From the IMG/VR virus record IMGVR_UViG_3300020186_000013, positions 124,001-188,000 of that record: a DNA stretch of 64,000 bases; one strand, 5' to 3'. How positions within the stretch are numbered: the stretch's first letter is position 1; every line of letters begins with the position of its first letter. The position numbers and the translations under genes are program-made. The notes beneath the pieces are model-generated. The model saw only the letters and a list, made by a program, of their open reading frames with translations. It did no database searches and was not told the DNA's origin. Source of the stretch: a virus. This document shows, piece by piece, positions 1 to 64,000 of the stretch.

Positions 1-510
1 GACACCCTTGGTCTCGATGTCGGGCGTCTGCCCGGTCGGCTGAGGGTTCAGCGGGCTATCGACGTGATCGTCGGCAGCGGAGCCGGCCGTCTGGACGGCA
101 CCCTCGGCCTTCTTGAGGCGGGCCTTCTTGTCGCGACCCTTCTTCTCGTCCGACTCGTCGGAGTCCGACGACTCGGCCTTGAGGTCCTGCTCGACCTTCT
201 TCATGAAGGGGTTCTCGGCCTTCTTGGAGAACTGGCCCAGGAACGCCGACGCCGTCTTGGCTTTCGCCTCGGCGGTGCTGTCGACGCTGATGGCACCCTG
301 CTCTTCCTTGACGTCCTTTTCGTTCTCCTTGGAACGAGCACCAGTCTGTGCGACTTCGGTGCGGTCGTCGACGTTTTTGACGGGGTGCTCGGTCTCACCG
401 CCGATGGAGCCCGCTTCGGTGTGGGCCTCCTCGGCTGACTTGGTGTGACCGACGCGGCTGAGAAACGATTCGATGGTGGCCATCGAACTCTGTGCGGATT
501 TGGTTGCCAT
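1..510 (-). CDS. Lys/Glu-rich virion-type protein, 3' end outside window
   Basis: I read an open frame from an ATG at 510 to the window edge: 170 codons with no stop, so the C-terminus is missing. The protein starts MATKSAQSSMATIESFLSRV and is strongly charged, with alternating acidic and lysine stretches (SSDSDESDEKKGRDKK) and repeated KKAE/KKVE motifs typical of the virion proteins that follow. An AAGGAG ribosome site lies upstream. No enzyme motif is visible. A scaffold or internal head protein would fit, because the next upstream gene looks like a head protease, but that is inference. Confidence 0.7.
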   Translation of the reverse strand, partial: MATKSAQSSMATIESFLSRVGHTKSAEEAHTEAGSIGGETEHPVKNVDDRTEVAQTGARSKENEKDVKEEQGAISVDSTAEAKAKTASAFLGQFSKKAENPFMKKVEQDLKAESSDSDESDEKKGRDKKARLKKAEGAVQTAGSAADDHVDSPLNPQPTGQTPDIETKGV

Positions 511-595
511 AGCTGGCAGCACTCCTTTGCTTCGGTTACCTGTGTTGGTCCGTATCGCCAGTCCCTGAGCGGACCTCAGCCACCGTTAGGAGGCG

Positions 596-2104
596 TCAGA
601 TCACCTGATTCTGGACGATACCCAGTCTCGCTGTCAACATGAACTCGTCGTCGAACGCCGCGATGCGTTGCAACGCCGCGACCTTGTAAAGGGCGTACGC
701 CCTCGCGAGTTCTTCCGCCTCGTGCTTGTCCGAGGCGGACTTCTCGCTCCAGATTCCAGTTTCTAGAACTGGCATCCGGTAGGACCGGATCGAGGCGAGC
801 TGGCAGCGGTGGTCGACCGCCGCCTTCTCCAAGGACAGCCCGTCCCGGATTTGCAACACCCAGCGGCGAAGCTGGGCCGATGCGGTTTTGGTGGAGAGAG
901 CAAACGGATTGTTCGTCAGCCGCCGCTCCAAGGACCCGTCAGTAATCATTCGCCCGTAAACGCCACGCAACGCCGCCGCTGCGGGGGCCACGAACTCGGC
1001 CTTCTTGGTGAGCTTCGCGAATTCGCGGAGCGGCAGGATGACCTTCTCGACCGCGAGTGCAGCCAGGGCCTCGGCACACTTCTGCGTGCCGGGTTCGCCC
1101 AGCATCGCAGGATCGACTTTTCCTTGCAACCGGTCGTCGAAGGCGAGCTTGTAGATGTCGTGTACCTGGCGGCGGTCCATGGTCCGCTCCAAGTGGTCGA
1201 GCCCTGCGGCCAGCTTCACCTGTTGGTCAACGTCCGTGGGGTTCATCCGGGAGAAGTAGTCGTCGGCCATCATGACAGCCAGGGGAGCAGAAACGCCCAG
1301 GTCCTCGGCCACCTTGCTGCTGTACGCCCCGTAGGTGCCGTCCCAGCGATCGGACGCAGCCTTGGTGAGGTAGTCCGCCCGATTAGCGTACGCGATGCGG
1401 TCCGCCGGACGGAAGACGTTACTCATGTCGAACCACGTCGGGCGGGGGTTGTCGACGTGCAGCTGGTGGACGTCGTTGCCGACCTTCACCAGGCGGCTCA
1501 GGTTGTCCTTGCACCCGCCGGCCTTGCAGCTGGCTTCTTTGCAGTAGTCGTCGCGGGTCCTGGCCTGATTGCCGCACCACGAGCACGTGTCGTACGGGAC
1601 GCGGCACGCCATCGACACGGCGATGTCCTCGCCACGTGCCAGCTTCTCCATCTCCTTGTCGGCGACCAGCCCGCCGTTGCGTTCCGCCGCCGACTTCTCC
1701 TTGTTCAGGAACGCCAGCAACTCGACGCGACGCATGGTCTCGTTGTACGCGGACTTCTTGATGATCCCGTACGACGCCTGGGGGTCCTTGTTCTTGTGGT
1801 TCCGATACCACCGGGCGAACTTCTCGAACGTGTTGTGGTACTCGCGGCAGGTGGCCTCCTTGAAGCCGTCGCCGTTGCGGTTGGGGCCGTACGCCTCAGT
1901 CGCCCCGTGGGACAAGACGTGGACAGGCTCCTCGTCCTTCGCCGCCTTGATGTTGTCGATGACATCGAGAAAGGCGTGGGACGCCCGCTTGACGAAGTCC
2001 GAGCGGTCGTTGCCGATGAGGCCACGACTGCCGATCTTAATCATGGACACGACGGGACCGTCGAAGTCCCAACCGTGCGGGCTGATAATCTTAACCATTC
2101 CCAT
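596..2104 (-). CDS. Probable capsid maturation (prohead) protease
   Basis: The 502-aa protein carries, in its first 200 residues, the pattern I associate with head maturation proteases of large phages: HVLSHGATEAYGPNRNGDGF, then a YHNTFEKFARWYRNHKN segment, a VELLAFLNKEK strand and VSMACRVPYDTCSWCGNQAR followed by a further CxxxxCxxxxC cluster that could bind zinc. The rest is helical, with several K-A-A/KLAF patches shared with neighbouring virion proteins. AGGAGACAGGC precedes the ATG at 2104. If correct, it would process head proteins during assembly. The family call comes from motif memory, not from a search; a non-proteolytic core protein is the alternative. Confidence 0.55.
   Translation of the reverse strand: MGMVKIISPHGWDFDGPVVSMIKIGSRGLIGNDRSDFVKRASHAFLDVIDNIKAAKDEEPVHVLSHGATEAYGPNRNGDGFKEATCREYHNTFEKFARWYRNHKNKDPQASYGIIKKSAYNETMRRVELLAFLNKEKSAAERNGGLVADKEMEKLARGEDIAVSMACRVPYDTCSWCGNQARTRDDYCKEASCKAGGCKDNLSRLVKVGNDVHQLHVDNPRPTWFDMSNVFRPADRIAYANRADYLTKAASDRWDGTYGAYSSKVAEDLGVSAPLAVMMADDYFSRMNPTDVDQQVKLAAGLDHLERTMDRRQVHDIYKLAFDDRLQGKVDPAMLGEPGTQKCAEALAALAVEKVILPLREFAKLTKKAEFVAPAAAALRGVYGRMITDGSLERRLTNNPFALSTKTASAQLRRWVLQIRDGLSLEKAAVDHRCQLASIRSYRMPVLETGIWSEKSASDKHEAEELARAYALYKVAALQRIAAFDDEFMLTARLGIVQNQVI
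749..766. repeat. Copy of dispersed 18-bp near-palindrome, inside a gene
   Basis: CCAGATTCCAGTTTCTAG matches the reverse form of the element seen in intergenic gaps elsewhere (best form CTAGAAACCGGAATCTAG). Here it lies within the 3' part of the probable protease gene and encodes part of VLETGIW. Being in coding DNA makes this copy less certain as a functional site. Confidence 0.45.
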
Positions 2105-2115
2105 TGCCTGTCTCC

Positions 2116-3402
2116 TTACTTGCCGGCGGGCACGAGCGGCTTGAGACCGCCCTCGGCTCGCATCTTCTTGAACATCTCTGCCATGGTCTCGTGGCGGACC
2201 TTGTCCTCGGTGGCTCCGCGTCCGAGGTAGCCGGCGGCGTCCAGGGCCATGGGTAAGCCGTACCCGAACACCCGTGCCGGCGTCGACAGGCCCTTGTTCA
2301 TCACATTCTTTTCGCGAAGAGCCCTAAACCCGATTGTGTTGACGTGCCGTACATCGGCCTTCGACATGGTTGCCGGGAGGCCCGGTGCCGACTTGGCGTG
2401 GCTCTTGATCAGAGCGTCCAGTTTTTTCAACGTGCCGGCTGACGCTGGGCCACTGGTCTGCACTTTGTCGCGGAACGCTTTCACGGCGTCTGGAACACCA
2501 GGGGTTGGCGGGGGCGTGAAGTTGTGTACGACCTTATCACCGCTCAAACCGCCCTTGCTGAATAAGTCACGAATGCCGCCGAACCACCGCCCGCCGCCGA
2601 ACAGACCCTGGTTGGTGTTCTGAAGGAGCTTAGCCCGCTCAACGGCGGCGTCTGGTCCGCCCATGAGGTTCTTGATCATCGCTTGCCGCTCAGGCGTGGC
2701 GAACATGGGATGGTCTTTACCGATCTGTTCTAGCCCGGTCATAAACATACGCGGATCGCGGCCCATACCGCGAGCGTTCTGATACATGGTCTTGATATCG
2801 TGCAGGCCCAAGAGCCCGCCACCGTACAACGAGAACGGGGCATTTTCAGCCAGCGTACTCTTGACGCCCCTGACCACGTTCAGAGCCTTTTCCGGCACCG
2901 TCGGCTTACTTGCCGCCTCGATCTTGGCGACCATGTCCGGATGATCAGCGACGTACTTCGGATCGATCGAGAACTTCTTTCCGGTCGTCAGGTCGGTGAA
3001 GACGCCAGGACCGTCGGTCGGCACCTTCGGACCGCCGCCGCCCATGCTCGGCCAGTATTTCTGAGCCGCCCCGATGCCGCCACCCAAGGCACCGCCGGCC
3101 AGGGCACCGGTCAAGGCACTGCCGAGCATGCCCTTACGCTTGCTCTCGGGCGTGCCGTCCTGGTTGCCCATGTAGTGACTGGCCCCGCCGGCCAACGCTC
3201 CGACGCCCCCGCCGAGAAGGGCCTTGCCGACGATCGGGTCCTTGGCGACGTCCCCCACCGAGGTCATGATGTCGGACAAGCCGAGGGCCTTTTTCTCGGT
3301 CCACGTGTGGCCCTCGGTGCGTACCTTCGCCGCCCGCTCGGCGAGGTAATCGACCGCTTGCTTGAGGGTGCCGTCAACCAAGAAGTCCAGAGGGAGCGTC
3401 AT
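2116..3402 (-). CDS. Gly/Ala-rich virion protein with hydrophobic segments
   Basis: The 428-aa protein begins with LKQAVDYLAERAAKV, a short helical module like those in neighbouring proteins. Two glycine-zipper-like hydrophobic stretches follow at about residues 60-80 and 90-112 (LLGGGVGALAGGA, LTGALAGGALGGGIGAA). The remainder is proline- and lysine-rich without a recognised domain. Such segments are common in phage ejection or membrane-penetrating proteins, which is my best guess. The gene overlaps the 3' end of the next upstream gene by 29 bp, as expected in a translationally coupled virion operon. Confidence 0.7.
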   Translation of the reverse strand: MTLPLDFLVDGTLKQAVDYLAERAAKVRTEGHTWTEKKALGLSDIMTSVGDVAKDPIVGKALLGGGVGALAGGASHYMGNQDGTPESKRKGMLGSALTGALAGGALGGGIGAAQKYWPSMGGGGPKVPTDGPGVFTDLTTGKKFSIDPKYVADHPDMVAKIEAASKPTVPEKALNVVRGVKSTLAENAPFSLYGGGLLGLHDIKTMYQNARGMGRDPRMFMTGLEQIGKDHPMFATPERQAMIKNLMGGPDAAVERAKLLQNTNQGLFGGGRWFGGIRDLFSKGGLSGDKVVHNFTPPPTPGVPDAVKAFRDKVQTSGPASAGTLKKLDALIKSHAKSAPGLPATMSKADVRHVNTIGFRALREKNVMNKGLSTPARVFGYGLPMALDAAGYLGRGATEDKVRHETMAEMFKKMRAEGGLKPLVPAGK

Positions 3403-5008
3403 TGAGGATGCTCGTGTTAGGCGTTGAGATCCGGGTCGCCGTGATACCCTTCTCGATGTCGGTCAGTTCCTTCGTCTCGAACGGTTCCGTGTGCCCGGCG
3501 AGACGCTTCCGCAGAAGCGGCTTTAACGCCCCGGCGTGCTCGGCGGTCCGGGGAGCCAGCTGGGCGATTTCGTTGTACGCCGACACGACCTTATCCGGGT
3601 CGTGACCCGAGATGGGGTCGTCGGGGTCGGTCAACATCGAGTTCAGCATGGCGTGAGTCTTGATCTTCCGCAACTCGTTCTGGTGCTGCGGGTCCTCCAG
3701 GTCGAGCCACGCATCCTCGATCAGATCGTTCTTGGTCTTGGGGTACTCGCCCAGGCCGCGACTGATCATCGACCCAATGGCCGAAGTGCTAATCTGGGAG
3801 AGGGCTCGCTTCTCGGCTCCCGGTGTGACCATAGCTTTTGCGGCCTGGTCCTTGATCTCCTCGATCGCCGCCAAGCGGTCTTCGTCCTCCGGGTCCGGCT
3901 CATCGTCTTCGATCGGGCCGCGAGCGGCAGGACCGCCGTGTTCGCCCTGGCCCATGCGGTTGAGGACCACGCCACCGCCGATGTCGCCGGCAGCGATAAC
4001 CCCGGCGTCGATCAGGAGGCTCATCGGGGTGTGGGCAGCTTGCTTGGTCCCGCCCAGCAGGTTCCAGCTACTTGCGGAAGTAGACTGGTTTGGGGCCGTG
4101 GCCCTGCTGGACGGTTCCGCGAAAGGGACGAGGTGTCCCGAAACCTGGTCGAAGTAATCCTGTGCCTCCTTCGCCCACACACGGGCCTGGTTCACGTCCC
4201 GAGCCGCCTTGATGGCGGCGACGACGATCGTGAACGGCTCGTGGTGCAGGTCGAACGCAACCTTCTGGACGGGCGTCTTGTCGGCACCAGGCTCCCGCAA
4301 CTTGGCCCGATCGTACGCCATCTTGCACAGATCGACAGCAAGGGGACCGTAGTACGTCTTGGCGGCGTGTTCGACCTGGGCGTACGGCAGACGGTAGCAC
4401 GCTGCCTGCTTGAGGTACGAGGTCAGGTCGGCCACGTGGTGACGCAGCTTGTCTTCGCAGTCGGCCGCGTGCCGGCGTGACTCATCGGCCGCGTTCTTGG
4501 CTCGCTGGAACTTGCCGTAGTCCCGCTTGAGCACCGTGGCGGCTTCCGGTTTGGGTTTGGACACCGGCAGCACCTTGCCAGCCTTGGCGTCCGCCGCCGC
4601 CTTCTCCATGAGCGGGGTGTCCCGCCGCTGGGCTGCGAGCTTCCGCTCGTCGGGCAGCCACGTCGGCGGGGCGTTGTAGTCGGCGTCGAAGGCGACCTTG
4701 TGCATGGCCTCCTTCTTCGTGTCGACCTTCTCCGGGTAGACGGAGGAGACGATCTTGGCGGGGTCGCACAGCGGGTAGCTGGCGAGCTTGTCGAGGATCG
4801 ACGTGTTGGCCCGCCACTGGCCGAGCTGTCGCCCCGTGTTGTAGGCCCGGCCCAGCATGGTAATCATGCCGGGGCCGAACTGTTCGTCGCGGGCCACCTT
4901 CTCGACCGCCTGGTCGGGACTCATGTTCTTCTGGTCGACGTAGTCCACCGCCGTCTTGATTGCACTCAAGAGGCGGCGTTCGTCGCTGCTGGCAATTTCT
5001 TGTGGCAT
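3374..5008 (-). CDS. Virion structural protein, unknown role
   Basis: The ATG at 5008 was chosen because GGAGG sits eight bases upstream; an ATG at 5023 is in frame but lacks a site. The 544-aa product opens with a helical module (LLSAIKTAVDYVDQKNMSPD then QAVEKVARDEQF) that resembles modules in the proteins at 23265 and 61802. KVAF patches recur near residues 105 and 250. A glycine-containing hydrophobic segment lies near residue 340 (LLIDAGVIAAGDIGGGVVL), followed by an acidic DDEPDPEDEDRLAAIEE stretch. I see no catalytic signature; placement argues for a head or internal virion protein. Confidence 0.7.
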   Translation of the reverse strand: MPQEIASSDERRLLSAIKTAVDYVDQKNMSPDQAVEKVARDEQFGPGMITMLGRAYNTGRQLGQWRANTSILDKLASYPLCDPAKIVSSVYPEKVDTKKEAMHKVAFDADYNAPPTWLPDERKLAAQRRDTPLMEKAAADAKAGKVLPVSKPKPEAATVLKRDYGKFQRAKNAADESRRHAADCEDKLRHHVADLTSYLKQAACYRLPYAQVEHAAKTYYGPLAVDLCKMAYDRAKLREPGADKTPVQKVAFDLHHEPFTIVVAAIKAARDVNQARVWAKEAQDYFDQVSGHLVPFAEPSSRATAPNQSTSASSWNLLGGTKQAAHTPMSLLIDAGVIAAGDIGGGVVLNRMGQGEHGGPAARGPIEDDEPDPEDEDRLAAIEEIKDQAAKAMVTPGAEKRALSQISTSAIGSMISRGLGEYPKTKNDLIEDAWLDLEDPQHQNELRKIKTHAMLNSMLTDPDDPISGHDPDKVVSAYNEIAQLAPRTAEHAGALKPLLRKRLAGHTEPFETKELTDIEKGITATRISTPNTSILNDAPSGLLG

Positions 5009-5028
5009 AGGGCGGTCCTCCATAACCG

Positions 5029-6063
5029 CTACTTGGTGTCCGTCGGCAAGGCCCGGACCGGCGACGGCAGTCGCAGGCTCTCCAGGTCGTCCAACCCCTT
5101 CACGTTCAGGCCGGCAGCGAGTGCCCCGACCTCACCGTCCCGAAGTTCAGCCGCCATCTTATCGTAGACCTTCACCTTCGGGCTCAGGAACTCGTTCGTC
5201 TCGTCACCGATCGAGTACACGTTCTCGATCTCGGACATCAGCCCGCCGATGCTCTGCTCGATCTGGTTCTTCTTCTGGTCGAGGGTCTCCTCGGACTTCT
5301 CGATCTCCATCAGCCGGGCGTGGATGCCGAACAACTCAATGACGTTGAACTTGTTGATCTCGAACGTCCGGACCGCCTGGCTGGAGCGGGCACGCAACGT
5401 CGTCGCCCAGTGGTCATCCAGGTACTTCGCCATCTCATCCTGAGAGTTGCAAATCTTCCCCGTCTGGAAACTTTGCAGCATGAACTCCAGCACGATCGGC
5501 CCGGCGAAGTACGCGAACATCTTGATCGAGGCGTCGAGGAAGGGGCGGGCGATGATCTCCTTACTCCACGGCATGACCGGGTTGTCGGCGTCGTGGTGCG
5601 ACGGGACCAGGCCGAAGTTCCTCTGCATCGCCGGAATCAGCACGTTCTTGGTGATGTAGTCCCGGTACTTCAGCCGGTCGCGGACATTGAAGAACAGCTG
5701 CTCGTAATACTCGATCGTGTTGGGGAGGATGCCGGTCGCGTTGTGGATCTGGTCGTTGCTCTGGCCCGCCAGGATGCGGGCCTGGATCATCATCGCGGTG
5801 TCGGACTCCTCCAGCTCCTTCTCGTGGATCTTGTAGGCGTAGAACATGTCGATGTTCCTCGCGAACAGCTCGTCGAGGTGGTCCTCCTGGTCGGGGGCGT
5901 TGTATTTGAGGATGAAGTTACGCCCGTCTCGAACGTACTTGTCGTCCGACCGGCCCGGCCTACGCGGGGTCGGCTTGTGCCCGGCCAGTACGAGTACACG
6001 TTCCCACCGCCAGTCCGGGCGGCGGAAGAAGCTGTACGTCTCCATCGCGTGGTGCAGATTCAT
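5029..6063 (-). CDS. HTH-containing phage protein, possibly terminase small subunit-like
   Basis: The start at 6063 overlaps the stop of the upstream gene (ATGA), which supports it over longer in-frame extensions. The 344-aa protein has a possible helix-turn-helix near residues 90-120 (ARILAGQSNDQIHNATGILP then TIEYYEQLFFNVRDRL), where a resolvase-like DxxI..xTG pattern suggests DNA or RNA binding. A coiled-coil-like segment (LMEIEKSEETLDQKKNQIEQ) lies in the last third. No ATPase motif is present. A DNA-recognition role in packaging would fit the position next to head genes, but is unproven. Confidence 0.6.
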   Translation of the reverse strand: MNLHHAMETYSFFRRPDWRWERVLVLAGHKPTPRRPGRSDDKYVRDGRNFILKYNAPDQEDHLDELFARNIDMFYAYKIHEKELEESDTAMMIQARILAGQSNDQIHNATGILPNTIEYYEQLFFNVRDRLKYRDYITKNVLIPAMQRNFGLVPSHHDADNPVMPWSKEIIARPFLDASIKMFAYFAGPIVLEFMLQSFQTGKICNSQDEMAKYLDDHWATTLRARSSQAVRTFEINKFNVIELFGIHARLMEIEKSEETLDQKKNQIEQSIGGLMSEIENVYSIGDETNEFLSPKVKVYDKMAAELRDGEVGALAAGLNVKGLDDLESLRLPSPVRALPTDTK

Positions 6064-6542
6064 TGCATGTCCGTCGAGGAACCGATGTTCACGCAGAACT
6101 CCCAGCCGTCGGTCGTCGTGATCACAACCCACAGGACGCGGTTGTTGGCTTGGAGGCGGTCCGAGACGCCGGTGATCGGCGTCTGTTGGAGGGGGTCCTG
6201 GCTGAAAAAATAGTGACCAAAGCCGCCGGGCGACTCATCAGCGTCGTACCGGGCCACGCCGAGTGTCCCGGCGATCGTCGGCTGCACGACAAACAGCTCC
6301 CGCGACAGGGCGTTGCCGTCCGCGTCCGTGACCGGCGTGTTGAAGGCCGCTTCCCGCCGGTTGTAGATGTCGACCGCGAAGCCTCCGACGCCGGGGGAGT
6401 CGGTCCGGCAGATGACGATCTTGTTGAGCAGCACGCGGCTGGGGACCTTGAGGCCAATGATGGCCTTGCCCGAGATGCCGCCGAATTCGGCGTCGCCGAT
6501 GACGATGCCGCCGCGTGGTTCGATTTCGTGGGGGACACCCAT
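6060..6542 (-). CDS. Small beta-rich virion protein
   Basis: The 160-aa product is rich in beta-forming segments and glycine (GGIVIGDAEFGGISGKAIIG, VLWVVITTTDGWEFCVNIG) with no low-complexity region, no lysine patches and no signal peptide. That differs from its neighbours and suggests a compact folded domain, for example a head-decoration or tail-tube type protein. I do not recognise the family. It is coupled to the next gene by an ATGA overlap. Confidence 0.6.
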   Translation of the reverse strand: MGVPHEIEPRGGIVIGDAEFGGISGKAIIGLKVPSRVLLNKIVICRTDSPGVGGFAVDIYNRREAAFNTPVTDADGNALSRELFVVQPTIAGTLGVARYDADESPGGFGHYFFSQDPLQQTPITGVSDRLQANNRVLWVVITTTDGWEFCVNIGSSTDMQ

Positions 6543-6553
6543 TGCACTCTCCG

Positions 6554-9160
6554 TTAGTTACGGGCAGCTTCCTGCACACTCGGGTCGGACGGGTTGGCCA
6601 TGTTACCGAACTGGCCGTCCATACCGCCACCGACTTGCTTCTCCTTGAGGAAGAGGCAGACGTCGCCCATGACCTCGAAGGCGTTGCGGAGGGAGTCTTC
6701 GAGTTCCGGCAAGTCCTGCTTGCCGTAGCGGTCCTCGAACTCCTCTTGGTGCCAGTAGAACATGAACAGGATGCGGCCCAGCTTGTCCAGGGCCTTCATC
6801 AGATCGCCCAGGTAGCGATCGACCAGGCTGTCCTGGCGGACGGCTTTGAGCATCCCCGAGATCATTGCCGTGTCGAAGACCTCTTTCTGGCCCGCCGCCC
6901 CGGCCTCCTGGGCCGTCTGCATCGCCTGCTGGTCGGGCTGGTAGAACGGGTCGTAGATCGTCGGGTCCGTCTTGGCGGACATCAGTTCGGGGGCCTGATG
7001 GAACTCCTCCTGCGGGTAGATCGCGTTGACCTGTCCGTTGCCGACCCGCTCCATGCCTTGCTCGGCCGGCGGGAACGCGGGAGCCCCAGGACCACCCGAC
7101 AACGCAGACTGAGTCGGCCCGCCGAAGCCCTCGGCGTACTTGATGCGGTAGGTCGCGGACCCCTTCTTCTCGGCCTGCCGCATGATGGCACGGGCCGACG
7201 CCTCGTCGGTGCCGTGGTCACGGACCAGGCTGATGAACGCCGCCTTCTTGGTCATCCGGTGCTCGCGGCCATTCGCCTTGACGTACACGTCGCAGCCCCG
7301 GTCGAGGACGCGGATCGCCGCCGTCTTCTCGAACAACATGAGCTGCACGTCGTTGATGTTGCCGGGGTTGATCGGCCGCTCCTCGGTGCCGCTGCCGGGG
7401 TCGGACTCCGACATCGAACAACACGCGAGCAGGCCGTCCTCCTCACGCTTCTTCGGCTTGGGCGGGTCCTTGAGCTTGAAGACCTTGAAGTTCTTGGGCA
7501 CGTTCAGCTCGCCACCGACGGACCGCAGCCCGGACCCTTCACGCGGGTTGATGTGCAACAGGACGTCATACGTCGAGACGTACTCCTCGCCCGACAGCCA
7601 CCGGTTGTTACTGTGCGTCGGCGGCAGCCAGGTCGGGCGATCCTTGCCGTACGAACAGGCGTCCTTGAAGTCGACCCGGTAGGTGTCGTCGTCGACCTTC
7701 TTGCGGACGCGGAACGGCGTGGTGCCCGCCCCGTTCTCGCCAACGGCCAGGTAATGGCCCTCCTGCTCCAGCGTGTCCGAGTCCGATACGCCCTTCCACC
7801 ACTTCTGGAAGTCCGGGCGGTCGGGCTTGGCGTTGGGCTTCACCCACAGGTTGGAGGCGTGGATGTTCACCCAGTTCTTCGGGTCCGACAGGCGGATCAC
7901 GGTGGCCCACTGCTCCCGGCCTCGGTTGGTCTGGGGGTGCATGATGACCAGCATCTCGTCGAACGAGCCCGGCTTCTCTAGGACGTCGAAGACCCCGGTC
8001 TCTCCGGGGTTGGTGAGTTCCATGCGGACCTGGGTGTCGTACACCTGGCTGACGCCCTGGGAGTCCCGCTTGTCCTTGATGAGGACGGTGTCCTTGAGGA
8101 GCTTCTCCCGCTCGTCGGAGTCCAGCTCCTCCTTGTTCTGGGTGAAGCCGCCGGGGGCATCCATGTCGACCTTGTTCTCGGTCGCCCGCTTGCCCATGGC
8201 CCCCGCGAGGGCGTCGTAGACGATGATCTGGAGGGCACCGCTCTTGATCGGGTGCACGGCCGGCAGCGGGTCGGCGACGAGGGACCCGCCAACGCGGCGG
8301 TCGGCCGCGACCTTGGTTCGGACCGGGTCGACCTTCTTGATGAGTGACTTCGCGTCGGCCAACATGTCCTGGCCAAGTTTCAAGAAAAAGTCCCTGCCGT
8401 AGAACTTCTCGAAACCGGCTTTTAGGAGCGGGTGTCGCTGGGTCAACTCGAACGCCCCCTCGGCGAGCTTAATGTTCTCGCCCAAGAACCGCGTCAGAGT
8501 GAGCCGCTCGTCGAGGCCAGCGTGCTTCTGGAAGATCTTGTCGCTCTTGGTCGCGGCGGCACCAGCGAACGCCAAGAACGGGAGAGCCCACTCCTGGATG
8601 CGGGGCCGATAGTGGTCCGAGCCGTACTTCGACGACGTCGGCGGGTGCGACAGGCGATAGATGTCCGGCGGGACACCGCCGAGCTGGTAGGTGTCCTTGG
8701 GCGAAGCCTCGCCCAGGACGTGGGGCTTGCGGGAGATCAGGTAGTTGACCCAGTTCTCCTTCATCGGCACGAAGGCGTCCTGCTTCTTGACGTACAGAAG
8801 CTCGTGGCCTTTCAAGTCGCCGTTCAAAAAGAACACCGGGGCGTAGAGCCACTGGTCGCCGACCTTGAACCCGAAGACGCCCATGGCCTTCGTGTTGTCC
8901 TCGTTCCGGTCGACGAGCTGAAAGCCGATGATGTAGTCGATGAGCCGGGGACTCTTGTCCTTCAGGTAGGCGTAGGCGAGCGAGGAGAAGGCTTGCTCGA
9001 AGCCCGACTCCTGCTCGCCGCCGATGGACGCCTGCTTGATCTTGGTGCGGTCGAGGTCCCGGACGGCCTGACGCAGGGGCGTCTTGGCCGACTTGGACGC
9101 CCAGTACCAGCCCTGGTCCGTGGATCGCTTCTCGAATTTGGTCGTGGCGGTAATGCTCAT
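6554..9160 (-). CDS. Large virion protein, unknown family
   Basis: The ATG at 9160 has GGATGGAGTC immediately upstream, so I start there and get 868 aa. The N-terminal 250 residues look globular (FSSLAYAYLKDKSPRLIDY, FKVGDQWLYAPVFFLNGDLK). A central part around 370-560 is charged, and the end has a proline/glutamine-rich linker (ALSGGPGAPAFPPAEQ) followed by an amphipathic helical domain (RILFMFYWHQEEFEDRYGKQ). Lysine-alanine patches (FEKTAAIRVL, MTKKAAFISL) match other virion proteins. Its size and position beside head genes would suit a portal or baseplate component; no motif proves this. Confidence 0.65.
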   Translation of the reverse strand: MSITATTKFEKRSTDQGWYWASKSAKTPLRQAVRDLDRTKIKQASIGGEQESGFEQAFSSLAYAYLKDKSPRLIDYIIGFQLVDRNEDNTKAMGVFGFKVGDQWLYAPVFFLNGDLKGHELLYVKKQDAFVPMKENWVNYLISRKPHVLGEASPKDTYQLGGVPPDIYRLSHPPTSSKYGSDHYRPRIQEWALPFLAFAGAAATKSDKIFQKHAGLDERLTLTRFLGENIKLAEGAFELTQRHPLLKAGFEKFYGRDFFLKLGQDMLADAKSLIKKVDPVRTKVAADRRVGGSLVADPLPAVHPIKSGALQIIVYDALAGAMGKRATENKVDMDAPGGFTQNKEELDSDEREKLLKDTVLIKDKRDSQGVSQVYDTQVRMELTNPGETGVFDVLEKPGSFDEMLVIMHPQTNRGREQWATVIRLSDPKNWVNIHASNLWVKPNAKPDRPDFQKWWKGVSDSDTLEQEGHYLAVGENGAGTTPFRVRKKVDDDTYRVDFKDACSYGKDRPTWLPPTHSNNRWLSGEEYVSTYDVLLHINPREGSGLRSVGGELNVPKNFKVFKLKDPPKPKKREEDGLLACCSMSESDPGSGTEERPINPGNINDVQLMLFEKTAAIRVLDRGCDVYVKANGREHRMTKKAAFISLVRDHGTDEASARAIMRQAEKKGSATYRIKYAEGFGGPTQSALSGGPGAPAFPPAEQGMERVGNGQVNAIYPQEEFHQAPELMSAKTDPTIYDPFYQPDQQAMQTAQEAGAAGQKEVFDTAMISGMLKAVRQDSLVDRYLGDLMKALDKLGRILFMFYWHQEEFEDRYGKQDLPELEDSLRNAFEVMGDVCLFLKEKQVGGGMDGQFGNMANPSDPSVQEAARN

Positions 9161-9217
9161 GACTCCATCCGTGGATTCGGCTGTGTGTCTGCCATTCCTT
9201 CGGCACCGCACCGATGG

Positions 9218-10510
9218 TCACTGACTTCCGAAGACTCTCTTCGTGACTCGCGAGTAGTCGCCGGACTCTTGGGGGTTCGGCCGCTCGGTGGTCGGAACCG
9301 AGCCGACGGGGTGAACGGTATCGTGGTTCGTAAAGACCCGTTGGTTGGTCTTATTGCCGCCGCTGTGGTCCGCCTTCAGACCCGGCGGTGTGGTGTCCTG
9401 CGGGACCGGCTTCAGCAGGTCGTCGAGGTTCAGCCCAAAGGACTCGGCTTTGATCTGTTGTTGCTTCTGCAACTCGTTCATGTTCGTAGGCGACTGCCCG
9501 TGGAACCGATCAGCCCAGACGTTGTTGGCACCGCCGAGGTTCTGACCGGTCGTCTGAAGTTTCAGCCTGGCATCTTGCATCTTCTTTTGCAACTCGGCCA
9601 TATTGCCGTACTTGCCAGTCTTTAGGCCCGCAACTGCCTCTTCGTGCTGCTGCTTCAGCTGGGCTGCGTACGTCTTCGGGTTGAACCCGGCGTACATCTG
9701 GTCCTTGGTCGGCTGGTACGTACCTGTCTCGACTTGCTGCATCTGATCCGCGAGGTTTTGGATGTGGGCATTGTGGGACTCGGTCAATCGCTGGGCCTCT
9801 TGGTGTGCCCCGGCGTACGTATCAATCGGGTGGTCGCCACGAATGGCGTCGGAGATCTGCCTGCGGCCCGCATACACGCCACCAACAGCCGCAGGGACGC
9901 CGAGACCTACGCCGGCACGACCCAGCCACTTGCCGGACGCGGTCCCCAGCGACGCCGGGGTCGGCATCGTCGGAAGCGAGTTCAGTGAACTCGGAGTCGC
10001 GGCCGGGCTGGGAACCGCCGACCGCGTCACGTTCGGGACCGGCCTTGTCGGTGCGGAGACCGGGCCGGGAACCGCCGACCGCGTCACGTTCGGGACCGGC
10101 CTTGTCGGTGCGGAGACCGGGCCGGTCCCGCCCACCGACGCCCGCGACGACATCGTCGAGGCGGGTGCCGGCACCAGTTTCGGGCCGAGCATACTCTTAA
10201 CGATCGGGGTAGGCGGGATAGGTTGGTTGATCACCCTTCCCCCGACAGCCTGAGTCGGCAGCGTACGCCCCGCAGTCAGCTGCTTCGCCTTGCCGCTGAA
10301 TTTGCCGAATTCCAGCAAGGTATTGCCGGCGTCCCGCAGCGTCCTGGGGTCCAGGCGACCAGCAGCATCTTTCTCCATCAAGACAACGACGGCCGCGATC
10401 TTGGCCATTGACGAGATGGCAGTCAGCGGAGACGGAGAAGCGACCTGGCGATGCCCGCTACGGGCACCGCCGGCCGCTCGTGCCAGTTGTGCGATGACAT
10501 CCATGCCCAT
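9218..10510 (-). CDS. Pro/Ala-rich virion protein with tandem 19-residue repeat
   Basis: Starting at the ATG at 10510 (GGAG seven bases upstream) the product is 430 aa. It has a helical N-terminus, a proline/serine-rich linker holding two perfect copies of a 19-residue unit (GPVSAPTRPVPNVTRSAVP), a short glycine-rich hydrophobic stretch (LGRAGVGLGVPAAVGGVYAG), then a glutamine-rich coiled region (AHIQNLADQMQQVE, MAELQKKMQDARLKLQ) and a polar tail. This layout resembles phage internal or tail-associated proteins. It directly follows the RNA polymerase beta prime gene in transcription order. Confidence 0.65.
   Translation of the reverse strand: MGMDVIAQLARAAGGARSGHRQVASPSPLTAISSMAKIAAVVVLMEKDAAGRLDPRTLRDAGNTLLEFGKFSGKAKQLTAGRTLPTQAVGGRVINQPIPPTPIVKSMLGPKLVPAPASTMSSRASVGGTGPVSAPTRPVPNVTRSAVPGPVSAPTRPVPNVTRSAVPSPAATPSSLNSLPTMPTPASLGTASGKWLGRAGVGLGVPAAVGGVYAGRRQISDAIRGDHPIDTYAGAHQEAQRLTESHNAHIQNLADQMQQVETGTYQPTKDQMYAGFNPKTYAAQLKQQHEEAVAGLKTGKYGNMAELQKKMQDARLKLQTTGQNLGGANNVWADRFHGQSPTNMNELQKQQQIKAESFGLNLDDLLKPVPQDTTPPGLKADHSGGNKTNQRVFTNHDTVHPVGSVPTTERPNPQESGDYSRVTKRVFGSQ
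10012..10125 (-). repeat. Perfect 57-bp tandem duplication within a gene
   Basis: Two adjacent 57-bp copies (shift of exactly 57 from the block beginning GAACCGCCGACCGCGTCACG) encode the repeated 19-residue linker unit. The identity indicates a recent duplication or an actively length-variable linker. Confidence 0.9.
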
Positions 10511-10564
10511 TGCTGTACTCCCTCCCGCGATTATAACGACAAGTCGTTCCTGCAAACCAGACGA

Positions 10565-13500
10565 TTACCGAAGCAAGCTCAGCCAGTCGGAGCCGCCCTT
10601 CTTCATAACCGCTGGAGTTCGGAACTTTGCAAGTTCCGGATAGCGGTCGAAGATGGCGTCCTTCTTCGGGTCGCCCGTCGAGCGAAAGTTGACCAAGTTA
10701 TTGCAGTCCGCCTGCTGGAGCTGGAACTTCGACGCAAGCTCGGAGAGCTCGTCCTGGAACTTGTCAAAGATCTTGGCCTCGTCCACGGACAGTTGAGGCT
10801 TGACGGGGGTGGCGGGTGCTGCGGGAGCGGCCTTCTGGATCGGCGGGATCGACGGGGAGACGGACTCGTCGCCCTGGTAGCCCGGACCGGTCAACGGGGT
10901 CGTACGCCGGTTCGGGTAGGTGAGGTCGATCGGCCGACGGGTGGACGCGGGCGGCATGCCGAGGTTCTGGTTGTATTGGTCCGCCACCTTGCGGTCCTGC
11001 TCGCGTTTCACCGCAGCGACCATCAGCGTCTTCGCGTAGTCGCCGTACATTGGCCCTTTAACCGGGTCGCGGCGGATGTTCGTAAGTTGGGTCGACGACA
11101 GTTTCGCCGGGTCTCCGTATTCCTTCAGAAATAGGGCCTGTTGGTCCGCCATCCGATTCGCCGAGGCAGCCTCCTCCTCCTTCACCTTGTGTTTTCGCTC
11201 GGTGGCCTCTTGCGAAAACTGGGCTTGGAACTTCTGGTCCAGTGTCTTGTGCCACTCGGGGTCGGTGACGTTCTGGGACCGGATCTCGGCGATGCGTTCT
11301 AGGGCTTTCTGCTTCAGCTCCGGCGGCGTGTCCGGATTATTAGCCCGCCGGTGCAGCAACGCATACTCGCTAGCGGCGTTGTTCTGCTCGTCTTGGGCGA
11401 TGTCGCGACGCTCTTGGATTATCGAGCCACCAGTGTGCCCGAGCAGCCGAGCCTGGTGGGCGGGGTTCAAGAAAAAGTTGGCGGCGTCACTGACAGGTGA
11501 CTCCGACTTGCCGGCGAACAGGTTAAACGCATCTTGCAGGGACTGCTCGTTGCGATTTCTCGTGCCCTCGTAATTGCCGCCGATTGCGTTCCCGATATCC
11601 TCGCCCACATCGTTACCCACCATCAGCGGTCGCACGAACTTGCCGAGGAACCCGGCCACGCCCATACGTCCCGGTGCTGCCGGGACACCGGGAGCCGGAT
11701 TGACCGCCTTAGTCCCGGCCAGGGCGTTGCCGATGCGAGAAAAGAGACTACCCTCGCTGCTGACGGTACGTAGGACACGACCGGTTGCCGCCGCAGTTAG
11801 CCCGCCTGCCGCCAGAGCCGCGGGAGCCGCCTTGGCCACGTCAGCCAAACCGATATTCGGCATCTGCGGCCCGCTGTCGGCTTGATTCTGCCCCGGCATG
11901 ACGCCGCCACCGGGGTGGTAGTATTCTTCCTGCCCGTCGCCGTCCTCGTCGCCGTCACCCGGAACACCGCCCATGCCTACCCCACGCCGGCCTGGGTACT
12001 TCGACTGCATGTTGTGGCCGTGGATCTGCCCGGTCAAGACACCCCAGGCGTTCTGATCGAGGCCGTGACCGATCGCCCCGATGCCGCCCTCTTCGATATG
12101 CTGCTGAGCCTGGGTAGGGTCCATGTGGTGTAGGTAGTTCTGGCCGCGTCGGAACCCGCCGTTGTACACGACCGGGTTCTGCTGCTGAGCCTTCTGCTGA
12201 ATGTTGGCGGTCGTCGCCGTGCCGACGCCACCGACGTAATCGTACGACGGCTTCGGGGCCGCAGGGGAGGCCCCAGTTGAGGCCCCAGTAGGAGCCCCAG
12301 TCGCCGCTGGTGGCGAGACCTGCGGTGCAGGCGGCGGTGCAGGCGGCGGTGCAGGCGTCGTCTTCGGGGCGGTCGACGCGATCGGTTTGGGGGCAGTGGC
12401 CGGGTCGTCGGCCTTCTTCAACCGAGACTTCTTGTCCTCCGACCACTTCATTAGGCTGGCCCAGTTCTTCTTGGGGGCCGGTGCCGGTGCGGGTGCCGCC
12501 GGGGGTTTCGCGGCCACGGGCACGCTCGGTCCCGACAGGTCGGGTTTGCTGGTCGGCTCGGGCTGCCGGACCATACCGACCCGGCCGAAGTCCACGGCCC
12601 GTGACAGACCCGGAACAAAGGACGTGCCCAGCTCGTTCGACGTGCCGCCGCGTTGGGCCGCTTCGAGCAGGCTGGCCTTCTGCCCCGACCCGTACATCTT
12701 GGTCATCCAGTCGGGGTCGTGGGCGACGTTCGCCATGCCCCGGATCATCTCGGCCTGGAACGGCGGCGGCTCGGCGTGGACGGTGACGTTGTCGACACCG
12801 AAGTGCTCGAACTCCTTCAGCATCGACGGCCGGACCTTGGTGCCGATCGTGTGGTGTAAGATCGGCCGTTCTAGGTACTTGCCCAGGGCCTTCTTCGGGT
12901 GAACGGACTCGTGCCCGTCGCGGGGCTCGTAAGTGTGCTCCAGCGTCGAGTACGGGACGACGTCGTCCTGTACATGGTCGCCGTGCTCCTCGGTAAGCCG
13001 GACGTGGTTGATGAGGCCGCGTGACAAGACCTCCAGGTTCCGCCGGTTGACCTTGAGCCCGGCCCCCCGCATGGCGTCACGCATGGCCCCCATGAAGTAC
13101 CGCCGGCCCTCACCGATGCCCTTGTGCTCGATCACGGTCGACGGATTCGGCCACCCGTCGGAGAGTATGTCACCAGCTTCGACCTGGTCTCCTGGTTTCA
13201 CCCTCGGGTCGTACCCACGACCGACATAGTGCTGTTGCCCGTCGATGGTGATGAACTTGCCGCCCGCCGGGGCGTCCTCAATCCGCTGGACGATGCCGTC
13301 GACGGTGGAGTGGGCTGCACCGCCCTTGAACGTCTTGGGGGCCTGGATGAGCTGGTTGACGGCCTCGAAGCCGCTCACGGACTTCTCCTGACCGGCGACG
13401 CCGCCGGAGTGCTTGGCACTCAGCTGGCCTTGCTGGAGTGGCTCGGACAGGGCCTGGGCGGCTTGGAGGCCGATCTGCTCGCCCCGCCCAGGGAGACCGC

Positions 13501-14422
13501 CCCGCTCGCGAACGCCGACGTCACGGGAGTAGACACCGCCATCGGGTGAGCCGCCGACCAACGCACTGCGGACGAGGATCTTGTCGTGGCCGAGGGCCTT
13601 CATGTGTTTGAGGATCTTTGGCGTCAGCATCATGTGCCGCTTGTACGGCCCGACGTCCTGGGCCAGGAGGGCACCCTCACTGTCCATGTCGTCGACATCG
13701 ACTGGGAGGCCCCGGTTGGCAGGGTACTCCTGGTCGTGGTCGAGGGCACTGACCATGAGCCGGTGGCTGATCTGGTTCAACTGCTTGGACAGGAAGCCAG
13801 CGTCCTGGGTGGCGAACTTGGTCGCCATGACGCCCTTGCGGGCACCGTACGTGCCAGCCCAGTATTCGGCCGGAGTGAGCCCCTGGCTGTACGAGCGTAT
13901 CACAGGCAGGGGGATGACGTTGTCGTGGTGGTCGGTGTACAGCATGTCGCTGCCACGGAGCGACGACAGGTTCATCTCGTTGCCGCGACTGCCCGACTGG
14001 ACCTGACGGGCCAGGGGGTTGCCCTCGGCGAGGGACTCGGCGTACACGTCCTTCATCTGCTGATCTTGTGCAGCCCCAGCCTTCCGGATGATGAGTTCGT
14101 GCCGCTGCGTGTCGGTGAGCTTGTCGTCGTTGAGGATCTTGTCGATGTCGCCCTGGAGGCTGACGCCGATCTTGTGGGCCGACTTGGCCTTGAGGAGGTG
14201 TTCAAGGGAAAAGCTGTTGCCGCCCGAGCGGGTGGCGACGTGCCGGCCGACGTCGGCCAGCTTCTTCGAGACTTCCAGATACTTCTCGGGGCTCTTCTCA
14301 GCGATCTCCCGGAGAAGGGCGTTCATGCCCTTCTTGTCCATCACCCGGTCGTAATTGCGGTACTCCTCCGGCAACGCTTCGTTGATGAGGAGCTGACCCA
14401 TCGTTGTGCGGAGGGGAGGCAT
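10565..14422 (-). CDS. RNA polymerase beta prime, C-terminal part, fused to virion-like tail
   Basis: The first 600 or so residues match bacterial beta prime downstream of the catalytic loop. TTMGQLLINEALP near the start corresponds to RpoC TVGRALLWEIVP. VQSGSRGNEMNLSSLRG followed by GLTPAEYWAGTYGARKG at 141-197 is the F-loop/bridge-helix region, and GEQIGLQAAQALSEPLQQGQ near 314 is the conserved GEAVGIIAAQSIGEPGTQ block. After about residue 620 comes a proline/alanine linker and roughly 660 residues of glycine-rich and glutamine-rich sequence like the flanking virion proteins, ending MKKGGSDWLSLLR. The catalytic NADFDGD half is encoded separately at 16507-18255. The tail suggests packaging in the virion (inference). 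Confidence 0.92.
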   Translation of the reverse strand: MPPLRTTMGQLLINEALPEEYRNYDRVMDKKGMNALLREIAEKSPEKYLEVSKKLADVGRHVATRSGGNSFSLEHLLKAKSAHKIGVSLQGDIDKILNDDKLTDTQRHELIIRKAGAAQDQQMKDVYAESLAEGNPLARQVQSGSRGNEMNLSSLRGSDMLYTDHHDNVIPLPVIRSYSQGLTPAEYWAGTYGARKGVMATKFATQDAGFLSKQLNQISHRLMVSALDHDQEYPANRGLPVDVDDMDSEGALLAQDVGPYKRHMMLTPKILKHMKALGHDKILVRSALVGGSPDGGVYSRDVGVRERGGLPGRGEQIGLQAAQALSEPLQQGQLSAKHSGGVAGQEKSVSGFEAVNQLIQAPKTFKGGAAHSTVDGIVQRIEDAPAGGKFITIDGQQHYVGRGYDPRVKPGDQVEAGDILSDGWPNPSTVIEHKGIGEGRRYFMGAMRDAMRGAGLKVNRRNLEVLSRGLINHVRLTEEHGDHVQDDVVPYSTLEHTYEPRDGHESVHPKKALGKYLERPILHHTIGTKVRPSMLKEFEHFGVDNVTVHAEPPPFQAEMIRGMANVAHDPDWMTKMYGSGQKASLLEAAQRGGTSNELGTSFVPGLSRAVDFGRVGMVRQPEPTSKPDLSGPSVPVAAKPPAAPAPAPAPKKNWASLMKWSEDKKSRLKKADDPATAPKPIASTAPKTTPAPPPAPPPAPQVSPPAATGAPTGASTGASPAAPKPSYDYVGGVGTATTANIQQKAQQQNPVVYNGGFRRGQNYLHHMDPTQAQQHIEEGGIGAIGHGLDQNAWGVLTGQIHGHNMQSKYPGRRGVGMGGVPGDGDEDGDGQEEYYHPGGGVMPGQNQADSGPQMPNIGLADVAKAAPAALAAGGLTAAATGRVLRTVSSEGSLFSRIGNALAGTKAVNPAPGVPAAPGRMGVAGFLGKFVRPLMVGNDVGEDIGNAIGGNYEGTRNRNEQSLQDAFNLFAGKSESPVSDAANFFLNPAHQARLLGHTGGSIIQERRDIAQDEQNNAASEYALLHRRANNPDTPPELKQKALERIAEIRSQNVTDPEWHKTLDQKFQAQFSQEATERKHKVKEEEAASANRMADQQALFLKEYGDPAKLSSTQLTNIRRDPVKGPMYGDYAKTLMVAAVKREQDRKVADQYNQNLGMPPASTRRPIDLTYPNRRTTPLTGPGYQGDESVSPSIPPIQKAAPAAPATPVKPQLSVDEAKIFDKFQDELSELASKFQLQQADCNNLVNFRSTGDPKKDAIFDRYPELAKFRTPAVMKKGGSDWLSLLR

Positions 14423-14437
14423 CCGTGCCCCTAAGAT

Positions 14438-14455
14438 CTAGAAACCGGAATCTAG
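14438..14455. promoter_or_regulatory. Dispersed near-palindromic element, best copy
   Basis: CTAGAAACCGGAATCTAG has arms CTAGA/TCTAG around CCGG, so it is nearly identical on both strands. It lies 16 bp before the beta prime C-part gene and abuts a GC-rich hairpin. Related copies occur at other gene boundaries in this window. Promoter, operator and recombination boundary are all possible. Confidence 0.6.
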
Positions 14456-14477
14456 CGGCCCGCAACGTGCGGGCCGC
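14455..14477. terminator. GC-rich hairpin next to the palindromic element
   Basis: GCGGCCCGC and GCGGGCCGC form a perfect 9-bp stem around AACGT, 10 bp after the stop of the gene ending at 14487. There is no T-run on the minus strand, so it may attenuate rather than terminate transcription before the beta prime gene. Confidence 0.5.
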
Positions 14478-14486
14478 ACGAGGTGC

Positions 14487-15389
14487 TTAGCGGCGGTTCT
14501 TCTTGGCCTTCTTGCCGGTCACGGGGAGTGCGGGCAAGGGCGGCTCAATCTTCTTGTCCTCGGGGGGCAGGTCGAACAGGTCGTCAACCTCGGCTGCCTC
14601 AGCCGGCTGCACGGCCGACAGGAAGTTCGACGGCGGGGCCATGACGACCGGTTCCTCGGGTTGGAGGAAGTCGTCCGTGCCGTCATCGACCTCGACAGGG
14701 GGCGGGGCCTCGGGGATCGCCTCTTCTTCGACCTCGTCGGTCTTGAGGAAGTCCATCGGGTCGCCCAGGACCGGCTTTTCGCTGCCCTCGCCGTTGGCGA
14801 CCGGGGCACCGTAGATCTCGTCAGGCGTCCGCGTCTCCTTGAGCACGTGAGCCGGACCTCGACCGAGAATGGCGATGTCCCGGTACTGGTCCTCGGTGAT
14901 CGTCTCGCGGGTCACGAGCATCTCCAGCCGCGTCCGCAGCCGCATGACCAAGGCGTTGTCGCCGAACACGTGGATCGTCACCGGCCCGGTCGGGACCATG
15001 TTGACGGCCGAGTGAACGACCGCGTCGACCTCGCGGGCGTCGGTGAGCATCAGCTGACCAGGCACCCGACTGGGGACCGTGGCCATGCCGTTGACGGGAA
15101 TGTCGCCGATTTTGACGCGGTGCCCGCCGGGACGACCAGTCTTCAGTGCGGCGACCTGCTGAGGCGTCGGCTTGCGGTCCTTCGACCGGTAGTACCGGTC
15201 GGTGTCCTTGTCGTTAAGGTCGGCGAGCGAGGCCAAGTTGGTGGGCGGGCCAGGCATGATCGCCTCGCCCGGCTTCATGGTTGTGCTGTCAACGGGCTGG
15301 CCGGCGAACACCGACGGAGTGCCCGATCGGTAGTACCGGTCAGCGTTGTTGGTGTCGAACCGGTTGCGAAGGTCGTCCTGCTGACTCAT
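14487..15389 (-). CDS. Acidic virion-operon protein, unknown
   Basis: The ATG at 15389 follows AGGAGAATGAC, giving 300 aa. Two similar segments occur in the first 70 residues (NNADRYYRSGTPS and KDTDRYYRSKDRK), an internal duplication. A small folded core follows (VTIHVFGDNALVMRLRTRLE, ETITEDQYRDIAILGRG). The last third is acidic and proline-rich and ends in a basic cluster, KKAKKNRR. I do not recognise a family. It lies between the two beta prime genes, so a link with the polymerase or with its packaging is possible. Confidence 0.65.
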   Translation of the reverse strand: MSQQDDLRNRFDTNNADRYYRSGTPSVFAGQPVDSTTMKPGEAIMPGPPTNLASLADLNDKDTDRYYRSKDRKPTPQQVAALKTGRPGGHRVKIGDIPVNGMATVPSRVPGQLMLTDAREVDAVVHSAVNMVPTGPVTIHVFGDNALVMRLRTRLEMLVTRETITEDQYRDIAILGRGPAHVLKETRTPDEIYGAPVANGEGSEKPVLGDPMDFLKTDEVEEEAIPEAPPPVEVDDGTDDFLQPEEPVVMAPPSNFLSAVQPAEAAEVDDLFDLPPEDKKIEPPLPALPVTGKKAKKNRR

Positions 15390-15390
15390 G

Positions 15391-15672
15391 TCATTCTCCT
15401 GGCTTCGGCCCCGCAATCAGTCGGGCACCGGGCGGTGGTTTGGGAAGTTCCAACCGGTCGCAGACGACCGTCTCGCCGATGCCGAGGTTCCTCAGCATGC
15501 GGTTGAAGTCGTCCTGGCCGACGATGGAGATGGCCTGGCTCCGGCCACCTCCGTACTCCGCAGCGACGCCGATCGGGGTGCCGGTGTCCTGGCGGATCAG
15601 GATCTGATTGACCTGCAAGACCAGTGGCCTGCTGTTGCCGATCCCGTCCTTGAGAATCAACTCTACGATCAC
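15391..15672 (-). CDS. Small protein between RNA polymerase genes
   Basis: This 93-aa frame starts with GTG at 15672 (GTGATCGTAGAG) and ends two bases before the next gene's ATG. It contains beta strands (LVLQVNQILIRQDTGTPIGV) and a helical NRMLRNLGIGETVVCDRLEL segment. The compact, low-repeat composition and tight packing support a real gene. Function unknown. Confidence 0.55.
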   Translation of the reverse strand: MIVELILKDGIGNSRPLVLQVNQILIRQDTGTPIGVAAEYGGGRSQAISIVGQDDFNRMLRNLGIGETVVCDRLELPKPPPGARLIAGPKPGE

Positions 15673-15683
15673 GGGTCACCCCA

Positions 15684-16436
15684 CTACGCCGCCGGACGCC
15701 GACGAAGGCTGGCGATCATGGCGGCTTTGTTCATGGTCTCTTCCAGGCCCTTGTGGGAGTACGCCACGCCCGCGTCGGCAGCCGCCTTGCCGCCGCCTCC
15801 GGGTGGTGCACCGCCCATGTCGGGCTGCCCGCCCATCGGGGGCATGCCGCCGGGGGCACCCATGGCCGAGTCCTGCTGCCCGCCGGACTGCTGCTTCGCG
15901 GCCATCTGGGTCAGATCGGTCGGCGTGGCGATCATCTCGCTGGCCGGGATCTTGACACCGAGGGCGTCCGCAATGCGGGCGATCATCTTCGACATCTGCA
16001 TGATGGCGACGTTGACGTCGATCTTGGGCTTGATCTGCCCGGCCATGTTCGAGCCAGACTGAGCCGACCCGCCCTGGACGGCCTGGAGGATCTGGTCCAT
16101 CTTGGCCGTCATCGCCGGGTCGCCGCCACCCCCGCCGCCCGGAGGCGGCATCGGAGGCATGCCCATCATGGACGGGTCCATCGGAGGAGCACCGCCGCCG
16201 GACGGGTCACCGCCGGGAGGCGGGCCACCCATCATAGACGGGTCCATCGGAGGGGCACCGCCGCCCATGGACGGATCGCCGCCAGGAGGAGGGGCACCAC
16301 CGCCGCCGGTCATGGAGGGGTCACCACCGGGCACGAACGCGAGTTTGGTGAAGTTCGCCGACATCTTGCGGCGGGCTTCCTTCACCAACTCGGGGTTACA
16401 CAGGTGGTCGCCGTAAGGCGTCATCAATTGGCTCAT
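15684..16436 (-). CDS. Gly/Pro/Met-rich low-complexity virion protein
   Basis: The 250-aa product begins with a helical module ending in FTKLAFVPGG, one of several KLAF motifs in this cluster. It is followed by about 70 residues of imperfect GGDPSM/GGAPPMDPSMMG repeats. A helical centre (KMDQILQAVQ, VNVAIMQMSKMIARIADALG) and another Gly/Pro-rich stretch follow, and the protein ends MNKAAMIASLRRRPAA. This looks like a flexible linker joining two helical ends. It lies immediately downstream of the split polymerase gene, so it is probably expressed with it. Confidence 0.6.
   Translation of the reverse strand: MSQLMTPYGDHLCNPELVKEARRKMSANFTKLAFVPGGDPSMTGGGGAPPPGGDPSMGGGAPPMDPSMMGGPPPGGDPSGGGAPPMDPSMMGMPPMPPPGGGGGGDPAMTAKMDQILQAVQGGSAQSGSNMAGQIKPKIDVNVAIMQMSKMIARIADALGVKIPASEMIATPTDLTQMAAKQQSGGQQDSAMGAPGGMPPMGGQPDMGGAPPGGGGKAAADAGVAYSHKGLEETMNKAAMIASLRRRPAA
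16162..16293 (-). repeat. Imperfect 66-bp coding repeats
   Basis: The block starting CCCATCATGGACGGGTCCAT at 16162 recurs at 16228 with few changes, and a weaker third copy follows. They encode the DPSMMG...GGAPP repeats of the Gly/Pro-rich protein. Confidence 0.7.
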
Positions 16437-16506
16437 GGAAATCCCTTTCCCGCAGAGGATACCGTATCGAGTTCAAGTTTACTGCAACGCCACGCCACAG
16501 AGAAGA

Positions 16507-18255
16507 CTACTCCATGATGTGCACGGGAGTGTCCTCGGTGATCTCGCCCTGGTGGAGGGCCGCGAGGGCGTCCTGCTTGTTCCGGAAGACGCGGGGCCGA
16601 CCCTTCTCCTTCTTGGCCGTGCTGGCGTGGTGCAAACCGCCCAGGTACTCCTGGCCGGGCACGTGCACGGGGCTCTTGAAGTCGGCCGGGGATAGAAGGT
16701 TTTTCGACGGCAGCATCCGCTCCAGGGCCTCCTTCTTGGCCTCCTCGGAGGTCGGCACGTGGAACTGCATGGCGTCACCGTCGAAGTCAGCGTTGAACCC
16801 CTTGACGATCAGCGGGGACACCTGCATCGTGTCGCCCTTCACCAGCTTGGGGCGAAACGCCATGATACCGAATCGGTGGAGAACGGGTGCCCGATTGATG
16901 AACACCGGACGGTCTTCCATCTCCTCCTGGAGGATCGACCGGGCCTTGTCGGTCTTATCCTTGACGTGCTGGAGGGCCTGGCTGATCGGCATCCCCTGGC
17001 GGTGCATCCGCCGGACGAGGAACTTGGAGTACACCTCGAACGCCTTCGACTCGGGGATGCCTACCGTGTCCATGTCGTAGTCCGGGTTCGGGCTGATCAC
17101 CGCCCGGCCGACGTTGTCGACAGTCGAGGACAGGAGCTTCCTTTGCACCGTGCCGAACTTGGGGGACGTGCCGAAGATGCTCTTCAAGATGCCCTTGACG
17201 TTCTTGTCTTGGCTCTTCTGGGTGATCGGATCGCCCAGGCCGGTGACCGCCTTGAAGGCGTGGTACACGGCCAACCGTTCGGCCCCCGCGTTGTCGTGGC
17301 CGACCATGCCCTTCATCTCGCCGAGGTTCTTGTTGGCCTCGATCAGCTCCTTGTAGAGGTAGTTCGGGTCCGATACCAGCGGGATGCCCGACTGCCCCAT
17401 CATCGACACCGGGCGGAACGCAGGAGGCAGGACGGGGGCGTGATCGAGCATCCAGTCCTTGGGGTGCAGGCCGAGGCTCTGGGCACTCTTCAGGTAGCCG
17501 AGCTTGCGAACCGCCTCGTCCCGCTTACTACGACTCGACGACTGAACCTGGGTCCTAGCGGTCGCCAGCTCCTTGGTCAGGTTGATGTCCTCCAACGCGG
17601 CCTTGAGGGCCTTCGGGCCGGTGCCGTGCCCGCCAATCGTCTCAGTGCCCGCCAACACGCCCTCGAACTGCTTGGCCGTCAACCCGAGGATTCGCCGCAT
17701 CGGCTCCTCCATGACAGGGTTGGGCATGGGCTCGTCGAACTTAATCTTCGACCACTGCTTGCCGCCGTGCCCGCCGGTCATCGCCGGGTCGAACAGACCC
17801 CCGGCCACTGGCTTCAAGTCCCGGTCGAAGTTGACCGTCTCGCCGTGCGTAAGGACGCGGTTGCCGCCCAAGGCGTCCACGTCCTTGTTGGTCATGGCCA
17901 TGATGTGAGTGCGAGGGCCATCCCGGACGACATTGATCCCGGACGCCTTGAGCTGGTGGTGGAACTTGTCGTACACCATCGGGGTCTTCACAGCACTGGG
18001 CATATGTCCCTGCATGAACTGCAACCAGTATTGCTCGTTCCGCTGACCCCGGATACTGCCCACGTCCCGGAGATTCTCGACGGCCCCGTGGGACAGGAGG
18101 GCATTCACGTCGAGCATCGAGATCCGCTTGGAGTTCGACACCAGGACGTTGTTGGCGAAGTACAGGTGGATGCCGTCGACAGTGACGTCGTACACGTCGA
18201 CCAGCCCGTTCGCCTTCGTGACGCCCCGGTAAGGGCCGATGTACGCCACCTTCAT
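16507..18255 (-). CDS. C-intein + RNA polymerase beta C-end fused to beta prime N-part
   Basis: This 582-aa protein starts with a 41-residue C-terminal intein half: VYDVTVDGIHLYFANNVLVS then Asn41, with Ser as +1 residue. Next comes KRISMLDVNALLSHGA, matching the RpoB end motif GGQRFGEMEVWALEAYGA. Beta prime follows without a break: VAGGLFDP, RPVFINRAPVLHRFG near 440, the Mg-binding NADFDGD at about 488-494, and a segment equivalent to RpoC up to just before TVGRALL. The remaining beta prime is at 10565-14422. ATGA overlap couples it to the 134-aa gene upstream. The usual penultimate intein His is Ser here. Confidence 0.93.
   Translation of the reverse strand: MKVAYIGPYRGVTKANGLVDVYDVTVDGIHLYFANNVLVSNSKRISMLDVNALLSHGAVENLRDVGSIRGQRNEQYWLQFMQGHMPSAVKTPMVYDKFHHQLKASGINVVRDGPRTHIMAMTNKDVDALGGNRVLTHGETVNFDRDLKPVAGGLFDPAMTGGHGGKQWSKIKFDEPMPNPVMEEPMRRILGLTAKQFEGVLAGTETIGGHGTGPKALKAALEDINLTKELATARTQVQSSSRSKRDEAVRKLGYLKSAQSLGLHPKDWMLDHAPVLPPAFRPVSMMGQSGIPLVSDPNYLYKELIEANKNLGEMKGMVGHDNAGAERLAVYHAFKAVTGLGDPITQKSQDKNVKGILKSIFGTSPKFGTVQRKLLSSTVDNVGRAVISPNPDYDMDTVGIPESKAFEVYSKFLVRRMHRQGMPISQALQHVKDKTDKARSILQEEMEDRPVFINRAPVLHRFGIMAFRPKLVKGDTMQVSPLIVKGFNADFDGDAMQFHVPTSEEAKKEALERMLPSKNLLSPADFKSPVHVPGQEYLGGLHHASTAKKEKGRPRVFRNKQDALAALHQGEITEDTPVHIME
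18133..18255 (-). other. C-terminal split-intein half (41 aa)
   Basis: Block F (VYDVTVDGIHLYFAN) and block G (NVLVSN followed by Ser) are recognisable at the very start of the protein. Asn41 would cyclise and Ser+1 would be the C-extein nucleophile. The normal His before the terminal Asn is replaced by Ser, a variation known in some active inteins. Confidence 0.9.
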
Positions 18256-18656
18256 CGCTGCTTCCTCGTCCAGAAGTCGTGTAGGCCGGACAGGGCTTGG
18301 CCGGTCATGCCACGCAGCTTCATCATCAAACTCCGCTGCATGGCCCGACGGGGGTCGATGCTCTGGGGCGTGGCGGCTTCGACCGGGGCCGGCTTGGCTG
18401 CCGGCTTGGCCATCGGCTTACCCGGCCTCGCCCGCCGCCGGGGCGTGGGCTTCTCGGAAACCTCGCCGAACCTTTGGAACTTGACCGGGGCGAACGGTAA
18501 GTCGACCGGCGGACGGTTGCCCGCCGTCATGAGCGTCTGCTGGCCTGCCCCGAGGGGTGAGCCCGACTGCCCCTCGCCGGGGTCGGCCGGGTCGACGGCA
18601 GCCGTCTTCATGCGGAGAGCTGCCGCCTTGGCCGCGAGAATGTTGAGCCCGTCCAT
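18252..18656 (-). CDS. 134-aa protein lodged between the two split-intein genes
   Basis: The start overlaps the stop of the beta gene (TGATG) and its stop overlaps the next ATG, so the three genes are translationally coupled. The product begins MDGLNILAAKAAALRMKTAA, then has a proline-rich, basic middle (RRRARPGKPMAKPAAKPAPV) and a helical end (MQRSLMMKLRGMTGQALSGL). There is no LAGLIDADG, HNH, GIY-YIG or Vsr-like motif, so it is not a recognisable homing endonuclease although it sits where one is expected. It looks like a small virion protein or an RNA polymerase accessory factor. Confidence 0.7.
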   Translation of the reverse strand: MDGLNILAAKAAALRMKTAAVDPADPGEGQSGSPLGAGQQTLMTAGNRPPVDLPFAPVKFQRFGEVSEKPTPRRRARPGKPMAKPAAKPAPVEAATPQSIDPRRAMQRSLMMKLRGMTGQALSGLHDFWTRKQR

Positions 18657-21600
18657 CACGCCCCCTGTAGTTCGTCGCCGACGACCAGGTCGCCGGCCAG
18701 TTTCCTCGATCCGTCCGCCAGGATGATCTCGTGGTTCCTGGTGACCTCCAAAACACGGCCAGTGTCGGTCACGACCTCCATGATGTCGATCGGCTTGACG
18801 GCGAACGTGAACCAGTCGACGACCGGCATCCACATGAGCTTGCCGCCCGTGGCTTTCTTGGTCAGGACGTTGATGGCCAGTTTCTTCTGCACGACCTCGG
18901 CGATCGACACCAGGCCGCTCGACTCGGTATGGAGGAAAACCCGCTCGGTGAAGCAGCCGCTCTCGCCGCCCTTGCTGGGCGTCTCGTCCATGCCGTACCC
19001 GCCGCCGCCACGACCCTGGCCCTTGCTTTCGGCCGTGTGGTGCAACTTCATAAAGAACCGGTTGCCCGTGTGGACGCCGGGGATCTTGGACCCCGTGGCC
19101 GGATCGACGATGTCCTCGGTCGAAGTCAGGCCGTGCTTCCGCAGCTCGTCAATCGTGAACTGGTTTAAGTCCTTGATGCTACCGAAGTCTTCCAGCTTGT
19201 ACCTCTTGCCTGTCAACGCGGCAATCTTGCCTAGCTGGGCCTCGACCATCTGGGCTGGATTGGTACGACTGATCACACCGAGGGGGTTGAGCAGGATCTC
19301 GTAGGGCTTACCGTTGCGGTCGTGCGGCATCTGGTGGTCGGGGACGACGGCACTGATGACGCCCTTGTCGCCGTACCGGCCGGAGAGTTTGTCACCCACC
19401 TGCATCTGTGAAGAAGACTTAACGAGGACGACAGGCCCGTCCTTGCCCCGTACGACGTCGGTAACGACCCCAGAATCATGATGCTGCCACACAACGGATT
19501 GGTCATTGTGTCCCGCCTGCTTCTTCTTGTGGACCTTGTTGTCTGCCCGGTCGTTCTCGCGTGCGGCCAAAATGAGAGGTTGGCCGTGCTCGATTTTGGT
19601 GCCAGGTTTGATGATGCCGTCGTCGTCGAGGGACGCCAGCGTCTCCCGGTCAAACTTGCCGGGGAACAAACTGATGAAGTTCTTCTTCCCCATCTTGTGC
19701 TTGTCGTCAACCATCACCTCGTGGTGGTACATGTGGTCGCTCGACAGCCGCTTCGCCGCCGTCTCCGAGATGACCTGAGCGTCCTCGAAGTTGTACCCCT
19801 TCCACGGCGTGTACGCCACGCGGAAGTTCGCACCGAGGGCCGCAGCCCCGGTGTGGTCGGTGTAGTTGCTCTTGGCCAAGAGCTGGCCCGCTTTGAATGT
19901 GTCCCCTGGCTTCAGTGCAGGAGTATTGTGGATGTACGTCTTCCGGTTGAAGGGAAAGTTGTGATAGAGATCGACACGATCTTTGCGTCCGTCTGCGTAT
20001 TGGACGTCCATCCCTCCGTCACTGATCCCAAGGACCCGACCCCCGTGTTCACCAGCATGCACGGCCCCGAGATGACGTCCGTATTCTTCTTCAAAAGATC
20101 TCGCTCCACCCGATCCTGGAAGGCCCGATTGAACCAGGGGTGCTTCTGCGTTCGTAAGTGGTAGTGCTTGAGTGAGCATCCGAGACGCCATAGCGACCCG
20201 TTGCCCTTTGACCATGCTCTTGAGCGGGACCATGTTGCCCAGGGGCGAGAAGGCATTCTCAAAGTGGGGCAACTCGAATTGGACTTCGTTGCGTGGGACA
20301 TATGCGATCTTGCCTCCCTTCATGACCGGGATACGTTTCGCGGTCGACGCCAGTCCGCCGGGGAACGCGATCGCCGCCTCGGCCAGGTCCTGGGGGCTCT
20401 TCCAACCAAGCCTACCCGTCCTAACGTCCCGGAACTCGGAGTACATGCGACCGTCGCCGCCTTTTCGTGCCCCCCGAGCCATGTTCAGGTCGATGCCAAC
20501 GCGGAAACTCTCGGGCGTCCGCAAGGGGTCCATGAACCCCATATGACCGGGCTGCACGCTCCGGGCGTCGTCGGGAACCGACTCCATCGACGGGATGCCG
20601 CCTTCACCCAGGCGGGTGATCCGGCTCTGCTTGTCGAACACCTCGGCAGGGTTGATCTCTTCGATCGCCTGGCCCAGGCCAGAGCCCAGGAGCGTCTGCT
20701 CGATTTGCCGGGTCAGTGCCCCTGACGGCATGTCTTTCAGGTGTCCCTTCATGCTCATCTTGTGAAACAGCATCTTCTGGACGCGACCGTGGTCGCGGGC
20801 CACCCGCTCGGAGATCAGGTCCTCGGGACCCAGCACGGTCTGGAAGTGCGGGGCGTCCCGGTCGTCGACTTCGTCCTCGCCCCGACTGACGGCCAAGAGC
20901 TTCTTGGTTGCCGCCAGGATGGTGTCCTTATTCATCCGGGTGTGGGGGTGTTTGAGCGTGTACTTGGTGACCTCGGGGTCGACCTCCATGTCCTCGAACT
21001 TCTTGACCAGGGCCAGGCGACGGTGCTGCTCGTCTGGGTTGTCCCGGTCGACCTTACTCAGAATCTTGTTCTGGAGCTTGGTCAGTACCCCGCCCTCAGA
21101 CTTGAGCATATTGCTCTGGTACAGCTCGGACCCCCAGTGCTCATACAGCTCTCGGTCGGTCGTACCCATCGCCTTCAGGAGCGGCAGCAACGGCATCTCA
21201 GCTTGGCCGATCTTGATCTTGAACACGCCCTTGGCCGGATCGAGCAGGTAACGGTGGGAGACGCCCTTGCCGGGCAGGATGTTGGCGTGGGACTCCAGCT
21301 CACCGTTGTCCTTGCGACGGGTGAAGACACCGGGCATGAGCCGCTGCTGGTGGTTCAAAGTGTAATCGTTACCGCCGTGGACAAACGTGCCCATGTTCGT
21401 CAAGTGAGGGACGCGGGCGATAACCTGCTCACGGCGATCGACGAGAGCACCCGTGGCGTTGTCGGTCAACTCCCACGTGCCCTTCATGCGGCGGGCCAGG
21501 GTGCCGCCAGTCAGGAGGGCTTGCTTCCGTTGGTCGATACTGAAGTGGTCAGGGTCGATGTACTCCGGACTGTGGAGCCGGAGAGTGTGCCGGACGTTGG

Positions 21601-21772
21601 AAACCGGCTGAATGCCCTGAGCCGCCTTCAGGACGTTGCCGTAGATGTTCTGCCGCGTCTTGACGTGGTCGCCAAAGTCGCGGATGTGGGACTCCGGAAG
21701 CACGGGCGGCGGTGGCGGCGTGCTGCCGGGCAGGAGGGACGGACCCTTATCGGGGATGAGACTGTCAGGCAT
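18656..21772 (-). CDS. RNA polymerase beta N-part carrying N-terminal split intein
   Basis: The 1038-aa protein matches bacterial RpoB over much of its length. DARSVQPGHMGFMDPLRTPE corresponds to the rifampicin-region motif VHPTHYGRVCPIETPEG; GYNFEDAQVISE is present; GDKLSGRYGDKGVISAVVPD and LNPLGVISRTNPAQ match the DKxAGRHGNKG and LNPLGVPSRM blocks. At residue 940 RpoB homology stops after GGESG and an intein begins with Cys1, running 99 residues to the stop. The missing beta end is encoded at 16507-18255. Mature function requires trans-splicing (inference). The gene leads an overlapping operon with the 134-aa gene. Confidence 0.94.
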   Translation of the reverse strand: MPDSLIPDKGPSLLPGSTPPPPPVLPESHIRDFGDHVKTRQNIYGNVLKAAQGIQPVSNVRHTLRLHSPEYIDPDHFSIDQRKQALLTGGTLARRMKGTWELTDNATGALVDRREQVIARVPHLTNMGTFVHGGNDYTLNHQQRLMPGVFTRRKDNGELESHANILPGKGVSHRYLLDPAKGVFKIKIGQAEMPLLPLLKAMGTTDRELYEHWGSELYQSNMLKSEGGVLTKLQNKILSKVDRDNPDEQHRRLALVKKFEDMEVDPEVTKYTLKHPHTRMNKDTILAATKKLLAVSRGEDEVDDRDAPHFQTVLGPEDLISERVARDHGRVQKMLFHKMSMKGHLKDMPSGALTRQIEQTLLGSGLGQAIEEINPAEVFDKQSRITRLGEGGIPSMESVPDDARSVQPGHMGFMDPLRTPESFRVGIDLNMARGARKGGDGRMYSEFRDVRTGRLGWKSPQDLAEAAIAFPGGLASTAKRIPVMKGGKIAYVPRNEVQFELPHFENAFSPLGNMVPLKSMVKGQRVAMASRMLTQALPLTNAEAPLVQSGLPGSGGARSFEEEYGRHLGAVHAGEHGGRVLGISDGGMDVQYADGRKDRVDLYHNFPFNRKTYIHNTPALKPGDTFKAGQLLAKSNYTDHTGAAALGANFRVAYTPWKGYNFEDAQVISETAAKRLSSDHMYHHEVMVDDKHKMGKKNFISLFPGKFDRETLASLDDDGIIKPGTKIEHGQPLILAARENDRADNKVHKKKQAGHNDQSVVWQHHDSGVVTDVVRGKDGPVVLVKSSSQMQVGDKLSGRYGDKGVISAVVPDHQMPHDRNGKPYEILLNPLGVISRTNPAQMVEAQLGKIAALTGKRYKLEDFGSIKDLNQFTIDELRKHGLTSTEDIVDPATGSKIPGVHTGNRFFMKLHHTAESKGQGRGGGGYGMDETPSKGGESGCFTERVFLHTESSGLVSIAEVVQKKLAINVLTKKATGGKLMWMPVVDWFTFAVKPIDIMEVVTDTGRVLEVTRNHEIILADGSRKLAGDLVVGDELQGA
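18659..18955 (-). other. N-terminal split-intein half (99 aa)
   Basis: Block A starts CFTERVFLHTESSGLVSIAE with Cys1 encoded by the codon at 18955-18953. Block B is VLEVTRNHEIILADG with the TxxH motif, followed by KLAGDLVVGDEL. The half ends six codons after block B-type sequence, with no endonuclease attached. Confidence 0.92.
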
Positions 21773-21790
21773 TCCGTTGCCCCTAACGAG

Positions 21791-22888
21791 TTACGCGACC
21801 GGCTGTTGGTCCGCCGACGAGTGGGCGATCGGCTCCGGTGTGGCGAAGATCTCGGTCGGGGATTGGTTGAACTTGCGACGGTCGCGACGCTGGAGGGCCT
21901 TCTGCAAGACAGCCGAACGGCTTCGCTTCCGCATCTTGTCGTACACGACGGCCCCAGTCAGCAGGCTCGACAGACCGGCGTACATGCCGTACCCGCCCAT
22001 GGCCTGGCCGAGGACGTTAGAACTTCCCTGGCCGAGATAGTCGGATAGAGCAGCCTGTTTCTCGACGAAAGCGTCATACAGCCGATCAAGGGCCTCGTCG
22101 AGGGCCTTCTTCTCGCCCCACTTGTGACCGCAAGAGTTGCACGCCCCGCTGTACGGGTCACCCTCCATGCTCGCACCGCATTTCGGGCAGTCCTCGCCCT
22201 TGAACGTGTGGTCGCCGGCAGACTTGGCCACGGCCTTGGGCTTGTCGTACTGCGATAGCAGAGCGTCGTGGAACTCCTGGCGGGCCGAATCGAGGGCCTG
22301 CTCGCGTTCCGTCTTGCGACGACTTTCCATCACCGCGTCGACGCCCTTCCAGCCGAGGCCCAGACCGCCAAGACCGCCGGCCAGCATCGACAGACCGTAC
22401 CACGGGATGCCGCCCTTGGTCGTCGCGTCACCGCCGAGTAACCACGGGACCGGGGTGGCCTCCTTGTCCATGGCTGCCTTCCTCTTCGGCACGTCCTCGT
22501 CTTCTTCCTCGGCCGGGATCGGCAGGGGCAGCATCGCCGACCCCGCCGTACTCCGTGCCCCGGCCATGTTCTGGCGAAGCATGTGGTGCAAGCCGACCGC
22601 CCCTCGGGCACCGGCCCCGACGCCGAGGCCGATCCCGAGGATCTTGCCGACGTCGCCCATCGCGGACTCCCGCAACGCCGTGTTCTTGGCCTCGCTTATG
22701 GCCTGGCTGATCACGAGCTGCTGGGGGGTCGGGGCCGAGCCAGTGAGCGAGTCCAAGGCCCCACGGCCCAGGTCGACGACGGGCTTGGCGGCGGCTCCGA
22801 TGGCGTCGCCCACGGCCCCGAGGAAGCCCTCTTTTTGCATCTCCTCGCGGACCTTACTGAGCACCGACTGGCAGGTTAGGCTGTCCAT
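21791..22888 (-). CDS. Virion-type membrane-interacting protein with zinc ribbon
   Basis: The 365-aa product has a helical N-terminus (LSKVREEMQKEGFLGAVGDA), glycine-rich hydrophobic stretches near residues 80-95 and 170-182 (GLSMLAGGLGGLGLGW), and a zinc ribbon with two CxxC pairs near 235-255 (CPKCGASMEGDPYSGACNSC). A FVEKQAALSDYL patch and another hydrophobic segment (YGMYAGLSSLLTGAVVY) follow, with a basic tail. It immediately precedes the polymerase beta gene in transcription. A role in virion assembly or genome ejection is plausible; no enzyme motif is seen. Confidence 0.65.
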   Translation of the reverse strand: MDSLTCQSVLSKVREEMQKEGFLGAVGDAIGAAAKPVVDLGRGALDSLTGSAPTPQQLVISQAISEAKNTALRESAMGDVGKILGIGLGVGAGARGAVGLHHMLRQNMAGARSTAGSAMLPLPIPAEEEDEDVPKRKAAMDKEATPVPWLLGGDATTKGGIPWYGLSMLAGGLGGLGLGWKGVDAVMESRRKTEREQALDSARQEFHDALLSQYDKPKAVAKSAGDHTFKGEDCPKCGASMEGDPYSGACNSCGHKWGEKKALDEALDRLYDAFVEKQAALSDYLGQGSSNVLGQAMGGYGMYAGLSSLLTGAVVYDKMRKRSRSAVLQKALQRRDRRKFNQSPTEIFATPEPIAHSSADQQPVA

Positions 22889-23255
22889 TGACCAACTCCA
22901 TTTGTCCGGCCGTCATGAACGGTGCCCGGTTACCGTCTTCCATGAAGTATTCGACCCACTCGACGTAGACCATTATCTGGGCGGCGTCGTACTGCCGCTT
23001 AATGTGGATGCACTGGAACCACCCGTTGGCGATCCCGTCGAGTACCTCCAAATACTTCTTATTCTGGTCCGGGTCGGTCGTGTCGAAGTGACCGTTGTGA
23101 GGGTCGGCCACCTTGACGGTCTTGTCTTCCCACTCGTCTGAAGTATACATCGGGGACGATTGGCCGCGAAACGGCATGCCGTCCTCGGTCGCCCGCCCCC
23201 AGTGCACCTTCTGGCCGTTGTGCTCCGTTCGGTTGCTGAACTTGATCAGGCTCAT
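22854..23255 (-). CDS. Small conserved-looking protein, unknown
   Basis: The 133-aa protein is soluble and aromatic-rich, with no repeats: SLIKFSNRTEHNGQKVHWGR, YLEVLDGIANGWFQCIHIKR, IMVYVEWVEYFMED. It starts with an ATG preceded by AGGACG and overlaps the following gene by 35 bp. The folded composition suggests an ordinary enzyme or structural subunit rather than linker sequence; I cannot name it. Confidence 0.6.
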   Translation of the reverse strand: MSLIKFSNRTEHNGQKVHWGRATEDGMPFRGQSSPMYTSDEWEDKTVKVADPHNGHFDTTDPDQNKKYLEVLDGIANGWFQCIHIKRQYDAAQIMVYVEWVEYFMEDGNRAPFMTAGQMELVNGQPNLPVGAQ

Positions 23256-23264
23256 CTGACGTCC

Positions 23265-23657
23265 TTACAGGAACATCCGCCCGCCACGACTCTGCTTAGC
23301 CTGCTGCAACCGCCGAATCGCCTGCTGCCGGCGGACCTTGGCAGCTTCGGTACGGTAGGTGTCGATGACCTCGCGGTCCTTGATGTCGGCGACGTCCTTG
23401 TCGGTCACGTCCGTGGCCTTGGCCAAACCGGCCCCGGCGATGCCGCCCAGGATCGGCGGGGCGGCAAGGGCCAGAGGCACCCCGACGCTGCCGACGAGCT
23501 GCGTCAACGCCGTGGCGGCGTCACCGACGGCCCCGAACAACGCGAGCTTGTCCATCGCGGCCTTGACCGCCCCCGCCATTTGTTGGGCGGTCATCCCGTG
23601 CTCGACGCACCGGGCCACGAACCCGACCTTGAATGCTTCCCGTGCAGTCAGTGGCAT
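23265..23657 (-). CDS. Small virion protein with shared Cys/Gly/KLA module
   Basis: Residues 8-45 read AFKVGFVARCVEHGMTAQQM followed by AGAVKAAMDKLALFG. The same pattern (F-x2-x-x2-C-x4-G-hydrophobic-x-x-x-Q, then KLA) appears in the 731-aa protein at 61802. A hydrophobic glycine/alanine stretch (VGVPLALAAPPILGGIAGAG) and a basic helical tail follow. GGAGG precedes the ATG. The module may be a virion-targeting or membrane-interacting element; function unproven. Confidence 0.65.
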   Translation of the reverse strand: MPLTAREAFKVGFVARCVEHGMTAQQMAGAVKAAMDKLALFGAVGDAATALTQLVGSVGVPLALAAPPILGGIAGAGLAKATDVTDKDVADIKDREVIDTYRTEAAKVRRQQAIRRLQQAKQSRGGRMFL

Positions 23658-23705
23658 TTGGCCGTCCTCCTTGACAGCTAAGAAAAGGATCTCACCCCTG
23701 AATAG

Positions 23706-23903
23706 CTACCGGACCATCACGGGGCCGGCAGACACCGCACCGAACAACACCAATCCCAGGATTAGCACGCAGAACCACGGGATCAGACAATAGACGCCAA
23801 AGTTCAGTCCGTTGAATGCGGCCCCTCGTGGTTCACGAAGCCTGCACCCAGCAGGCAGCCAGAACATCATCAGTACGACCCAAATGATGACCCAAATCGT
23901 CAT
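23706..23903 (-). CDS. Small two-helix membrane protein
   Basis: The ATG at 23903 follows AAGGAACGCT and yields 65 aa with two hydrophobic helices: TIWVIIWVVLMMFWLPAG and IPWFCVLILGLVLFGAVSAG. A short positive loop (CRLREPRG) separates them. This could be a holin-like or virion membrane protein; size and topology alone do not decide. Confidence 0.55.
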   Translation of the reverse strand: MTIWVIIWVVLMMFWLPAGCRLREPRGAAFNGLNFGVYCLIPWFCVLILGLVLFGAVSAGPVMVR

Positions 23904-23926
23904 AGCGTTCCTTCGGAGCGGTAAGG

Positions 23927-24319
23927 TCACATGATCCCGTTTCCGCCGGAAACGCAGACCGTCGTCGGCTGCCGGCGACGGAGGTCGCGGCAGGCCGAAG
24001 CGTCGTCCGGCATGCCCTGCTCCTGGGCCTTCCGAGCGATGTACGCCGCTTTGTCGGTAATGTTCTGCATGTAGCTCTTGAGATCGGCGTCGGCACCACG
24101 ACCGGGCGTGTCCGCCGAGTTACCAAGCATCTGGCTCAAGGCCAGCGTGTGCCGCAAGAACTCGCGAACGGACAGCGTCTCGTACGAGTTGTCGAGGGAG
24201 TCTTCGCAATGGATCAAGCCCCGGTCCGCCCAGAAGCGAACCGAGCGGTTGATGCCTTCCTTGGTCTTGCCCTGAATGATCAAGACGTCGTGACCGAAGG
24301 TGCCAATCTCGATGGTCAT
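23927..24319 (-). CDS. Small protein, unknown
   Basis: The 130-aa product starts with a beta-rich segment (IEIGTFGHDVLIIQGKTKEG, VRFWADRGLIHCEDSLD) and continues as helices (REFLRHTLALSQMLGNS, YMQNITDKAAYIARKAQEQG). The ATG at 24319 is preceded by AGGAG that is contiguous with the palindromic element at 24329. No family recognised. Confidence 0.6.
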   Translation of the reverse strand: MTIEIGTFGHDVLIIQGKTKEGINRSVRFWADRGLIHCEDSLDNSYETLSVREFLRHTLALSQMLGNSADTPGRGADADLKSYMQNITDKAAYIARKAQEQGMPDDASACRDLRRRQPTTVCVSGGNGIM

Positions 24320-24328
24320 CCCTGACTC

Positions 24329-24346
24329 CTAGAAACCAGAATCTAA
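24329..24346. promoter_or_regulatory. Copy of dispersed near-palindromic element
   Basis: CTAGAAACCAGAATCTAA differs from the best copy at two positions. It lies directly after the in-frame TGA at 24348 and ten bases before the next gene, where it merges with that gene's AGGAG ribosome site. Confidence 0.6.
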
Positions 24347-24347
24347 C

Positions 24348-24446
24348 TCAGAACTCGCCCAGCAGGATCTTGCGACGGACGACCGGGTCGAGCGGCAGGA
24401 GTGCCAGACCGAACCCGGTGTCGATGATCTCGTAGTCCGCACCCCT
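24348..24446 (-). other. Coding-like 32-codon extension behind an in-frame TGA
   Basis: Translation in the same frame as the gene ending at 24447 continues past its TGA for 32 codons to a second TGA, including DTGFGLALLPLDPVVRRK. The composition looks like genuine protein and no start codon is available for a separate gene. It is either the 3' end of a gene broken by a recent nonsense mutation or a readthrough extension. Confidence 0.5.
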
Positions 24447-24872
24447 TCAGTAGGGTGTGAACGTCGGCGTCGCGTCCGCCGTCGCGGACGGCTTGGCGAC
24501 CAGCATGCCGGTCAGTGCATCATAAGCCTGGCCGATGATTGCCGGAAGGGCACGCTCGATGGCAGGCCCGATGAACGTGTTGAAGATGAACGGGTGGCCG
24601 ATCGCCGTCGCCAGGTAGCTCTGGATCGACTGCTTGTAAAACGCCATCGTTGCGTCGATGACGATTTGCCTTCGGTCCTCGGGCGACGCACCGACAACCT
24701 GCCCAGCCAAGTTGGTAACGGAACCGATGAACTTCGTCAGGATGCCGACCCAGTCGACAGCCGGAAGGACCGTCCCCGGTTCCGTCACGAACATGGGCAC
24801 GGTGGAACCGTAGTGAATCAGAGCCTTGTCGATCTCGGGTTGCAACTGCGTGTACAGCGGGGTCACCATCAT
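24447..24872 (-). CDS. Small virion-cluster protein, possibly truncated at TGA
   Basis: The ATG at 24872 follows AGGAGATCCC. The 141-aa product is helical and moderately hydrophobic (VDWVGILTKFIGSVTNLAGQ, SIQSYLATAIGHPFIFNTFI, ERALPAIIGQAYDAL) and ends ATPTFTPY. It might lie at a membrane surface. The frame continues in a coding-like way beyond the TGA for 32 codons, so the full protein may once have been, or may sometimes be, about 174 aa. Confidence 0.6.
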   Translation of the reverse strand: MMVTPLYTQLQPEIDKALIHYGSTVPMFVTEPGTVLPAVDWVGILTKFIGSVTNLAGQVVGASPEDRRQIVIDATMAFYKQSIQSYLATAIGHPFIFNTFIGPAIERALPAIIGQAYDALTGMLVAKPSATADATPTFTPY

Positions 24873-24880
24873 GGGATCTC

Positions 24881-26020
24881 CTAGTGAAACAGTTTCGGCA
24901 CAACTGACCCGATGAGGCCGAGAGCGGCGACACCCTTGCCGATTTGGCTGAAGGTGTAGGGCGTGCCGACCACCTGGTTTAGCACCGCTCCGACCCAAGC
25001 CCCAGTAAGGTAATCTTTCCCCGCGTTCATTGCTAGTTGACCTAGCTGCCCGCCCGTGACGTGTCCGGGACTGCTCCGCTCGTCAGGCAGTTGCTGGGCC
25101 GCGTACATGGCCCCCATCGTCGTCGCGGCGAGGTCCGGTGACGCCCCCGACTCCCACAGCGTCTGACCGAGGGCGTTGATGTTGACGTCGTACGGCGTGC
25201 GGTGCCGATGGTCGCCGCCGCCGAACATGTCCCCGAACGCCCGCTTTACAAACGAGTCGCAAGCACCCTTGTAAGCATCGCCCACCTGTGGGGCGAGCAG
25301 GTGCTTGTTCGAGAACTCTTGGCTGTACTCTTCGGTCTGTGGGCGGCTGGTGCCGGCGAGTCGGCTTTCCAGGAGACTCGGCCGATCGAACTTAGGCGAG
25401 TCCGACAGCTGCTCGATCGGTGGGGTATCCAGCGGGTGCGGGTCGAGGAGGGAGTGGCCGGTCGCATGATTGGCGTACGCCCAGGCAGCACCGGGAGCCG
25501 CACCCGCCAGAGCACCGAGAATGGCTCCCGTCCGCTTCAATTTCTTGCCGTACTTGTGCGGCATTAACGCTTCAGCCAGAGAGCCAACACCATAACCAAG
25601 ACCACCGCCCACCAATCCGGTCGTAAGCATCGCAGCCAAAGGACTCGGGGCGTTAGGGATTCCACCGGGGTAGGTTCCTGGGAAGAAGTTGAGGAGTTCA
25701 CCGGCCCGCCGCAGCGTCTCGCTGTAGGCGACCTTGACCCAATCGCCACCCGTGGCCTCATCCCGAGTCAGGTAAGTCTCCCGCACGTGATCGGCACCGA
25801 CCGCCCGCTCGGCGGCACGCTTACACCGCAGGGCATCAGGCCGATGGAAGTCGATAGACGTACGCGGGAACAGGGCGACCTGATCGCGGTCCGGGCTATA
25901 GAAGTAATCGACGGGGTACTTGGTGAAGATCGACGCTGCCGCCTGCTTCACGTCCCAGCACGGTGCCGCCGTCTTCACGACCCAGGCATCCAGGCGGGGG
26001 ATCACGTCTTCCCAATCCAT
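24881..26020 (-). CDS. Virion-type protein with glycine-zipper segment
   Basis: The 379-aa product contains repeated K-A-A style patches (VVKTAAPCWDVKQAAASIF, CKRAAERAVGADHV, CDSFVKRAFGDMF). It also has glycine/alanine-rich hydrophobic segments near residues 130-150 and 165-185 (MLTTGLVGGGLGYGVGSLAE, AILGALAGAAPGAAWAYA) and a hydrophobic end. This is the same architecture as other proteins in the head-side cluster and suggests an internal or ejected virion protein. It is the first gene after the hairpin at 26039, so it probably begins this virion transcription unit. Confidence 0.65.
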   Translation of the reverse strand: MDWEDVIPRLDAWVVKTAAPCWDVKQAAASIFTKYPVDYFYSPDRDQVALFPRTSIDFHRPDALRCKRAAERAVGADHVRETYLTRDEATGGDWVKVAYSETLRRAGELLNFFPGTYPGGIPNAPSPLAAMLTTGLVGGGLGYGVGSLAEALMPHKYGKKLKRTGAILGALAGAAPGAAWAYANHATGHSLLDPHPLDTPPIEQLSDSPKFDRPSLLESRLAGTSRPQTEEYSQEFSNKHLLAPQVGDAYKGACDSFVKRAFGDMFGGGDHRHRTPYDVNINALGQTLWESGASPDLAATTMGAMYAAQQLPDERSSPGHVTGGQLGQLAMNAGKDYLTGAWVGAVLNQVVGTPYTFSQIGKGVAALGLIGSVVPKLFH

Positions 26021-26038
26021 GGGCAGGGCTCCAATGCG

Positions 26039-26067
26039 AAGAGGTCGGGGTTGACCCCCGACCTCTT
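26039..26067. terminator. Strong hairpin between RNR and virion cluster
   Basis: AAGAGGTCGGGG and CCCCGACCTCTT pair perfectly over 12 bp around a TTGAC loop. It follows the ribonucleotide reductase stop by 37 bp and precedes the next ATG by 18 bp. The T-run is weak on either strand, so partial termination or mRNA end protection is likely. Confidence 0.65.
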
Positions 26068-26103
26068 ATCATACTCGGTTTCCGTCTGCGGGCTCAACCG
26101 GTA

Positions 26104-28431
26104 CTACAGCTCACACTTGTCCCCGCTGCACGCATACGTCCGAGAACCCGTGGTGGTGTCGACCTCCTCGTACCGTGGCAGCTTCGCCCAGTCGATGACC
26201 GGGAACTTCGCAGCCAGCTCGTTGTACTGCTCCTCGGTGACCACCTCGTTGGGAGCCGCCTTGTAGCTGCCGTTGTCCCACGGCAGGAAGGAGATGCCCG
26301 TAATCTCGTCGAAGTGCTCCCACACCCACGTGCCAACCGCAGGCCACTCATGGTCCTTGACGTAGATCGTCACCGAGCAAGAGTGATCCGCCCAGTGCCG
26401 TTTCCACAGCAACCAGTTCTCCAGCTGCTGCATGGCCGTCACGTCTTCGCGGAGGGTGCAGCCCTCGGGGTTCTTCTTGATCCACGAGAACGCGACCAGG
26501 GACGGGTCTTCGGGGGCCACCTCCCACGGCACGCCCGACTCCTTGAGGAACTTGCACATCGGGGTGTGCATCGACTCGCGGGTCCGACGGATCTGGTGGC
26601 GACCGAACCGTGGCGACAGACCCGAGCCGCAGTCGAAGAACACGGCCGAGTCGCCGCTGGGCTTCACGGTGGTGTCGGCTGCCGACCGGTTGATGCCGAA
26701 CCGTTTGGCCAGCATCTCGTTCGTCTCGGTCACGATCTGCTTGAGGGCCGTCAGCAGTTCCTCGCGACCGGGAGCACCCGGCTGGAGCAGCGGACAGTCC
26801 GCGTGGCCGGTGATGTCGACGCCGAGCAGCCGCTCCTCGTCGCAGTTCTTCTTCCAGTCCTTGCGGATGTACTGGAAGTTGGTGCAGCACGACTGGAGGG
26901 TGCCGAAGTAGGTCGCCGCCCGCACCTTCTCCATCAGCGTTTCCTTCGTGTCCTCCCGGCGGGCAACGGCGATCGAGAGGTTGCAGAACTGGAACGGCCG
27001 GAGCACGATTTCCGCACACGGGTTGCATCCGAACTTCCAGTTCTTGCGGCGGGCCGGGCGGTGTTTGCGGCACGCCTCGCGGTTGAAGATGCCCCGCTCC
27101 CCGGACTTCGACTTCACGAGGGCCAGCCACTCGTCCATGAAGTCCTCGACCGGGGGCTTCTCGTTGTACGCGGCCGAGTTGTTGGCCATCGACAGGAAAT
27201 CCCGATCACGCCACCACTCGCCATGCTTGGCGTGCCGCATGTTGCGGCTGTTCAGGTCGGAGATGGAGATGCAGGACGCACGCCGTACGCCGCCCACCTG
27301 GACGATCTTGCCGATCATGCAGCAGATGCAGTGGACATCGTAATCCGACAGGCGGCGACCCTGAGCCGCCAAGATGACGCCACGCACGAACGTCAGGAGC
27401 TGGACGAGGGATTCCGGACCTGACGCCCGCCCACCCTTGGTAATCAGGCGTGTGCCCGCCTTCCGCACGTCGTTCGTGTCGAACTCCACGTCCTCGCCCG
27501 AGAACCACTTTGTGATCCCGAACAGCAAGGCGTCGCACCACCCCTCGGTGGAATCCTTGACCTTGTACTTGTACTTCTTGGCGTGCTTGCCCTTCCCCTG
27601 CCGCTTGACGCGGGGGAGATCGTCAACGTAGTCGGTCTCGACCGAGAAGCCGCCGCCGGTGCCCTGCATGAGGATGTAGAGCAACTCGGCAAACGAGAAG
27701 AGATCCTTGATCGGGTGGTAGGCACAGTTGTAGGCACCGACGTGGCACCGTTCGAGGGCAGGACCGGCCATCTGCACGACACGCATCGCGGGGCTGGACT
27801 TCAGCTCGAACATCATCTTGCGGAGCCAGACGACCTCCTCGGACTTGAGGTGGCCGAACTGCGGGATGGTGCCGAACCAGTCGAAGACGCGGTTGTTGCA
27901 CTCTTGCCACGTCTCGCGGCGGTTGTCCTTCTCACGCCACCGGGAGAACTTGGAAAGGAACTGGTAATACTGGAGCGGGCTGGGGAAGTGCTGGGCGTCT
28001 TCGGTGATCGCCTCAGTAACGTGGGCCGGGATCGGCCGTTCCTCGCGAGTCTTACGACGCTCCTCGCGGTAAAGCGTGTAGTGCTCGGCAGCTTCGGCCA
28101 AGCCGTCCGCCCACAACTGAGTAATGACGGCCCGCTGCACCTCTTCGATCGTCATCGCCGACACGCTCTGGGCGGCGAAGTAATTCACGACTCTGACGGT
28201 GACGGCCTCGACCGTGTCGTGCGAGTCGTCAGGCGTGACGTTGAGTCCGTTTTGAAAGCAGCGGGTGACGGCGTGGCGAATCTTGGTACAGTCGAACGGC
28301 TCGGTGCGGCCGTCGCGTTTGGTGACCTTCCAGTCCTGGGACAAAACTTCCGGGGTGAGCGTCTTGCCGTTAGCGTCCTGACGGCTCTGGTAATTACGAC
28401 GCGACGACGCACTTGCAACGCCATGACTCAT
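26104..28431 (-). CDS. nrdJ: Adenosylcobalamin-dependent (class II) ribonucleotide reductase
   Basis: The enzyme would reduce ribonucleotides to deoxyribonucleotides for phage DNA synthesis. From the ATG at 28431 (GGAGG eight bases upstream) it is 775 aa. An ATP-cone occupies about residues 34-120 (WKVTKRDGRTEPFDCTKIRH). The thiyl-radical finger-loop motif GCNPCAEI is near residue 470, MQGTGGGFSVE and VGGVRRASCISISDLN are further family blocks, and the C-terminus ends CSGDKCEL, a CxxxxC redox pair like that of monomeric B12-dependent triphosphate reductases. No small subunit or activase gene lies nearby, which agrees with class II. Confidence 0.92.
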   Translation of the reverse strand: MSHGVASASSRRNYQSRQDANGKTLTPEVLSQDWKVTKRDGRTEPFDCTKIRHAVTRCFQNGLNVTPDDSHDTVEAVTVRVVNYFAAQSVSAMTIEEVQRAVITQLWADGLAEAAEHYTLYREERRKTREERPIPAHVTEAITEDAQHFPSPLQYYQFLSKFSRWREKDNRRETWQECNNRVFDWFGTIPQFGHLKSEEVVWLRKMMFELKSSPAMRVVQMAGPALERCHVGAYNCAYHPIKDLFSFAELLYILMQGTGGGFSVETDYVDDLPRVKRQGKGKHAKKYKYKVKDSTEGWCDALLFGITKWFSGEDVEFDTNDVRKAGTRLITKGGRASGPESLVQLLTFVRGVILAAQGRRLSDYDVHCICCMIGKIVQVGGVRRASCISISDLNSRNMRHAKHGEWWRDRDFLSMANNSAAYNEKPPVEDFMDEWLALVKSKSGERGIFNREACRKHRPARRKNWKFGCNPCAEIVLRPFQFCNLSIAVARREDTKETLMEKVRAATYFGTLQSCCTNFQYIRKDWKKNCDEERLLGVDITGHADCPLLQPGAPGREELLTALKQIVTETNEMLAKRFGINRSAADTTVKPSGDSAVFFDCGSGLSPRFGRHQIRRTRESMHTPMCKFLKESGVPWEVAPEDPSLVAFSWIKKNPEGCTLREDVTAMQQLENWLLWKRHWADHSCSVTIYVKDHEWPAVGTWVWEHFDEITGISFLPWDNGSYKAAPNEVVTEEQYNELAAKFPVIDWAKLPRYEEVDTTTGSRTYACSGDKCEL

Positions 28432-28530
28432 GGCATCTTCCTCCGACAAATTGGGGATGGGAACAAAACACCAGTGCCGACCTGTCCCGCGATTCCTTCC
28501 GGACAGACCTACCGCACCCGCATCCTCGAC

Positions 28531-28983
28531 CTACTTCAGCCAGACCGTACCCCGCACGGGGTCGACGGCGTATGACGCAGGTTCGTCGGGTGGCGGCAGG
28601 TTGAACACACGCAACAGAACGTGGTTCCCGGCGAACGACCCTTGGATCAAGACCTCGGGACCGTCCATATCACCATTGTAGAGAGTGGGTGCAGACCAAC
28701 CCACTTTCTCGACCACCGACATCGCCGACAAAATGCGGGTCACATCGAGGCAAAAGCCGGACACGCAGCGGTGCCCGTCGTTGGCCCCGCCCCGCCATTC
28801 GTTGGGCGTGGGGAACACGGAAACCATCCAACCAGGAAACGAGTTATGAGGGTTGGTCGGCTCCCACAGACGATACCCCAAGGGGCCGATAAAGCCCAGA
28901 GGGGTCATGGCTGAGAGGACGGTCTCGACCAGGGCGTCCACCCACTTGGGGGGCTCGCAGGTGTGGATCTCGAACACACTCAC
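28531..28983 (-). CDS. Small soluble protein, unknown
   Basis: The 150-aa frame begins with GTG at 28983. It contains MTPLGFIGPLGYRLWEPTNP, GWMVSVFPTPNEWRGGANDG and FCLDVTRILSAMSVVEKVGW, a mixed alpha/beta composition with many aromatics and no low complexity. That pattern is typical of a real folded protein. I do not recognise the family. It lies between the Nudix/kinase/HAD gene and the reductase on the same strand. Confidence 0.55.
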   Translation of the reverse strand: MSVFEIHTCEPPKWVDALVETVLSAMTPLGFIGPLGYRLWEPTNPHNSFPGWMVSVFPTPNEWRGGANDGHRCVSGFCLDVTRILSAMSVVEKVGWSAPTLYNGDMDGPEVLIQGSFAGNHVLLRVFNLPPPDEPASYAVDPVRGTVWLK

Positions 28984-28996
28984 GGCGTACTCACGG

Positions 28997-30517
28997 TTAC
29001 TCGGAGCTTCCCTGCCCCTGGACTTTTTGTTTCTTGTGCCTACGGGCCGTACTCAAAATCGACGGACCGAACTCACCAAGTCGGACACCGTTGAACGCCC
29101 GGTTGTCCCAGTACACATCGGCCATGACCTTGCCGCTGGAACCAGGAGGCTGGTCGGGGTTCTCGTTGATGTGGTCAAAGGGGATGCCATGCTCCTCCAT
29201 CCACGTCTCGATCAACTTCGGGTTGTTGCGAACCGTGAAGATGATAATCCGAACGCCCGCTTCGTGTAAGAGCTTCATCCACTTCTTCGCCCCGCGACGG
29301 GGCAGACCGATGAAGTCCGGGTCATGCGGCTGCTTCTCCTCGGCCAGCGTCCCGTCGAGGTCAACGGCCACCGAGAACCGGCGTTCCTTGTAGTCGGCAG
29401 CCGTCTTGTCGGCGTAGTGGTTGATGACCTTGACGGACGGATCAGACCGCCACCGGGGAAGGTACGCCTTGTAGATCTGAGTGCCGACCTTGGCCTTGGC
29501 CACCCGCTGCTTCCGCCACTCAAGCTCGTCGAGGCCCATGGCCTTCGGGTTGTACTTGCTACTCGACCGGTCGCGGGTCAATCGCTGCTCGACGAGGCGA
29601 TCAAGCGGCGTGTCGATGAGGTGCCGCTCGTGGGCCTTGCGCAACTCAGGATCACCGTGCATGAGCTGCACGCCCTCAATGATCGACGGCACCTTGGCCT
29701 TCCGGATCGCATCCTCAACGAGCTTGCGGTTGTTCAAGCGACGCATGGCGTTCTTCTCTTCGGGGTCGAGGTGAGACACCTCCATGCCCTTCCACTGCTT
29801 CCACAACGGGTGGGCGTCGAGTGATACATGAGGCATCTTGTTTTCGCCCGACAACTTCTTGGCGTAGGTCGTCTTGCCTGCCCCCGAGAAACCTGTGACG
29901 AGGATGTGCTTCAAAGCTGGCGGCAGCCCCTTCAGGTGCTTGAGCACCTCCATACGCTTCGCGTTCGCTGCCACCAGCGTCGGACTCAGGCCGTCCTGCT
30001 TCGACATGGCCATGGCTTCGTCAATGTCGTAAAGTCCCACGCCCTTGCGGGACACCGGCTCAACCAGCTTGTTACCGTGGGGCTCGCCCAGATCGCCGAC
30101 GAAGTAGTGCGTCCGGGAACCCCGGTAGGTCTTGGCCCGCTCGGCCTGCTTTTTTCCGCTGTAGGGCGGCGACCAGTCCAACTCGTGCGGGTCGAATGGA
30201 AGAGGTCGGGGGTTGTGGACGTGGTATCCGCTTTCTTCCGCGAACTCGCGGACCGCAGCCGTCGCCGGGTCTTCACCAGGGTCGATGCCGCCACCGAACG
30301 TCAGGAAGTTGCCAGCGTCAGCGAGACCCCCGAAGATTTTGCCGTCCTTCATGGCAAACATCTCGGCACGATCGCGGTACGGCTTCGGGTTGCTTTCTTG
30401 CGTGACGCCAGGCAGACTGGTACTCAGAGCCGCCAACGCAGCCTTCGTCAGGCTGAGGCGGTCTTCCGGGACCCGTGGGGCCAGAATCCGCAAGATCGGA
30501 TCTTCGGACTCAAACAT
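28997..30517 (-). CDS. Nudix - P-loop kinase - HAD phosphatase fusion
   Basis: Three catalytic modules occur in one 506-aa chain. A Nudix box near residues 95-118 (GGIDPGEDPATAAVREFAEE followed by SG) has the G-x5-E-x7-RE-x2-EE-x-G spacing. A P-loop near 208-220 (GFSGAGKTTYAKKLSG) begins a polynucleotide-kinase-like domain, with a QRLTRDRSSSKY lid-like segment. A HAD motif near 395 (VDLDGTLAEE) is followed by IIIFTVRNNP. Kinase plus HAD recalls T4 polynucleotide kinase/phosphatase. The extra Nudix domain suggests processing of capped or nucleotide-linked ends, or of nucleotide metabolites. The substrate is not deducible. Confidence 0.85.
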   Translation of the reverse strand: MFESEDPILRILAPRVPEDRLSLTKAALAALSTSLPGVTQESNPKPYRDRAEMFAMKDGKIFGGLADAGNFLTFGGGIDPGEDPATAAVREFAEESGYHVHNPRPLPFDPHELDWSPPYSGKKQAERAKTYRGSRTHYFVGDLGEPHGNKLVEPVSRKGVGLYDIDEAMAMSKQDGLSPTLVAANAKRMEVLKHLKGLPPALKHILVTGFSGAGKTTYAKKLSGENKMPHVSLDAHPLWKQWKGMEVSHLDPEEKNAMRRLNNRKLVEDAIRKAKVPSIIEGVQLMHGDPELRKAHERHLIDTPLDRLVEQRLTRDRSSSKYNPKAMGLDELEWRKQRVAKAKVGTQIYKAYLPRWRSDPSVKVINHYADKTAADYKERRFSVAVDLDGTLAEEKQPHDPDFIGLPRRGAKKWMKLLHEAGVRIIIFTVRNNPKLIETWMEEHGIPFDHINENPDQPPGSSGKVMADVYWDNRAFNGVRLGEFGPSILSTARRHKKQKVQGQGSSE

Positions 30518-30546
30518 TGACTTGTCCCCTTTTGGGGTGATAAGCT
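30517..30546 (+). promoter_or_regulatory. Candidate csrA promoter with CCCCTTTTGGGG inverted repeat
   Basis: TTGACT at 30517-30522 and TAAGCT at 30541-30546 form a sigma70-like pair with an 18-bp spacer. The spacer holds the inverted repeat CCCCTTTTGGGG. A related GTGTCCCCTTTTCGGGTAAT lies before the gene starting at 40195 (minus strand), so this may be an operator or a shared promoter motif. Confidence 0.45.
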
Positions 30547-30588
30547 AACCACGCCTCGGAAACGCTGACAACTCGAAAGGAGTCGATC

Positions 30589-30783
30589 ATGCTCGTACTT
30601 TCACGCAAGGCCGGCGAGAAGATCCACATTGGCGACAACATCGTGTTGACCATCGTCGAGGTTCGCGGCAACAAGGTTCGCCTCGGCCTCGTGGCCCCGG
30701 CCGACGTTGCCGTGCACCGCGAAGAGGTCTTCGAGGCGATCAAGGCGTCGCAGGCGAACGCAGAGGTCGCGGCCCGGAGCTAG
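30589..30783 (+). CDS. csrA: CsrA/RsmA RNA-binding regulator, only plus-strand gene
   Basis: The 64-aa protein MLVLSRKAGEKIHIGDNIVL...VRLGLVAP..VAVHREEV matches CsrA end to end, including the RNA-contacting N-terminal LVLSRK and the VHREE segment with its key Arg. CsrA dimers bind GGA-containing mRNA leaders and block or stabilise translation. AAGGAG precedes the ATG. The gene is divergent from the Nudix/kinase/HAD gene, and its TAG overlaps by two bases the TAG of the convergent gene at 30780. A phage copy could rewire host mRNA use or tune the phage's own GGA-type ribosome sites. Confidence 0.95.
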   Translation: MLVLSRKAGEKIHIGDNIVLTIVEVRGNKVRLGLVAPADVAVHREEVFEAIKASQANAEVAARS

Positions 30784-31331
30784 TCCGAGTCCGCCTTGCG
30801 GGTGCCGTTGCGACCGAGAACGCCGCGACGGCGAACCGCACACGTGATGTGGAAGTCGTACTCGCCCCCTTTGGGGCGAGACGACAGCCCGTAAGACCGC
30901 CGCAGCTTCTGAAGTTCCGGTGAGTGGATCGTTGTAAACCACACCTTCTCCACGCCCGGCCACCCGTCAGGCTCCACTTCCTTCAGCCTCCCCAGCGTGT
31001 ACGTGAACTGCTTGCCACGCTCCGTGATCTTGTCGACGCCGCCGATCTCCTCGACCTCTTCCTTGCGGATGACCGAGATGTGAGCGTTGAACGGCTGGTC
31101 GCCGTGGCCCGGCGGCAACTCGACGCCCGGCTCCCTCATAGACTTGAAGATGCCTCGCACCATGGCGTTGGGCACGGTGAGCATGATCCAGCCGCCGGGC
31201 GTCGCGTAGAGCGTCCCCGCCAGGTTGTACACCGGGACAGGGACACCAGCCTCCTTGACAAACCGCTGGCCCAGGATGAAAGCAACCCGCTGGTGCACAG
31301 CGGGGCCGTTCGACACAGATAGCAGCGACAC
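30780..31331 (-). CDS. 2H phosphoesterase-like protein
   Basis: Starting at GTG 31331 (AGGAGGCTACC upstream), the 183-aa protein has two H-x-[ST] motifs: AHISVI near residue 88 and FHITCAV near 159. Their spacing suits the paired catalytic histidines of 2H phosphoesterases, which act on 2',3'- or 2',5'-linked RNA ends and cyclic nucleotides. A basic tail follows. The adjacent Nudix/kinase/HAD fusion would make a sensible RNA-end-repair partner. The assignment relies on two short motifs and the overall size. Confidence 0.6.
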   Translation of the reverse strand: MSLLSVSNGPAVHQRVAFILGQRFVKEAGVPVPVYNLAGTLYATPGGWIMLTVPNAMVRGIFKSMREPGVELPPGHGDQPFNAHISVIRKEEVEEIGGVDKITERGKQFTYTLGRLKEVEPDGWPGVEKVWFTTIHSPELQKLRRSYGLSSRPKGGEYDFHITCAVRRRGVLGRNGTRKADSD

Positions 31332-31340
31332 GGTAGCCTC

Positions 31341-31781
31341 CTACTTAACGGTCGGCACGACGGTGAAGTACAACGTGAGGGCGGCGATGACGGCGGTGAC
31401 GATCATACCGAGTACGCCCGCGACGATCTGCCCCCGTGACACGATCTTGGCCGTGTTCATGCCGTTGAAGTGTTTGTTGAGCTGGGTGATTCCGGTGGCA
31501 AGGTTGGCCAGGCTGTGCTGGATGAGGATGTGCTCAGTCTCAAGGTGGGACATCCGCTGCATGAGGGACGGCTGGCCGTTGCCGTCGCGGACGATTACCA
31601 ACAGACTGGCGATGCTGTCATTAAGGGTGATCTGACTCTGTTGCATCTGACCCACGCACGCCGCCATCTTCACCTCGGCCGAGTGTGCGTCACGAAGGTC
31701 CTCCCGGAGTTGATCGACCGAGACCGTGAGCGTCTCCATGCCGGCGGTCAGTTTGATGATGGACTGTTCGGTAGCGTTCAT
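31341..31781 (-). CDS. Coiled-coil protein with C-terminal membrane anchor
   Basis: The ATG at 31781 follows CGGAG, giving 146 aa (MNATEQSIIKLTAGME...). Residues 5-50 and 75-110 are heptad-like helices (LTVSVDQLREDLRDAH, MSHLETEHILIQHSLANLAT). The end is a single transmembrane helix (GVLGMIVTAVIAALTLYFTV). This is the layout of XhlA-like phage lysis accessory proteins, which is one possible role; a membrane-anchored trimeric adaptor is another. Confidence 0.65.
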   Translation of the reverse strand: MNATEQSIIKLTAGMETLTVSVDQLREDLRDAHSAEVKMAACVGQMQQSQITLNDSIASLLVIVRDGNGQPSLMQRMSHLETEHILIQHSLANLATGITQLNKHFNGMNTAKIVSRGQIVAGVLGMIVTAVIAALTLYFTVVPTVK

Positions 31782-32063
31782 CTGCAACTCCGTTTGCAGT
31801 TCGGGGCGAAGAGAGTGTCGTCGGCCGTGCTTGCCTCCCAGGATCGCCCACTCTGGGTCCAACGCCTCACCTCTTGCGAGGCTGGGCAACACGGTGGCTT
31901 AGCGGCGTTCCACCGATACCTCCAGGCACCCGGCCTTTCCGCCACGGTGCCCTTACCTCGGGTTTACGGCAGTCCCTGCCAACCCACGCTTACCTGCCGA
32001 CGCCAGCAGCAAGGCAAGCACGACCGACGACACCCGCATTATCAAGGCAATCGTGCTTCAAAA
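31782..32063. other. Intergenic stretch without a convincing gene
   Basis: Short frames exist on both strands, but none has both a ribosome site and protein-like composition. I see no tRNA, repeat or clear terminator in it. It may hold the leader of the membrane-anchored coiled-coil gene. Confidence 0.4.
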
Positions 32064-32348
32064 TCAAGCCGGAGGAGCTTTGCGGGCAGGCACAGACACT
32101 CGGTGACCGGTGAACTCGCGGGCCTTGTGATATTTCCGGCCACACTCGCAGCGGGCACTGAGTGTCGCCAGGGCACGATCGACACTCTGCTGCGTGTGGC
32201 TCCAAACGGGGCCTACGACCGTTTCCGCCCACTGACACTGCACGTACACGCAGATTTGTTTGACCTTCTTCTCGTTTAGAGCTGACGCGAAGTGCACCGA
32301 AGCGGGGGCGACGAACTTGGACTTCTTCCGTGGTCGAAGGGGTGGCAT
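32064..32348 (-). CDS. Small protein with Cys-rich segment
   Basis: GGAGGAAATA directly precedes the ATG at 32348. The 94-aa product begins with a basic MPPLRPRKKSKF, has a central helical part (NEKKVKQICVYVQCQWAETV) and a CxC motif (LSARCECGRKYHKAREF) that could bind metal with the earlier cysteines. A nucleic-acid-binding regulator is possible. No named family recognised. Confidence 0.55.
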   Translation of the reverse strand: MPPLRPRKKSKFVAPASVHFASALNEKKVKQICVYVQCQWAETVVGPVWSHTQQSVDRALATLSARCECGRKYHKAREFTGHRVSVPARKAPPA

Positions 32349-32361
32349 TATTTCCTCCGTG

Positions 32362-32571
32362 TTAGCCGTTAATGTCGTCGAGCGGCTTACCCTCTATGGC
32401 TCGGTTGTAGCCCCGACGCCACGCTCCGCGACGTTGCCGTTGTACGCCCTGGCCGATCTTGTACGGTTGATCGTTACGACCGGCCAGGGCGTCTTCGTAC
32501 CCTCGACGGTAGCACGAGAAGAGATGCTTCTGCCAGCGAAACTTGGCGTCGCGTGGGTGTACCTTGGACAT
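32362..32571 (-). CDS. RMF/CrpP-like small basic protein
   Basis: The 69-aa product contains YRRGYEDALAGRNDQPYKIG followed by RRGAWRRGYNRAIEG. This resembles ribosome modulation factor (RGYQAGIAGR...CPY...WLGGWREA) and CrpP-type phage proteins in length, GY-x-A-G-R and W-x2-G-[WY] motifs. If related, it could bind ribosomes and dampen host translation. Similarity is short and judged by eye. A strong hairpin with TTTT lies just upstream of its start. Confidence 0.55.
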   Translation of the reverse strand: MSKVHPRDAKFRWQKHLFSCYRRGYEDALAGRNDQPYKIGQGVQRQRRGAWRRGYNRAIEGKPLDDING

Positions 32572-32589
32572 TGGCGGTGCCTATGAAAA

Positions 32590-32624
32590 TTGACCGGCCG
32601 GGTAGTCATTACCCGGCCGGTCAA
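32590..32624 (-). terminator. Intrinsic terminator, 15-bp stem with T-run
   Basis: TTGACCGGCCGGGTA pairs perfectly with its complement around the loop at 32605-32609. On the minus strand the stem runs into CAATTTTC. It lies between the gene ending at 32667 and the RMF-like gene. Confidence 0.85.
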
Positions 32625-32630
32625 CCTGGT

Positions 32631-32650
32631 GTCCTCCGTCCCCGGAGGAC
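32631..32650. terminator. Second hairpin in tandem terminator
   Basis: GTCCTCCG and CGGAGGAC form an 8-bp perfect stem with a 4-base loop just before the stronger hairpin. Together they form a tandem stop, or a protected 3' end for the upstream mRNA. Confidence 0.6.
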
Positions 32651-32666
32651 TTGATCGGACGGGGAT

Positions 32667-32975
32667 TTACTTCGCCTTCTTGGCCTTCTTCCCCTCGTCC
32701 GTGATCTGATAGATCTTGTGGATGCTACTGGTCTCCGGATCGCTGCTCTCACCCGTCACGGACAACCACCCCTTCTTCGTGCAAGACTCGACCGTCTCGC
32801 GGTCGGCCTTGGCACCAGCGACGGCCGTTCCCTTCGCCGTCTCAACCGTGGTAGCCGACTTGGGCTTACCGTCCTTGGTCACAGTCCGAACACTGATCCG
32901 TCGTCCGCCGGCAATCACGTCCAAGATCGCCTTCTGCTTTGGTGTCGGTTTGGACACCTTCACTGTCGTCGCCAC
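32667..32975 (-). CDS. Small winged-helix-like protein
   Basis: I choose the GTG at 32975 because GGAGG sits five bases upstream; an ATG at 32987 is an in-frame alternative. The 102-aa product reads TVKVSKPTPKQKAILDVIAG near the start, then a charged middle and KKGWLSVTGESSD...IHKIYQITDEGKK. This is the pattern of a winged helix, with a recognition region, beta wing and terminal ITDEGK seen in MarR/PadR-type DNA-binding domains. A transcription regulator is likely; the target is unknown. Confidence 0.55.
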   Translation of the reverse strand: MATTVKVSKPTPKQKAILDVIAGGRRISVRTVTKDGKPKSATTVETAKGTAVAGAKADRETVESCTKKGWLSVTGESSDPETSSIHKIYQITDEGKKAKKAK

Positions 32976-33075
32976 GCTATCCTCCATCAGTTGTAACACG
33001 TCGCAGCGGACACGCCAAGTGTCCGCGTAAACAAAGCGAGGGCGATCGTACACCGCCCCGCCGATCCGTTGAAGC

Positions 33076-34866
33076 TCAGTCGTCTTCTTTTTTCAGTTTG
33101 ATGATCTTACGCGGCAGTCGCTCCATCTTCTTGTGGAACGCCTCACGGGCCTTTTCCTTCCGCTCTTCGATCGCCTTCTTGTGGGCCTTATCGCTCATCG
33201 CCTCCTTGAGTGACTCCGACAACGGGGCCGCGACCGGGGTGACGCTGCTGCCGCCGACGTACTGCTGGGGCGTGGCCACGTGGGTGACCTTGATGGGGGT
33301 CGTCGAGAAGACCACATTCGCCAGGAAGGACGTCAGCAGGACAGACGAGTGCTCGCTCAGTGGGGCCTTCTCGTCGAGGAAGTCCCGGAAGTTCTTGCCG
33401 ATCTCCTCGACGACCTGTTCCGCTTCGTAGTGGGTCTTGCCCGGCACCACGCAGCACCGCGTCAACTGAGCCAGGTACGCAAAGTTCTTCTTGAGCAGCG
33501 GCAGCAGGAAGGCCACCTGAGCCCGGATCTTGTCGTAAGTGTCGAGCTGCTCGGCCACCTTCTTCGCTGCCTCAATGATCTTGGCAGGGTCCTCAGACGG
33601 CGGCGGACCCTTGGGCAGCGTCCGCGTCTCGGGCACCCCCGCGAACAGGAACGCCATCAGATCGTCCGGCATGTCGGCCTTGTCGATCAGCTTCTCGGCA
33701 AAGCGCTTCTTAATCCACGGCGACACGATGAACTTCTCCGGCGGCTTGACCGTGGTCATCGTCACCGGCTTGGCGGGCGGGTTCTTCAACTCCTCCGTGC
33801 TCTTGGCGTGCGTCTTCGACATCGTCAGAGCCTCGGTCAGCGTGACGCCCATGGTCGAGCAAATGGCACTGAGGTGCTTCTTCTCTTCATCGGTCAACGC
33901 GGCAATGGTCGCCGCGACGAGTCCGCCCATGTCCGCAGGCACGTGGTACGAGGACGGGATCACAGGCCCCAGTGCGATCTCGGGCTCCTCGGTGCTCGGG
34001 GGCAGCTTCAGCTTGTTCTTCTCGGCCCACTTCTGGACCTCGGTGCTAAACTTGACGGGCGTGACCTGGTTGTGGGCACCCGGCACCAGCCGCATCAGCT
34101 GGTCGGTCATGATGACCAGGTTGTACTCCAGGGACTGCTTCTCCTTGGGCGTCTCGGCCTTGTCGCGTGCCGAGTACAGCTTGGCGATGCCGTCTTGCAG
34201 ATACTTCTGCTTCTTGGCCCGAGCTTCGAGGGACATGTCGACGACGGCTTGCGGCTCCTTGCCAGCCTTGCGACTGGTCAGCTCGACCGTGAACGCCGCT
34301 GCCCACTCCTGGTTGACGCGACAGCCGCACGGGTTGAGAGTGTACGTAAGAACCGGAATCTGCTCGATCATCGGCGACCCGGAGTCGATGTCGATCTGCC
34401 CGTTGGGCAGGGGGTACGCCTCCTTGCCGCCGTCGAGACAGCGGACACGCTGGCAGCAACTCGGGCAAGTAATGTGGGGCTTCTGGGCCAACGCCTTCTC
34501 GTCGGCGATCGAATCAAACAGCATGTGGTCTGGCCTCTTCCCGCCGACGTACCTCTTTTTGACCCCGCCCTCCCTGTGTGGGTCATTCCCAGGTCCCGAC
34601 CGGCCGGAGTAGATGTCTTCGCGGTCGTCCAGCCCGCCGGTCGCTTTGGCCCCGTAGCCAACGTCCTGCTTCATGGCGGTGGGCGATTCACTAGGTACTA
34701 TTGTAAGTTCGTGACTTGCTTTCTGGCACTCCATGCCCCCGGCGACGGCGAGGAGGTAGGAGTCGTAGGCGTCATCGGCGGGCTTCCTGCCCTCGGTCAC
34801 CGTCGCGATCTTGGCGAGCATGGACGCCCGGAGATTCTGGAACTTGGCGGCGGACTGTGAAAGCAT
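33076..34866 (-). CDS. Large protein with Cys-rich N-part, unknown
   Basis: Starting at ATG 34866 the product is 596 aa. Near residues 110-180 it has zinc-binding-like cysteines (ITCPSCCQRVRC, then NPCGCRVNQEW). The rest is mostly helical and charged (IEAAKKVAEQLDTYDKIRAQ, YEAEQVVEEIGKNFRDFLDE), with a very basic end (RKIIKLKKEDD). I recognise no catalytic domain. The start codon is within a hairpin that also holds the ribosome site, so translation may be regulated. It stands alone between terminators, which suggests its own expression control. Confidence 0.65.
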   Translation of the reverse strand: MLSQSAAKFQNLRASMLAKIATVTEGRKPADDAYDSYLLAVAGGMECQKASHELTIVPSESPTAMKQDVGYGAKATGGLDDREDIYSGRSGPGNDPHREGGVKKRYVGGKRPDHMLFDSIADEKALAQKPHITCPSCCQRVRCLDGGKEAYPLPNGQIDIDSGSPMIEQIPVLTYTLNPCGCRVNQEWAAAFTVELTSRKAGKEPQAVVDMSLEARAKKQKYLQDGIAKLYSARDKAETPKEKQSLEYNLVIMTDQLMRLVPGAHNQVTPVKFSTEVQKWAEKNKLKLPPSTEEPEIALGPVIPSSYHVPADMGGLVAATIAALTDEEKKHLSAICSTMGVTLTEALTMSKTHAKSTEELKNPPAKPVTMTTVKPPEKFIVSPWIKKRFAEKLIDKADMPDDLMAFLFAGVPETRTLPKGPPPSEDPAKIIEAAKKVAEQLDTYDKIRAQVAFLLPLLKKNFAYLAQLTRCCVVPGKTHYEAEQVVEEIGKNFRDFLDEKAPLSEHSSVLLTSFLANVVFSTTPIKVTHVATPQQYVGGSSVTPVAAPLSESLKEAMSDKAHKKAIEERKEKAREAFHKKMERLPRKIIKLKKEDD

Positions 34867-34894
34867 GAGGGGCCTCCCTTTCGGTGGCCCCTCA
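34866..34894 (-). promoter_or_regulatory. Hairpin sequestering a ribosome site and start codon
   Basis: TGAGGGGCC and GGCCCCTCA form a perfect 9-bp stem around an 11-base loop. On the transcript, the GGGAGG site spans loop and stem and the downstream arm ends in the ATG at 34866. This could be a translational switch (for instance a CsrA target, since GGA is exposed in the loop) or an attenuator. Confidence 0.55.
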
Positions 34895-34895
34895 G

Positions 34896-34913
34896 TTAGA
34901 AACCAGCTTCTAG
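34896..34913. promoter_or_regulatory. Copy of dispersed near-palindromic element
   Basis: TTAGAAACCAGCTTCTAG lies one base from the hairpin at 34866-34894 and eight bases after the upstream gene's stop. Confidence 0.6.
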
Positions 34914-34921
34914 GAGCCGCG

Positions 34922-35302
34922 TCACTCCACCTTATCGTCTTCGTCATCCTGCGTCAGGGCCAACATGGGGATGATCGCCATCGCGAGCTGGAAGAAGATC
35001 TTGATGATCGCCATGATCCCGTCCTTGTGGGCAGCCCACCACGTGGCCAGACGACCCTTGCCGGTCGGAGGCGGGGGCACCTCCTCCAGCATCTTGAGCA
35101 GCTGTGGCTGCTTGGCGATCTCCGCGTTGGCCGCTTCGTCCGTCGCCTGGGCCACGGCCCGCCGAGCCTGCCGTCGGGAGATCTGCTCTTTCTCGACGAG
35201 GTCATTGACGGCCCCACGTCGACCCATCAGCATCAGAATGCCGCGAGCCGGGGCACCGGGTACGTCCAGGAGGTTCAGGGCCATCGGGTCTGCTTCTTCC
35301 AC
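34922..35302 (-). CDS. Small helical protein with one hydrophobic segment
   Basis: GTG at 35302 is favoured by AAGGAG five bases upstream; ATG 35284 is an alternative. The 126-aa protein has a basic helical middle (VEKEQISRRQARRAVAQATD), a proline-rich hinge (EEVPPPPTGKGR), a membrane-like helix (IMAIIKIFFQLAMAIIPMLA) and an acidic tail. It may be a small membrane protein of infection. Function unknown. Confidence 0.55.
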   Translation of the reverse strand: MEEADPMALNLLDVPGAPARGILMLMGRRGAVNDLVEKEQISRRQARRAVAQATDEAANAEIAKQPQLLKMLEEVPPPPTGKGRLATWWAAHKDGIMAIIKIFFQLAMAIIPMLALTQDDEDDKVE

Positions 35303-35304
35303 GA

Positions 35305-35793
35305 TCACTCCTTGGTTGCGGTAAAGTGCTCTTCGAGTGCAGCCTTAGCGGCTGCCTCCTGCTGATCGACCTCGGCGAGGGCGGCGACGAACCGCTCCTC
35401 GTACTGTTCCTGACGGACGATCTTAGTGTCGACCATGAGTTTGACGAGGGCAAGGATGTTGGCGGACGTCGACCGGTAGTGGTCCTTGAGCCGCTTGACC
35501 TCGTCGCGGGTCAGGGCCTGTTCGTCGGCAACCGGCTCGTCGGTCTTGCCCACAGGGACGTTGGCGGCTTGCAAGAGTCGGAGGGCGTCAGCGACGTACG
35601 AGTAGCAGCCGATCATCTTGACGACGCCGGTCTTGGCGTCCTTGAGCGGATAGGACGCAGCCAGACACGGGTAGTGCTGTGGGCCGTTGCCCCAGCCCAC
35701 CGCGTGGGGGTCGACGCCGACGCCCGAGGCCAACGTCTTGCGGTAGTTGTCCCAGTCGTCGGCGTTGTTCAGGAGCGTCCAGTTCGTCGCCAT
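35305..35793 (-). CDS. Small soluble protein, unknown
   Basis: The 162-aa product opens with an aromatic-rich region (NWTLLNNADDWDNYRKTLAS, HAVGWGNGPQHYPCLAASYP) and closes with a long charged helix (RFVAALAEVDQQEAAAKAAL). No known motif is visible. It nearly abuts both neighbours, consistent with an operon of small genes. Confidence 0.6.
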   Translation of the reverse strand: MATNWTLLNNADDWDNYRKTLASGVGVDPHAVGWGNGPQHYPCLAASYPLKDAKTGVVKMIGCYSYVADALRLLQAANVPVGKTDEPVADEQALTRDEVKRLKDHYRSTSANILALVKLMVDTKIVRQEQYEERFVAALAEVDQQEAAAKAALEEHFTATKE

Positions 35794-35794
35794 C

Positions 35795-36022
35795 TCATAC
35801 CTTCTGGTTTCGCACAGCCCACGCGGCGATGCCCGCCTTGGTGAGGCTCAGCTTCTTGCGGACGCGGGCGGCGTACGTGCGGACAGTTTCGTACCCAAGG
35901 TCCAGCTCGTCAGCGATGTGCTGGTAAGTCTTCCCTTCGGCGATCCCTCGCACCACGGCCAGCTCGCGATCCGACAGTTCCTTGTCGGAAGCCACATCGT
36001 TCTCCAATAGAGCTGCCATCAT
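35795..36022 (-). CDS. LuxR/GerE-type HTH protein
   Basis: The 75-aa product is essentially one LuxR-type four-helix DNA-binding domain: LSDRELAVVRGIAEGKTYQH followed by IADELDLGYETVRTYAARVR and KKLSL. There is no receiver or ligand domain, as in stand-alone phage regulators. GGAG precedes the ATG pair, and the start overlaps the upstream glycosyltransferase stop. It may regulate phage or host promoters. Confidence 0.85.
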   Translation of the reverse strand: MMAALLENDVASDKELSDRELAVVRGIAEGKTYQHIADELDLGYETVRTYAARVRKKLSLTKAGIAAWAVRNQKV

Positions 36023-36906
36023 TGGGAAAGTAACTCCGTAACCCGCTCCACCTTGTCGTTCGGCTCGCCGACCGGGTAAAGGTCGTCGGGCCACGGCCGG
36101 TTCGGGGACGCCTCGTAGGCGATGGCGTCGGAACCGCTGATGGTGAGTGTGGGTGCATCCCAACGGTAATGAAATGCGAGGAGTTCGTCAATCTTGGCCT
36201 TACGGTCTGAGGCCATGATCCAGTCCCGCTTCCGGGCGTTGGGGGCAGCCGTTGCGATCTGCCGGTGCTGCTCATACCCGCGACCGTTGTCGCCCCGGAC
36301 GCCGACGATGTGGTGGAACGGCAAACCAGGCACCGTCGCCAGGCGGACCCGGCTTTCGCCCAGCTTCCGCACCAGGTCGACCAGAGGCTGCTCGCGGTTG
36401 CTGTACGAGACCTCGGGCCACAGTTCCCTGCGGCCCATGAGCGTCGAGATGGCCCCCCGCTCCTCGGGGTGACCGGTGGGGTTCTGGTAGTTGACGAAGA
36501 ACAGCTCGTGCGAGTCATAGAAGTAGTAGAGGCTGTCCTCCAACATCGTCATCGCCTCGGGTACGGTCAGCTGCCGCTTCATCTGGTCCCGGAGACGGTA
36601 CTCGTGGTTCTGGTTGTCGTCGTCCCAGATCGCCAGGTACTCGCCGTAGGACATCGCCATCGCGTGCACGACGCCCTCGCACCCGACTCGGACCGATCGC
36701 TTATAGACACGGATCTTCACGTCGTGGGGGAGGTTCATGTACATCCACGACCGAATACCGTCCACGTAGGAGGCGTCGTTGGCGACGATCACCAACTCCT
36801 TGTTGGCATAGGACTGACCCTGGAAGTTCAGGATCGCCCGCTGGAGCAAGCCCCAGCGGTCGGGCTTGCTGACGCACATGCAGCTCACAAGAGGCTCGTC
36901 GGACAT
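36019..36906 (-). CDS. GT2-like glycosyltransferase
   Basis: GGGAG five bases before the ATG at 36906 fixes the start, giving 295 aa. The N-terminus has the GT-A fold signature LVSCMCVSKPDRWGLLQRAI, a first-strand ELVIVANDAS, and a metal-binding acidic triplet in YLAIWDDDNQNHEYRL near residue 95. This is one of several glycosyltransferases in the window that could decorate virion or host-surface glycans. Donor and acceptor cannot be read from sequence. Confidence 0.75.
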   Translation of the reverse strand: MSDEPLVSCMCVSKPDRWGLLQRAILNFQGQSYANKELVIVANDASYVDGIRSWMYMNLPHDVKIRVYKRSVRVGCEGVVHAMAMSYGEYLAIWDDDNQNHEYRLRDQMKRQLTVPEAMTMLEDSLYYFYDSHELFFVNYQNPTGHPEERGAISTLMGRRELWPEVSYSNREQPLVDLVRKLGESRVRLATVPGLPFHHIVGVRGDNGRGYEQHRQIATAAPNARKRDWIMASDRKAKIDELLAFHYRWDAPTLTISGSDAIAYEASPNRPWPDDLYPVGEPNDKVERVTELLSQ

Positions 36907-36915
36907 GTCCACTCC

Positions 36916-37500
36916 CTATGCGACCCCGCTGACGACCAGCGAGTCGGCCATGTGTTTCGTCTCTTCACTCTCCCGGAGGTCCAGGGCTTCGATGGAGTTG
37001 ACCCGAACCATGCGGGAATTGCGAGAGCACTTTGTCCAGTTCGCCGTCCGGTGAGCAATGATCCCGTCGACCCGAACGTCCACGTCACAAAGGTCGAACT
37101 TGCTGACCCCCATGTCGACGTACGCCTGCTTACGGAGCGTGGTAACGGCGAGGTCCACCTTGGTGTGCTTCAAGTGCTCCAGACACTCCTCGGCCCGGAT
37201 CAGGTCCATGAACGGCGTGCAGGCGTTGATGAGGACGGCCGATGCGTGCTTGCCTTGGCGGGCATGGCCGGCCAAGATCTCGTCCCACTTCGAGTCGTCC
37301 TTCTCAGGGAGGGAGACGAACAGGTTGGCGTCGAGGAGTTCCTGGCACTGGGGGAGGTACTTCTCGAACGTCACGCAGGCGACGCGGCCAACGCCACGGA
37401 CCTCGGAGATCTTCTTGAAAACTCTCTCCACGACAGGGAGGGAGCCGAGCCAGGTGAAGACGACGGGGTCAAGGGCAAGGACGCAGGCGAGGGTCGACAT
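36916..37500 (-). CDS. Possible CMP-sugar-type nucleotidyltransferase
   Basis: The 194-aa protein has ACVTFEKYLPQCQELLDANL, LINACTPFMDLIRAEECLEH and, at the end, RVNSIEALDLRESEETKHMA. The TPF-x3-I segment and the I-E-A-x-D-[IL] ending resemble acylneuraminate cytidylyltransferases. However, the classic N-terminal RxGSK(G) loop is absent. It lies within the glycosyltransferase block, where such an activity would make sense. Divergent or inactive variants are possible. Confidence 0.4.
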   Translation of the reverse strand: MSTLACVLALDPVVFTWLGSLPVVERVFKKISEVRGVGRVACVTFEKYLPQCQELLDANLFVSLPEKDDSKWDEILAGHARQGKHASAVLINACTPFMDLIRAEECLEHLKHTKVDLAVTTLRKQAYVDMGVSKFDLCDVDVRVDGIIAHRTANWTKCSRNSRMVRVNSIEALDLRESEETKHMADSLVVSGVA

Positions 37501-37502
37501 TA

Positions 37503-38159
37503 TTACTCCATTGATTTCGGGGGAGGTGGTCGCGGTCGGGGCGGCTTACTTTCTTTAGGCCGATCCCGTTCGCGTCGCTCGATTTTGCCGTTCACGTGGT
37601 AGACGGTCGAGGCCCCGTCTTCGTTCAACACAACAAGTCTGTCTGCGGCGGTGAAGGTGATGACCAGGCCCTTGGGAATGTCTACAACGCCGTCGTCGAG
37701 TACCACCAGTTGGCCCAGCCCCTCCTTCTGCGTGACGACCGGCGTCGACGAGCGTCGCAACCGCTCCCCGATCCGTTTGTTCAGTTCTCTCTCGTCGGGC
37801 AAGGCGGCTTGCGTGCGGTCAACCAACTCCTGTCGGCCGTCGGGGCCGTCGAGGTAACTGGTCCCATCGGGGTTGACGACAACGGAGTAGCCCGGTGCCC
37901 CCGCGATCAGGGTGCGGCGAGGCTGAGGTTTCAAATCGTCCCGGACTTCCCGTGGCATTGACGCCACGGGCAAGGACAGGGCGAAGGGTGCGGTGGTTCG
38001 AGGCTCGGGAATCCGTTCCCTCGGTGGCTGTCGCGGCTCGGGCGTCCGTTCGGCGTCGGGCAACCCCACGACCAGTAGGGTGACCATCCCGCCGAGACCG
38101 CCCGAGATCAGCACGCCGCAGAAAAGAACGGTCCAGAGGTTGGACCGTTTACGCCTCAT
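37503..38159 (-). CDS. Membrane-anchored protein with Pro-rich linker
   Basis: An N-terminal basic stretch (MRRKRSN) precedes one transmembrane helix (LFCGVLISGGLGGMVTLLVV), so the 218-aa protein is probably anchored with its C-part outside. After a proline/arginine-rich linker comes a beta-rich domain (APGYSVVVNPDGTSYLDGPD, GLVITFTAADRLVVLNEDGA) and a Pro/Lys tail. No family recognised. The start overlaps the upstream stop (TAATG). Confidence 0.6.
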   Translation of the reverse strand: MRRKRSNLWTVLFCGVLISGGLGGMVTLLVVGLPDAERTPEPRQPPRERIPEPRTTAPFALSLPVASMPREVRDDLKPQPRRTLIAGAPGYSVVVNPDGTSYLDGPDGRQELVDRTQAALPDERELNKRIGERLRRSSTPVVTQKEGLGQLVVLDDGVVDIPKGLVITFTAADRLVVLNEDGASTVYHVNGKIERRERDRPKESKPPRPRPPPPKSME

Positions 38160-38968
38160 TAGAAGAGATCCTCCGCAGCGAGGTGCTGCCGAACGATGCT
38201 GGGGCCGGACTTGAGCAGCTCATCGTAGTTGATGATCCGCTCCTGCATGGAGCGGTTCCGCAAGCGGCGGATGTTGGGACGCGGGATGCGACGCGGTGAC
38301 AGGTCGAGGAACTCGAACACCCGCTGCATCTCACTCTCGAAGTGCAGAGTCAGATCCTTGTACCGGACGAGGAGCTGGTCCTCGCTGCTGGCCTGGACCT
38401 TGGCCCGTGTCGACTCCCAGTCCCACACGAAGGCCGTCAGCTCAGCCGAGTCAAGGCGAATCGCTGAAGGGCGGACGTGGGACAGAGGTTCGCCGCCGCC
38501 GACGAACCACCGCTGGGTCTTCTCGGCCTGCTTCTTCGACACGAAACAAGCAATCGGGTTACGGAGGACGTGGACGACACAGAAGTCGCCCTCGTGCGTC
38601 CGCTGCTTGAACAGGTCGTACAGCTCGTACTGTCGCACCGCCGCGTACGGGGTACGGACGCCGATCACCCGTTCGTCGTGGAGCGGGTTGTCGAACACCT
38701 GGTTGGCCAGGTAGCGGTTAGGATTGGTCTCGGGCGTGAACCACTCGGGCAGCCGAGCGGGGTCCCGCGTCGGGCCGAAGTATTCCTCGTGGGACGCCCG
38801 ACGGATCGCCTCACTCGGGTTGAACAGGTTAAGGTGGCAAACCGCCTCCCCAAGCTGATTGATGACGCCCTGAACAACCGCCGCACCGCTCCGCACCTCG
38901 CCGACCAGGGCGAAGTTGAGGACAGTCGCCGGTCGTTTGGACGAAGACGCTGACATGGCACTTAACAT
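38159..38968 (-). CDS. Sulfotransferase-like protein
   Basis: The 269-aa product begins FALVGEVRSGAAVVQGVINQ, resembling the 5'-phosphosulfate loop of PAPS sulfotransferases (usually RSGTTLL). It has VVHVLRNPIACFVSKKQAEK near residue 125, like the 3'-phosphate-binding RDPxxxxxS block, and YKDLTLHFESEMQRVFEFLD, the family's Y-E-D-L...L-x-FLGL-like end. It may sulfate a surface glycan made by the neighbouring transferases. The loop lacks the usual Thr/Lys, so activity is uncertain. GGAGATTTGAAGG precedes ATG 38968. Confidence 0.65.
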   Translation of the reverse strand: MLSAMSASSSKRPATVLNFALVGEVRSGAAVVQGVINQLGEAVCHLNLFNPSEAIRRASHEEYFGPTRDPARLPEWFTPETNPNRYLANQVFDNPLHDERVIGVRTPYAAVRQYELYDLFKQRTHEGDFCVVHVLRNPIACFVSKKQAEKTQRWFVGGGEPLSHVRPSAIRLDSAELTAFVWDWESTRAKVQASSEDQLLVRYKDLTLHFESEMQRVFEFLDLSPRRIPRPNIRRLRNRSMQERIINYDELLKSGPSIVRQHLAAEDLF

Positions 38969-39034
38969 CCTTCAAATCTCCGTGAAGGTAGTGGACTCGC
39001 CCTGGCATACTAGCCGTGGCAGTTGATACAAAAC

Positions 39035-40195
39035 TCAGACGACAGGTGCAGTCCTTACACCCGTCACGAGATCCGTCTCGTCCACAACCCTCTTGGTCGC
39101 CTTCAACCCCAATCCGTAGGTGTCGCACAACGCGGTCAGGTACGCCACGTCCGCGTCCCCGAACCCGCAGTAACCCTTGTACTCGGGACCGCCGAAGGCC
39201 CCCATGAACTCCTCCTGGGGCCGTCGGTTGCGGTCGTAGTAGAACCCGACCGACAGCATGTGGGCCGGCAGCACGTCGCCGACGAGCACGCCCACGGCCG
39301 GGACCGGTGCGTTGTCGATGACGACCCGCTTGTGAGCGGAGTGCTTCTTCCAGAACTCGGTCAGCTCGTCGTCGGCGTCCTCGTCGTACCGCTGGTGACT
39401 CCGCACGTGGAGCATCGTCGTGCTAATCCCGTTTTCGTCCTCGTGCAGGAAGATCGTCGACGTCTTGATGTTGATGCGGACCTGCCGCTTGAGCATCGTC
39501 GTCAGCGAGTCCGTGCGGAGGGCCATCTGGTACATGAGCCGCATCGGGTGCGAGTTCTCATCGTCCTCCCAGTTGGCGATGTAGTCCCCCGTGGCGATCT
39601 TGAGCCCCTCGTTTCGCATCGCCCCGTAGCCCATGAGTGGCACACGGTGCTCGGTAATCTCGGGGTGGTCCCACGGCACCACGATCGTCGGCAGGGACAC
39701 CTCCTTCGTGACGCCGTTTGCGTCCGTGGTGGTGACGACCTCGGGCACCGGGTCGATGCCGTTGATAATGATGAGTTGCTTGCGGGGGTAGACCTGCTTG
39801 AGGAAGCAGGTGACGGCCTGCCGGGCGTGGTTCACCCGACGCGGGTCCTTGATGACCATCAGGGCCGTGACCATCGGCTGCCGCACCGACGGGGGCGGCA
39901 GGTTCGCCCGAGGTGAGGCAGCCACCGTTGGAACTGGCCGCTCGGTGAGGGCAGCCACACGCGGGACCACGGCGGACTCTTCGGGCAGCGACTCGACCTG
40001 GGTGACCCGTCGCTCAGACTTCGGGGCATCCGGTATTGACGATGAGGCCATGATCGTGCCGGGCTTGATGGCCGGGACGACCCCCAGTCTCTCCTGCTCC
40101 TTCTTCTTCTCCAGCATCGCCGCGAGTTGTTCAGAACTCATGGCCTGCAAAAAGGCTTCCATGGGCAGACGTGCGGTCGCTTGAGACGTAGACAT
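39035..40195 (-). CDS. GT2-like glycosyltransferase with N-terminal extension
   Basis: The first 105 residues of 386 are a low-complexity helical and proline-rich extension. The catalytic domain then starts VTALMVIKDPRRVNHARQAV, with RKQLIIINGIDP, MGYGAMRNEGLKIATGDYIA and an acidic NWEDDENSHP that fits the metal-binding DxD region. A later GFGDADVAYLTAL could hold the catalytic base. The extension may tether the enzyme to a partner or to the virion. A possible promoter element lies about 50 bp upstream. Confidence 0.75.
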   Translation of the reverse strand: MSTSQATARLPMEAFLQAMSSEQLAAMLEKKKEQERLGVVPAIKPGTIMASSSIPDAPKSERRVTQVESLPEESAVVPRVAALTERPVPTVAASPRANLPPPSVRQPMVTALMVIKDPRRVNHARQAVTCFLKQVYPRKQLIIINGIDPVPEVVTTTDANGVTKEVSLPTIVVPWDHPEITEHRVPLMGYGAMRNEGLKIATGDYIANWEDDENSHPMRLMYQMALRTDSLTTMLKRQVRINIKTSTIFLHEDENGISTTMLHVRSHQRYDEDADDELTEFWKKHSAHKRVVIDNAPVPAVGVLVGDVLPAHMLSVGFYYDRNRRPQEEFMGAFGGPEYKGYCGFGDADVAYLTALCDTYGLGLKATKRVVDETDLVTGVRTAPVV

Positions 40196-40240
40196 CTTGT
40201 CTCCGACAGGGATGACTCACCAAACAGTTGATTGGGCAAC

Positions 40241-40260
40241 ATTACCCGAAAAGGGGACAC
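40241..40260 (-). promoter_or_regulatory. CCCCTTTT-type element before glycosyltransferase gene
   Basis: On the minus strand this reads GTGTCCCCTTTTCGGGTAAT, matching the element in the csrA promoter region (GTCCCCTTTTGGGGTGAT) at most positions, including the CCCC-TTTT-GGG inverted repeat. It is about 50 bp upstream of the ATG at 40195, a suitable promoter or operator distance. Confidence 0.45.
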
Positions 40261-40286
40261 CCGGCAAGCGAAGTTGGCCTGATAAG

Positions 40287-40330
40287 TGCGTTAAGCCCTC
40301 ATTTGAGAGCTCAACCAACGGCTTAACGCA
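40287..40330. promoter_or_regulatory. Nested inverted repeats in intergenic gap
   Basis: TGCGTTAAGCC and GGCTTAACGCA form a perfect 11-bp outer pair. The 22-base interior holds the perfect palindrome TTGAGAGCTCAA. There is no T-run, so a protein-binding site or an mRNA structure after the gene ending at 40346 is more likely than a classical terminator. Confidence 0.6.
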
Positions 40331-40345
40331 AAAACGCACGAGAGC

Positions 40346-41023
40346 TTACGCCTCGGCGGATTTCGGCATTTCCACTGGGAACTCACAAAAACCAGGCGAA
40401 ACGCGAGGCTCACGAGGCACACCCTCCTCATCGGCGTACACGGCCTTGGCAGCGTCCACGTCGAGTTGAGCACTGTACTTCTCCCAAGCGAGAACCTTGG
40501 CCTCCATTTCGGGTGACAACATGGTCTCACCGGGTTCGACGGCGATGTCAACCTGCGGCAGCTTCTGCTTACACTGACGCACAGCGTAAACGTCATGTCC
40601 GGAGACGAGGGGCTCGGGGTGGTGGGTAGTGTCGACCGTGATGTCGCCGCCCATCGCTTTTTCGAGCCTGGTCACGGGCCGAGCGTGGATGCTCGCGTCA
40701 CCATCGTCTTTCTTGTAGGACACGACCATCGGCCCCACTTCCACGCCGTGAACGAGTGTGGAACTGTGTCCCGCGTCAGCCTGCTTGACGGCGTACTGCA
40801 TCGCCTGCTGGAGGCCGAAGTGCGGGTTGTGGATGGTCGCAATGCCGTCCCGCACCATGGGCTTAGGCTCGGCCTCTTCGAGGTCGTGCGGCAGTTGCAC
40901 TGGCACCCGCTCGACAGTCGGCAACTCGGGCACGCGGAGCAGCCCCAACGTGCGGTAGACCGCCAGCACGCACAGCACCGCCAAGCACAGCAAGATCCCG
41001 GTAAGGATCACGGTAACGTCCAT
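40346..41023 (-). CDS. Single-pass membrane protein, unknown
   Basis: GGAG six bases before the ATG at 41023 sets the start. The 225-aa product starts with a transmembrane helix (VTVILTGILLCLAVLCVLAV), then has a soluble acidic domain without repeats (IHNPHFGLQQAMQYAVKQAD, YAVRQCKQKLPQVDIAVEPG). It is the first gene after the terminator at 41040-41077. Role unknown; envelope association is likely. Confidence 0.6.
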   Translation of the reverse strand: MDVTVILTGILLCLAVLCVLAVYRTLGLLRVPELPTVERVPVQLPHDLEEAEPKPMVRDGIATIHNPHFGLQQAMQYAVKQADAGHSSTLVHGVEVGPMVVSYKKDDGDASIHARPVTRLEKAMGGDITVDTTHHPEPLVSGHDVYAVRQCKQKLPQVDIAVEPGETMLSPEMEAKVLAWEKYSAQLDVDAAKAVYADEEGVPREPRVSPGFCEFPVEMPKSAEA

Positions 41024-41039
41024 ATGCGACTCCAATGGG

Positions 41040-41077
41040 TAAAAGAAAGAACGGCCCCAGCTTAGCTGGAGCCGTTC
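41040..41077 (-). terminator. Intrinsic terminator with strong T-run
   Basis: On the minus strand GAACGGCTCCAGC and GCTGGGGCCGTTC pair with one mismatch around TAA, followed by TTTCTTTT. It closes the unit that contains the tRNA genes and the gene ending at 41196. Confidence 0.88.
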
Positions 41078-41195
41078 GTGTGGTCGAGTCAGGTGAGGAC
41101 AAAAGACAACGAGTCTATCTCGGCCGTCATTCCCAGTGGTGTAACTTAGGGTTTTCGTGACAGTAACCGAGAATCCTCACCTGACCCTTATCGGG

Positions 41196-42068
41196 TCACA
41201 CCTTTACGGTGCGGGCGATGGCTTGTCGCGTCTCGGACAGGCCGTTCTTCGCCGCCGGTGTGTTGGTGAGGCACTCCAAGATCTGCCACTCCTCGGGGGT
41301 CGGTGGCGGGTCGAACGTGCGGAGGTGAGTGGTCACCTGGTCCCAAACCTTCCATTGGCCCTGGAGGTCGGCGATCGGGATCGTGCACTTGGACGTCGGT
41401 CCGAAGGCCACGTCGGACTCGACGATGCGGATACGAGGGGGCTCGGCCATGACTGCCTTCCATTCTTGGGTGTTGGGGTTGCACCCGTTCGCCACGTAGT
41501 CCTTCACCGCCCGGATCTGGTTCTCCCAGTAGGCGATGAACTCGGCTGCGGCCTCGGGTGTGGCGGACGCCATGCGGCGGCTGGCAGGGGTGTCGTCGGA
41601 GCAGCCGCCGTACGGCGACCGGAGGAAGAAGATGGTCTCCTGGGTCTTGTCGGGCCAGCACTCGGTGTCGAAGCCGACTTCCCGGAACGTGTCCTTGACG
41701 ATCTTCTTACCGGGGCAGCCCTCGACCGCGATGCTCGTTATCTCGTCCGGCACAGTGGTAGTCTCCAGGCACTTTTGGTGGGCGAACTCTTCGCCGTAGT
41801 TGAACACGAACACGCCCTTAGCCTGATACGATCCTCGGCAAACCCGACAGACGTTGAGGAGCTGAGCCTCCTTGACGCTGAGTGTGCCGGTCATCCTCGC
41901 CAGGCACGCGGCACGAAGCTCTTTCATCTTCGCACGCATGTGGGCCAGCTGGTCCTCGTGCGTGTGGTACGCCGCACGAAGCCACTTCAGGGCTTCCTTG
42001 TCGCCGTACTTGAGCACTCGCTCGATCTGCTCGTTGGCCTGCTTGATCTCTTCGTCTGTGCGTGGCAT
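41196..42068 (-). CDS. Coiled-coil protein with Cys-rich segment, unknown
   Basis: The 290-aa product begins with helical, charged sequence (DEEIKQANEQIERVLKYGDK, QLAHMRAKMKELRAACLARM). A possible zinc site follows near residues 73-100 (CRVCRGSYQAKG, FAHQKC), then a mixed domain (CWPDKTQETIFFLRSPYGGC). It ends by a small TGACCC/GGGTCA hairpin at its own stop. No family recognised. It lies directly downstream of two tRNA genes. Confidence 0.6.
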   Translation of the reverse strand: MPRTDEEIKQANEQIERVLKYGDKEALKWLRAAYHTHEDQLAHMRAKMKELRAACLARMTGTLSVKEAQLLNVCRVCRGSYQAKGVFVFNYGEEFAHQKCLETTTVPDEITSIAVEGCPGKKIVKDTFREVGFDTECWPDKTQETIFFLRSPYGGCSDDTPASRRMASATPEAAAEFIAYWENQIRAVKDYVANGCNPNTQEWKAVMAEPPRIRIVESDVAFGPTSKCTIPIADLQGQWKVWDQVTTHLRTFDPPPTPEEWQILECLTNTPAAKNGLSETRQAIARTVKV

Positions 42069-42076
42069 GGAGTTGA

Positions 42077-42150
42077 ACCCACCGGCGGGACTCGAACCCG
42101 CATAATCCCGCTTAGAAGGCGGTCGCTCTACGCGATTGAGCTACGGGAGG
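42077..42150 (-). tRNA. tRNA-Arg (anticodon TCT)
   Basis: The minus strand folds as a cloverleaf: acceptor CCTCCCG with CGGTGGG (one mismatch), D-stem GCTC/GAGC, anticodon loop CTTCTAA on a CCGC/GCGG stem, and T-arm GCGGGTTCGAGTCCCGC. The anticodon TCT reads AGA/AGG. CCA is not encoded. AGA/AGG are rare in this GC-rich coding style, so the tRNA may help particular phage genes. Confidence 0.9.
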
Positions 42151-42154
42151 ATAG

Positions 42155-42226
42155 TCGGGGTGGCAGGACTCGAACCTGCGACTTCATGGTTATGAGCCAT
42201 GCGAGCTGCCTCTGCTCTACACCCCA
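42155..42226 (-). tRNA. tRNA-Met (anticodon CAT)
   Basis: Acceptor TGGGGTG pairs with CACCCCG, the anticodon loop is CTCATAA on CATGG/CCATG, and the T-arm is GCAGGTTCGAGTCCTGC. CCA is not encoded. Elongator Met or a lysidine-modified Ile isoacceptor cannot be separated by eye. It lies four bases from the tRNA-Arg gene, so both come from one transcript. Confidence 0.9.
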
Positions 42227-42352
42227 ATAGTACGTCTGCTGCATCCAAGGACTACAGCAGACGCCCTGTGGCCACGCTGGCGATCCTTCGCCACCGCGAC
42301 AGCGGAGAATCTACCCAAGGCGGTAGACCCGCACAAGTCCAAAAGCCAGTTT
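42227..42352. other. Hairpin-rich leader of the tRNA pair
   Basis: CGTCTGCTG/CAGCAGACG (42233-42263, 13-base loop) and TGGCGA/TCGCCA (42278-42293) are perfect stems upstream of tRNA-Met on the minus strand. They may guide tRNA processing or limit readthrough from the gene ending at 42353. A degenerate palindromic element lies at 42341-42355. Confidence 0.5.
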
Positions 42353-42355
42353 CTA
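42341..42355. repeat. Partial copy of dispersed near-palindromic element
   Basis: AAAGCCAGTTTCTAC keeps the CCAGTTTCTA core of the reverse form and overlaps the stop of the gene ending at 42353. The left arm has decayed. Confidence 0.4.
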
Positions 42356-42586
42356 CACCTTCATCGCGACCTTCTTCGCTTCCTTGATCATCGCGTCGAT
42401 GACGGTGTCTAGCCGCTTGTGCAAGTTGCACCGCAGACGCGGGTGGTCGATCACGGTCGGCGTCATCGACATCACCTGGGACGACTCGACGTCGGAGCAC
42501 TTCTCAGCCCGCCCGTCGAACGTGACCACGTACACCTCGCACTTGACTAGGACCGTTGCCATTTTGATTTCGTCGGCGTTGAGCAT
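42353..42586 (-). CDS. Small protein, unknown
   Basis: From ATG 42586 the product is 77 aa: a beta-forming start (MATVLVKCEVYVVTFDGRAE after a short leader) and a basic helical end (LHKRLDTVIDAMIKEAKKVA). An in-frame ATG at 42562 is an alternative start. It is tightly placed after the glycosyltransferase gene. Compact composition supports a real gene; function unknown. Confidence 0.5.
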   Translation of the reverse strand: MLNADEIKMATVLVKCEVYVVTFDGRAEKCSDVESSQVMSMTPTVIDHPRLRCNLHKRLDTVIDAMIKEAKKVAMKV

Positions 42587-42591
42587 GGTGA

Positions 42592-43362
42592 CTACTTCTC
42601 TGGTGTGATCGACTCCTTTGCTAATGTAGGCCCGCTGACGTGTTCCAACCACACCTGATACACCGCCAAGACGGTTGCCAGCCGAACGCCGGGCCGATTG
42701 TTGAAGTACGTGTAGTCGTCGTGGTGGGCCGGGTTCCACCGGCTGTTCTGCAACGCCCCGCCGTCCTGGGTGCCGTGGCCGATGTGGTGTACGACGCTGC
42801 CGCAGTCCGTAGTCTCGTCCGTAAATAGCTGCATGTCCCGAAACAGCGACGACAGGAAGTAGGCAGCGAAGTAGTTGCCGTCGGTGACGTTACGGACGTG
42901 CTCGGTCTCACGGAACACGGACCGGAAGAACTCGGGCGTCACCCGCAGCCAGTCGAGGTCGACGACGCCAAAGTTGAACCAGTTGGGCCAGTAGTCATCA
43001 CCGCCGTGGTTGCCCATCCACGTGCCCGCGTGCTTGCCCCTGTTGCTTAACTCGGACACGAACCGACACACTTCTCGCTTATCGAGCAAGACCATGTCGT
43101 CGTGCATGAGTAAGGCGTACCTGGCATCGCTCTTGATGGCCGCTGCGAGGCCCAGCAGGTTGCCCATGACGTGGTGCAGGTTGACCTGCGTCCACAGGTG
43201 GGTGTTAAGGCTGTCCGCTTCCTTGGTCGGCGGGCCGTTGGACCCGAGCGGGTCGTTGTCGACCACGATCGTCTGCATCGACCCGCACGTGGACTTGAGG
43301 GCCAGGTCCAGGTACTTGCGGCCAGGCTTGTACTCCCCGGCCGCGACGATCACTACTGCCAT
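42592..43362 (-). CDS. GT2-like glycosyltransferase
   Basis: The ATG at 43362 follows the upstream stop (TGAGATG); 43377 is an in-frame alternative. The 256-aa protein begins MAVVIVAAGEYKPG with TIVVDNDPLGSNG as the second strand, LLGLAAAIKSDARYALLMHD and DMVLL as the DxD-like acidic site, and a His-rich later part (VVHHIGHGTQDG, NPAHHDDYTYF). This matches GT-A fold family 2 enzymes. It belongs to the glycan-modification block; the substrate is unknown. Confidence 0.7.
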   Translation of the reverse strand: MAVVIVAAGEYKPGRKYLDLALKSTCGSMQTIVVDNDPLGSNGPPTKEADSLNTHLWTQVNLHHVMGNLLGLAAAIKSDARYALLMHDDMVLLDKREVCRFVSELSNRGKHAGTWMGNHGGDDYWPNWFNFGVVDLDWLRVTPEFFRSVFRETEHVRNVTDGNYFAAYFLSSLFRDMQLFTDETTDCGSVVHHIGHGTQDGGALQNSRWNPAHHDDYTYFNNRPGVRLATVLAVYQVWLEHVSGPTLAKESITPEK

Positions 43363-43363
43363 C

Positions 43364-44059
43364 TCATCCCACGTCATCCGGCACCTCGACGGTCATGTCA
43401 CGCATGTACTTCCGACTCTTGACCCCGGCATAGGGGTCCCACACAGAGCCGAAGTCGATCAAGGACAGCCGCTGCCCCGCCCAGGCGTGCATCTCATGGA
43501 TCAGGAGCTTGGCGGGCATGCCTGCCGAGAACGACACCACGCTCCCCACGGGTAGCGACTCGGTCGCCGCCTTGACCTCACGCAGCAGGTGGTCGCGGGA
43601 GATGTAGCTGTTCTTCGGGGGGACGGTGATGAACTCCCGGTAGCCCAGGAACTTCTTCAGGCGGGAGAGGTGCGGAGGACCAACCATCACCAGGGGCACG
43701 GACCGCAGGGCTTCGAGCATCGGGCCGAACGTCCTCGCCTGGGAGGCGTTGTGGAACACGTCGGCGTCGATCCAGTCGAGCACGTTCAGGTAGTTCTGGT
43801 CGATCCAGGATTCGATGCGGCCGTCGAACACGCGGCGGGCAAGGCCCTGGAGGCCGAGCACATAGGGCGGCTTGGCCAGCAGGACGTTCTTCAGTTCGGC
43901 ACCCATCTGCGGGAAGTACCGGTGGCCGTCGCAGTTCTGGCCACGGTCCCGGCCGAAGACGGAGTACCATTCTCCGTCGCCCCACCGGCTGAAGGTCACC
44001 GGCTGCCGTGCTACAACCTTCGCCACAAACTCTTCCAGCGGTCGTTCCTTGACCTGCAT
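43364..44059 (-). CDS. GT-D type glycosyltransferase-like protein
   Basis: The ATG at 44059 is preceded by AGGTGA and lies six bases after the pyrE-like stop. The 231-aa product has VTFSRWGDGEWYSVFGRD near residue 20, the F-S-R-[FW]-G-D-G-E motif typical of GT-D fold (DUF1792-type) glycosyltransferases. VMVGPPHLSRLKKFLGYREF and GSVVSFSAGMPAKLLIHEMH follow, as the second Rossmann-like half. It probably transfers a hexose to a glycan built by neighbouring enzymes. Confidence 0.7.
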   Translation of the reverse strand: MQVKERPLEEFVAKVVARQPVTFSRWGDGEWYSVFGRDRGQNCDGHRYFPQMGAELKNVLLAKPPYVLGLQGLARRVFDGRIESWIDQNYLNVLDWIDADVFHNASQARTFGPMLEALRSVPLVMVGPPHLSRLKKFLGYREFITVPPKNSYISRDHLLREVKAATESLPVGSVVSFSAGMPAKLLIHEMHAWAGQRLSLIDFGSVWDPYAGVKSRKYMRDMTVEVPDDVG

Positions 44060-44064
44060 GAGTA

Positions 44065-44766
44065 TCACCTGATGAGGGGCCACTGGGGGCTTGACGGCCT
44101 GAGCCGCATCCATTGCCCCATTTTACCCCACTCCGGCATCTGGTGCAGAGCAGGAGCCTGTCGCACCCGCGTGATCCGGGTCAGCGTCCGCACGATCAGG
44201 TGCGGATATGCGGCCTTGATGACGTCGATCCCGCCCTGCTCCCGGTCGAGGACCGCGATCACCGCCGACGGGAAGACACGCTCGCTCCGCTCCAGCTTCT
44301 GGAGGGCCTGGATCGTCGAGCCGCCCGTGGTGATCACGTCCTCCAGGAGGACGCAGGCGTTGGTCCGCTTGTTCTCCGTCTTGAACTCCACGCCCGAGTA
44401 CGCCGACCCGCGAACGAGTGCGTCCTCGCCGTCCACCGAGCGAGCCGTGCCGTGAGCCTTGGCCTCCATGCGAACGATGAGGGCGGGCAGCAACTGCCCG
44501 TACTCCCACGCCACCTGTGACACGCCCGACGCCAAGGGCACCGCCCCGACGGCCACACCGGCGAAGCAGTCGATGTCGTGCACGCCCGCCAGGGCCTCGC
44601 GGCACGTCGCCACCATCAAAGCTCGACCGGCACACGGGTGCAGCAACGCCGTCTTGACGTCGATGTACTCGGTCGACTTCAGGCCCGACGCCAGGGTGAA
44701 GTCGCCCGTCTTATAGGAGTAGTGCTTCAACAGGGCGTCGATGAGGGTGCGTTCGTCTTCCGTCAT
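44065..44766 (-). CDS. pyrE: Orotate phosphoribosyltransferase
   Basis: OPRT converts orotate and PRPP to OMP in pyrimidine synthesis. The 233-aa protein shows FTLASGLKSTEYIDVKTALL, the substrate-site FxLxSGxxSxxYxD block near residue 22, and the PRPP motif VLLEDVITTGGSTIQALQKL near 140. GGAGACGCC precedes ATG 44766. The C-terminus runs somewhat longer than usual. Together with the ribonucleotide reductase it would raise pyrimidine and deoxynucleotide supply during infection. Confidence 0.9.
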   Translation of the reverse strand: MTEDERTLIDALLKHYSYKTGDFTLASGLKSTEYIDVKTALLHPCAGRALMVATCREALAGVHDIDCFAGVAVGAVPLASGVSQVAWEYGQLLPALIVRMEAKAHGTARSVDGEDALVRGSAYSGVEFKTENKRTNACVLLEDVITTGGSTIQALQKLERSERVFPSAVIAVLDREQGGIDVIKAAYPHLIVRTLTRITRVRQAPALHQMPEWGKMGQWMRLRPSSPQWPLIR

Positions 44767-44795
44767 GGCGTCTCCACAGTGAGTAAGTGGGTGAT

Positions 44796-45188
44796 TCATT
44801 GCGGGATGGGGAGGTGGGCGTAGGCAAACCCCTTGACACCGGCCTCGGCCAGCACCCGCTGGGTCTGCTCGGTTTCCGCCCACTCCTTGGGTGGGTCGGA
44901 GACACCGGCGTCCACGTCCTGCCGCGTTATCACGTTCGCGGCCAGTTCGAGGCTACGCCGGAACCTGGCGACCAGCTCGTCAATGGTGCCGATCCACACG
45001 TCGTGTAGGACGTTGATCGTCTTCTCGCAGGCATCGGTGTCGGTGTCCTTCAGCGAGCAGAGCTTGACCTCCACCTTCCGACTGCACGACTGCGTAATCA
45101 GGATCTTGTCCTTCAGCGGGAACAGACTGGCACCGCCCCCCATGCAGAACCGGGTGGTGTCGATGTTTGGTTTCTTCGCGGGCTCCAC
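44796..45188 (-). CDS. Small soluble protein, unknown
   Basis: GTG at 45188 with AGGAGTTCCC upstream gives 130 aa. Features are a Cys-containing beta-rich start (FCMGGGASLFPLKDKILITQ), a helix (LVARFRRSLELAANVITRQD) and a conserved-looking end (VLAEAGVKGFAYAHLPIPQ). I do not recognise it. It is located between pyrE and the groES-linked genes. Confidence 0.55.
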   Translation of the reverse strand: MEPAKKPNIDTTRFCMGGGASLFPLKDKILITQSCSRKVEVKLCSLKDTDTDACEKTINVLHDVWIGTIDELVARFRRSLELAANVITRQDVDAGVSDPPKEWAETEQTQRVLAEAGVKGFAYAHLPIPQ

Positions 45189-45196
45189 GGGAACTC

Positions 45197-45427
45197 CTAC
45201 TCGGCTCGGGTAATGATGACGTCGCAGTCGTCGGCCTCGATCAAGACGTCATTCACGGGGATAAGAAGTCCGAGGTGGGCTTGCACGCCGAAGGCCGTCG
45301 CCTCGAACTTCACGGACTGGATCGGATGGGCGATGGGGACGCCGTTGAGTTCGATCGTCGCCTTGCCGTCCTTGATGACGAGCTTGAACGAGTCTGCCAC
45401 GGCGTCTCTCCAGGGGGTGTCAGTCAT
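45197..45427 (-). CDS. Small beta-rich protein coupled to groES
   Basis: The ATG at 45427 overlaps the groES end (ATGACTGA), so translation is probably coupled; a TTG-type start 12 bases earlier is also open. The 76-aa product has alternating strands (FKLVIKDGKATIELNGVPIA, VKFEATAFGVQAHLGLLIPV, VLIEADDCDVIITRAE). No family recognised. Confidence 0.55.
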   Translation of the reverse strand: MTDTPWRDAVADSFKLVIKDGKATIELNGVPIAHPIQSVKFEATAFGVQAHLGLLIPVNDVLIEADDCDVIITRAE

Positions 45428-45797
45428 TGCTGCGTTCAACGTAGACGGCGAGGATGTCGTCCTCGCGGACGATGATGGTGTTCTCGCAGCCGGGGACTTC
45501 CACGCCCGCGTACCGGGTGTACAGGACGTGCTGGCCGGTCTTCACCGCGATCGGCTTGACCGTCCCATCGGCCAGCGTGCGGCCGGGGCCAATCACGAGG
45601 ACAGTGCCCATCGACGGCTTGTCCCGAGCCCGATCCGGCAGCAGGATGCCGCCGGGCGTCTTCGTGACGGCCTCATCGGTCAGGATAACCACGCGATCGT
45701 CCAGCGGGTCCACGAACGGTTCCTTCTTCTTGACCGGAGAGTCGGCCGTCTTGGGCGTCTTTTCCAACTCGTGTTTAAGATCGAACGTCTTGGCCAT
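45420..45797 (-). CDS. groES: GroES-like co-chaperonin
   Basis: After a 27-residue charged N-terminal extension (KHELEKTPKTADSPVKKKEP), the 125-aa protein is a complete GroES fold: VDPLDDRVVILTDEAV, a mobile-loop-like TPGGILLPDRARDKPSMGTV, VIGPGR, and the C-terminal VREDDILAVYV. It would cap host GroEL (no groEL is present here) to help fold phage proteins such as the capsid, as with T4 gp31. The N-terminal extension is unusual for cellular GroES. Confidence 0.92.
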   Translation of the reverse strand: MAKTFDLKHELEKTPKTADSPVKKKEPFVDPLDDRVVILTDEAVTKTPGGILLPDRARDKPSMGTVLVIGPGRTLADGTVKPIAVKTGQHVLYTRYAGVEVPGCENTIIVREDDILAVYVERSND

Positions 45798-45898
45798 GTT
45801 GCACCCGAGGTTGGTTGGTGCGTCCCTGCGAAACGAAGTCGGCTACCGTGCCTTCCAGTGTCGGAGCATGGTAGCCGGTGATATTCATAACGGCCAGA

Positions 45899-46498
45899 TC
45901 ACTTGTCCTTCATGTCCATGGTCAGCTCGATCTCCTTCTCAACCGTCATCTTCTCTTGGAGCTTTGCCTGCTCCTCCCTCATCAGCTTGCGTTCGACCTC
46001 GTAGTCGAGCGGCTCCATCGTCGCGACGGCCGCGTTGCGTGCGTCCCAGCCCCTCTTCATCCCCCGGTACTCGGTGTTAAGTGCCTCCCAGTTCTTTCGG
46101 AGAGCGTCAAGGTCCGCCGATGTGCCCGTGAACAACTGGGGCGGCGTCACGATCAAGGTCAGCATCCGGTTGGTCTCTTCGACCAGCGGGACGAGGTCGT
46201 CCGGCGTCTCCAGCCACTTCTTGTGGTCCGCGACGAACACGGCCAGCATCTCGGTGTTCTTGTTCACCGCAGCCACCAACTCGTCTTCTTCCTCGTCCTC
46301 GACAGCCGGAGGCGTTTCCACGACCGGCCAGCCCCAGAACAAGGCCGTCACGCTGTCGGTCAGCAGCCGCAGCAGGCTGTGGACGAAGATGCACCCGAGG
46401 ATCGTGAGCACGAAGCCCGCGACGATGACGATGCAACTGAACAACATCTGCGTCGAGGCGTTCCACTTGGAGAACGCCTCCATCCATTGGTCCTGCAT
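45899..46498 (-). CDS. Membrane protein with coiled-coil tail
   Basis: CCGGAGAG precedes the chosen ATG. The 199-aa product has one or two hydrophobic helices within residues 15-50 (MLFSCIVIVAGFVLTILGCI, FVHSLLRLLTDSVTALFWGW), an acidic patch (EDEEEDEL) and a long charged coiled coil to the end (VERKLMREEQAKLQEKMTVE). Possible roles are lysis, superinfection exclusion or membrane anchoring; nothing decides between them. Confidence 0.6.
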   Translation of the reverse strand: MQDQWMEAFSKWNASTQMLFSCIVIVAGFVLTILGCIFVHSLLRLLTDSVTALFWGWPVVETPPAVEDEEEDELVAAVNKNTEMLAVFVADHKKWLETPDDLVPLVEETNRMLTLIVTPPQLFTGTSADLDALRKNWEALNTEYRGMKRGWDARNAAVATMEPLDYEVERKLMREEQAKLQEKMTVEKEIELTMDMKDK

Positions 46499-46563
46499 TA
46501 CGCTCTCCGGGGGTTCAAAGGCGGTCCACAATCTTGACGGGTTTGTCGGTGTCGACGGCACGG

Positions 46564-47049
46564 TCAAAACATCACGCGGTAGCGGGGACCACGGAGGATG
46601 TAGAGGTTCTGGGGCAACGTCGCGAACGGCATGCTGATGCTGACGACGTCGATCGTGTATCGCTTCTGCAACCACCACTGGAACCCGCGACGGAGGATCT
46701 CGTGGGCGACGGTACGCTTGGCCCGGTCCAGAGCCGACTCCCTGGCCACGAAGGAGCCGCCCGTCATCTGCGTGCGAATCGCGTCCCTGAACGTCTCCCG
46801 CAGCAAGTCCTTGTCGCCCACCAGCCGCAGGGCCGCAGCTACCTTCGGCTCTTCCCACTCGTCGAACCGGTCGGCAAGCACCATCGCCGAGAACTCCAGC
46901 TTGCCGTCCCACAGCTTAGCCAGCTCCTCGCCCACCCACGGGTCGTCGGCCCACATCGGGGCAATCGGCTGGTCGAGTACGTACCCCGCGAGAGCTGCAT
47001 CAAGTGTGCGTTGCACGGCCGCGACCGTAGTCTCCACTTCGGTGCTCAT
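46564..47049 (-). CDS. Helical protein, unknown
   Basis: The ATG at 47049 follows GGAGTGACC and lies two bases after the HNH gene's stop. The 161-aa product is mostly helical (TVAAVQRTLDAALAGYVLDQ, DLLRETFRDAIRTQMTGGSF) with a basic segment (ALDRAKRTVAHEILRRGFQW) and an ending with several strands. It resembles phage small proteins of unknown function. Confidence 0.55.
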   Translation of the reverse strand: MSTEVETTVAAVQRTLDAALAGYVLDQPIAPMWADDPWVGEELAKLWDGKLEFSAMVLADRFDEWEEPKVAAALRLVGDKDLLRETFRDAIRTQMTGGSFVARESALDRAKRTVAHEILRRGFQWWLQKRYTIDVVSISMPFATLPQNLYILRGPRYRVMF

Positions 47050-47051
47050 GG

Positions 47052-47414
47052 TCACTCCGGCTTCTTCGTGGGGTGGGGGTACGTCCGGGCGTGGATCTTG
47101 TCGGCCCAGTCGGCCGCATCCTTGCGGACATCGGGGTTGCGAGACTTCCAGTCGCCTAGGTGCCCAATCCACAGGTGGTGAGTCGGGCACAGGGTGACGA
47201 AGTTGTCGCGTTCGAGTTCCTTGCTCGGGTCCCAGCTGACGGGCATGACGTGGTGAACTTCGACGTTCTCGCGGTTGCCGCAGGCGGCACACCTCGGGTT
47301 GTCCTTCAACCAAGCCGCCCGGTACGACGGCCACTTGCCCGACCGGGCGACCAGCAACTCGATCTGGGGCCGCGTTGGTCCCAGGCCGACGACACGCAAG
47401 AGAAGTCCGATCAT
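47052..47414 (-). CDS. HNH endonuclease
   Basis: The 120-aa protein holds a full HNH/zinc site: CAACG near residue 42, VEVHHVMPVSWDPSKELERD with the catalytic HH, NFVTLCPTHHLWIGH with the second Cys pair and the N/H residues. It is the size of stand-alone phage HNH nucleases involved in packaging or in homing. Its position in an accessory block away from head genes slightly favours homing or DNA damage over packaging. Confidence 0.88.
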   Translation of the reverse strand: MIGLLLRVVGLGPTRPQIELLVARSGKWPSYRAAWLKDNPRCAACGNRENVEVHHVMPVSWDPSKELERDNFVTLCPTHHLWIGHLGDWKSRNPDVRKDAADWADKIHARTYPHPTKKPE

Positions 47415-47440
47415 GGTAACCTTCCGTGGTTATCGCCCAC

Positions 47441-47812
47441 TCACCGCACGAAGATGTGCATGTAGCGGCGTCCGTCCCGTCCCAAGGCCCAGGCCGCTCC
47501 CGCAAAGCGGTAGCGGTCGTAGGTACAGCAGGCACCCCAGCCGAGGTGCGGTGGCCATGCGGCACAACCAGCGGCGGACGCCGATGTGCTGACAGGCAAG
47601 GCCGTGAAATCGTTGGCGGTGTGGCCCTGGATCAGTCGGGCGGCTCGGAAGTCGGCGATGTTCTTGGCCCCCGCCGTCAGGTTGGGGTCCTCGATAAACG
47701 GCGGGAGGCCACGTGCGGCCCGTGCGGCGTTGACCTCTGCAAGGGCGTCGTCGGCGGCGAGGCTGATCGACGCGGTCACCACGCACACGATGAGGGTAGC
47801 GATCCAACGCAT
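47441..47812 (-). CDS. Secreted CAP/SCP-domain protein (short)
   Basis: A signal peptide is clear at the start (MRWIATLIVCVVTASISLA). Mature sequence begins ALAEVNAARAARGLPPFIED, the CAP opening helix (alpha-N-x2-R), followed by AKNIADFRAARLIQGH and a C-terminal strand set ending YMHIFVR. At 123 aa it is at the short end of the CAP superfamily. Such proteins are common in planctomycetes. A phage copy may act on the host envelope. Confidence 0.7.
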   Translation of the reverse strand: MRWIATLIVCVVTASISLAADDALAEVNAARAARGLPPFIEDPNLTAGAKNIADFRAARLIQGHTANDFTALPVSTSASAAGCAAWPPHLGWGACCTYDRYRFAGAAWALGRDGRRYMHIFVR

Positions 47813-47825
47813 TCTTCGTCTCCTG

Positions 47826-48998
47826 TCACTCGGGAACAGGTGGCCTCGGCCGAGGGAACACGTCGTTCTTCTCATGCGGCATCGGGGCCACCTCCACTTG
47901 CCTGAACTCAGCCTTCTTACCGGGGATGAGTCCACGCTTAATGGCTTCTTCCTCGCTGATCCGTTCGAGGCCACGCTTCTTCAGCTCCTCGTCGGACAGC
48001 TTCTCCAGCTCCTTCGGGTCGAGGGAGTTGGCGAGCGGCATCCGCATTGCCTTCAGCATCCACTCCGCTTCACTCACCTTCTTGGTAGTGCCGTCGAGCA
48101 AGAATAGCAAGAACTGCCCGTCCCGCAAGGGCACGGCCAACCTCACCTGGTGGAGGTCCTGGGCCTTGTATACCACACCGCCGTCAGACGCCCGACGGAT
48201 ACATATCGGCTCGCCCGTGGGATCGAAGCCCGAAGCGTTCATGAACACGACCAGGGGGAAGTCGGTGTCCTTAATCAGGGCCTTGTACGGGGCAAGACGA
48301 TCGGGCTGCTGAGCGTTGTCCTCGGCCGTGATGTAGGCGGCGGCGAGACCGTCGGCCGGGACCTCGGTGCCGTTGACGTAGGTGTACCGCACCAGGCCGT
48401 GCCGCTGGTCGAAGTCGACCGTGATCTTAGGCTCCTCCTCGAATGGCTGCACCTTCCAGGTGGCCATCGACGTCTGGCCGGAGATCTTGTCGTACAGCGG
48501 GGAGCCGAGACGTTTGTCCCGGAAGAAGAACGCCAGCAGGATAATGACGGGCACGGACAACAACCACCGCAGCCAACGCGGCCACTTCTTGGGCTCGGGC
48601 AGGCCGAGTTCCTTGACCACTTCCTTCGCGGCCCCCGCGACCTCTTCGGGAGTCTTGGGGTTGTAATAGTTGGGCTTCTTCTTGTCGTCAGGCACGTCCG
48701 TGTCCTCCTCAAAGCTGGTTTCTACATCCCTGTACCGGCTCGCAAGCACCGAGACCACGCGGTCCGACCGGCCGAGGGCGATCACGACATCGTTGTACCC
48801 GAGAGCCCCCTGCACGGTCCCGATCTGGGCGTGGATCAGGTCCAGTTCAGCGTCCGACGGCGGCGGGTCGAGGAACGTCAACGCTGGACCGATCGACGGC
48901 CAGTCCTCGCGGCCCAACTCGAAAATGTCATACGGCAGACCGTTGACGACTACCGAATAGCAGGTGATGACGATACGCCCGGCGATGCTGTCGTGCAT
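47826..48998 (-). CDS. Membrane-anchored protein; frame may be a fusion of two genes
   Basis: The 390-aa frame has a soluble N-part (to about residue 92), a charged hinge, one transmembrane helix near residue 145 (WLRWLLSVPVIILLAFFF) and a beta-rich C-part (ITVDFDQRHGLVRYTYVNGT) with a charged helical tail. Exactly at the hinge lies a copy of the dispersed palindromic element followed by GAGGAGG and a GTG at 48695, as at true gene starts elsewhere. An independent 289-aa gene from 48695, joined in frame to an upstream frame, is therefore plausible. Confidence 0.6.
   Translation of the reverse strand: MHDSIAGRIVITCYSVVVNGLPYDIFELGREDWPSIGPALTFLDPPPSDAELDLIHAQIGTVQGALGYNDVVIALGRSDRVVSVLASRYRDVETSFEEDTDVPDDKKKPNYYNPKTPEEVAGAAKEVVKELGLPEPKKWPRWLRWLLSVPVIILLAFFFRDKRLGSPLYDKISGQTSMATWKVQPFEEEPKITVDFDQRHGLVRYTYVNGTEVPADGLAAAYITAEDNAQQPDRLAPYKALIKDTDFPLVVFMNASGFDPTGEPICIRRASDGGVVYKAQDLHQVRLAVPLRDGQFLLFLLDGTTKKVSEAEWMLKAMRMPLANSLDPKELEKLSDEELKKRGLERISEEEAIKRGLIPGKKAEFRQVEVAPMPHEKNDVFPRPRPPVPE
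48712..48725. repeat. Partial palindromic element at an in-frame gene junction
   Basis: AAGCTGGTTTCTAC retains the core of the dispersed element. It is immediately followed on the minus strand by GAGGAGG and, eight bases on, the internal GTG at 48695, the same arrangement as the intergenic copies. Confidence 0.4.
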
Positions 48999-49888
48999 TC
49001 GGCTAACTCCTTGCCGAGGGTCTCGCGAACTTCAATGTTCTTGGCCCACGCCGCCAGCAGGATGCGGGGATCGACCCCGAGCTTCCTCGCCTCGTGGATC
49101 AGGCTGTTGATGTCCTTGGGCAGACACGCACCGCCGAAGCCGAGTTCGCCGTCGTGGCCCGGCACGTCCCAGTGGGTGTCGCCCATCCGACTGTCAAGAC
49201 ACGCCACACTGATCGTCCGGGCGTAGTTGATCTGCGTCGCATCACAGATCTGGCGGATCTCGTTGGCGAAGGCGACCTTGGTAGCGAAGAAGGCGTTGGT
49301 CGCCATCTTCACCATCTCCATGACCTTGGCCTCGTCGACGCAGATGGCGGCAAACGGGAACGCCTTGGAGTAGATGGTCTTGGCCGTCCTCATTCCCTCA
49401 TCGAGCATGCCGCCCAGAAGAACGTGCTTCTGGTCGAGGAACTCCTTGACAGCAGTCTTGGCCGAGGAAAACTCAGGGTTGAACACCACGTCCAAGTTGC
49501 GGTACTTGGCGTTCAGGGCGTCCGTCGTGCCCGGCGGCACGGTCGACTTCAGGAGAACAGTGCGTCGTGCGGTCGGCAGGCTGTGGGCGTTCAACTGGGC
49601 ACAGACCTTGTGCACGATCGACGTGTCACAGCTGCCGTCCGGGTTCATGGACGTCGGGACGCACACGAAGACCGGGCCGTGCCGCAGAACGGCCATCATG
49701 TCCCCGACCGACGGGAACTCAGACTTCGTGGGGTCGGTGTCGTACCGATACAGGCGGTAGTGGCCGTAAAACCCCGCCGCCACCGCGTACCCAATGATGC
49801 CGTACCCAACGATACCGAGCATGGTGTGCCGCCGCTGAATCTCATAAGTCGCGGAGAAGTCCTTCGTCCAGCCGGGGAAACTGTCCAC
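48950..49888 (-). CDS. UDP-sugar dehydrogenase, two-domain short form
   Basis: UDP-glucose/GDP-mannose dehydrogenases oxidise nucleotide sugars to uronic acids. GTG 49888 has TAGGAGATCATC upstream; ATG 49822 is an alternative. Visible motifs are the NAD-binding MLGIVGYGIIGYAVAAGF, VFVCVPTSMN, LLKSTVPPGTTD, FNPEFSSAKTAVKEF and the catalytic-cysteine motif FGGACLPKDINSL. At 312 aa the chain stops after the central dimerisation helix, so the usual C-terminal UDP-binding domain (another 100-130 residues) is missing. It overlaps the next gene by 49 bp. Activity may need a partner or be altered. Confidence 0.85.
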   Translation of the reverse strand: MDSFPGWTKDFSATYEIQRRHTMLGIVGYGIIGYAVAAGFYGHYRLYRYDTDPTKSEFPSVGDMMAVLRHGPVFVCVPTSMNPDGSCDTSIVHKVCAQLNAHSLPTARRTVLLKSTVPPGTTDALNAKYRNLDVVFNPEFSSAKTAVKEFLDQKHVLLGGMLDEGMRTAKTIYSKAFPFAAICVDEAKVMEMVKMATNAFFATKVAFANEIRQICDATQINYARTISVACLDSRMGDTHWDVPGHDGELGFGGACLPKDINSLIHEARKLGVDPRILLAAWAKNIEVRETLGKELAECTTASPGVSSSPAIR

Positions 49889-49897
49889 GATGATCTC

Positions 49898-50302
49898 CTA
49901 GCTATCCGCCCGCAAGACGTTGAGGGCGTCTTCAATGTGAAACGCCGCCTGTTTCGACTTGGCGTCGGTCTGCTCCCGCGACCGTGTACGGTCGAGCAGG
50001 ATGGCTAACAGGGCCTCGTCGGTGAGGCCGTGGGTGCCCTCAGACCGGAACTCCAGCACCGTCTGGGACAGCGATTCATCCGAGCTCAAGTGGGACGGCT
50101 GGGCACACGGCTTGGGTGGGGTGTCAGGGCCGCTTGGCGGGGCGTCCGGGTTGCCCGGCTTGTCGTCGGTGCTGAGCCTGGGCACCGACACGCGATACGT
50201 GCCAGGCTGTAACGCCTCGACCGTGACGTGCTCGTTGTCACCGCGACCAACGCGGTGAGTAGTGATCTCGCGGGCGAGCCAGCAGGCTTCGGGAGCGACC
50301 AT
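49898..50302 (-). CDS. Small protein with Pro-rich linker, unknown
   Basis: GGAGGAACAAC precedes ATG 50302. The 134-aa product has a folded start (ACWLAREITTHRVGRGDNEH, VTVEALQPGTYRVSVPRL), a proline/aspartate-rich linker and a helical end (EALLAILLDRTRSREQTDAK, HIEDALNVLRADS). The final helix pattern is like small phage proteins of unknown function that accompany tail or accessory genes. Confidence 0.6.
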   Translation of the reverse strand: MVAPEACWLAREITTHRVGRGDNEHVTVEALQPGTYRVSVPRLSTDDKPGNPDAPPSGPDTPPKPCAQPSHLSSDESLSQTVLEFRSEGTHGLTDEALLAILLDRTRSREQTDAKSKQAAFHIEDALNVLRADS

Positions 50303-50353
50303 GTTGTTCCTCCAGGGGTGACAGGTGGGCAGAGAAAAGGATACTCAACCCGG

Positions 50354-51157
50354 TCACGAACCGCCAGCCGGACGCTGCTGCGGCTGTCCCGGCTCTCCAG
50401 GGGCGTGGCAGTGGACAACGTCACCGGGCTTGAACAATTGCCAGACGTAGCAGGGCCGCAGGCTGCCCACAAGGTACTGCTTGTACCAATCCCGCCAATG
50501 GATGCAATCGCCCTCGTGACCGGGGTACTGCAACATCGCCTCTCCCCCATTCTTCACCTTACGCTCGAACTGGGCATAGCTGCGGAGCGGGTAGTGGTGC
50601 ATCTCCAATGCCGGACTCGTGACGACGTCGCCGGTAAGCCCCTCGACGGCGTGCAACCCCTGGGCCACGTGGACGAACATCGACGGCCGGTGGATCACAC
50701 GCGGGTGGTTGTCCTGGAGCACGCAGAACGGGAAGTCCTTCGGGTCGAACGGACCAACTCGGTCGGGCTCACCCTGCACGGGCTTGTGAATCCACGTCCG
50801 ACCCCGGTCGAGGAAGACCGTAGACACGTTCGCGGGCACGGTCTCCAGGTAGGAGAGGTGCCCCCAGAACTCGTCGGCGTCCAGGTGCATGACCCAGTCG
50901 GGCTTGTACCTCTGGGCGATGTACTTCGCCAGCCCCGTGATCCACTTCGACTGCTCGTAGGTGTGGTTGGGTTGATCGAACACGTCGAGGACATGGGGCC
51001 ACTTCCACTGCAACTCGTCGAGCAACTCCCTGGTCCCGTCCGTGCTGCCGTTGTCCATGATGACGAAGCCGTCCACCCCGCGTTCGTGGTGGTGGCGGAT
51101 ATTGGCCTCGACGATCTCGACCTCGTCCCGGACGAGGAGGGTGGCGACGATCTTCAT
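50354..51157 (-). CDS. GT2-like glycosyltransferase
   Basis: The 267-aa protein starts MKIVATLLVRDEVEIVEANI and has HHHERGVDGFVIMDNGSTDG, the classic GT2 strand with the D-N-G-S-T-D motif. WVMHLDADEFWGHLSYLE near residue 95 is the metal-binding DxD with downstream Glu. A His-rich second half (MHHYPLRSYAQFERKVKNG) is as in Glyco_tranf_2_4 proteins. The start overlaps the upstream stop (ATGA type). It is part of the glycan block. Confidence 0.88.
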   Translation of the reverse strand: MKIVATLLVRDEVEIVEANIRHHHERGVDGFVIMDNGSTDGTRELLDELQWKWPHVLDVFDQPNHTYEQSKWITGLAKYIAQRYKPDWVMHLDADEFWGHLSYLETVPANVSTVFLDRGRTWIHKPVQGEPDRVGPFDPKDFPFCVLQDNHPRVIHRPSMFVHVAQGLHAVEGLTGDVVTSPALEMHHYPLRSYAQFERKVKNGGEAMLQYPGHEGDCIHWRDWYKQYLVGSLRPCYVWQLFKPGDVVHCHAPGEPGQPQQRPAGGS

Positions 51158-51486
51158 TGGTTCAGCTTGCCTTCTGGGCCGGGAGGCTTGTTGCAGTTTT
51201 CGAGTGCCGCCTTCAAAAAGTCGGCCGACGTCTTCTCGTTGTCGACGATGCGGAACTGCTTCTTCACCTCGCAGAAGAACGCTTCGGCACTGGCCGTGTC
51301 GGACGCACCCAGGTGCATCCACTTCGCCTGCCACACCTTCCAGTCCAGAAAGAACGTGTGGATGAGAGCATGGGCCTCGAATGACGCCAATGTGAACTGC
51401 TGGTCGTGGTCGGCGTGCTTCGCCTTCGGGGGCATGTCCTTACCGGCGACCGGCGGGTACAAAGCGTACGGGTTCGTCGAACTCAC
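51154..51486 (-). CDS. Small protein between two glycosyltransferases
   Basis: GTG 51486 follows AAGGAGTCGAC. The 110-aa product is aromatic-rich (HALIHTFFLDWKVWQAKWMH) and then helical (AEAFFCEVKKQFRIVDNEKT, DFLKAALENCNKPPGPEGK). Its starts and stops overlap both glycosyltransferase genes, so it is co-expressed with them. Function unknown. Confidence 0.6.
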   Translation of the reverse strand: MSSTNPYALYPPVAGKDMPPKAKHADHDQQFTLASFEAHALIHTFFLDWKVWQAKWMHLGASDTASAEAFFCEVKKQFRIVDNEKTSADFLKAALENCNKPPGPEGKLNQ

Positions 51487-52388
51487 GTCGACTCCTTCGC
51501 AAGGCGTGCGACGCGGTCCCGCAGGTACTCGACCGAGTCGTGGACGGTGAGGGTCTCCCAGCCCGGACAGCCAGGGCCGACGATCGCGGTCACCAGGAAC
51601 GGATCAGACGTCATGCAGGCTCGTAGCATGAGCCGCTGCCACGGCCGGTCGTGGCTATCGAGGACGAGCTTCAGCTTGTAGTCCGGCACGGCCAGTCGCT
51701 TCTCGGCAGCACGAGCTTCGATCGCGACCTGTCGCAGGCCCTTCTTGTGCAGCTCCTTCATCCGCTCGAACGACTGCTGTTGCCGATTGGCGGGCAGACC
51801 GACGCCGAACCAGTTCTGCCGCACCTCGCCGAAGTGCGTCACGCGGAAACCGAGATCGACCCAACGGGCCTTGGGCCACTTCTCCAGGAACTCCACGTCG
51901 TAGTTGCCGGCGTGGGAGTGCCACGTGTCGAACATCGGCCAGCACTGGCACGCCGGATCATTGGCGTTCCACATCTGGAAATACCCGTACGGCCACGGGT
52001 CGTGGTCGACAATCAGCTTGCCCTTCTCGTCATACCGGCGGGCACCGGCGATCGTGCCGGGCTTGAAGTTCTTCTCGGCGATCTTCCGCCAGTTGGTCTG
52101 AGGCATGATGTCGGAGTCGAAGTGCAGGACGTGGGCGTGGGGGTCCATCGCGGCGTAGGCGACGTTAAGGGCGGCACCCTTGTTGAATGCGGCACCGAAC
52201 TTGCCGAAGACGTCCGTGGTCACCACCCGGATTCGACGGTACTTATTGCACACGTCGATGACGGTCTTATCCTCGGGCTTGGTCACCACCGTTAGGCTGT
52301 CGAGGGTGTCCATCCAGATCGGGAGGGACTGCCGCAGGTAGTTGGCGTAGACGGGGCCGACGCAACACGTGAAGGCATCAATTTCCAT
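51483..52388 (-). CDS. GT2-like glycosyltransferase
   Basis: GGAAG upstream supports ATG 52388 (301 aa). MEIDAFTCCVGPVYANYLRQ opens the fold, with SLTVVTKPEDKTVID and RIRVVTTDVFG as strands. FNKGAALNVAYAAMDPHAHV then LHFDSDIMPQ carries the DxD metal site, and DLGFRVTHFGEVRQNWFGV follows later. This is the GT-A architecture of plant-like or galactosyl-type GT2 proteins with a N-x-G-x-x-x-N motif before the DxD. Likely glycan modification; acceptor unknown. Confidence 0.78.
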   Translation of the reverse strand: MEIDAFTCCVGPVYANYLRQSLPIWMDTLDSLTVVTKPEDKTVIDVCNKYRRIRVVTTDVFGKFGAAFNKGAALNVAYAAMDPHAHVLHFDSDIMPQTNWRKIAEKNFKPGTIAGARRYDEKGKLIVDHDPWPYGYFQMWNANDPACQCWPMFDTWHSHAGNYDVEFLEKWPKARWVDLGFRVTHFGEVRQNWFGVGLPANRQQQSFERMKELHKKGLRQVAIEARAAEKRLAVPDYKLKLVLDSHDRPWQRLMLRACMTSDPFLVTAIVGPGCPGWETLTVHDSVEYLRDRVARLAKEST

Positions 52389-53070
52389 TGGGCTTCCTGG
52401 CAACGCAGTACAAGAAGTTTTCGTGCTCGACGACCTTCTTCATAACGATCTTGACGTCCTCAAACCCCAACCGCGTCAGCACGTAGCGGAGGGAGTCGGC
52501 GGTGTAGAACCACAGGTGGTCGGGGTTCGTCAAGTCCGTATCGTCGGGCACGATAAGATACAGCGGACGGCCCGGTGCGAGCAACCGGTACATCTCTCGC
52601 AGGGCTCCCGGCGAGTCCGGCATATGCTCGGCGGCGTGAGCACACAGCACCAACTGGGCCTGCCCGGTGGCTGCCGCCTCCAACTCCTCGAAGCACCGGT
52701 TCTCCATGTGCACGTGGTGGTTGTCCCGCATCCACTGAGCCGCCCACGGGTCGGGCTCGAAGCCGACGTAGCTGTAGCCAAGCGACTTCAGGTGACTCAC
52801 GTACGGGCTAACCCCCGTGCCGATCTCAACGGCCATGCCGCCGCCCGGCGGGGCGGGCGGCAGCTTACCGAGGGCACCCGTCAACTCTTCAAGGTACTTG
52901 CCCGGACAGAACGTCCCGTTGACCAGCGAACCCAAGCTCTCGTAATACACCTGTCCCCCCGACGGGTGGTCCCGCCGGTACTGAACATGGTGGGCACACT
53001 TCTTCACCGACTTGGTCGCGTACCAAGTCGGGTCGGGAGTAGTGACGCAGCCGCAGGGGTGCTTGGTCAT
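52378..53070 (-). CDS. Class I SAM-dependent methyltransferase
   Basis: The 230-aa product has the SAM-binding motif MAVEIGTGVSPYVSHLKSLG near residue 85, an acidic strand end SYVGFEPDPWAAQWM, and LVLCAHAAEHMPDSPGALRE, the motif-IV region of Methyltransf_11/23 proteins. RLLAPGRPLYLIVPDD follows. An N-terminal cysteine-containing region (HPCGCVTTPDPTWYATKSVK) precedes the catalytic domain. It overlaps the radical SAM gene by 4 bp and the glycosyltransferase by 11 bp, suggesting sugar or lipid methylation. Confidence 0.85.
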   Translation of the reverse strand: MTKHPCGCVTTPDPTWYATKSVKKCAHHVQYRRDHPSGGQVYYESLGSLVNGTFCPGKYLEELTGALGKLPPAPPGGGMAVEIGTGVSPYVSHLKSLGYSYVGFEPDPWAAQWMRDNHHVHMENRCFEELEAAATGQAQLVLCAHAAEHMPDSPGALREMYRLLAPGRPLYLIVPDDTDLTNPDHLWFYTADSLRYVLTRLGFEDVKIVMKKVVEHENFLYCVARKPNGN

Positions 53071-54011
53071 TTGATTGCCGAGTTCTCGATGTAGTTCGTG
53101 ACCAACTTCAACGTCTTCGCGGCCGGTGCCGTGTCGAGGGTGATGAGTTCCACCCGGCGGTTCTTGTCCTTGGGCTTGTAGATGCCCGCGTGGGTCTGGC
53201 TGACCTCCTCGAACTCGCCGTCGCAGGCCAGTTGCCCGAACCGTCGCAGAGGAACACCGCACCGGTGACAGTGAAACTTCACCTGCTTGGCAAACGCCTC
53301 GATGCTGGAACGCCACCACCCCTCCACGATCGGCACGCCCAGGTCGGGCCACTCAGGGTCATCGGCGTGCAACATCGCCTGGGCACCCATGATCTCGCAC
53401 AGGTAACCCCGCAGGCCCCGGCCCGGCACGGCACAGATCATGGCCGACCAGTTCTGGTTGACGTCGCAGTTGGCGATCATCTCCCACCGCTTGCCCTCGT
53501 CGGGCTCGACGTCCATCATCGCCACGAACGGCGGCGAGTGCCGGGAGTCCGTGTCGTGGCCCTTGAGCTGCTTGCGACACTCCGGCCAGTCCCGGTAGAA
53601 CTCGTCGTACGCAACCTGGTCCATGTGGACGTTCAGGTTGCTGACCTCGGGGTTGAACGTGATGCGGGCAGCCTTGCCCTTCCCGAACAGCTTGTTGCAC
53701 CACAGCCCGCACTGCTCCTGGGGGATGTGCTTGCGGAGGATGGTGCACAGCTCCTCGAACTTCGGGTGCATCGCCGGGTTGCCGCCGAAGATGCCCACGA
53801 CCCCGAAGTAGTCCTTGAGGCTGACCACGGCCTGCTCGAACTCCTCGGTGGTGATGTAGACGTTCTTGCCGCCGAGGTTGCTCCCCTGCGTACAGCCGAA
53901 GCACTGCTTGTCGCAGGCACGGGTGATGTGGATCTGGAGGATGCCGTTACGCCAGCACTTCCGCTTCATGCTGGGCGTCACCATCTTCGCCAAGGCTTCC
54001 TGCTCGGTCAT
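53067..54011 (-). CDS. Radical SAM protein
   Basis: The 4Fe-4S/SAM motif is near residue 33: HITRACDKQCFGCTQGS gives CxxxCxxC. FGVVGIFGGNPAMHPKFEEL is the GGEP-like segment contacting SAM, and later VSNLNVHMD and other barrel strands follow. A second cysteine group near 255-275 (FHCHRCGVPLRRFGQLACDG) might hold an auxiliary metal or zinc. The 314-aa protein is similar in layout to pyrimidine- or sugar-modifying radical SAM enzymes. Its neighbours suggest action on glycans, but the substrate is open. Confidence 0.88.
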   Translation of the reverse strand: MTEQEALAKMVTPSMKRKCWRNGILQIHITRACDKQCFGCTQGSNLGGKNVYITTEEFEQAVVSLKDYFGVVGIFGGNPAMHPKFEELCTILRKHIPQEQCGLWCNKLFGKGKAARITFNPEVSNLNVHMDQVAYDEFYRDWPECRKQLKGHDTDSRHSPPFVAMMDVEPDEGKRWEMIANCDVNQNWSAMICAVPGRGLRGYLCEIMGAQAMLHADDPEWPDLGVPIVEGWWRSSIEAFAKQVKFHCHRCGVPLRRFGQLACDGEFEEVSQTHAGIYKPKDKNRRVELITLDTAPAAKTLKLVTNYIENSAIK

Positions 54012-54030
54012 GTCTCACTCCGTTGAGGGT

Positions 54031-54645
54031 TCAGTAATCCGCCGTCGGTCGAACGTACGACGGCGGCGGGTCGGCGGACTTTGGGTAGAACAGCTTATCC
54101 TGTTCGTGCATGACCCGGAAGACCGCTCGGATGGCGTCGACCGGGACGCCGTCGTACACCATCACGATCGCCACCCGTCGGGACACCCGGCGGTACTCGG
54201 CGTACGACCGCGTGTCGTTGTACAGCACGCACGTCAGCGGCACGTGCTTCCAGTACCGGGTCTGCTCCAGGTAAGGCTTGAACGTCGCCGAGGCCCACCG
54301 GAACACGAAGGTCGACTTCTCGTCGTAGCACTTCTTCTCGACGTTGTACCACAGGGCGTCGATGTAGGGGAAGTCCGCGAACTCCGCGTCGACCAGGGCC
54401 TCGGCCGTCAGCCACCGCCTCCCGTTGAGCCGGTTGATGACGCAGACCGCCCGCATCCGCACCTCGGCGTCCTCGCTAGTCGCCGCCGCGTGCTTGAGCT
54501 TGGCGACCACCGCCTCGCCCCGGTACATCAGGTCGGCCGTCGCCCGCTCGCGGACGCGGTACTCCTTGTCGCCCAGTTCGACAATCAGGCGGTCGACAGG
54601 GTCTACGTGGATGGCCAGCACTACGGCCAAGATGAAACCGATCAT
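54031..54645 (-). CDS. Exported/membrane-anchored helical-repeat protein
   Basis: GGAGG seven bases before ATG 54645 sets the start. The 204-aa product has a short hydrophobic N-terminus (MIGFILAVVLAIHVDP) that may be a signal. A HEAT-like helix pair follows (RVRERATADLMYRGEAVVAK, ATSEDAEVRMRAVCVINRLN) and then a mixed domain (YIDALWYNVEKKCYDEKSTF). HEAT-like repeats with RxRAxAxxxL patterns are frequent in planctomycetes. Function unknown. Confidence 0.6.
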   Translation of the reverse strand: MIGFILAVVLAIHVDPVDRLIVELGDKEYRVRERATADLMYRGEAVVAKLKHAAATSEDAEVRMRAVCVINRLNGRRWLTAEALVDAEFADFPYIDALWYNVEKKCYDEKSTFVFRWASATFKPYLEQTRYWKHVPLTCVLYNDTRSYAEYRRVSRRVAIVMVYDGVPVDAIRAVFRVMHEQDKLFYPKSADPPPSYVRPTADY

Positions 54646-54658
54646 TGGCGGTCCTCCG

Positions 54659-55126
54659 TTACACACCTTTCACTCCCCGAGGATGCAGTATGCGGTGCAC
54701 CCGCTTGAGCTGTTTAACCATCTTCGGGATCTCGTGTTGCTCTAGGGTGACCCGTCCTTGCGTCACACTACTGGTGTAAGTCACAGCCCAATCAGCCCGT
54801 GGCATACTCTTGTTCGGGACCGTACCGTCGTACAGCGTTGCCAGCAGCTTGTCGATGAACGCGGCGATGGCTTGACCACTACCGTCACCCACAGTGAAGC
54901 GGACCCACGCAGAATCGCGTTCTCGGTCCCAACCAGGAAACCTCTCGCCTTTCTTCGGTCTGAGCATTTCCGCCATGGTCGGTGTTCGCGTGCCCTGACA
55001 GGAGTAGAGAGTGGCGACCTCTGGGAACAACAACAGAGCTTTAACCAGAGGGGCAATCAACACGTCGACAGGGGATCGTACGGTGACCAGGATAGTCGGG
55101 TGTTCTTTCTTCACAACGACTCGCAT
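54659..55126 (-). CDS. Small soluble protein, unknown
   Basis: The 155-aa product starts MRVVVKKEHPTILVTVRSPV and contains LLLFPEVATLYSCQGTRTPT and VGDGSGQAIAAFIDKLLATL, an alpha/beta pattern with no low complexity. No catalytic motif is identifiable. It lies 9 bp after the GT2 gene. Good coding character; function unknown. Confidence 0.6.
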   Translation of the reverse strand: MRVVVKKEHPTILVTVRSPVDVLIAPLVKALLLFPEVATLYSCQGTRTPTMAEMLRPKKGERFPGWDRERDSAWVRFTVGDGSGQAIAAFIDKLLATLYDGTVPNKSMPRADWAVTYTSSVTQGRVTLEQHEIPKMVKQLKRVHRILHPRGVKGV

Positions 55127-55135
55127 GGTGTGGTC

Positions 55136-55927
55136 TCAGGAGATTGGTCCGCCGTTGCGGACGATGATCTTCGGGTCTGCCTTCGTCTGCTCCAGGAGCT
55201 TCCTGTTCTGGGGGATGCGATTGATCTGCATCTGGCACTTCGGGTGGTCCATGTGGTAGACCGTCGGGTCGGTGAGCACCCGGTAGCGGACGCCCGCCCG
55301 GAAGCACCGCAGGCCGAACTCCTGGTCCTCGGCACCCGAGCCAAGCATCTCCTCCCACATGCCGCCGACGGACTTGGCGATTGCAGTGGGTAAACCCAGG
55401 TGGCACGTCCACAGGTAGCCCTGGATCTCCCACTTGTTATCCCGCACCAGCTCGGCCATCCGCCGCTGGTGCTTGGCCTCGTGCCGCTGCTCGGGCCGAG
55501 CCGGGACCAACCGCTTGATGTCGGCCAGGTGCCGGTCGGTGAGCTGCTTGACAACTTCGAGGGCCACGAACCGACGGAAGCCAATGACGCCACCGTTGCC
55601 CCCGACGGTCGCGTGGCGGGCCACCAGGTCAGCCGGGCACAGGCAATCGTCGTCGACGATAAGCAGGCGAGGTGCCTCGGAGTGCTTGATGCCGACATTG
55701 CGGGTCGCGGCGGCTCCGCACGGCTGGTGGCCGGGCTCGCGAGTCCAGTGGTGCTGGATGCGGAGCCGGTTCTTGAAGCGTTCGACGAGTTCAATCGTAC
55801 TTGTGTCGCCGCCGTCGTTTACCACATGAACCTGGAAGTCCTTCTCCGACTGGAGGGCTAGGCTCTTGAGAGTCTTCTCCAGATAGAAGTTCTTCTTGTG
55901 CGTCGCGATGACCACGGAGACCTTCAT
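55136..55927 (-). CDS. GT2 family glycosyltransferase
   Basis: The 263-aa protein is a clear GT2: MKVSVVIATHKKNFYLEKTL, HVVNDGGDTSTIELVERFKN, AAATRNVGIKHSEAPRLLIV and DDDCLCP (metal-binding DxD near residue 90). A later SGAEDQEFGLRCFRAGVRYR supplies the E-D catalytic base region, and YHMDHPK resembles the usual HxxH ending. Its first codons overlap the small gene at 55791. Confidence 0.9.
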   Translation of the reverse strand: MKVSVVIATHKKNFYLEKTLKSLALQSEKDFQVHVVNDGGDTSTIELVERFKNRLRIQHHWTREPGHQPCGAAATRNVGIKHSEAPRLLIVDDDCLCPADLVARHATVGGNGGVIGFRRFVALEVVKQLTDRHLADIKRLVPARPEQRHEAKHQRRMAELVRDNKWEIQGYLWTCHLGLPTAIAKSVGGMWEEMLGSGAEDQEFGLRCFRAGVRYRVLTDPTVYHMDHPKCQMQINRIPQNRKLLEQTKADPKIIVRNGGPIS

Positions 55928-56102
55928 AGCCGACCTTCTTGTAGCCCAACGCCTTGGCGACGTTGAGGACGTCGATGAACGACGGGAACCGCACCTTCTT
56001 CTCGACCATGAAGCGTCGCACCGCCTGCATGAACTCGATCTCGTCGGGCGTGTACTCCGAGCCGACGGAGGTCTTGCTCAGCCCGTGGTTGGCGTCCGCC
56101 AT
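55791..56102 (-). CDS. Small FPSF..VL..LGYKKV-type protein
   Basis: From ATG 56102 the product is 103 aa. Its core YTPDEIEFMQAVRRFMVEKK followed by VRFPSFIDVLNVAKALGYKK resembles a small family I associate with planctomycete genomes (F-x2-A...FPT...VL..LGYRK). Family members normally end soon after this motif. Here the frame runs 137 bp into the next glycosyltransferase with a basic, unstructured ending, so the natural stop may be lost. The start overlaps the upstream CAP gene's stop. Confidence 0.5.
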   Translation of the reverse strand: MADANHGLSKTSVGSEYTPDEIEFMQAVRRFMVEKKVRFPSFIDVLNVAKALGYKKVGYEGLRGHRDAQEELLSGEDSQEPSPPVGEGLPGSCGKRRRRHKYD

Positions 56103-56674
56103 CACGCCCTCCAGCGAGTGACCCCGCCAGCCGTGTGCGTGAACGTCGAGGTGACCCCGCTGGCCAACTGCATCGACGACGGCGGCTGCCCAAAGACGAC
56201 GCACCAGTAGATCCACCCCTTGGCCGACACGGCAACCCCAAATCCAACATTCCAGTAGGCGGGGTTGAGAATGTTGTTGCGGTGCGGCGGTGAACCGATC
56301 CAGTCCCGGAACACGGACGCGGGCGTCGTCTGCCCGGCGGCGATGTTCTCGCCGCACGAGCGGTACAGGTAGCCCGCCGTTGCAATGCGGTCGCTGACCA
56401 CCGGCTCGCCCGGCAACTGGTGCGACATGCGGTCGGCCTTGGCCATCGCGTCAGCGTGGACCTGGGCTGCCGTGCACAGCTTGCCGTTGAGCAACAGGAT
56501 CGAGACGCGGCGTTCCGCCCGGTAGTCGTTGTGGAGAATGAGCAGCTTCGCCGCCGTCTCGTTGGCCGAGGGCGGTTGAGTCGGCCACGGGTTGGTGTTG
56601 GGAGGCAGTGGCTCGGGTCGCTTGCCGAAGAGAACCCAGGCAAACCACTCACGCCACGTCATGCTGTTGTCCAC
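56102..56674 (-). CDS. CAP/SCP-domain protein
   Basis: GTG 56674 with AAGGAGGCGAAC upstream gives 190 aa. After a short N-terminal helix the CAP domain is complete: LLILHNDYRAERRVSILLLN, AAQVHADAMAKADRMSHQLP, YRSCGENIAAGQTTPASVFR, WIGSPPHRNNILNPAYWNVG, and GFGVAVSAKGWIYWCVVFGQ. These include the His and Glu of the conserved cleft. It is unlike the short CAP protein at 47441. CAP proteins act outside the cell; here no clear signal peptide is present apart from the hydrophobic MTWREWFAWVLFG start. Confidence 0.85.
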   Translation of the reverse strand: MDNSMTWREWFAWVLFGKRPEPLPPNTNPWPTQPPSANETAAKLLILHNDYRAERRVSILLLNGKLCTAAQVHADAMAKADRMSHQLPGEPVVSDRIATAGYLYRSCGENIAAGQTTPASVFRDWIGSPPHRNNILNPAYWNVGFGVAVSAKGWIYWCVVFGQPPSSMQLASGVTSTFTHTAGGVTRWRA

Positions 56675-56696
56675 GTTCGCCTCCTTGCGAGTTAGA

Positions 56697-57047
56697 TCAG
56701 CAACTCTTGAACTCTCCGTCGACGAGGTGCCCGTGCCAGCCGCAGCAGCCTTTGCACAGGATCGACGGAGACAGCGTTAGCGTGGAAGGATCTTCCAGTG
56801 ACCCCTTCACGGCGTCCCAGCTCGGCGGGGGCTCGGGCTTGGGGTGCCCGACAATAATCCCGCCCACGTCGCCGCACCCAGGACAGGCGAAGGTGAGGAA
56901 GCCCCCACGACCCTGGTCGGGGTGACCCTCGCACGACCCCGGCTCGGCGTACCGCTGAGCCATCAGATCCTTCTCGGGATCGTCGTCGGGTGACTTGACG
57001 ACGATCGCCCTGACAGTTCGTTTCACGTCGACGAGCGGACGTTCCAT
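56697..57047 (-). CDS. Small zinc-binding protein, DUF6527-like
   Basis: The 116-aa product has FACPGCGDVGGIIVGHPKPE, then PSWDAVKGSLEDPSTLTLSP followed by SILCKGCCGWHGHLVDGEFK. The order of CPxCG, a W before G-x-x-x-x-PTL-x-PSI and C-x-x-WHG-x-L-x-x-G-x-F resembles DUF6527-type phage proteins. Function of that family is not established. AAGGAGTTGAC precedes ATG 57047. Confidence 0.65.
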   Translation of the reverse strand: MERPLVDVKRTVRAIVVKSPDDDPEKDLMAQRYAEPGSCEGHPDQGRGGFLTFACPGCGDVGGIIVGHPKPEPPPSWDAVKGSLEDPSTLTLSPSILCKGCCGWHGHLVDGEFKSC

Positions 57048-57085
57048 GTCAACTCCTTATGGGAACCAGAGTCACGGCCAGCTCC

Positions 57086-57865
57086 TTATAGGCCGGTCAC
57101 CCACTTCAGCCAGAACTTGCACTGGCTAAAGTGTAGGACGATCGTCTCGGGCTCGCGGGCGTGCCACTTAGCCACCTCCGTGTCGAGCCAGGTGTGCATG
57201 TCGGTGGAGGCCGGGTCGTCCGTCCCGACGATCCGGTTCCACCCCGGACGGTCAAGGACGCGGTGGCCGTAGTCCCGCTTCCGCAGTGCCCAGATCAACG
57301 CCCCTTCGTCCTGCCACGTCACCAGCTGCCTCGCCCGGCCGACCGTGCCCTCGTGGCACATCCGCGTCCACTGCATGAGGAGGTCGGCGTCACGATCAGG
57401 GTCGAGACCAACCACGCCGTTGTTGGGCGGGTAGGGGATCTCGTGCAGGACGGGGAACAGCTCGTACAGTGAGGGGTCATTAGGTAGCGGGTAGGCCGTG
57501 TCGTACGTGTGACGCACCGCAAACGACCCGTTAGCCGCCAATTCATCCAGGATCGCGTCTAAGGGCCTCAAAATGACGCAATCGGCATCCAGCCACAAAC
57601 ACTGGTCGAGGCCGCTGTAGGCCATCCAGACGGGCTTGTTCCAGATCTGCCACAATTCATGCCCCACAGGAACCGCCAGGAGGCAGTCGTGGGGCTTGGG
57701 CTTCACGGTCACGCCACGGCGTCGCAGCCACTCTCCCTGGGTATCCGTCAGGCCGAGGTCGGTTACAACGACCGAGGTTGCAGGCGAGTTACCCGCAAGG
57801 GAGGTGACCAGGCACTGGAGCGGCCGGAAGTATTCCGAGTCGGCCGCTGTCACGACACCACGCAT
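57086..57865 (-). CDS. GT-A glycosyltransferase, GT8-like
   Basis: The 259-aa protein begins RGVVTAADSEYFRPLQCLVT, then ATSVVVTDLGLTDTQGEWLR and YSGLDQCLWLDADCVILRPL with the DxD. PPNNGVVGLDPDRDADLLMQ is the NNG motif typical of GT8/GT24-like enzymes, and TWQDEGALIWALRKRDYGHR is the QDE region. LHFSQCKFW near the end is the HF-x-x-x-K-pW-like signature. It lies just downstream of a palindromic element whose end forms its ribosome site. Confidence 0.82.
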   Translation of the reverse strand: MRGVVTAADSEYFRPLQCLVTSLAGNSPATSVVVTDLGLTDTQGEWLRRRGVTVKPKPHDCLLAVPVGHELWQIWNKPVWMAYSGLDQCLWLDADCVILRPLDAILDELAANGSFAVRHTYDTAYPLPNDPSLYELFPVLHEIPYPPNNGVVGLDPDRDADLLMQWTRMCHEGTVGRARQLVTWQDEGALIWALRKRDYGHRVLDRPGWNRIVGTDDPASTDMHTWLDTEVAKWHAREPETIVLHFSQCKFWLKWVTGL

Positions 57866-57877
57866 GGGTACTCACTC

Positions 57878-57894
57878 CTAAAACCGGAATCTAG
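57878..57894. promoter_or_regulatory. Copy of dispersed near-palindromic element
   Basis: CTAAAACCGGAATCTAG overlaps the TAG stop of the upstream methyltransferase gene and runs into the AGGAG ribosome site of the GT8-like gene, so it fills the whole gap between them. Confidence 0.6.
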
Positions 57895-58451
57895 ATGTCG
57901 ACGACCCAGCACGACCCCTTGACCGTCCGGTTGGGGAGCAGCTCGTCGACGGCCTTGATCACGCCGGGGTCCTCGGGCCGGTAGTCGTGGCCGCACAGCC
58001 AACCGCCGGACTTGACCTTGGGCATCCACGCCAGGATGTCGGCCTTGACGAAATCGTAGGTGTGGTCGCCGTCGATGAACACAACATCCTGGGAGCCGTC
58101 CGCGAATGTCGCTGCGGCTTGCACGCTAGAGAGCTGCATGGGGTGCACGTGCGAGCCGACGCCACCCTTAATCATGTTGTTGATAAACGCCGGGCACATG
58201 TCGCCGGGGATGTCGATCCCCCACGGGGCACTGTTGGTGGCCATGATCCCGGTCCACGTGTCCACAGCGTAGATGGTGGGCTGCTTGCCGAGGTTGATGA
58301 TCTCGACGGCCAAGAAGGCGGCACTGCGGCCGAGCCACGAGCCGACCTCGACGACGCTGCCGTTGGCGGGCACCCGCCGGGCGATCTCCCGGTAGAGGTC
58401 GAACAGCGGGCCGTCCGAGAAACCCGGAATGGTCTCGAAGAAATGGTTCAT
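57891..58451 (-). CDS. Class I methyltransferase (Methyltransf_24-like)
   Basis: The 186-aa product has the SAM motif SVVEVGSWLGRSAAFLAVEI near residue 32, TIYAVDTWTG as the acidic strand end, DGSQDVVFIDGDHTYDFVKA near 120 (the metal/SAM DGDH motif of this family) and GGWLCGHDYRPEDPGVIKAV. These match O-methyltransferase-type Methyltransf_24 proteins found next to glycosyltransferases. The start overlaps the upstream stop (TAATG). It is likely to modify sugars attached to virion or host. Confidence 0.88.
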   Translation of the reverse strand: MNHFFETIPGFSDGPLFDLYREIARRVPANGSVVEVGSWLGRSAAFLAVEIINLGKQPTIYAVDTWTGIMATNSAPWGIDIPGDMCPAFINNMIKGGVGSHVHPMQLSSVQAAATFADGSQDVVFIDGDHTYDFVKADILAWMPKVKSGGWLCGHDYRPEDPGVIKAVDELLPNRTVKGSCWVVDI

Positions 58452-59569
58452 TAGTTTGAGATCCCCTCGAAAGTAACACACGCCTTCTCGCCGCCCAGCG
58501 GGATGTGGTGCTTCAACCAAATGCGGAGTTCGAGACCGATCGCAGAGTCCAGTTCCATGACCGACGTCGTCTGCCCGTACGAGAACCGGAACTGCATGCG
58601 TTGCTGCGTGATCCCCCGGCCGTTCGCCCCGACGATCACCGGGCACAAGGGGAACGACCCCTGCGTGTAGTTGATCAGGTCGTCCGCATTCTTGAAATAC
58701 TGCCGCGTCCCCGGCACTTCGAGCTTCGGCCCGGCAGGCTGCCCCAGTGCCTGCGGGTAGATGAACGCGGCCGTGATGATCGAGTCGTCGAACGACAGGT
58801 CCACGGAGATGTTCATCTCGAACGCCGTCAGCGTGAGCACCTTACCGGCAGCCGGGGCGGCGATGAACGTGCTGCCGGAGTCCGCCGGGCTGTAGTGGTA
58901 GTCGCACGCGATCGCCAAGCCGTTCGCCGGGGCGGTGAAGAACGTGATGGTCCCGGCCGCGTAGTCGATCGTGTAGTCGCCGCCCGTGGCCATGCCGTAC
59001 TCGCGTTCCGTCTTGACCACGCCGTCGACTCGGACCACGGGGACGTACGAGCCGTCGTCCGGGGTGAAGATGTAGTCCTCGTCCGAGATCTTGCCATGGC
59101 TCAGGTCGATGACGAACGGGTGATCCAGGTTGAACGTGACCGTGGAACCGTCTCCGGTTCCAACGGCCTCACCGCTGACCTCGACAGACTCCGTGAACCA
59201 CGTCGTCTTGTCCGTGAAGTCCTGGGAGAAGACCATCGCCCGCGTGCCCACCGATACGGGCTTCTGCCAGACGAACTGCGGCGTCTCGAACGAGACCGAC
59301 TGGATGTCGCCGGGCGTGGGCGTGTTGTCGTGGGCCGCGATCAAGCCGCCCTTGGGGTGCCCGGCTACGTCGTTATCGAGGATCGTCTTGTCGCCAGACG
59401 GGAGGGCATCCCTGAACAGCACAAGTACGTCGTCGCCACTCGTCCCGACGCTGTCGAGGGCGATGGAGATGGCCGATGCCCGGATCTCGGCGTCGAACTT
59501 CGACGGGTTGATCGCCCCGTCGGGGAAGTCATCGGCGATCGAGTACGTGTACGTGGTTGGCGTGGGCAT
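58451..59569 (-). CDS. Probable tail/fibre structural protein
   Basis: The 372-aa protein is almost entirely beta-rich with many Thr/Ser/Gly residues: TYSIADDFPDGAINPSKFDA, GDYTIDYAAGTITFFTAPAN, YHYSPADSGSTFIAAPAAGK. The GTGDGSTVTFNLDHP segment is typical of repeated domains in phage tail-associated proteins. It lies next to two tail-fibre genes with overlapping start and stop codons. A fibre or baseplate role is likely. Confidence 0.7.
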   Translation of the reverse strand: MPTPTTYTYSIADDFPDGAINPSKFDAEIRASAISIALDSVGTSGDDVLVLFRDALPSGDKTILDNDVAGHPKGGLIAAHDNTPTPGDIQSVSFETPQFVWQKPVSVGTRAMVFSQDFTDKTTWFTESVEVSGEAVGTGDGSTVTFNLDHPFVIDLSHGKISDEDYIFTPDDGSYVPVVRVDGVVKTEREYGMATGGDYTIDYAAGTITFFTAPANGLAIACDYHYSPADSGSTFIAAPAAGKVLTLTAFEMNISVDLSFDDSIITAAFIYPQALGQPAGPKLEVPGTRQYFKNADDLINYTQGSFPLCPVIVGANGRGITQQRMQFRFSYGQTTSVMELDSAIGLELRIWLKHHIPLGGEKACVTFEGISN

Positions 59570-60123
59570 TAGTTAGTGACCTCCTGAACCAGCAAGGCTG
59601 CGTGCTCCTCAAGCGGTGCACCCGTGACCGGTCGAATCTGTCCGGTGTTCGCAGACACCTTCCACTGGATCTTGACGGTGTGACTACCGGCCGAGACGCT
59701 TGGGATGCGAAGCACCATGGCCCCGGAATCGGCGATGCTCGCCCCAGGCGGGCGGACCATGGCCCCCATGTACGACGTGCCGTCAAACAGGACACTGAAG
59801 CTGATCGCCCGGTTAGCACTTGAGTTGCTGGCACTGAACGTGAACCAGATCAACAGGTCGCAGGCACCTGTGGTGAGCGTAAGGGTCACGCCGGTCAGGT
59901 CCGTGAACGTCGTCGACGTCGTCGTGGTGTCTGACGTTATCCGAACGAACGCGGTCTGTATCGCGAGACTGAGGTTGCCGCCGTACTGCTGCCACTTGGA
60001 GTTGACGGCGTCGTAAACGTACGTCTTCCCGGTAGCCGAGTCGTGGTACGTCTGGCCCCCGACCGGTGAACCGGGGGCAGACGTACGCGACACCTCGTTG
60101 GTCGTACCGAGTTGCTTCGGCAT
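59569..60123 (-). CDS. Tail-fibre-associated protein
   Basis: The 184-aa product starts RTSAPGSPVGGQTYHDSATG followed by KTYVYDAVNSKWQQYG, the short PGSPxxGQ-x-Y-x-D...W motif common at the base of phage fibres and also seen in the next gene. A beta-sandwich-like domain follows (LLIWFTFSASNSSANRAISF, GSHTVKIQWKVSANTGQIRP). It probably is a fibre tip or accessory head-binding protein. Confidence 0.75.
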   Translation of the reverse strand: MPKQLGTTNEVSRTSAPGSPVGGQTYHDSATGKTYVYDAVNSKWQQYGGNLSLAIQTAFVRITSDTTTTSTTFTDLTGVTLTLTTGACDLLIWFTFSASNSSANRAISFSVLFDGTSYMGAMVRPPGASIADSGAMVLRIPSVSAGSHTVKIQWKVSANTGQIRPVTGAPLEEHAALLVQEVTN

Positions 60124-60136
60124 CTCTCACCCCCGG

Positions 60137-61414
60137 TTAGCCGATCACAACAACGCGGTACTGGTTGGTCGTCGGTGCCACGGCGAACGTGACGTCGACG
60201 TTGTTGGCGTCCGTCACGACCCAGTCGGTGATCACGCCCGCACCGCCCGACACCGTGAACACCTGCACGATCACGTCCGTGGTGCCCAGTGCGTGGTTGA
60301 CGGTGATCGTCGTGAGTGAGCCGTTGCCCACGCTGGCGGCGAACTTACCCGTGGCACCGAGGTTCGTGCGGGCACCGGCAGCCGTACCCGAGCCCGTGCC
60401 ACCCCGAGTAACAGCGAGGTTGGCCTCACTCGACAGCGTGCCCGAGCCGTTGTTGATGACGACGTGGTCGGCCGTACCGTTGGCGATCTTGGTCCGAGCG
60501 ATGGCTGCGGCCGTGGCGACCTCGGCGTTGGTCACGCCGAGGGCCTTGATGGAGAACGTGTTGCCCGTCAGCGTCAGCGAGACCTCGTCCGCGACGTAGG
60601 ACGTGCCGGACGAGAACGTGATGAAGGTCAGCCCGTCCGTGCCCACCACCGCCGAGCCGGTGTCGTTGGTGCAGACGAACGCCTTGTCGGCGTTGACCGT
60701 GCCCTTCTGGACCCAGAACGCGACCGACGCGGCGTCCGAGCCCGTGGGGAGGTCCGTCGCACGGGTCCAGGCACCCGCAGCGGCGACGTAGACGCCATCC
60801 TGCGACCCGGTCGACTGGCCGGTCGCCGCAACCCGCTCACCCGCCGAGACCGTGTAGCCGTCGATCGTGAGCAGGCCCGTGAGGGCGATGTTGGTCGTGG
60901 CGATGACGACGACGGGCTGGAGCCACTTGGTGCCGTTGATCAGGTTGTCGACATAGCTCTTGGTGACCGCGTCCGTGGCGTTGGTCACCGTGCCCGAGAG
61001 CGTCACACCCGACGAGCTGCCCGAGCCCGCGAAGGTGCCAATGCCCGCCGCGAAGTTGCCCGAACCGTCCCGGAGCACGATCGTCGAGGCCGTGTTCAAG
61101 GCGGTGGCGGCTGCGAGCTTGGTGAAGTCCGAGGACGACATGTAGCCGTTCTGGGAACCACTCGAAGCCTGCACCGTCAGGATCGGGGCGAGTGACGTGC
61201 CCGAGTTGGTGATCGGGGCCGTGACCGAGGTGCCCGTCGCCCAGATGTCGTCGAGGCGGACCCAGCGGGAGCTGTTCCACAGGCGGAAGTAGCCGAGCAC
61301 TGTGTCGTAGTAGATCTGGCCGACCACCGGCGAGCCGGGGGCCGAGGCCAGGTTCTGGACGCGAGCGTTTTGCAGCTCGTTCTGGTTCAGGTTGATGTTG
61401 TTGAGGAACAGCAT
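60137..61414 (-). CDS. Tail fibre protein
   Basis: The 425-aa product begins LFLNNINLNQNELQNARVQN and PGSPVVGQIYYDTVLGYFRL, the fibre-base motif. Low-complexity T/S/G/A-rich repeats follow (SGTVTNATDAVTKSYVDNLI is a typical collar-like segment), with GTKWLQPVVVIATTNIALTG and GSQDGVYVAAAGAWTRATDL as in many phage fibres. The end TITVNHALGTTDVIVQVFTV is a receptor-end-type beta domain. GGAGG precedes the ATG. It likely binds the host surface. Confidence 0.88.
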   Translation of the reverse strand: MLFLNNINLNQNELQNARVQNLASAPGSPVVGQIYYDTVLGYFRLWNSSRWVRLDDIWATGTSVTAPITNSGTSLAPILTVQASSGSQNGYMSSSDFTKLAAATALNTASTIVLRDGSGNFAAGIGTFAGSGSSSGVTLSGTVTNATDAVTKSYVDNLINGTKWLQPVVVIATTNIALTGLLTIDGYTVSAGERVAATGQSTGSQDGVYVAAAGAWTRATDLPTGSDAASVAFWVQKGTVNADKAFVCTNDTGSAVVGTDGLTFITFSSGTSYVADEVSLTLTGNTFSIKALGVTNAEVATAAAIARTKIANGTADHVVINNGSGTLSSEANLAVTRGGTGSGTAAGARTNLGATGKFAASVGNGSLTTITVNHALGTTDVIVQVFTVSGGAGVITDWVVTDANNVDVTFAVAPTTNQYRVVVIG

Positions 61415-61441
61415 GCGAAAAGCCTCCGTGCTTTCGAGAAG

Positions 61442-61789
61442 TTAGTTGATGTAAGCCTTACCACCGAACGCCGCCGAGAACGTCACCGTGAGCTGGGCGT
61501 TGCTCACGTACCGCACCTCCCCGAAGACGAGCGTCCCGGCACTGTCGACGACGGAGACGGATGGGAATCTACCCAAATTGTGGTTCACGGTCCATACCGC
61601 CGCCGGGACGGCCTGCGTGTGGATGTACGAGACGTTGCCCCCGCCGCCACTCGCAACCAACGCGATCAGGTTGGCCAGGTTGAGCTGCGACGCATCGCCG
61701 TCGCCGGGCCTGTCCGTAGCGATGGAGACCTGCGTCGTATCGACGGTGTTGACATCGGGTAGGTCGCGGATTCGCGTCGCCTTGGCCAT
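61442..61789 (-). CDS. Short tail-fibre tip-like protein
   Basis: This 115-aa protein is mainly a single domain: VWTVNHNLGRFPSVSVVDSA, GTLVFGEVRYVSNAQLTVTF and SAAFGGKAYIN. That pattern closely resembles the C-terminal domain of many tail fibres, here encoded on its own. The N-terminal part (IRDLPDVNTVDTTQVSIATD) may trimerise or attach it to another fibre gene product. It is the most upstream fibre gene in transcription order. Confidence 0.75.
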   Translation of the reverse strand: MAKATRIRDLPDVNTVDTTQVSIATDRPGDGDASQLNLANLIALVASGGGGNVSYIHTQAVPAAVWTVNHNLGRFPSVSVVDSAGTLVFGEVRYVSNAQLTVTFSAAFGGKAYIN

Positions 61790-61801
61790 TTCGTCCCTCG
61801 G

Positions 61802-63997
61802 TTAGGAGTGGCCCTCGCCCGTCAGACCCTGAGCGGCTTGACGGGCTTTGTTAGTCTGGTGATGGAGTTCATCGCGTGCGGGTGCTTGACCGCCAGTGAG
61901 CTTGTTCCAAGCGTCGGAGATGGCTCCGGGGTTCTGCTGGATGCGGGGATAAGCCGCCAAGCCCGCACCACCCGCCATTATCAGCGGGTTACCAGTCAGC
62001 ATCCCGAGCCCGCCGAGACCCATACCGCCCAACGCCATTCCCCGCTGCCCGCCCGTCATGTTCTCGGTGTCGTACCCCAGAGCTTTCAAGAACGGGTTAC
62101 CGACGTTACCCACCCGCTGGCCGATCTGGTACCGGATCTCCTGGGTCGGGTCGAACTGGCCCTCCTCGTTGAGGAAGCCACGCTCGTGCATGTACTTGTC
62201 CGCGTCCCGTGCTATGTTCGCCTGCAACGTCGGGTAGTCCTGCTCGATGAAGGTCTTCTTCAGGTCGTTGATCTTGTTGTCGACGTCGCCGGCGACCTGG
62301 TCATGCAGAGAACCATAGGCCGTTCCGCCCAAAGCAGCAGCCCCCGTCCCGAGCGTCAACCCCTGCCCCGCCCGGAAGCCGAGCTTCCTGGCCCCGGACA
62401 AACCGGCGGCACCGCTCTGGTATGCACCTTTGCCCCACAGGAAGTGCCCGGCACGACTAAACGGGTCCATGACGCCCTGACCCATCCGCGTCATCGCGTT
62501 CGACGGAGCCTCCAGGGCGGTCGTGACACCCCGACTCAGCATGCTAGGTTCCACGGGCGTCGTCCCCGCCGCTCGTGCCGCTGCGTTCGTCCGAACCAAA
62601 GACGAGTTGCGTGCAGCAGCGACGTTGCCCCCCAGGCCAGTCATCAAACCGGCTCGACTCAGGCGACGGCTCCACTTCTCAGGGTCGTTCGGGTCACCGT
62701 TACCTGTCATGTCGCCGAGCTGGTCCATGCCGAACCCGATATTGGTCCCGGCAAACGACTGAGCCAACGGACGCCACAGCGTCTGACCCGTCGCCGAGTT
62801 GCGGAATCCTCGGTTGCCCATCAACGCACCGCCGGCAATGCCCAGCGGATTGATCCTCCAACTTCGCCAGCCGCCCTCGGGTTGGCCAGTGGCCGGGTCA
62901 ATCCCCGGACTACCAAGGGTGAAACTACCCTCCCCGCCGCCCATCGCGTTGGCCGTCATGTTGCCTTGCAAGCCACCGAAGGTCATCTGCATGCCACTAC
63001 CGGACATGTTCGCCCGCGTTCGACCGGCGGCAGTCGCCGCACGGGGGAGCGTGGCAGCCTCGGTGATGTTGAGACCCGAGTTGTCTTTACCGTGTGTTGC
63101 CGGACGCGGAGACACGATCTTCGGACCCATACCCGGCGTCGGAGCACCCCGTGTGCCGGTCCGCATCAAGGGCTTGGTCGACGACGCACCAGGACGGACC
63201 AGTCCGCCCAGCCACTTCGCACCCGACACCAGGGTCTCCTTGCTGGGCCAGACGGCGTCCTTCTCGAACGCCTGCTTCTGCCCGAACATGCTGCCTAGGC
63301 CCTGGGCCATCTGCTGCCCGCCCATCATCGACCAACCCGACGGGGCGTACTGCGACGCCAGCTGCTGAGCCGACCCGGCAGCCTGCTCATTGGCCACCTC
63401 GGACGTTGCCTTCATCGACTTCGGACCGGTGATGGACATCGGCGGCGGGGCCAGCGACGCCGCCCCGGTATTCTTGTTGACGCTGACCTCACCCATCCCC
63501 TGCGGGTGTGTCGCCTGAGCCACCTGGGTCTTCTGACTCACCTGATTCTTGCCCGTCGGCAGCGTACCGGGGGACGGAGCGGTCGGTGCGGTCTTGGGCT
63601 TCTCCTGCTTGCCGCCCACCATCTTGTCGAAGCTGTCGAGGAACGCGAGCTTCTTGAGGCCGGCAGCAAGCTCAGCGTGCACCTGAAGGCCGTAGTTGGT
63701 CCCGACCCGGTCCACGGCGGACTTGATCTGCGACAGACCGAGGCCCTTCTGACGACAGTGGTCAAAGAACGACTCGGCGAACGGCGTCATGTCCATGCCG
63801 CCTTTGTCGAACCCAGGTAGTCGCGGCCCGGTGTACGGGACCGGAGGAACAGGTTGTTGCTGCCCGAAGTTGGCAGGCAGACGCGACCCGGTGTACGGGA
63901 CCGGAGGAACAGGTTGTTGCTGCCCGAAGTTGGCAGGCAGACGCGACCCGGTATACGCCGGCACAACGTGCTGTGGCACCGGCTTAGCCTGGGGCAT
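61802..63997 (-). CDS. Large virion protein with N-terminal repeats; start near window edge
   Basis: The 731-aa frame opens at an ATG three bases from the window end, so a longer N-terminus is possible. It begins with proline-rich 20-residue repeats (YTGSRLPANFGQQQPVPPVP, two copies plus a partial), then FAESFFDHCRQKGLGLSQIK and GLKKLAFLDSF, a module shared with the protein at 23265. A linker and glycine-rich hydrophobic segments follow (MALGGMGLGGLGMLTGNPLI). This layout suggests an internal, tape-like or ejected virion protein. Confidence 0.65.
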   Translation of the reverse strand: MPQAKPVPQHVVPAYTGSRLPANFGQQQPVPPVPYTGSRLPANFGQQQPVPPVPYTGPRLPGFDKGGMDMTPFAESFFDHCRQKGLGLSQIKSAVDRVGTNYGLQVHAELAAGLKKLAFLDSFDKMVGGKQEKPKTAPTAPSPGTLPTGKNQVSQKTQVAQATHPQGMGEVSVNKNTGAASLAPPPMSITGPKSMKATSEVANEQAAGSAQQLASQYAPSGWSMMGGQQMAQGLGSMFGQKQAFEKDAVWPSKETLVSGAKWLGGLVRPGASSTKPLMRTGTRGAPTPGMGPKIVSPRPATHGKDNSGLNITEAATLPRAATAAGRTRANMSGSGMQMTFGGLQGNMTANAMGGGEGSFTLGSPGIDPATGQPEGGWRSWRINPLGIAGGALMGNRGFRNSATGQTLWRPLAQSFAGTNIGFGMDQLGDMTGNGDPNDPEKWSRRLSRAGLMTGLGGNVAAARNSSLVRTNAAARAAGTTPVEPSMLSRGVTTALEAPSNAMTRMGQGVMDPFSRAGHFLWGKGAYQSGAAGLSGARKLGFRAGQGLTLGTGAAALGGTAYGSLHDQVAGDVDNKINDLKKTFIEQDYPTLQANIARDADKYMHERGFLNEEGQFDPTQEIRYQIGQRVGNVGNPFLKALGYDTENMTGGQRGMALGGMGLGGLGMLTGNPLIMAGGAGLAAYPRIQQNPGAISDAWNKLTGGQAPARDELHHQTNKARQAAQGLTGEGHS
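63828..63959 (-). repeat. Perfect 60-bp tandem repeat in coding DNA
   Basis: Two 60-bp copies are identical (lines starting CCGGAGGAACAGGTTGTTGC at 63841 and 63901), followed by a degenerate partial copy. They encode the YTGSRLPANFGQQQPVPPVP unit. Recent duplication or a length-variable linker is likely. Confidence 0.9.
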
Positions 63998-64000
63998 CGG

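What the first reader, a model, noticed from the sequence alone, without database searches (positions are those of the whole stretch)
16507..21772. Split intein joins a split phage RNA polymerase beta and beta prime
Seen: RpoB homology at 18656-21772 stops at GGESG and continues as a 99-aa N-intein (Cys1, block B TRNH). The gene at 16507-18255 starts with a 41-aa C-intein (VYDVTVDGIH...VSN, then Ser+1) and resumes RpoB exactly at the motif matching GGQRFGEMEVWALEAYGA. Spliced, this would give about 939 + 541 residues: all of beta plus the NADFDGD half of beta prime as one chain. I know of split inteins in DnaE and in phage gp41, NrdJ and similar genes, but not in a beta-beta prime junction like this.
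Basis: partly seen in the sequence, partly recalled or inferred. Interest (0 to 1): 0.95.

Follow-up and report, generated by a model that had tools for sequence, protein, structure and literature searches.

The report
Split intein rejoins phage RNA polymerase
In this large virus of bacteria the gene for the core of its own RNA-making enzyme is cut in two, and the cut ends carry the two halves of a self-splicing protein element that should stitch the enzyme back into one chain; dozens of relatives have the same enzyme in one uncut piece, matching exactly at the predicted seam.

Summary
Gene 1 (18656-21772, minus) encodes beta residues 1-939 followed by a 99-aa N-intein. Gene 2 (16507-18255, minus) encodes a 41-aa C-intein followed by the end of beta and the catalytic N-half of beta'. 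Joined head to tail, the halves align as one intein with the Nostoc DnaE intein (E 4e-5 alone, 2e-7 as a three-phage profile). 74 of 80 first-fetched viral relatives, plus Salmonella phage Arash, encode both parts in one open frame, and the alignment switches exactly at 939|42 (GGESG|SKRISMLDVNALLS, identical in L005). Two other distinct phages (L002; L003/L004, identical here) carry the same split intein with invariant catalytic residues. The halves lie 31 bp apart in L003 and are separated by non-endonuclease ORFs in the window and L002. Most likely the two precursors trans-splice into a ~1480-aa chain that assembles with the separate beta'C (10565-14422). Splicing itself is inferred. I found no earlier report of a split intein in an RNA polymerase in the papers held. 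By kind it is a 'fractured gene' split intein in a new host protein. A candidate ribosome bypass in relatives is under Noticed in passing.

The parts
18956..21772 (-). Gene 1, N-extein: RNA polymerase beta, residues 1-939, ending GGESG
   Evidence: aligns to residue 939 in single-ORF relatives
18659..18955 (-). N-intein (99 aa): Cys1, block B TRNH
   Evidence: catalytic residues invariant in L002 and L003
18252..18656 (-). 134-aa ORF between the intein halves, basic and proline-rich; starts on gene 1's stop (TGATG) and ends on gene 2's start (ATGA); no known domain
   Evidence: sequence; translation; no Pfam or PHROG match
18133..18255 (-). C-intein (41 aa, starts at its own ATG): VYDVTVDGIH ... 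VLVSN, C-terminal Asn
   Evidence: resembles C-ends of contiguous inteins in cellular genes
18263..18266 (-). Shine-Dalgarno-like AGGA, 7 nt before gene 2's ATG
   Evidence: seen directly
16510..18132 (-). Gene 2, C-extein: Ser+1, last ~70 residues of beta fused to the N-half of beta' with NADFDGD
10565..14422 (-). Beta' C-terminal half plus long extension; separate subunit gene
   Evidence: TIGR02386 positions 548-1050, E 9.9e-55; Rpb1_5

Best explanation
The phage's multisubunit RNA polymerase chain beta-beta'N is encoded by a fractured gene. Gene 1 makes beta(1-939)-IntN and gene 2 makes IntC-beta(C-terminus)-beta'N. The two intein fragments (99 + 41 aa, class-1 type, Cys1 / TRNH / Asn / Ser+1) associate, splice in trans, and leave the native sequence GGESG-SKRISML in a single chain of about 1480 residues, which then assembles with the separately encoded beta'C into the phage RNA polymerase. 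The split arose by breakage of an ordinary intein near its usual endonuclease-insertion loop in an ancestor with a one-gene beta-beta'N. Shown here: homology of both halves to inteins, exact fit of the seam to unsplit relatives, recurrence in three distinct phages with invariant catalytic residues, and a translation start for gene 2 exactly at the C-intein. Inferred: association, splicing, and that the spliced chain is the active form.
For: 74 of 80 first-fetched relatives have beta and beta'N in one open frame, with beta 939 abutting gene-2 residue 42 to the base. The closest intein-free relative L005 reads APAKGGESGSKRISMLDVNALLS across the seam; from GGESG on this is the same as the spliced prediction. 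Arash gp206 is one 1525-aa CDS. Assembled halves align collinearly with the Npu DnaE intein. HMMs from the other phages are specific in the window. The same split is in L002 and L003/L004, with C1, T72-R73-N74-H75, H129 and terminal N140 invariant although the inteins are only 42-44% identical. dN/dS 0.42-0.65. The N-half model's best 19 fold matches are all inteins, although the model is weak. Ser+1 is native in 17 of 61 deduplicated chains; 42 have Ala, which could not serve as nucleophile.
Against: No experiment. The penultimate residue is Ser rather than the usual His, though Npu DnaE also ends in SN (own knowledge). dS is near saturation, so the selection test is weak. The AlphaFold model of the N-half alone has mean pLDDT 53. 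Other jumbo phages have beta and beta' in several genes and an active enzyme with no intein reported (PMC7598289), so splitting need not require rejoining.
Confidence: 0.9

Rival explanations
1. The intein halves are relics: they no longer splice, and the polymerase assembles from separate pieces, as in phiKZ/AR9-type phages.
For: Split phage beta and beta' subunits exist and are active (PMC7598289). Penultimate Ser instead of His.
Against: Catalytic residues and motif spacing are invariant in three phages whose polymerases are only 62-68% identical. Gene 2 starts exactly at the C-intein. dN/dS below 1. Unspliced, 99 and 41 extra residues would sit inside a conserved motif of beta.
Confidence: 0.05
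2. The halves only cleave (N- and C-terminal cleavage without ligation), trimming both subunits to extein ends that assemble non-covalently.
For: Cleavage side reactions are common in inteins with altered C-terminal residues (own knowledge).
Against: Cys1 and Ser+1 are both kept, which ligation needs together; the cut would leave free ends in a motif that is uninterrupted in more than 70 relatives.
Confidence: 0.03
3. An assembly or sequencing error created the split from a contiguous intein.
For: The records are metagenome-derived contigs.
Against: Three distinct records show it; halves are in different frames or separated by ORFs of 134 and 637 aa, each with stop, start and ribosome-binding site.
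Confidence: 0.02

Closest known systems
Phage 'fractured genes' with split inteins (gp41-1, NrdJ-1, IMPDH-1 and others, own knowledge; Dassa et al. 2009, cited in PMC3653736; AceL NrdHF, PMC7891396)
   Same: Phage-like genome; essential gene broken at the intein; N-intein of about 100 aa and C-intein of about 40-48 aa; halves near each other
   Different: Host protein is multisubunit RNA polymerase; no homing endonuclease recognised between the halves (31 bp in L003, other ORFs in the window and L002); class-1 residues, unlike the class-3 NrdHF
Cyanobacterial split DnaE intein (Npu/Ssp DnaE)
   Same: Best solved relative of the assembled intein; similar sizes; SN at the C-terminus
   Different: Cellular DNA polymerase gene; halves far apart in the chromosome and +1 Cys there (own knowledge); Ser+1 here
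Contiguous inteins in eukaryotic and viral RPB2/RPA2/RPC2 (PMC1635734)
   Same: Inteins at conserved sites of the same subunit family, near the active centre
   Different: Contiguous, mostly with endonuclease domains, in eukaryotes and their viruses; insertion sites not compared residue by residue here
Multisubunit RNA polymerases of jumbo phages (phiKZ, AR9; PMC7598289) and of the metagenomic Caudovirales clade (PMC7481178)
   Same: Phage-encoded beta/beta'; beta' broken after the double-psi barrel as here
   Different: The word intein is absent from both papers; beta pieces of the jumbo phages stay separate

Membership tests
Split intein (class 1, Hint fold) | N-intein at the C-terminus of one ORF and C-intein at the N-terminus of another | tested here: met
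Split intein (class 1, Hint fold) | Block A nucleophile Cys/Ser at position 1; block B TxxH | tested here: met
   C1 and T72-H75 invariant in three phages
Split intein (class 1, Hint fold) | Block F/G: conserved His, terminal Asn, +1 Cys/Ser/Thr | tested here: met
   H129, N140 and Ser+1 invariant
Split intein (class 1, Hint fold) | Usual (not obligatory) penultimate His | tested here: not met
   Ser in all three; a tolerated variant, also seen in the Gottesmanbacteria inteins
Split intein (class 1, Hint fold) | Sequence or fold match to known inteins across both halves | tested here: met
   2keq E 4.2e-5 / 1.8e-7; fold search of the weak N-half model tops with inteins
Split intein (class 1, Hint fold) | Exteins form one continuous protein in homologues without this intein | tested here: met
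Split intein (class 1, Hint fold) | Trans-splicing activity | not testable with these tools
   needs co-expression
Fractured gene as described by Dassa et al. | Free-standing homing endonuclease gene between the halves | tested here: not met
   31 bp in L003; 134-aa and 637-aa ORFs without any Pfam or PHROG match
Phage multisubunit RNA polymerase | Beta and beta' homology with NADFDGD catalytic motif | tested here: met

The most novel reading that the evidence does not exclude
Split-intein capture is a live route by which phage RNA polymerase genes become fragmented: unsplit gene (L005, Arash), closely spaced split (L003), split with another gene between (window, L002). Trans-splicing would then also be a control point, because no complete beta-beta'N chain can exist until both halves have been made.
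Probability: 0.3. Interest if true: 0.75.

Novelty: new member of a known kind. Interest (0 to 1): 0.62.

Why it matters
It would put the core transcription enzyme of a phage under protein trans-splicing, a host protein for which I found no earlier split intein. It supplies a testable route for how phage RNA polymerase genes became split, a question raised in PMC7598289, where introns were proposed. It also gives three divergent natural split inteins at one site as possible new ligation tools.

Tried and rejected
Intein as chance similarity: rejected by the specificity of the family HMMs and by the PDB matches. Seam at the beta/beta' boundary: rejected by alignment to solved beta chains. Homing endonuclease between the halves: none found. 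More split loci in cellular genomes: one search found only inteins in other genes; further viral scans gave no further phage with this split intein. AlphaFold of the N-half: low confidence, used only as weak support. Charge segregation as in DnaE: not evident (IN -2, IC 0). Descent versus loss: L005 lies among the split phages but its node has support 0.56, so one gain plus a loss and repeated gain cannot be told apart.

Full report
What is there. The window is 124001-188000 of a 208,145-base virus record. On the minus strand gene 1 (18656-21772, 1038 aa) matches RpoB (Rpb2_6 E 9.5e-55; PRK00405 E 1.3e-80) up to about residue 930 and then carries a 99-aa tail starting CFTER and holding TRNHE. 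Gene 2 (16507-18255, 582 aa) starts with MKVAYIGPYRGVTKANGLVDVYDVTVDGIHLYFANNVLVSN, then Ser, then the end of beta and the N-half of beta' (TIGR02386 E 6.5e-64). Gene 3 (10565-14422) holds the C-half of beta' (TIGR02386 E 9.9e-55).

The tails are intein halves. The curated intein end models hit exactly these places, weakly one by one (better in the whole-record search). Joined head to tail, the 140 residues match the Npu DnaE intein along nearly their whole length (E 4.2e-5); with the equivalents from two other phages the profile gives E 1.8e-7, and the listed matches are inteins or intein-like domains. HMMs made from the other phages alone hit these two window ORFs at 3e-26 and 5e-11 and nothing else above noise. 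In cellular genomes the C-half finds the C-termini of contiguous inteins in other genes, such as VEDVYDVTVDSVHAFDANGFIAHN and IEDVYDITVADVHRFSANGIVVSN, the latter with the same SN ending. A low-confidence model of the N-half (pLDDT 53) still has inteins as its best 19 fold matches.

The seam is exact. Of 80 viral relatives fetched with gene 2, 74 have beta and beta'N in a single open frame; beta residue 939 is followed directly by gene-2 residue 42. Of the other six, three carry this split intein (L002, L003, L004) and three (L007, L022, L066) are interrupted at a different place (see last paragraph). The nearest unsplit relative, L005, reads GGESGSKRISMLDVNALLS across the point, identical to the predicted spliced product. 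Among cultured phages, Salmonella phage Arash has the same chain as one annotated CDS, gp206 of 1525 aa. So the fused beta-beta'N chain is the ordinary state of this group, and the split intein restores it. Alignment with solved bacterial beta subunits puts the seam at the GG|QRF motif, near residue 1028 of Thermus beta by my count on the printed alignment, about 70 residues before the end of beta.

It recurs. Searches with the intein halves found two further distinct phages: L002 (234,886-base record) and L003/L004 (two records with identical sequence here). Polymerase identities among window, L002 and L003 are 62-68% while the inteins are 42-44% identical to the window's, yet Cys1, TRNH, the block-F His, the terminal Asn and Ser+1 are all invariant. 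dN/dS is 0.42-0.65 with dS near saturation: mild support for constraint. In a tree of 61 chains L002 and L003 are sisters (support 1.0) and group with the window and intein-free L005 (0.965); the position of L005 is unresolved (0.56).

Arrangement. In the window the three ORFs touch: gene 1's stop overlaps the start of a 134-aa ORF (TGATG) and that ORF's stop overlaps gene 2's start (ATGA); both starts have purine-rich sites upstream. In L002 the intervening ORF is 637 aa with weakly similar ends; in L003 only 31 bp separate the halves and gene 2 has GGGAGG about seven bases before its ATG. None of the intervening ORFs matches a nuclease or any other Pfam or PHROG family. Overlapping starts suggest translational coupling, an inference.

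Mechanism. Most likely the two precursors bind through the intein fragments and trans-splice, giving a chain of about 1480 residues that pairs with beta'C. Homology, seam, recurrence and gene starts are shown; splicing and its necessity are inferred.

Novelty. In the held literature I found no split intein in any RNA polymerase; subscription papers are mostly missing, so this is not proof. Contiguous inteins in the second-largest subunit are known in eukaryotes (PMC1635734), split inteins in fractured phage genes are known (PMC7891396; Dassa et al. 2009 cited in PMC3653736), and splitting of jumbo-phage polymerase genes has been attributed to introns (PMC7598289). This is therefore a new host protein for a known kind of element, without a recognisable endonuclease.

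A separate observation may deserve its own study. In four distinct relatives with a contiguous intein at beta residue ~796 the codons after the intein read S-G-R-Y-G-stop, with three different stop codons and inserts of 5-7 bases, and are preceded at once by a 12-13-bp hairpin. The layout resembles phage T4 gene 60 bypassing (PMC5009743): 5' stem loop, Gly take-off codon, stop, and in three of the four a Gly landing codon.

Noticed in passing
L007:5804-5830 (also L006, L066), L022:7577-7600, L150:4826-4845, L175:2568-2590: In four distinct relatives with a contiguous intein at beta site ~796, the extein after the intein is SGRYG then a stop (TGA, TGA, TAG, TAA) and a 5-7-base insert before GATAAAGG, where 63 other matches have none. 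A 12-13-bp RNA hairpin (z -4.6 to -5.1, one synonymous compensatory G-C to A-U change in L175) ends just before the Gly codon; L069, with an intein there but no stop, lacks it. It looks like a programmed ribosome bypass (GGC stop GGT) as in T4 gene 60; broken alleles are the alternative.
   Followed up: partly
L150:140-8880: One phage polymerase gene appears to carry about five contiguous inteins, near beta residues 533, 616, 796, 836 and 915.
   Followed up: partly
L003:2807-7969: Gene 1 of this split-intein phage also has two contiguous inteins, at TPE|C and HHTAE|C, besides the N-half of the split intein.
   Followed up: partly
G000:C1:46007-46072 (L104): The window's own phage has another intein, in its large terminase subunit (intein_Cterm above cut-off; PHROG 675 E 1.3e-44).
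   Followed up: partly
L122:6001-9207: A relative has a contiguous intein in beta'N after GGNNG whose N-end resembles the window's N-intein: perhaps related inteins at a different site of the same gene.
   Followed up: no
OZ196140.1 144071-149585 (L112): Vibrio phage D181 has a homing endonuclease gene inside beta, breaking the gene in two, while D69 matches there in one piece.
   Followed up: no
window 18252-18656; L002:6091-8004; L005:9648 and 10677: Small ORFs near the polymerase genes share N-termini such as MITASELGKLAARVK / MDGLNILAAKAAALRMK; possibly one accessory family of this phage group.
   Followed up: no
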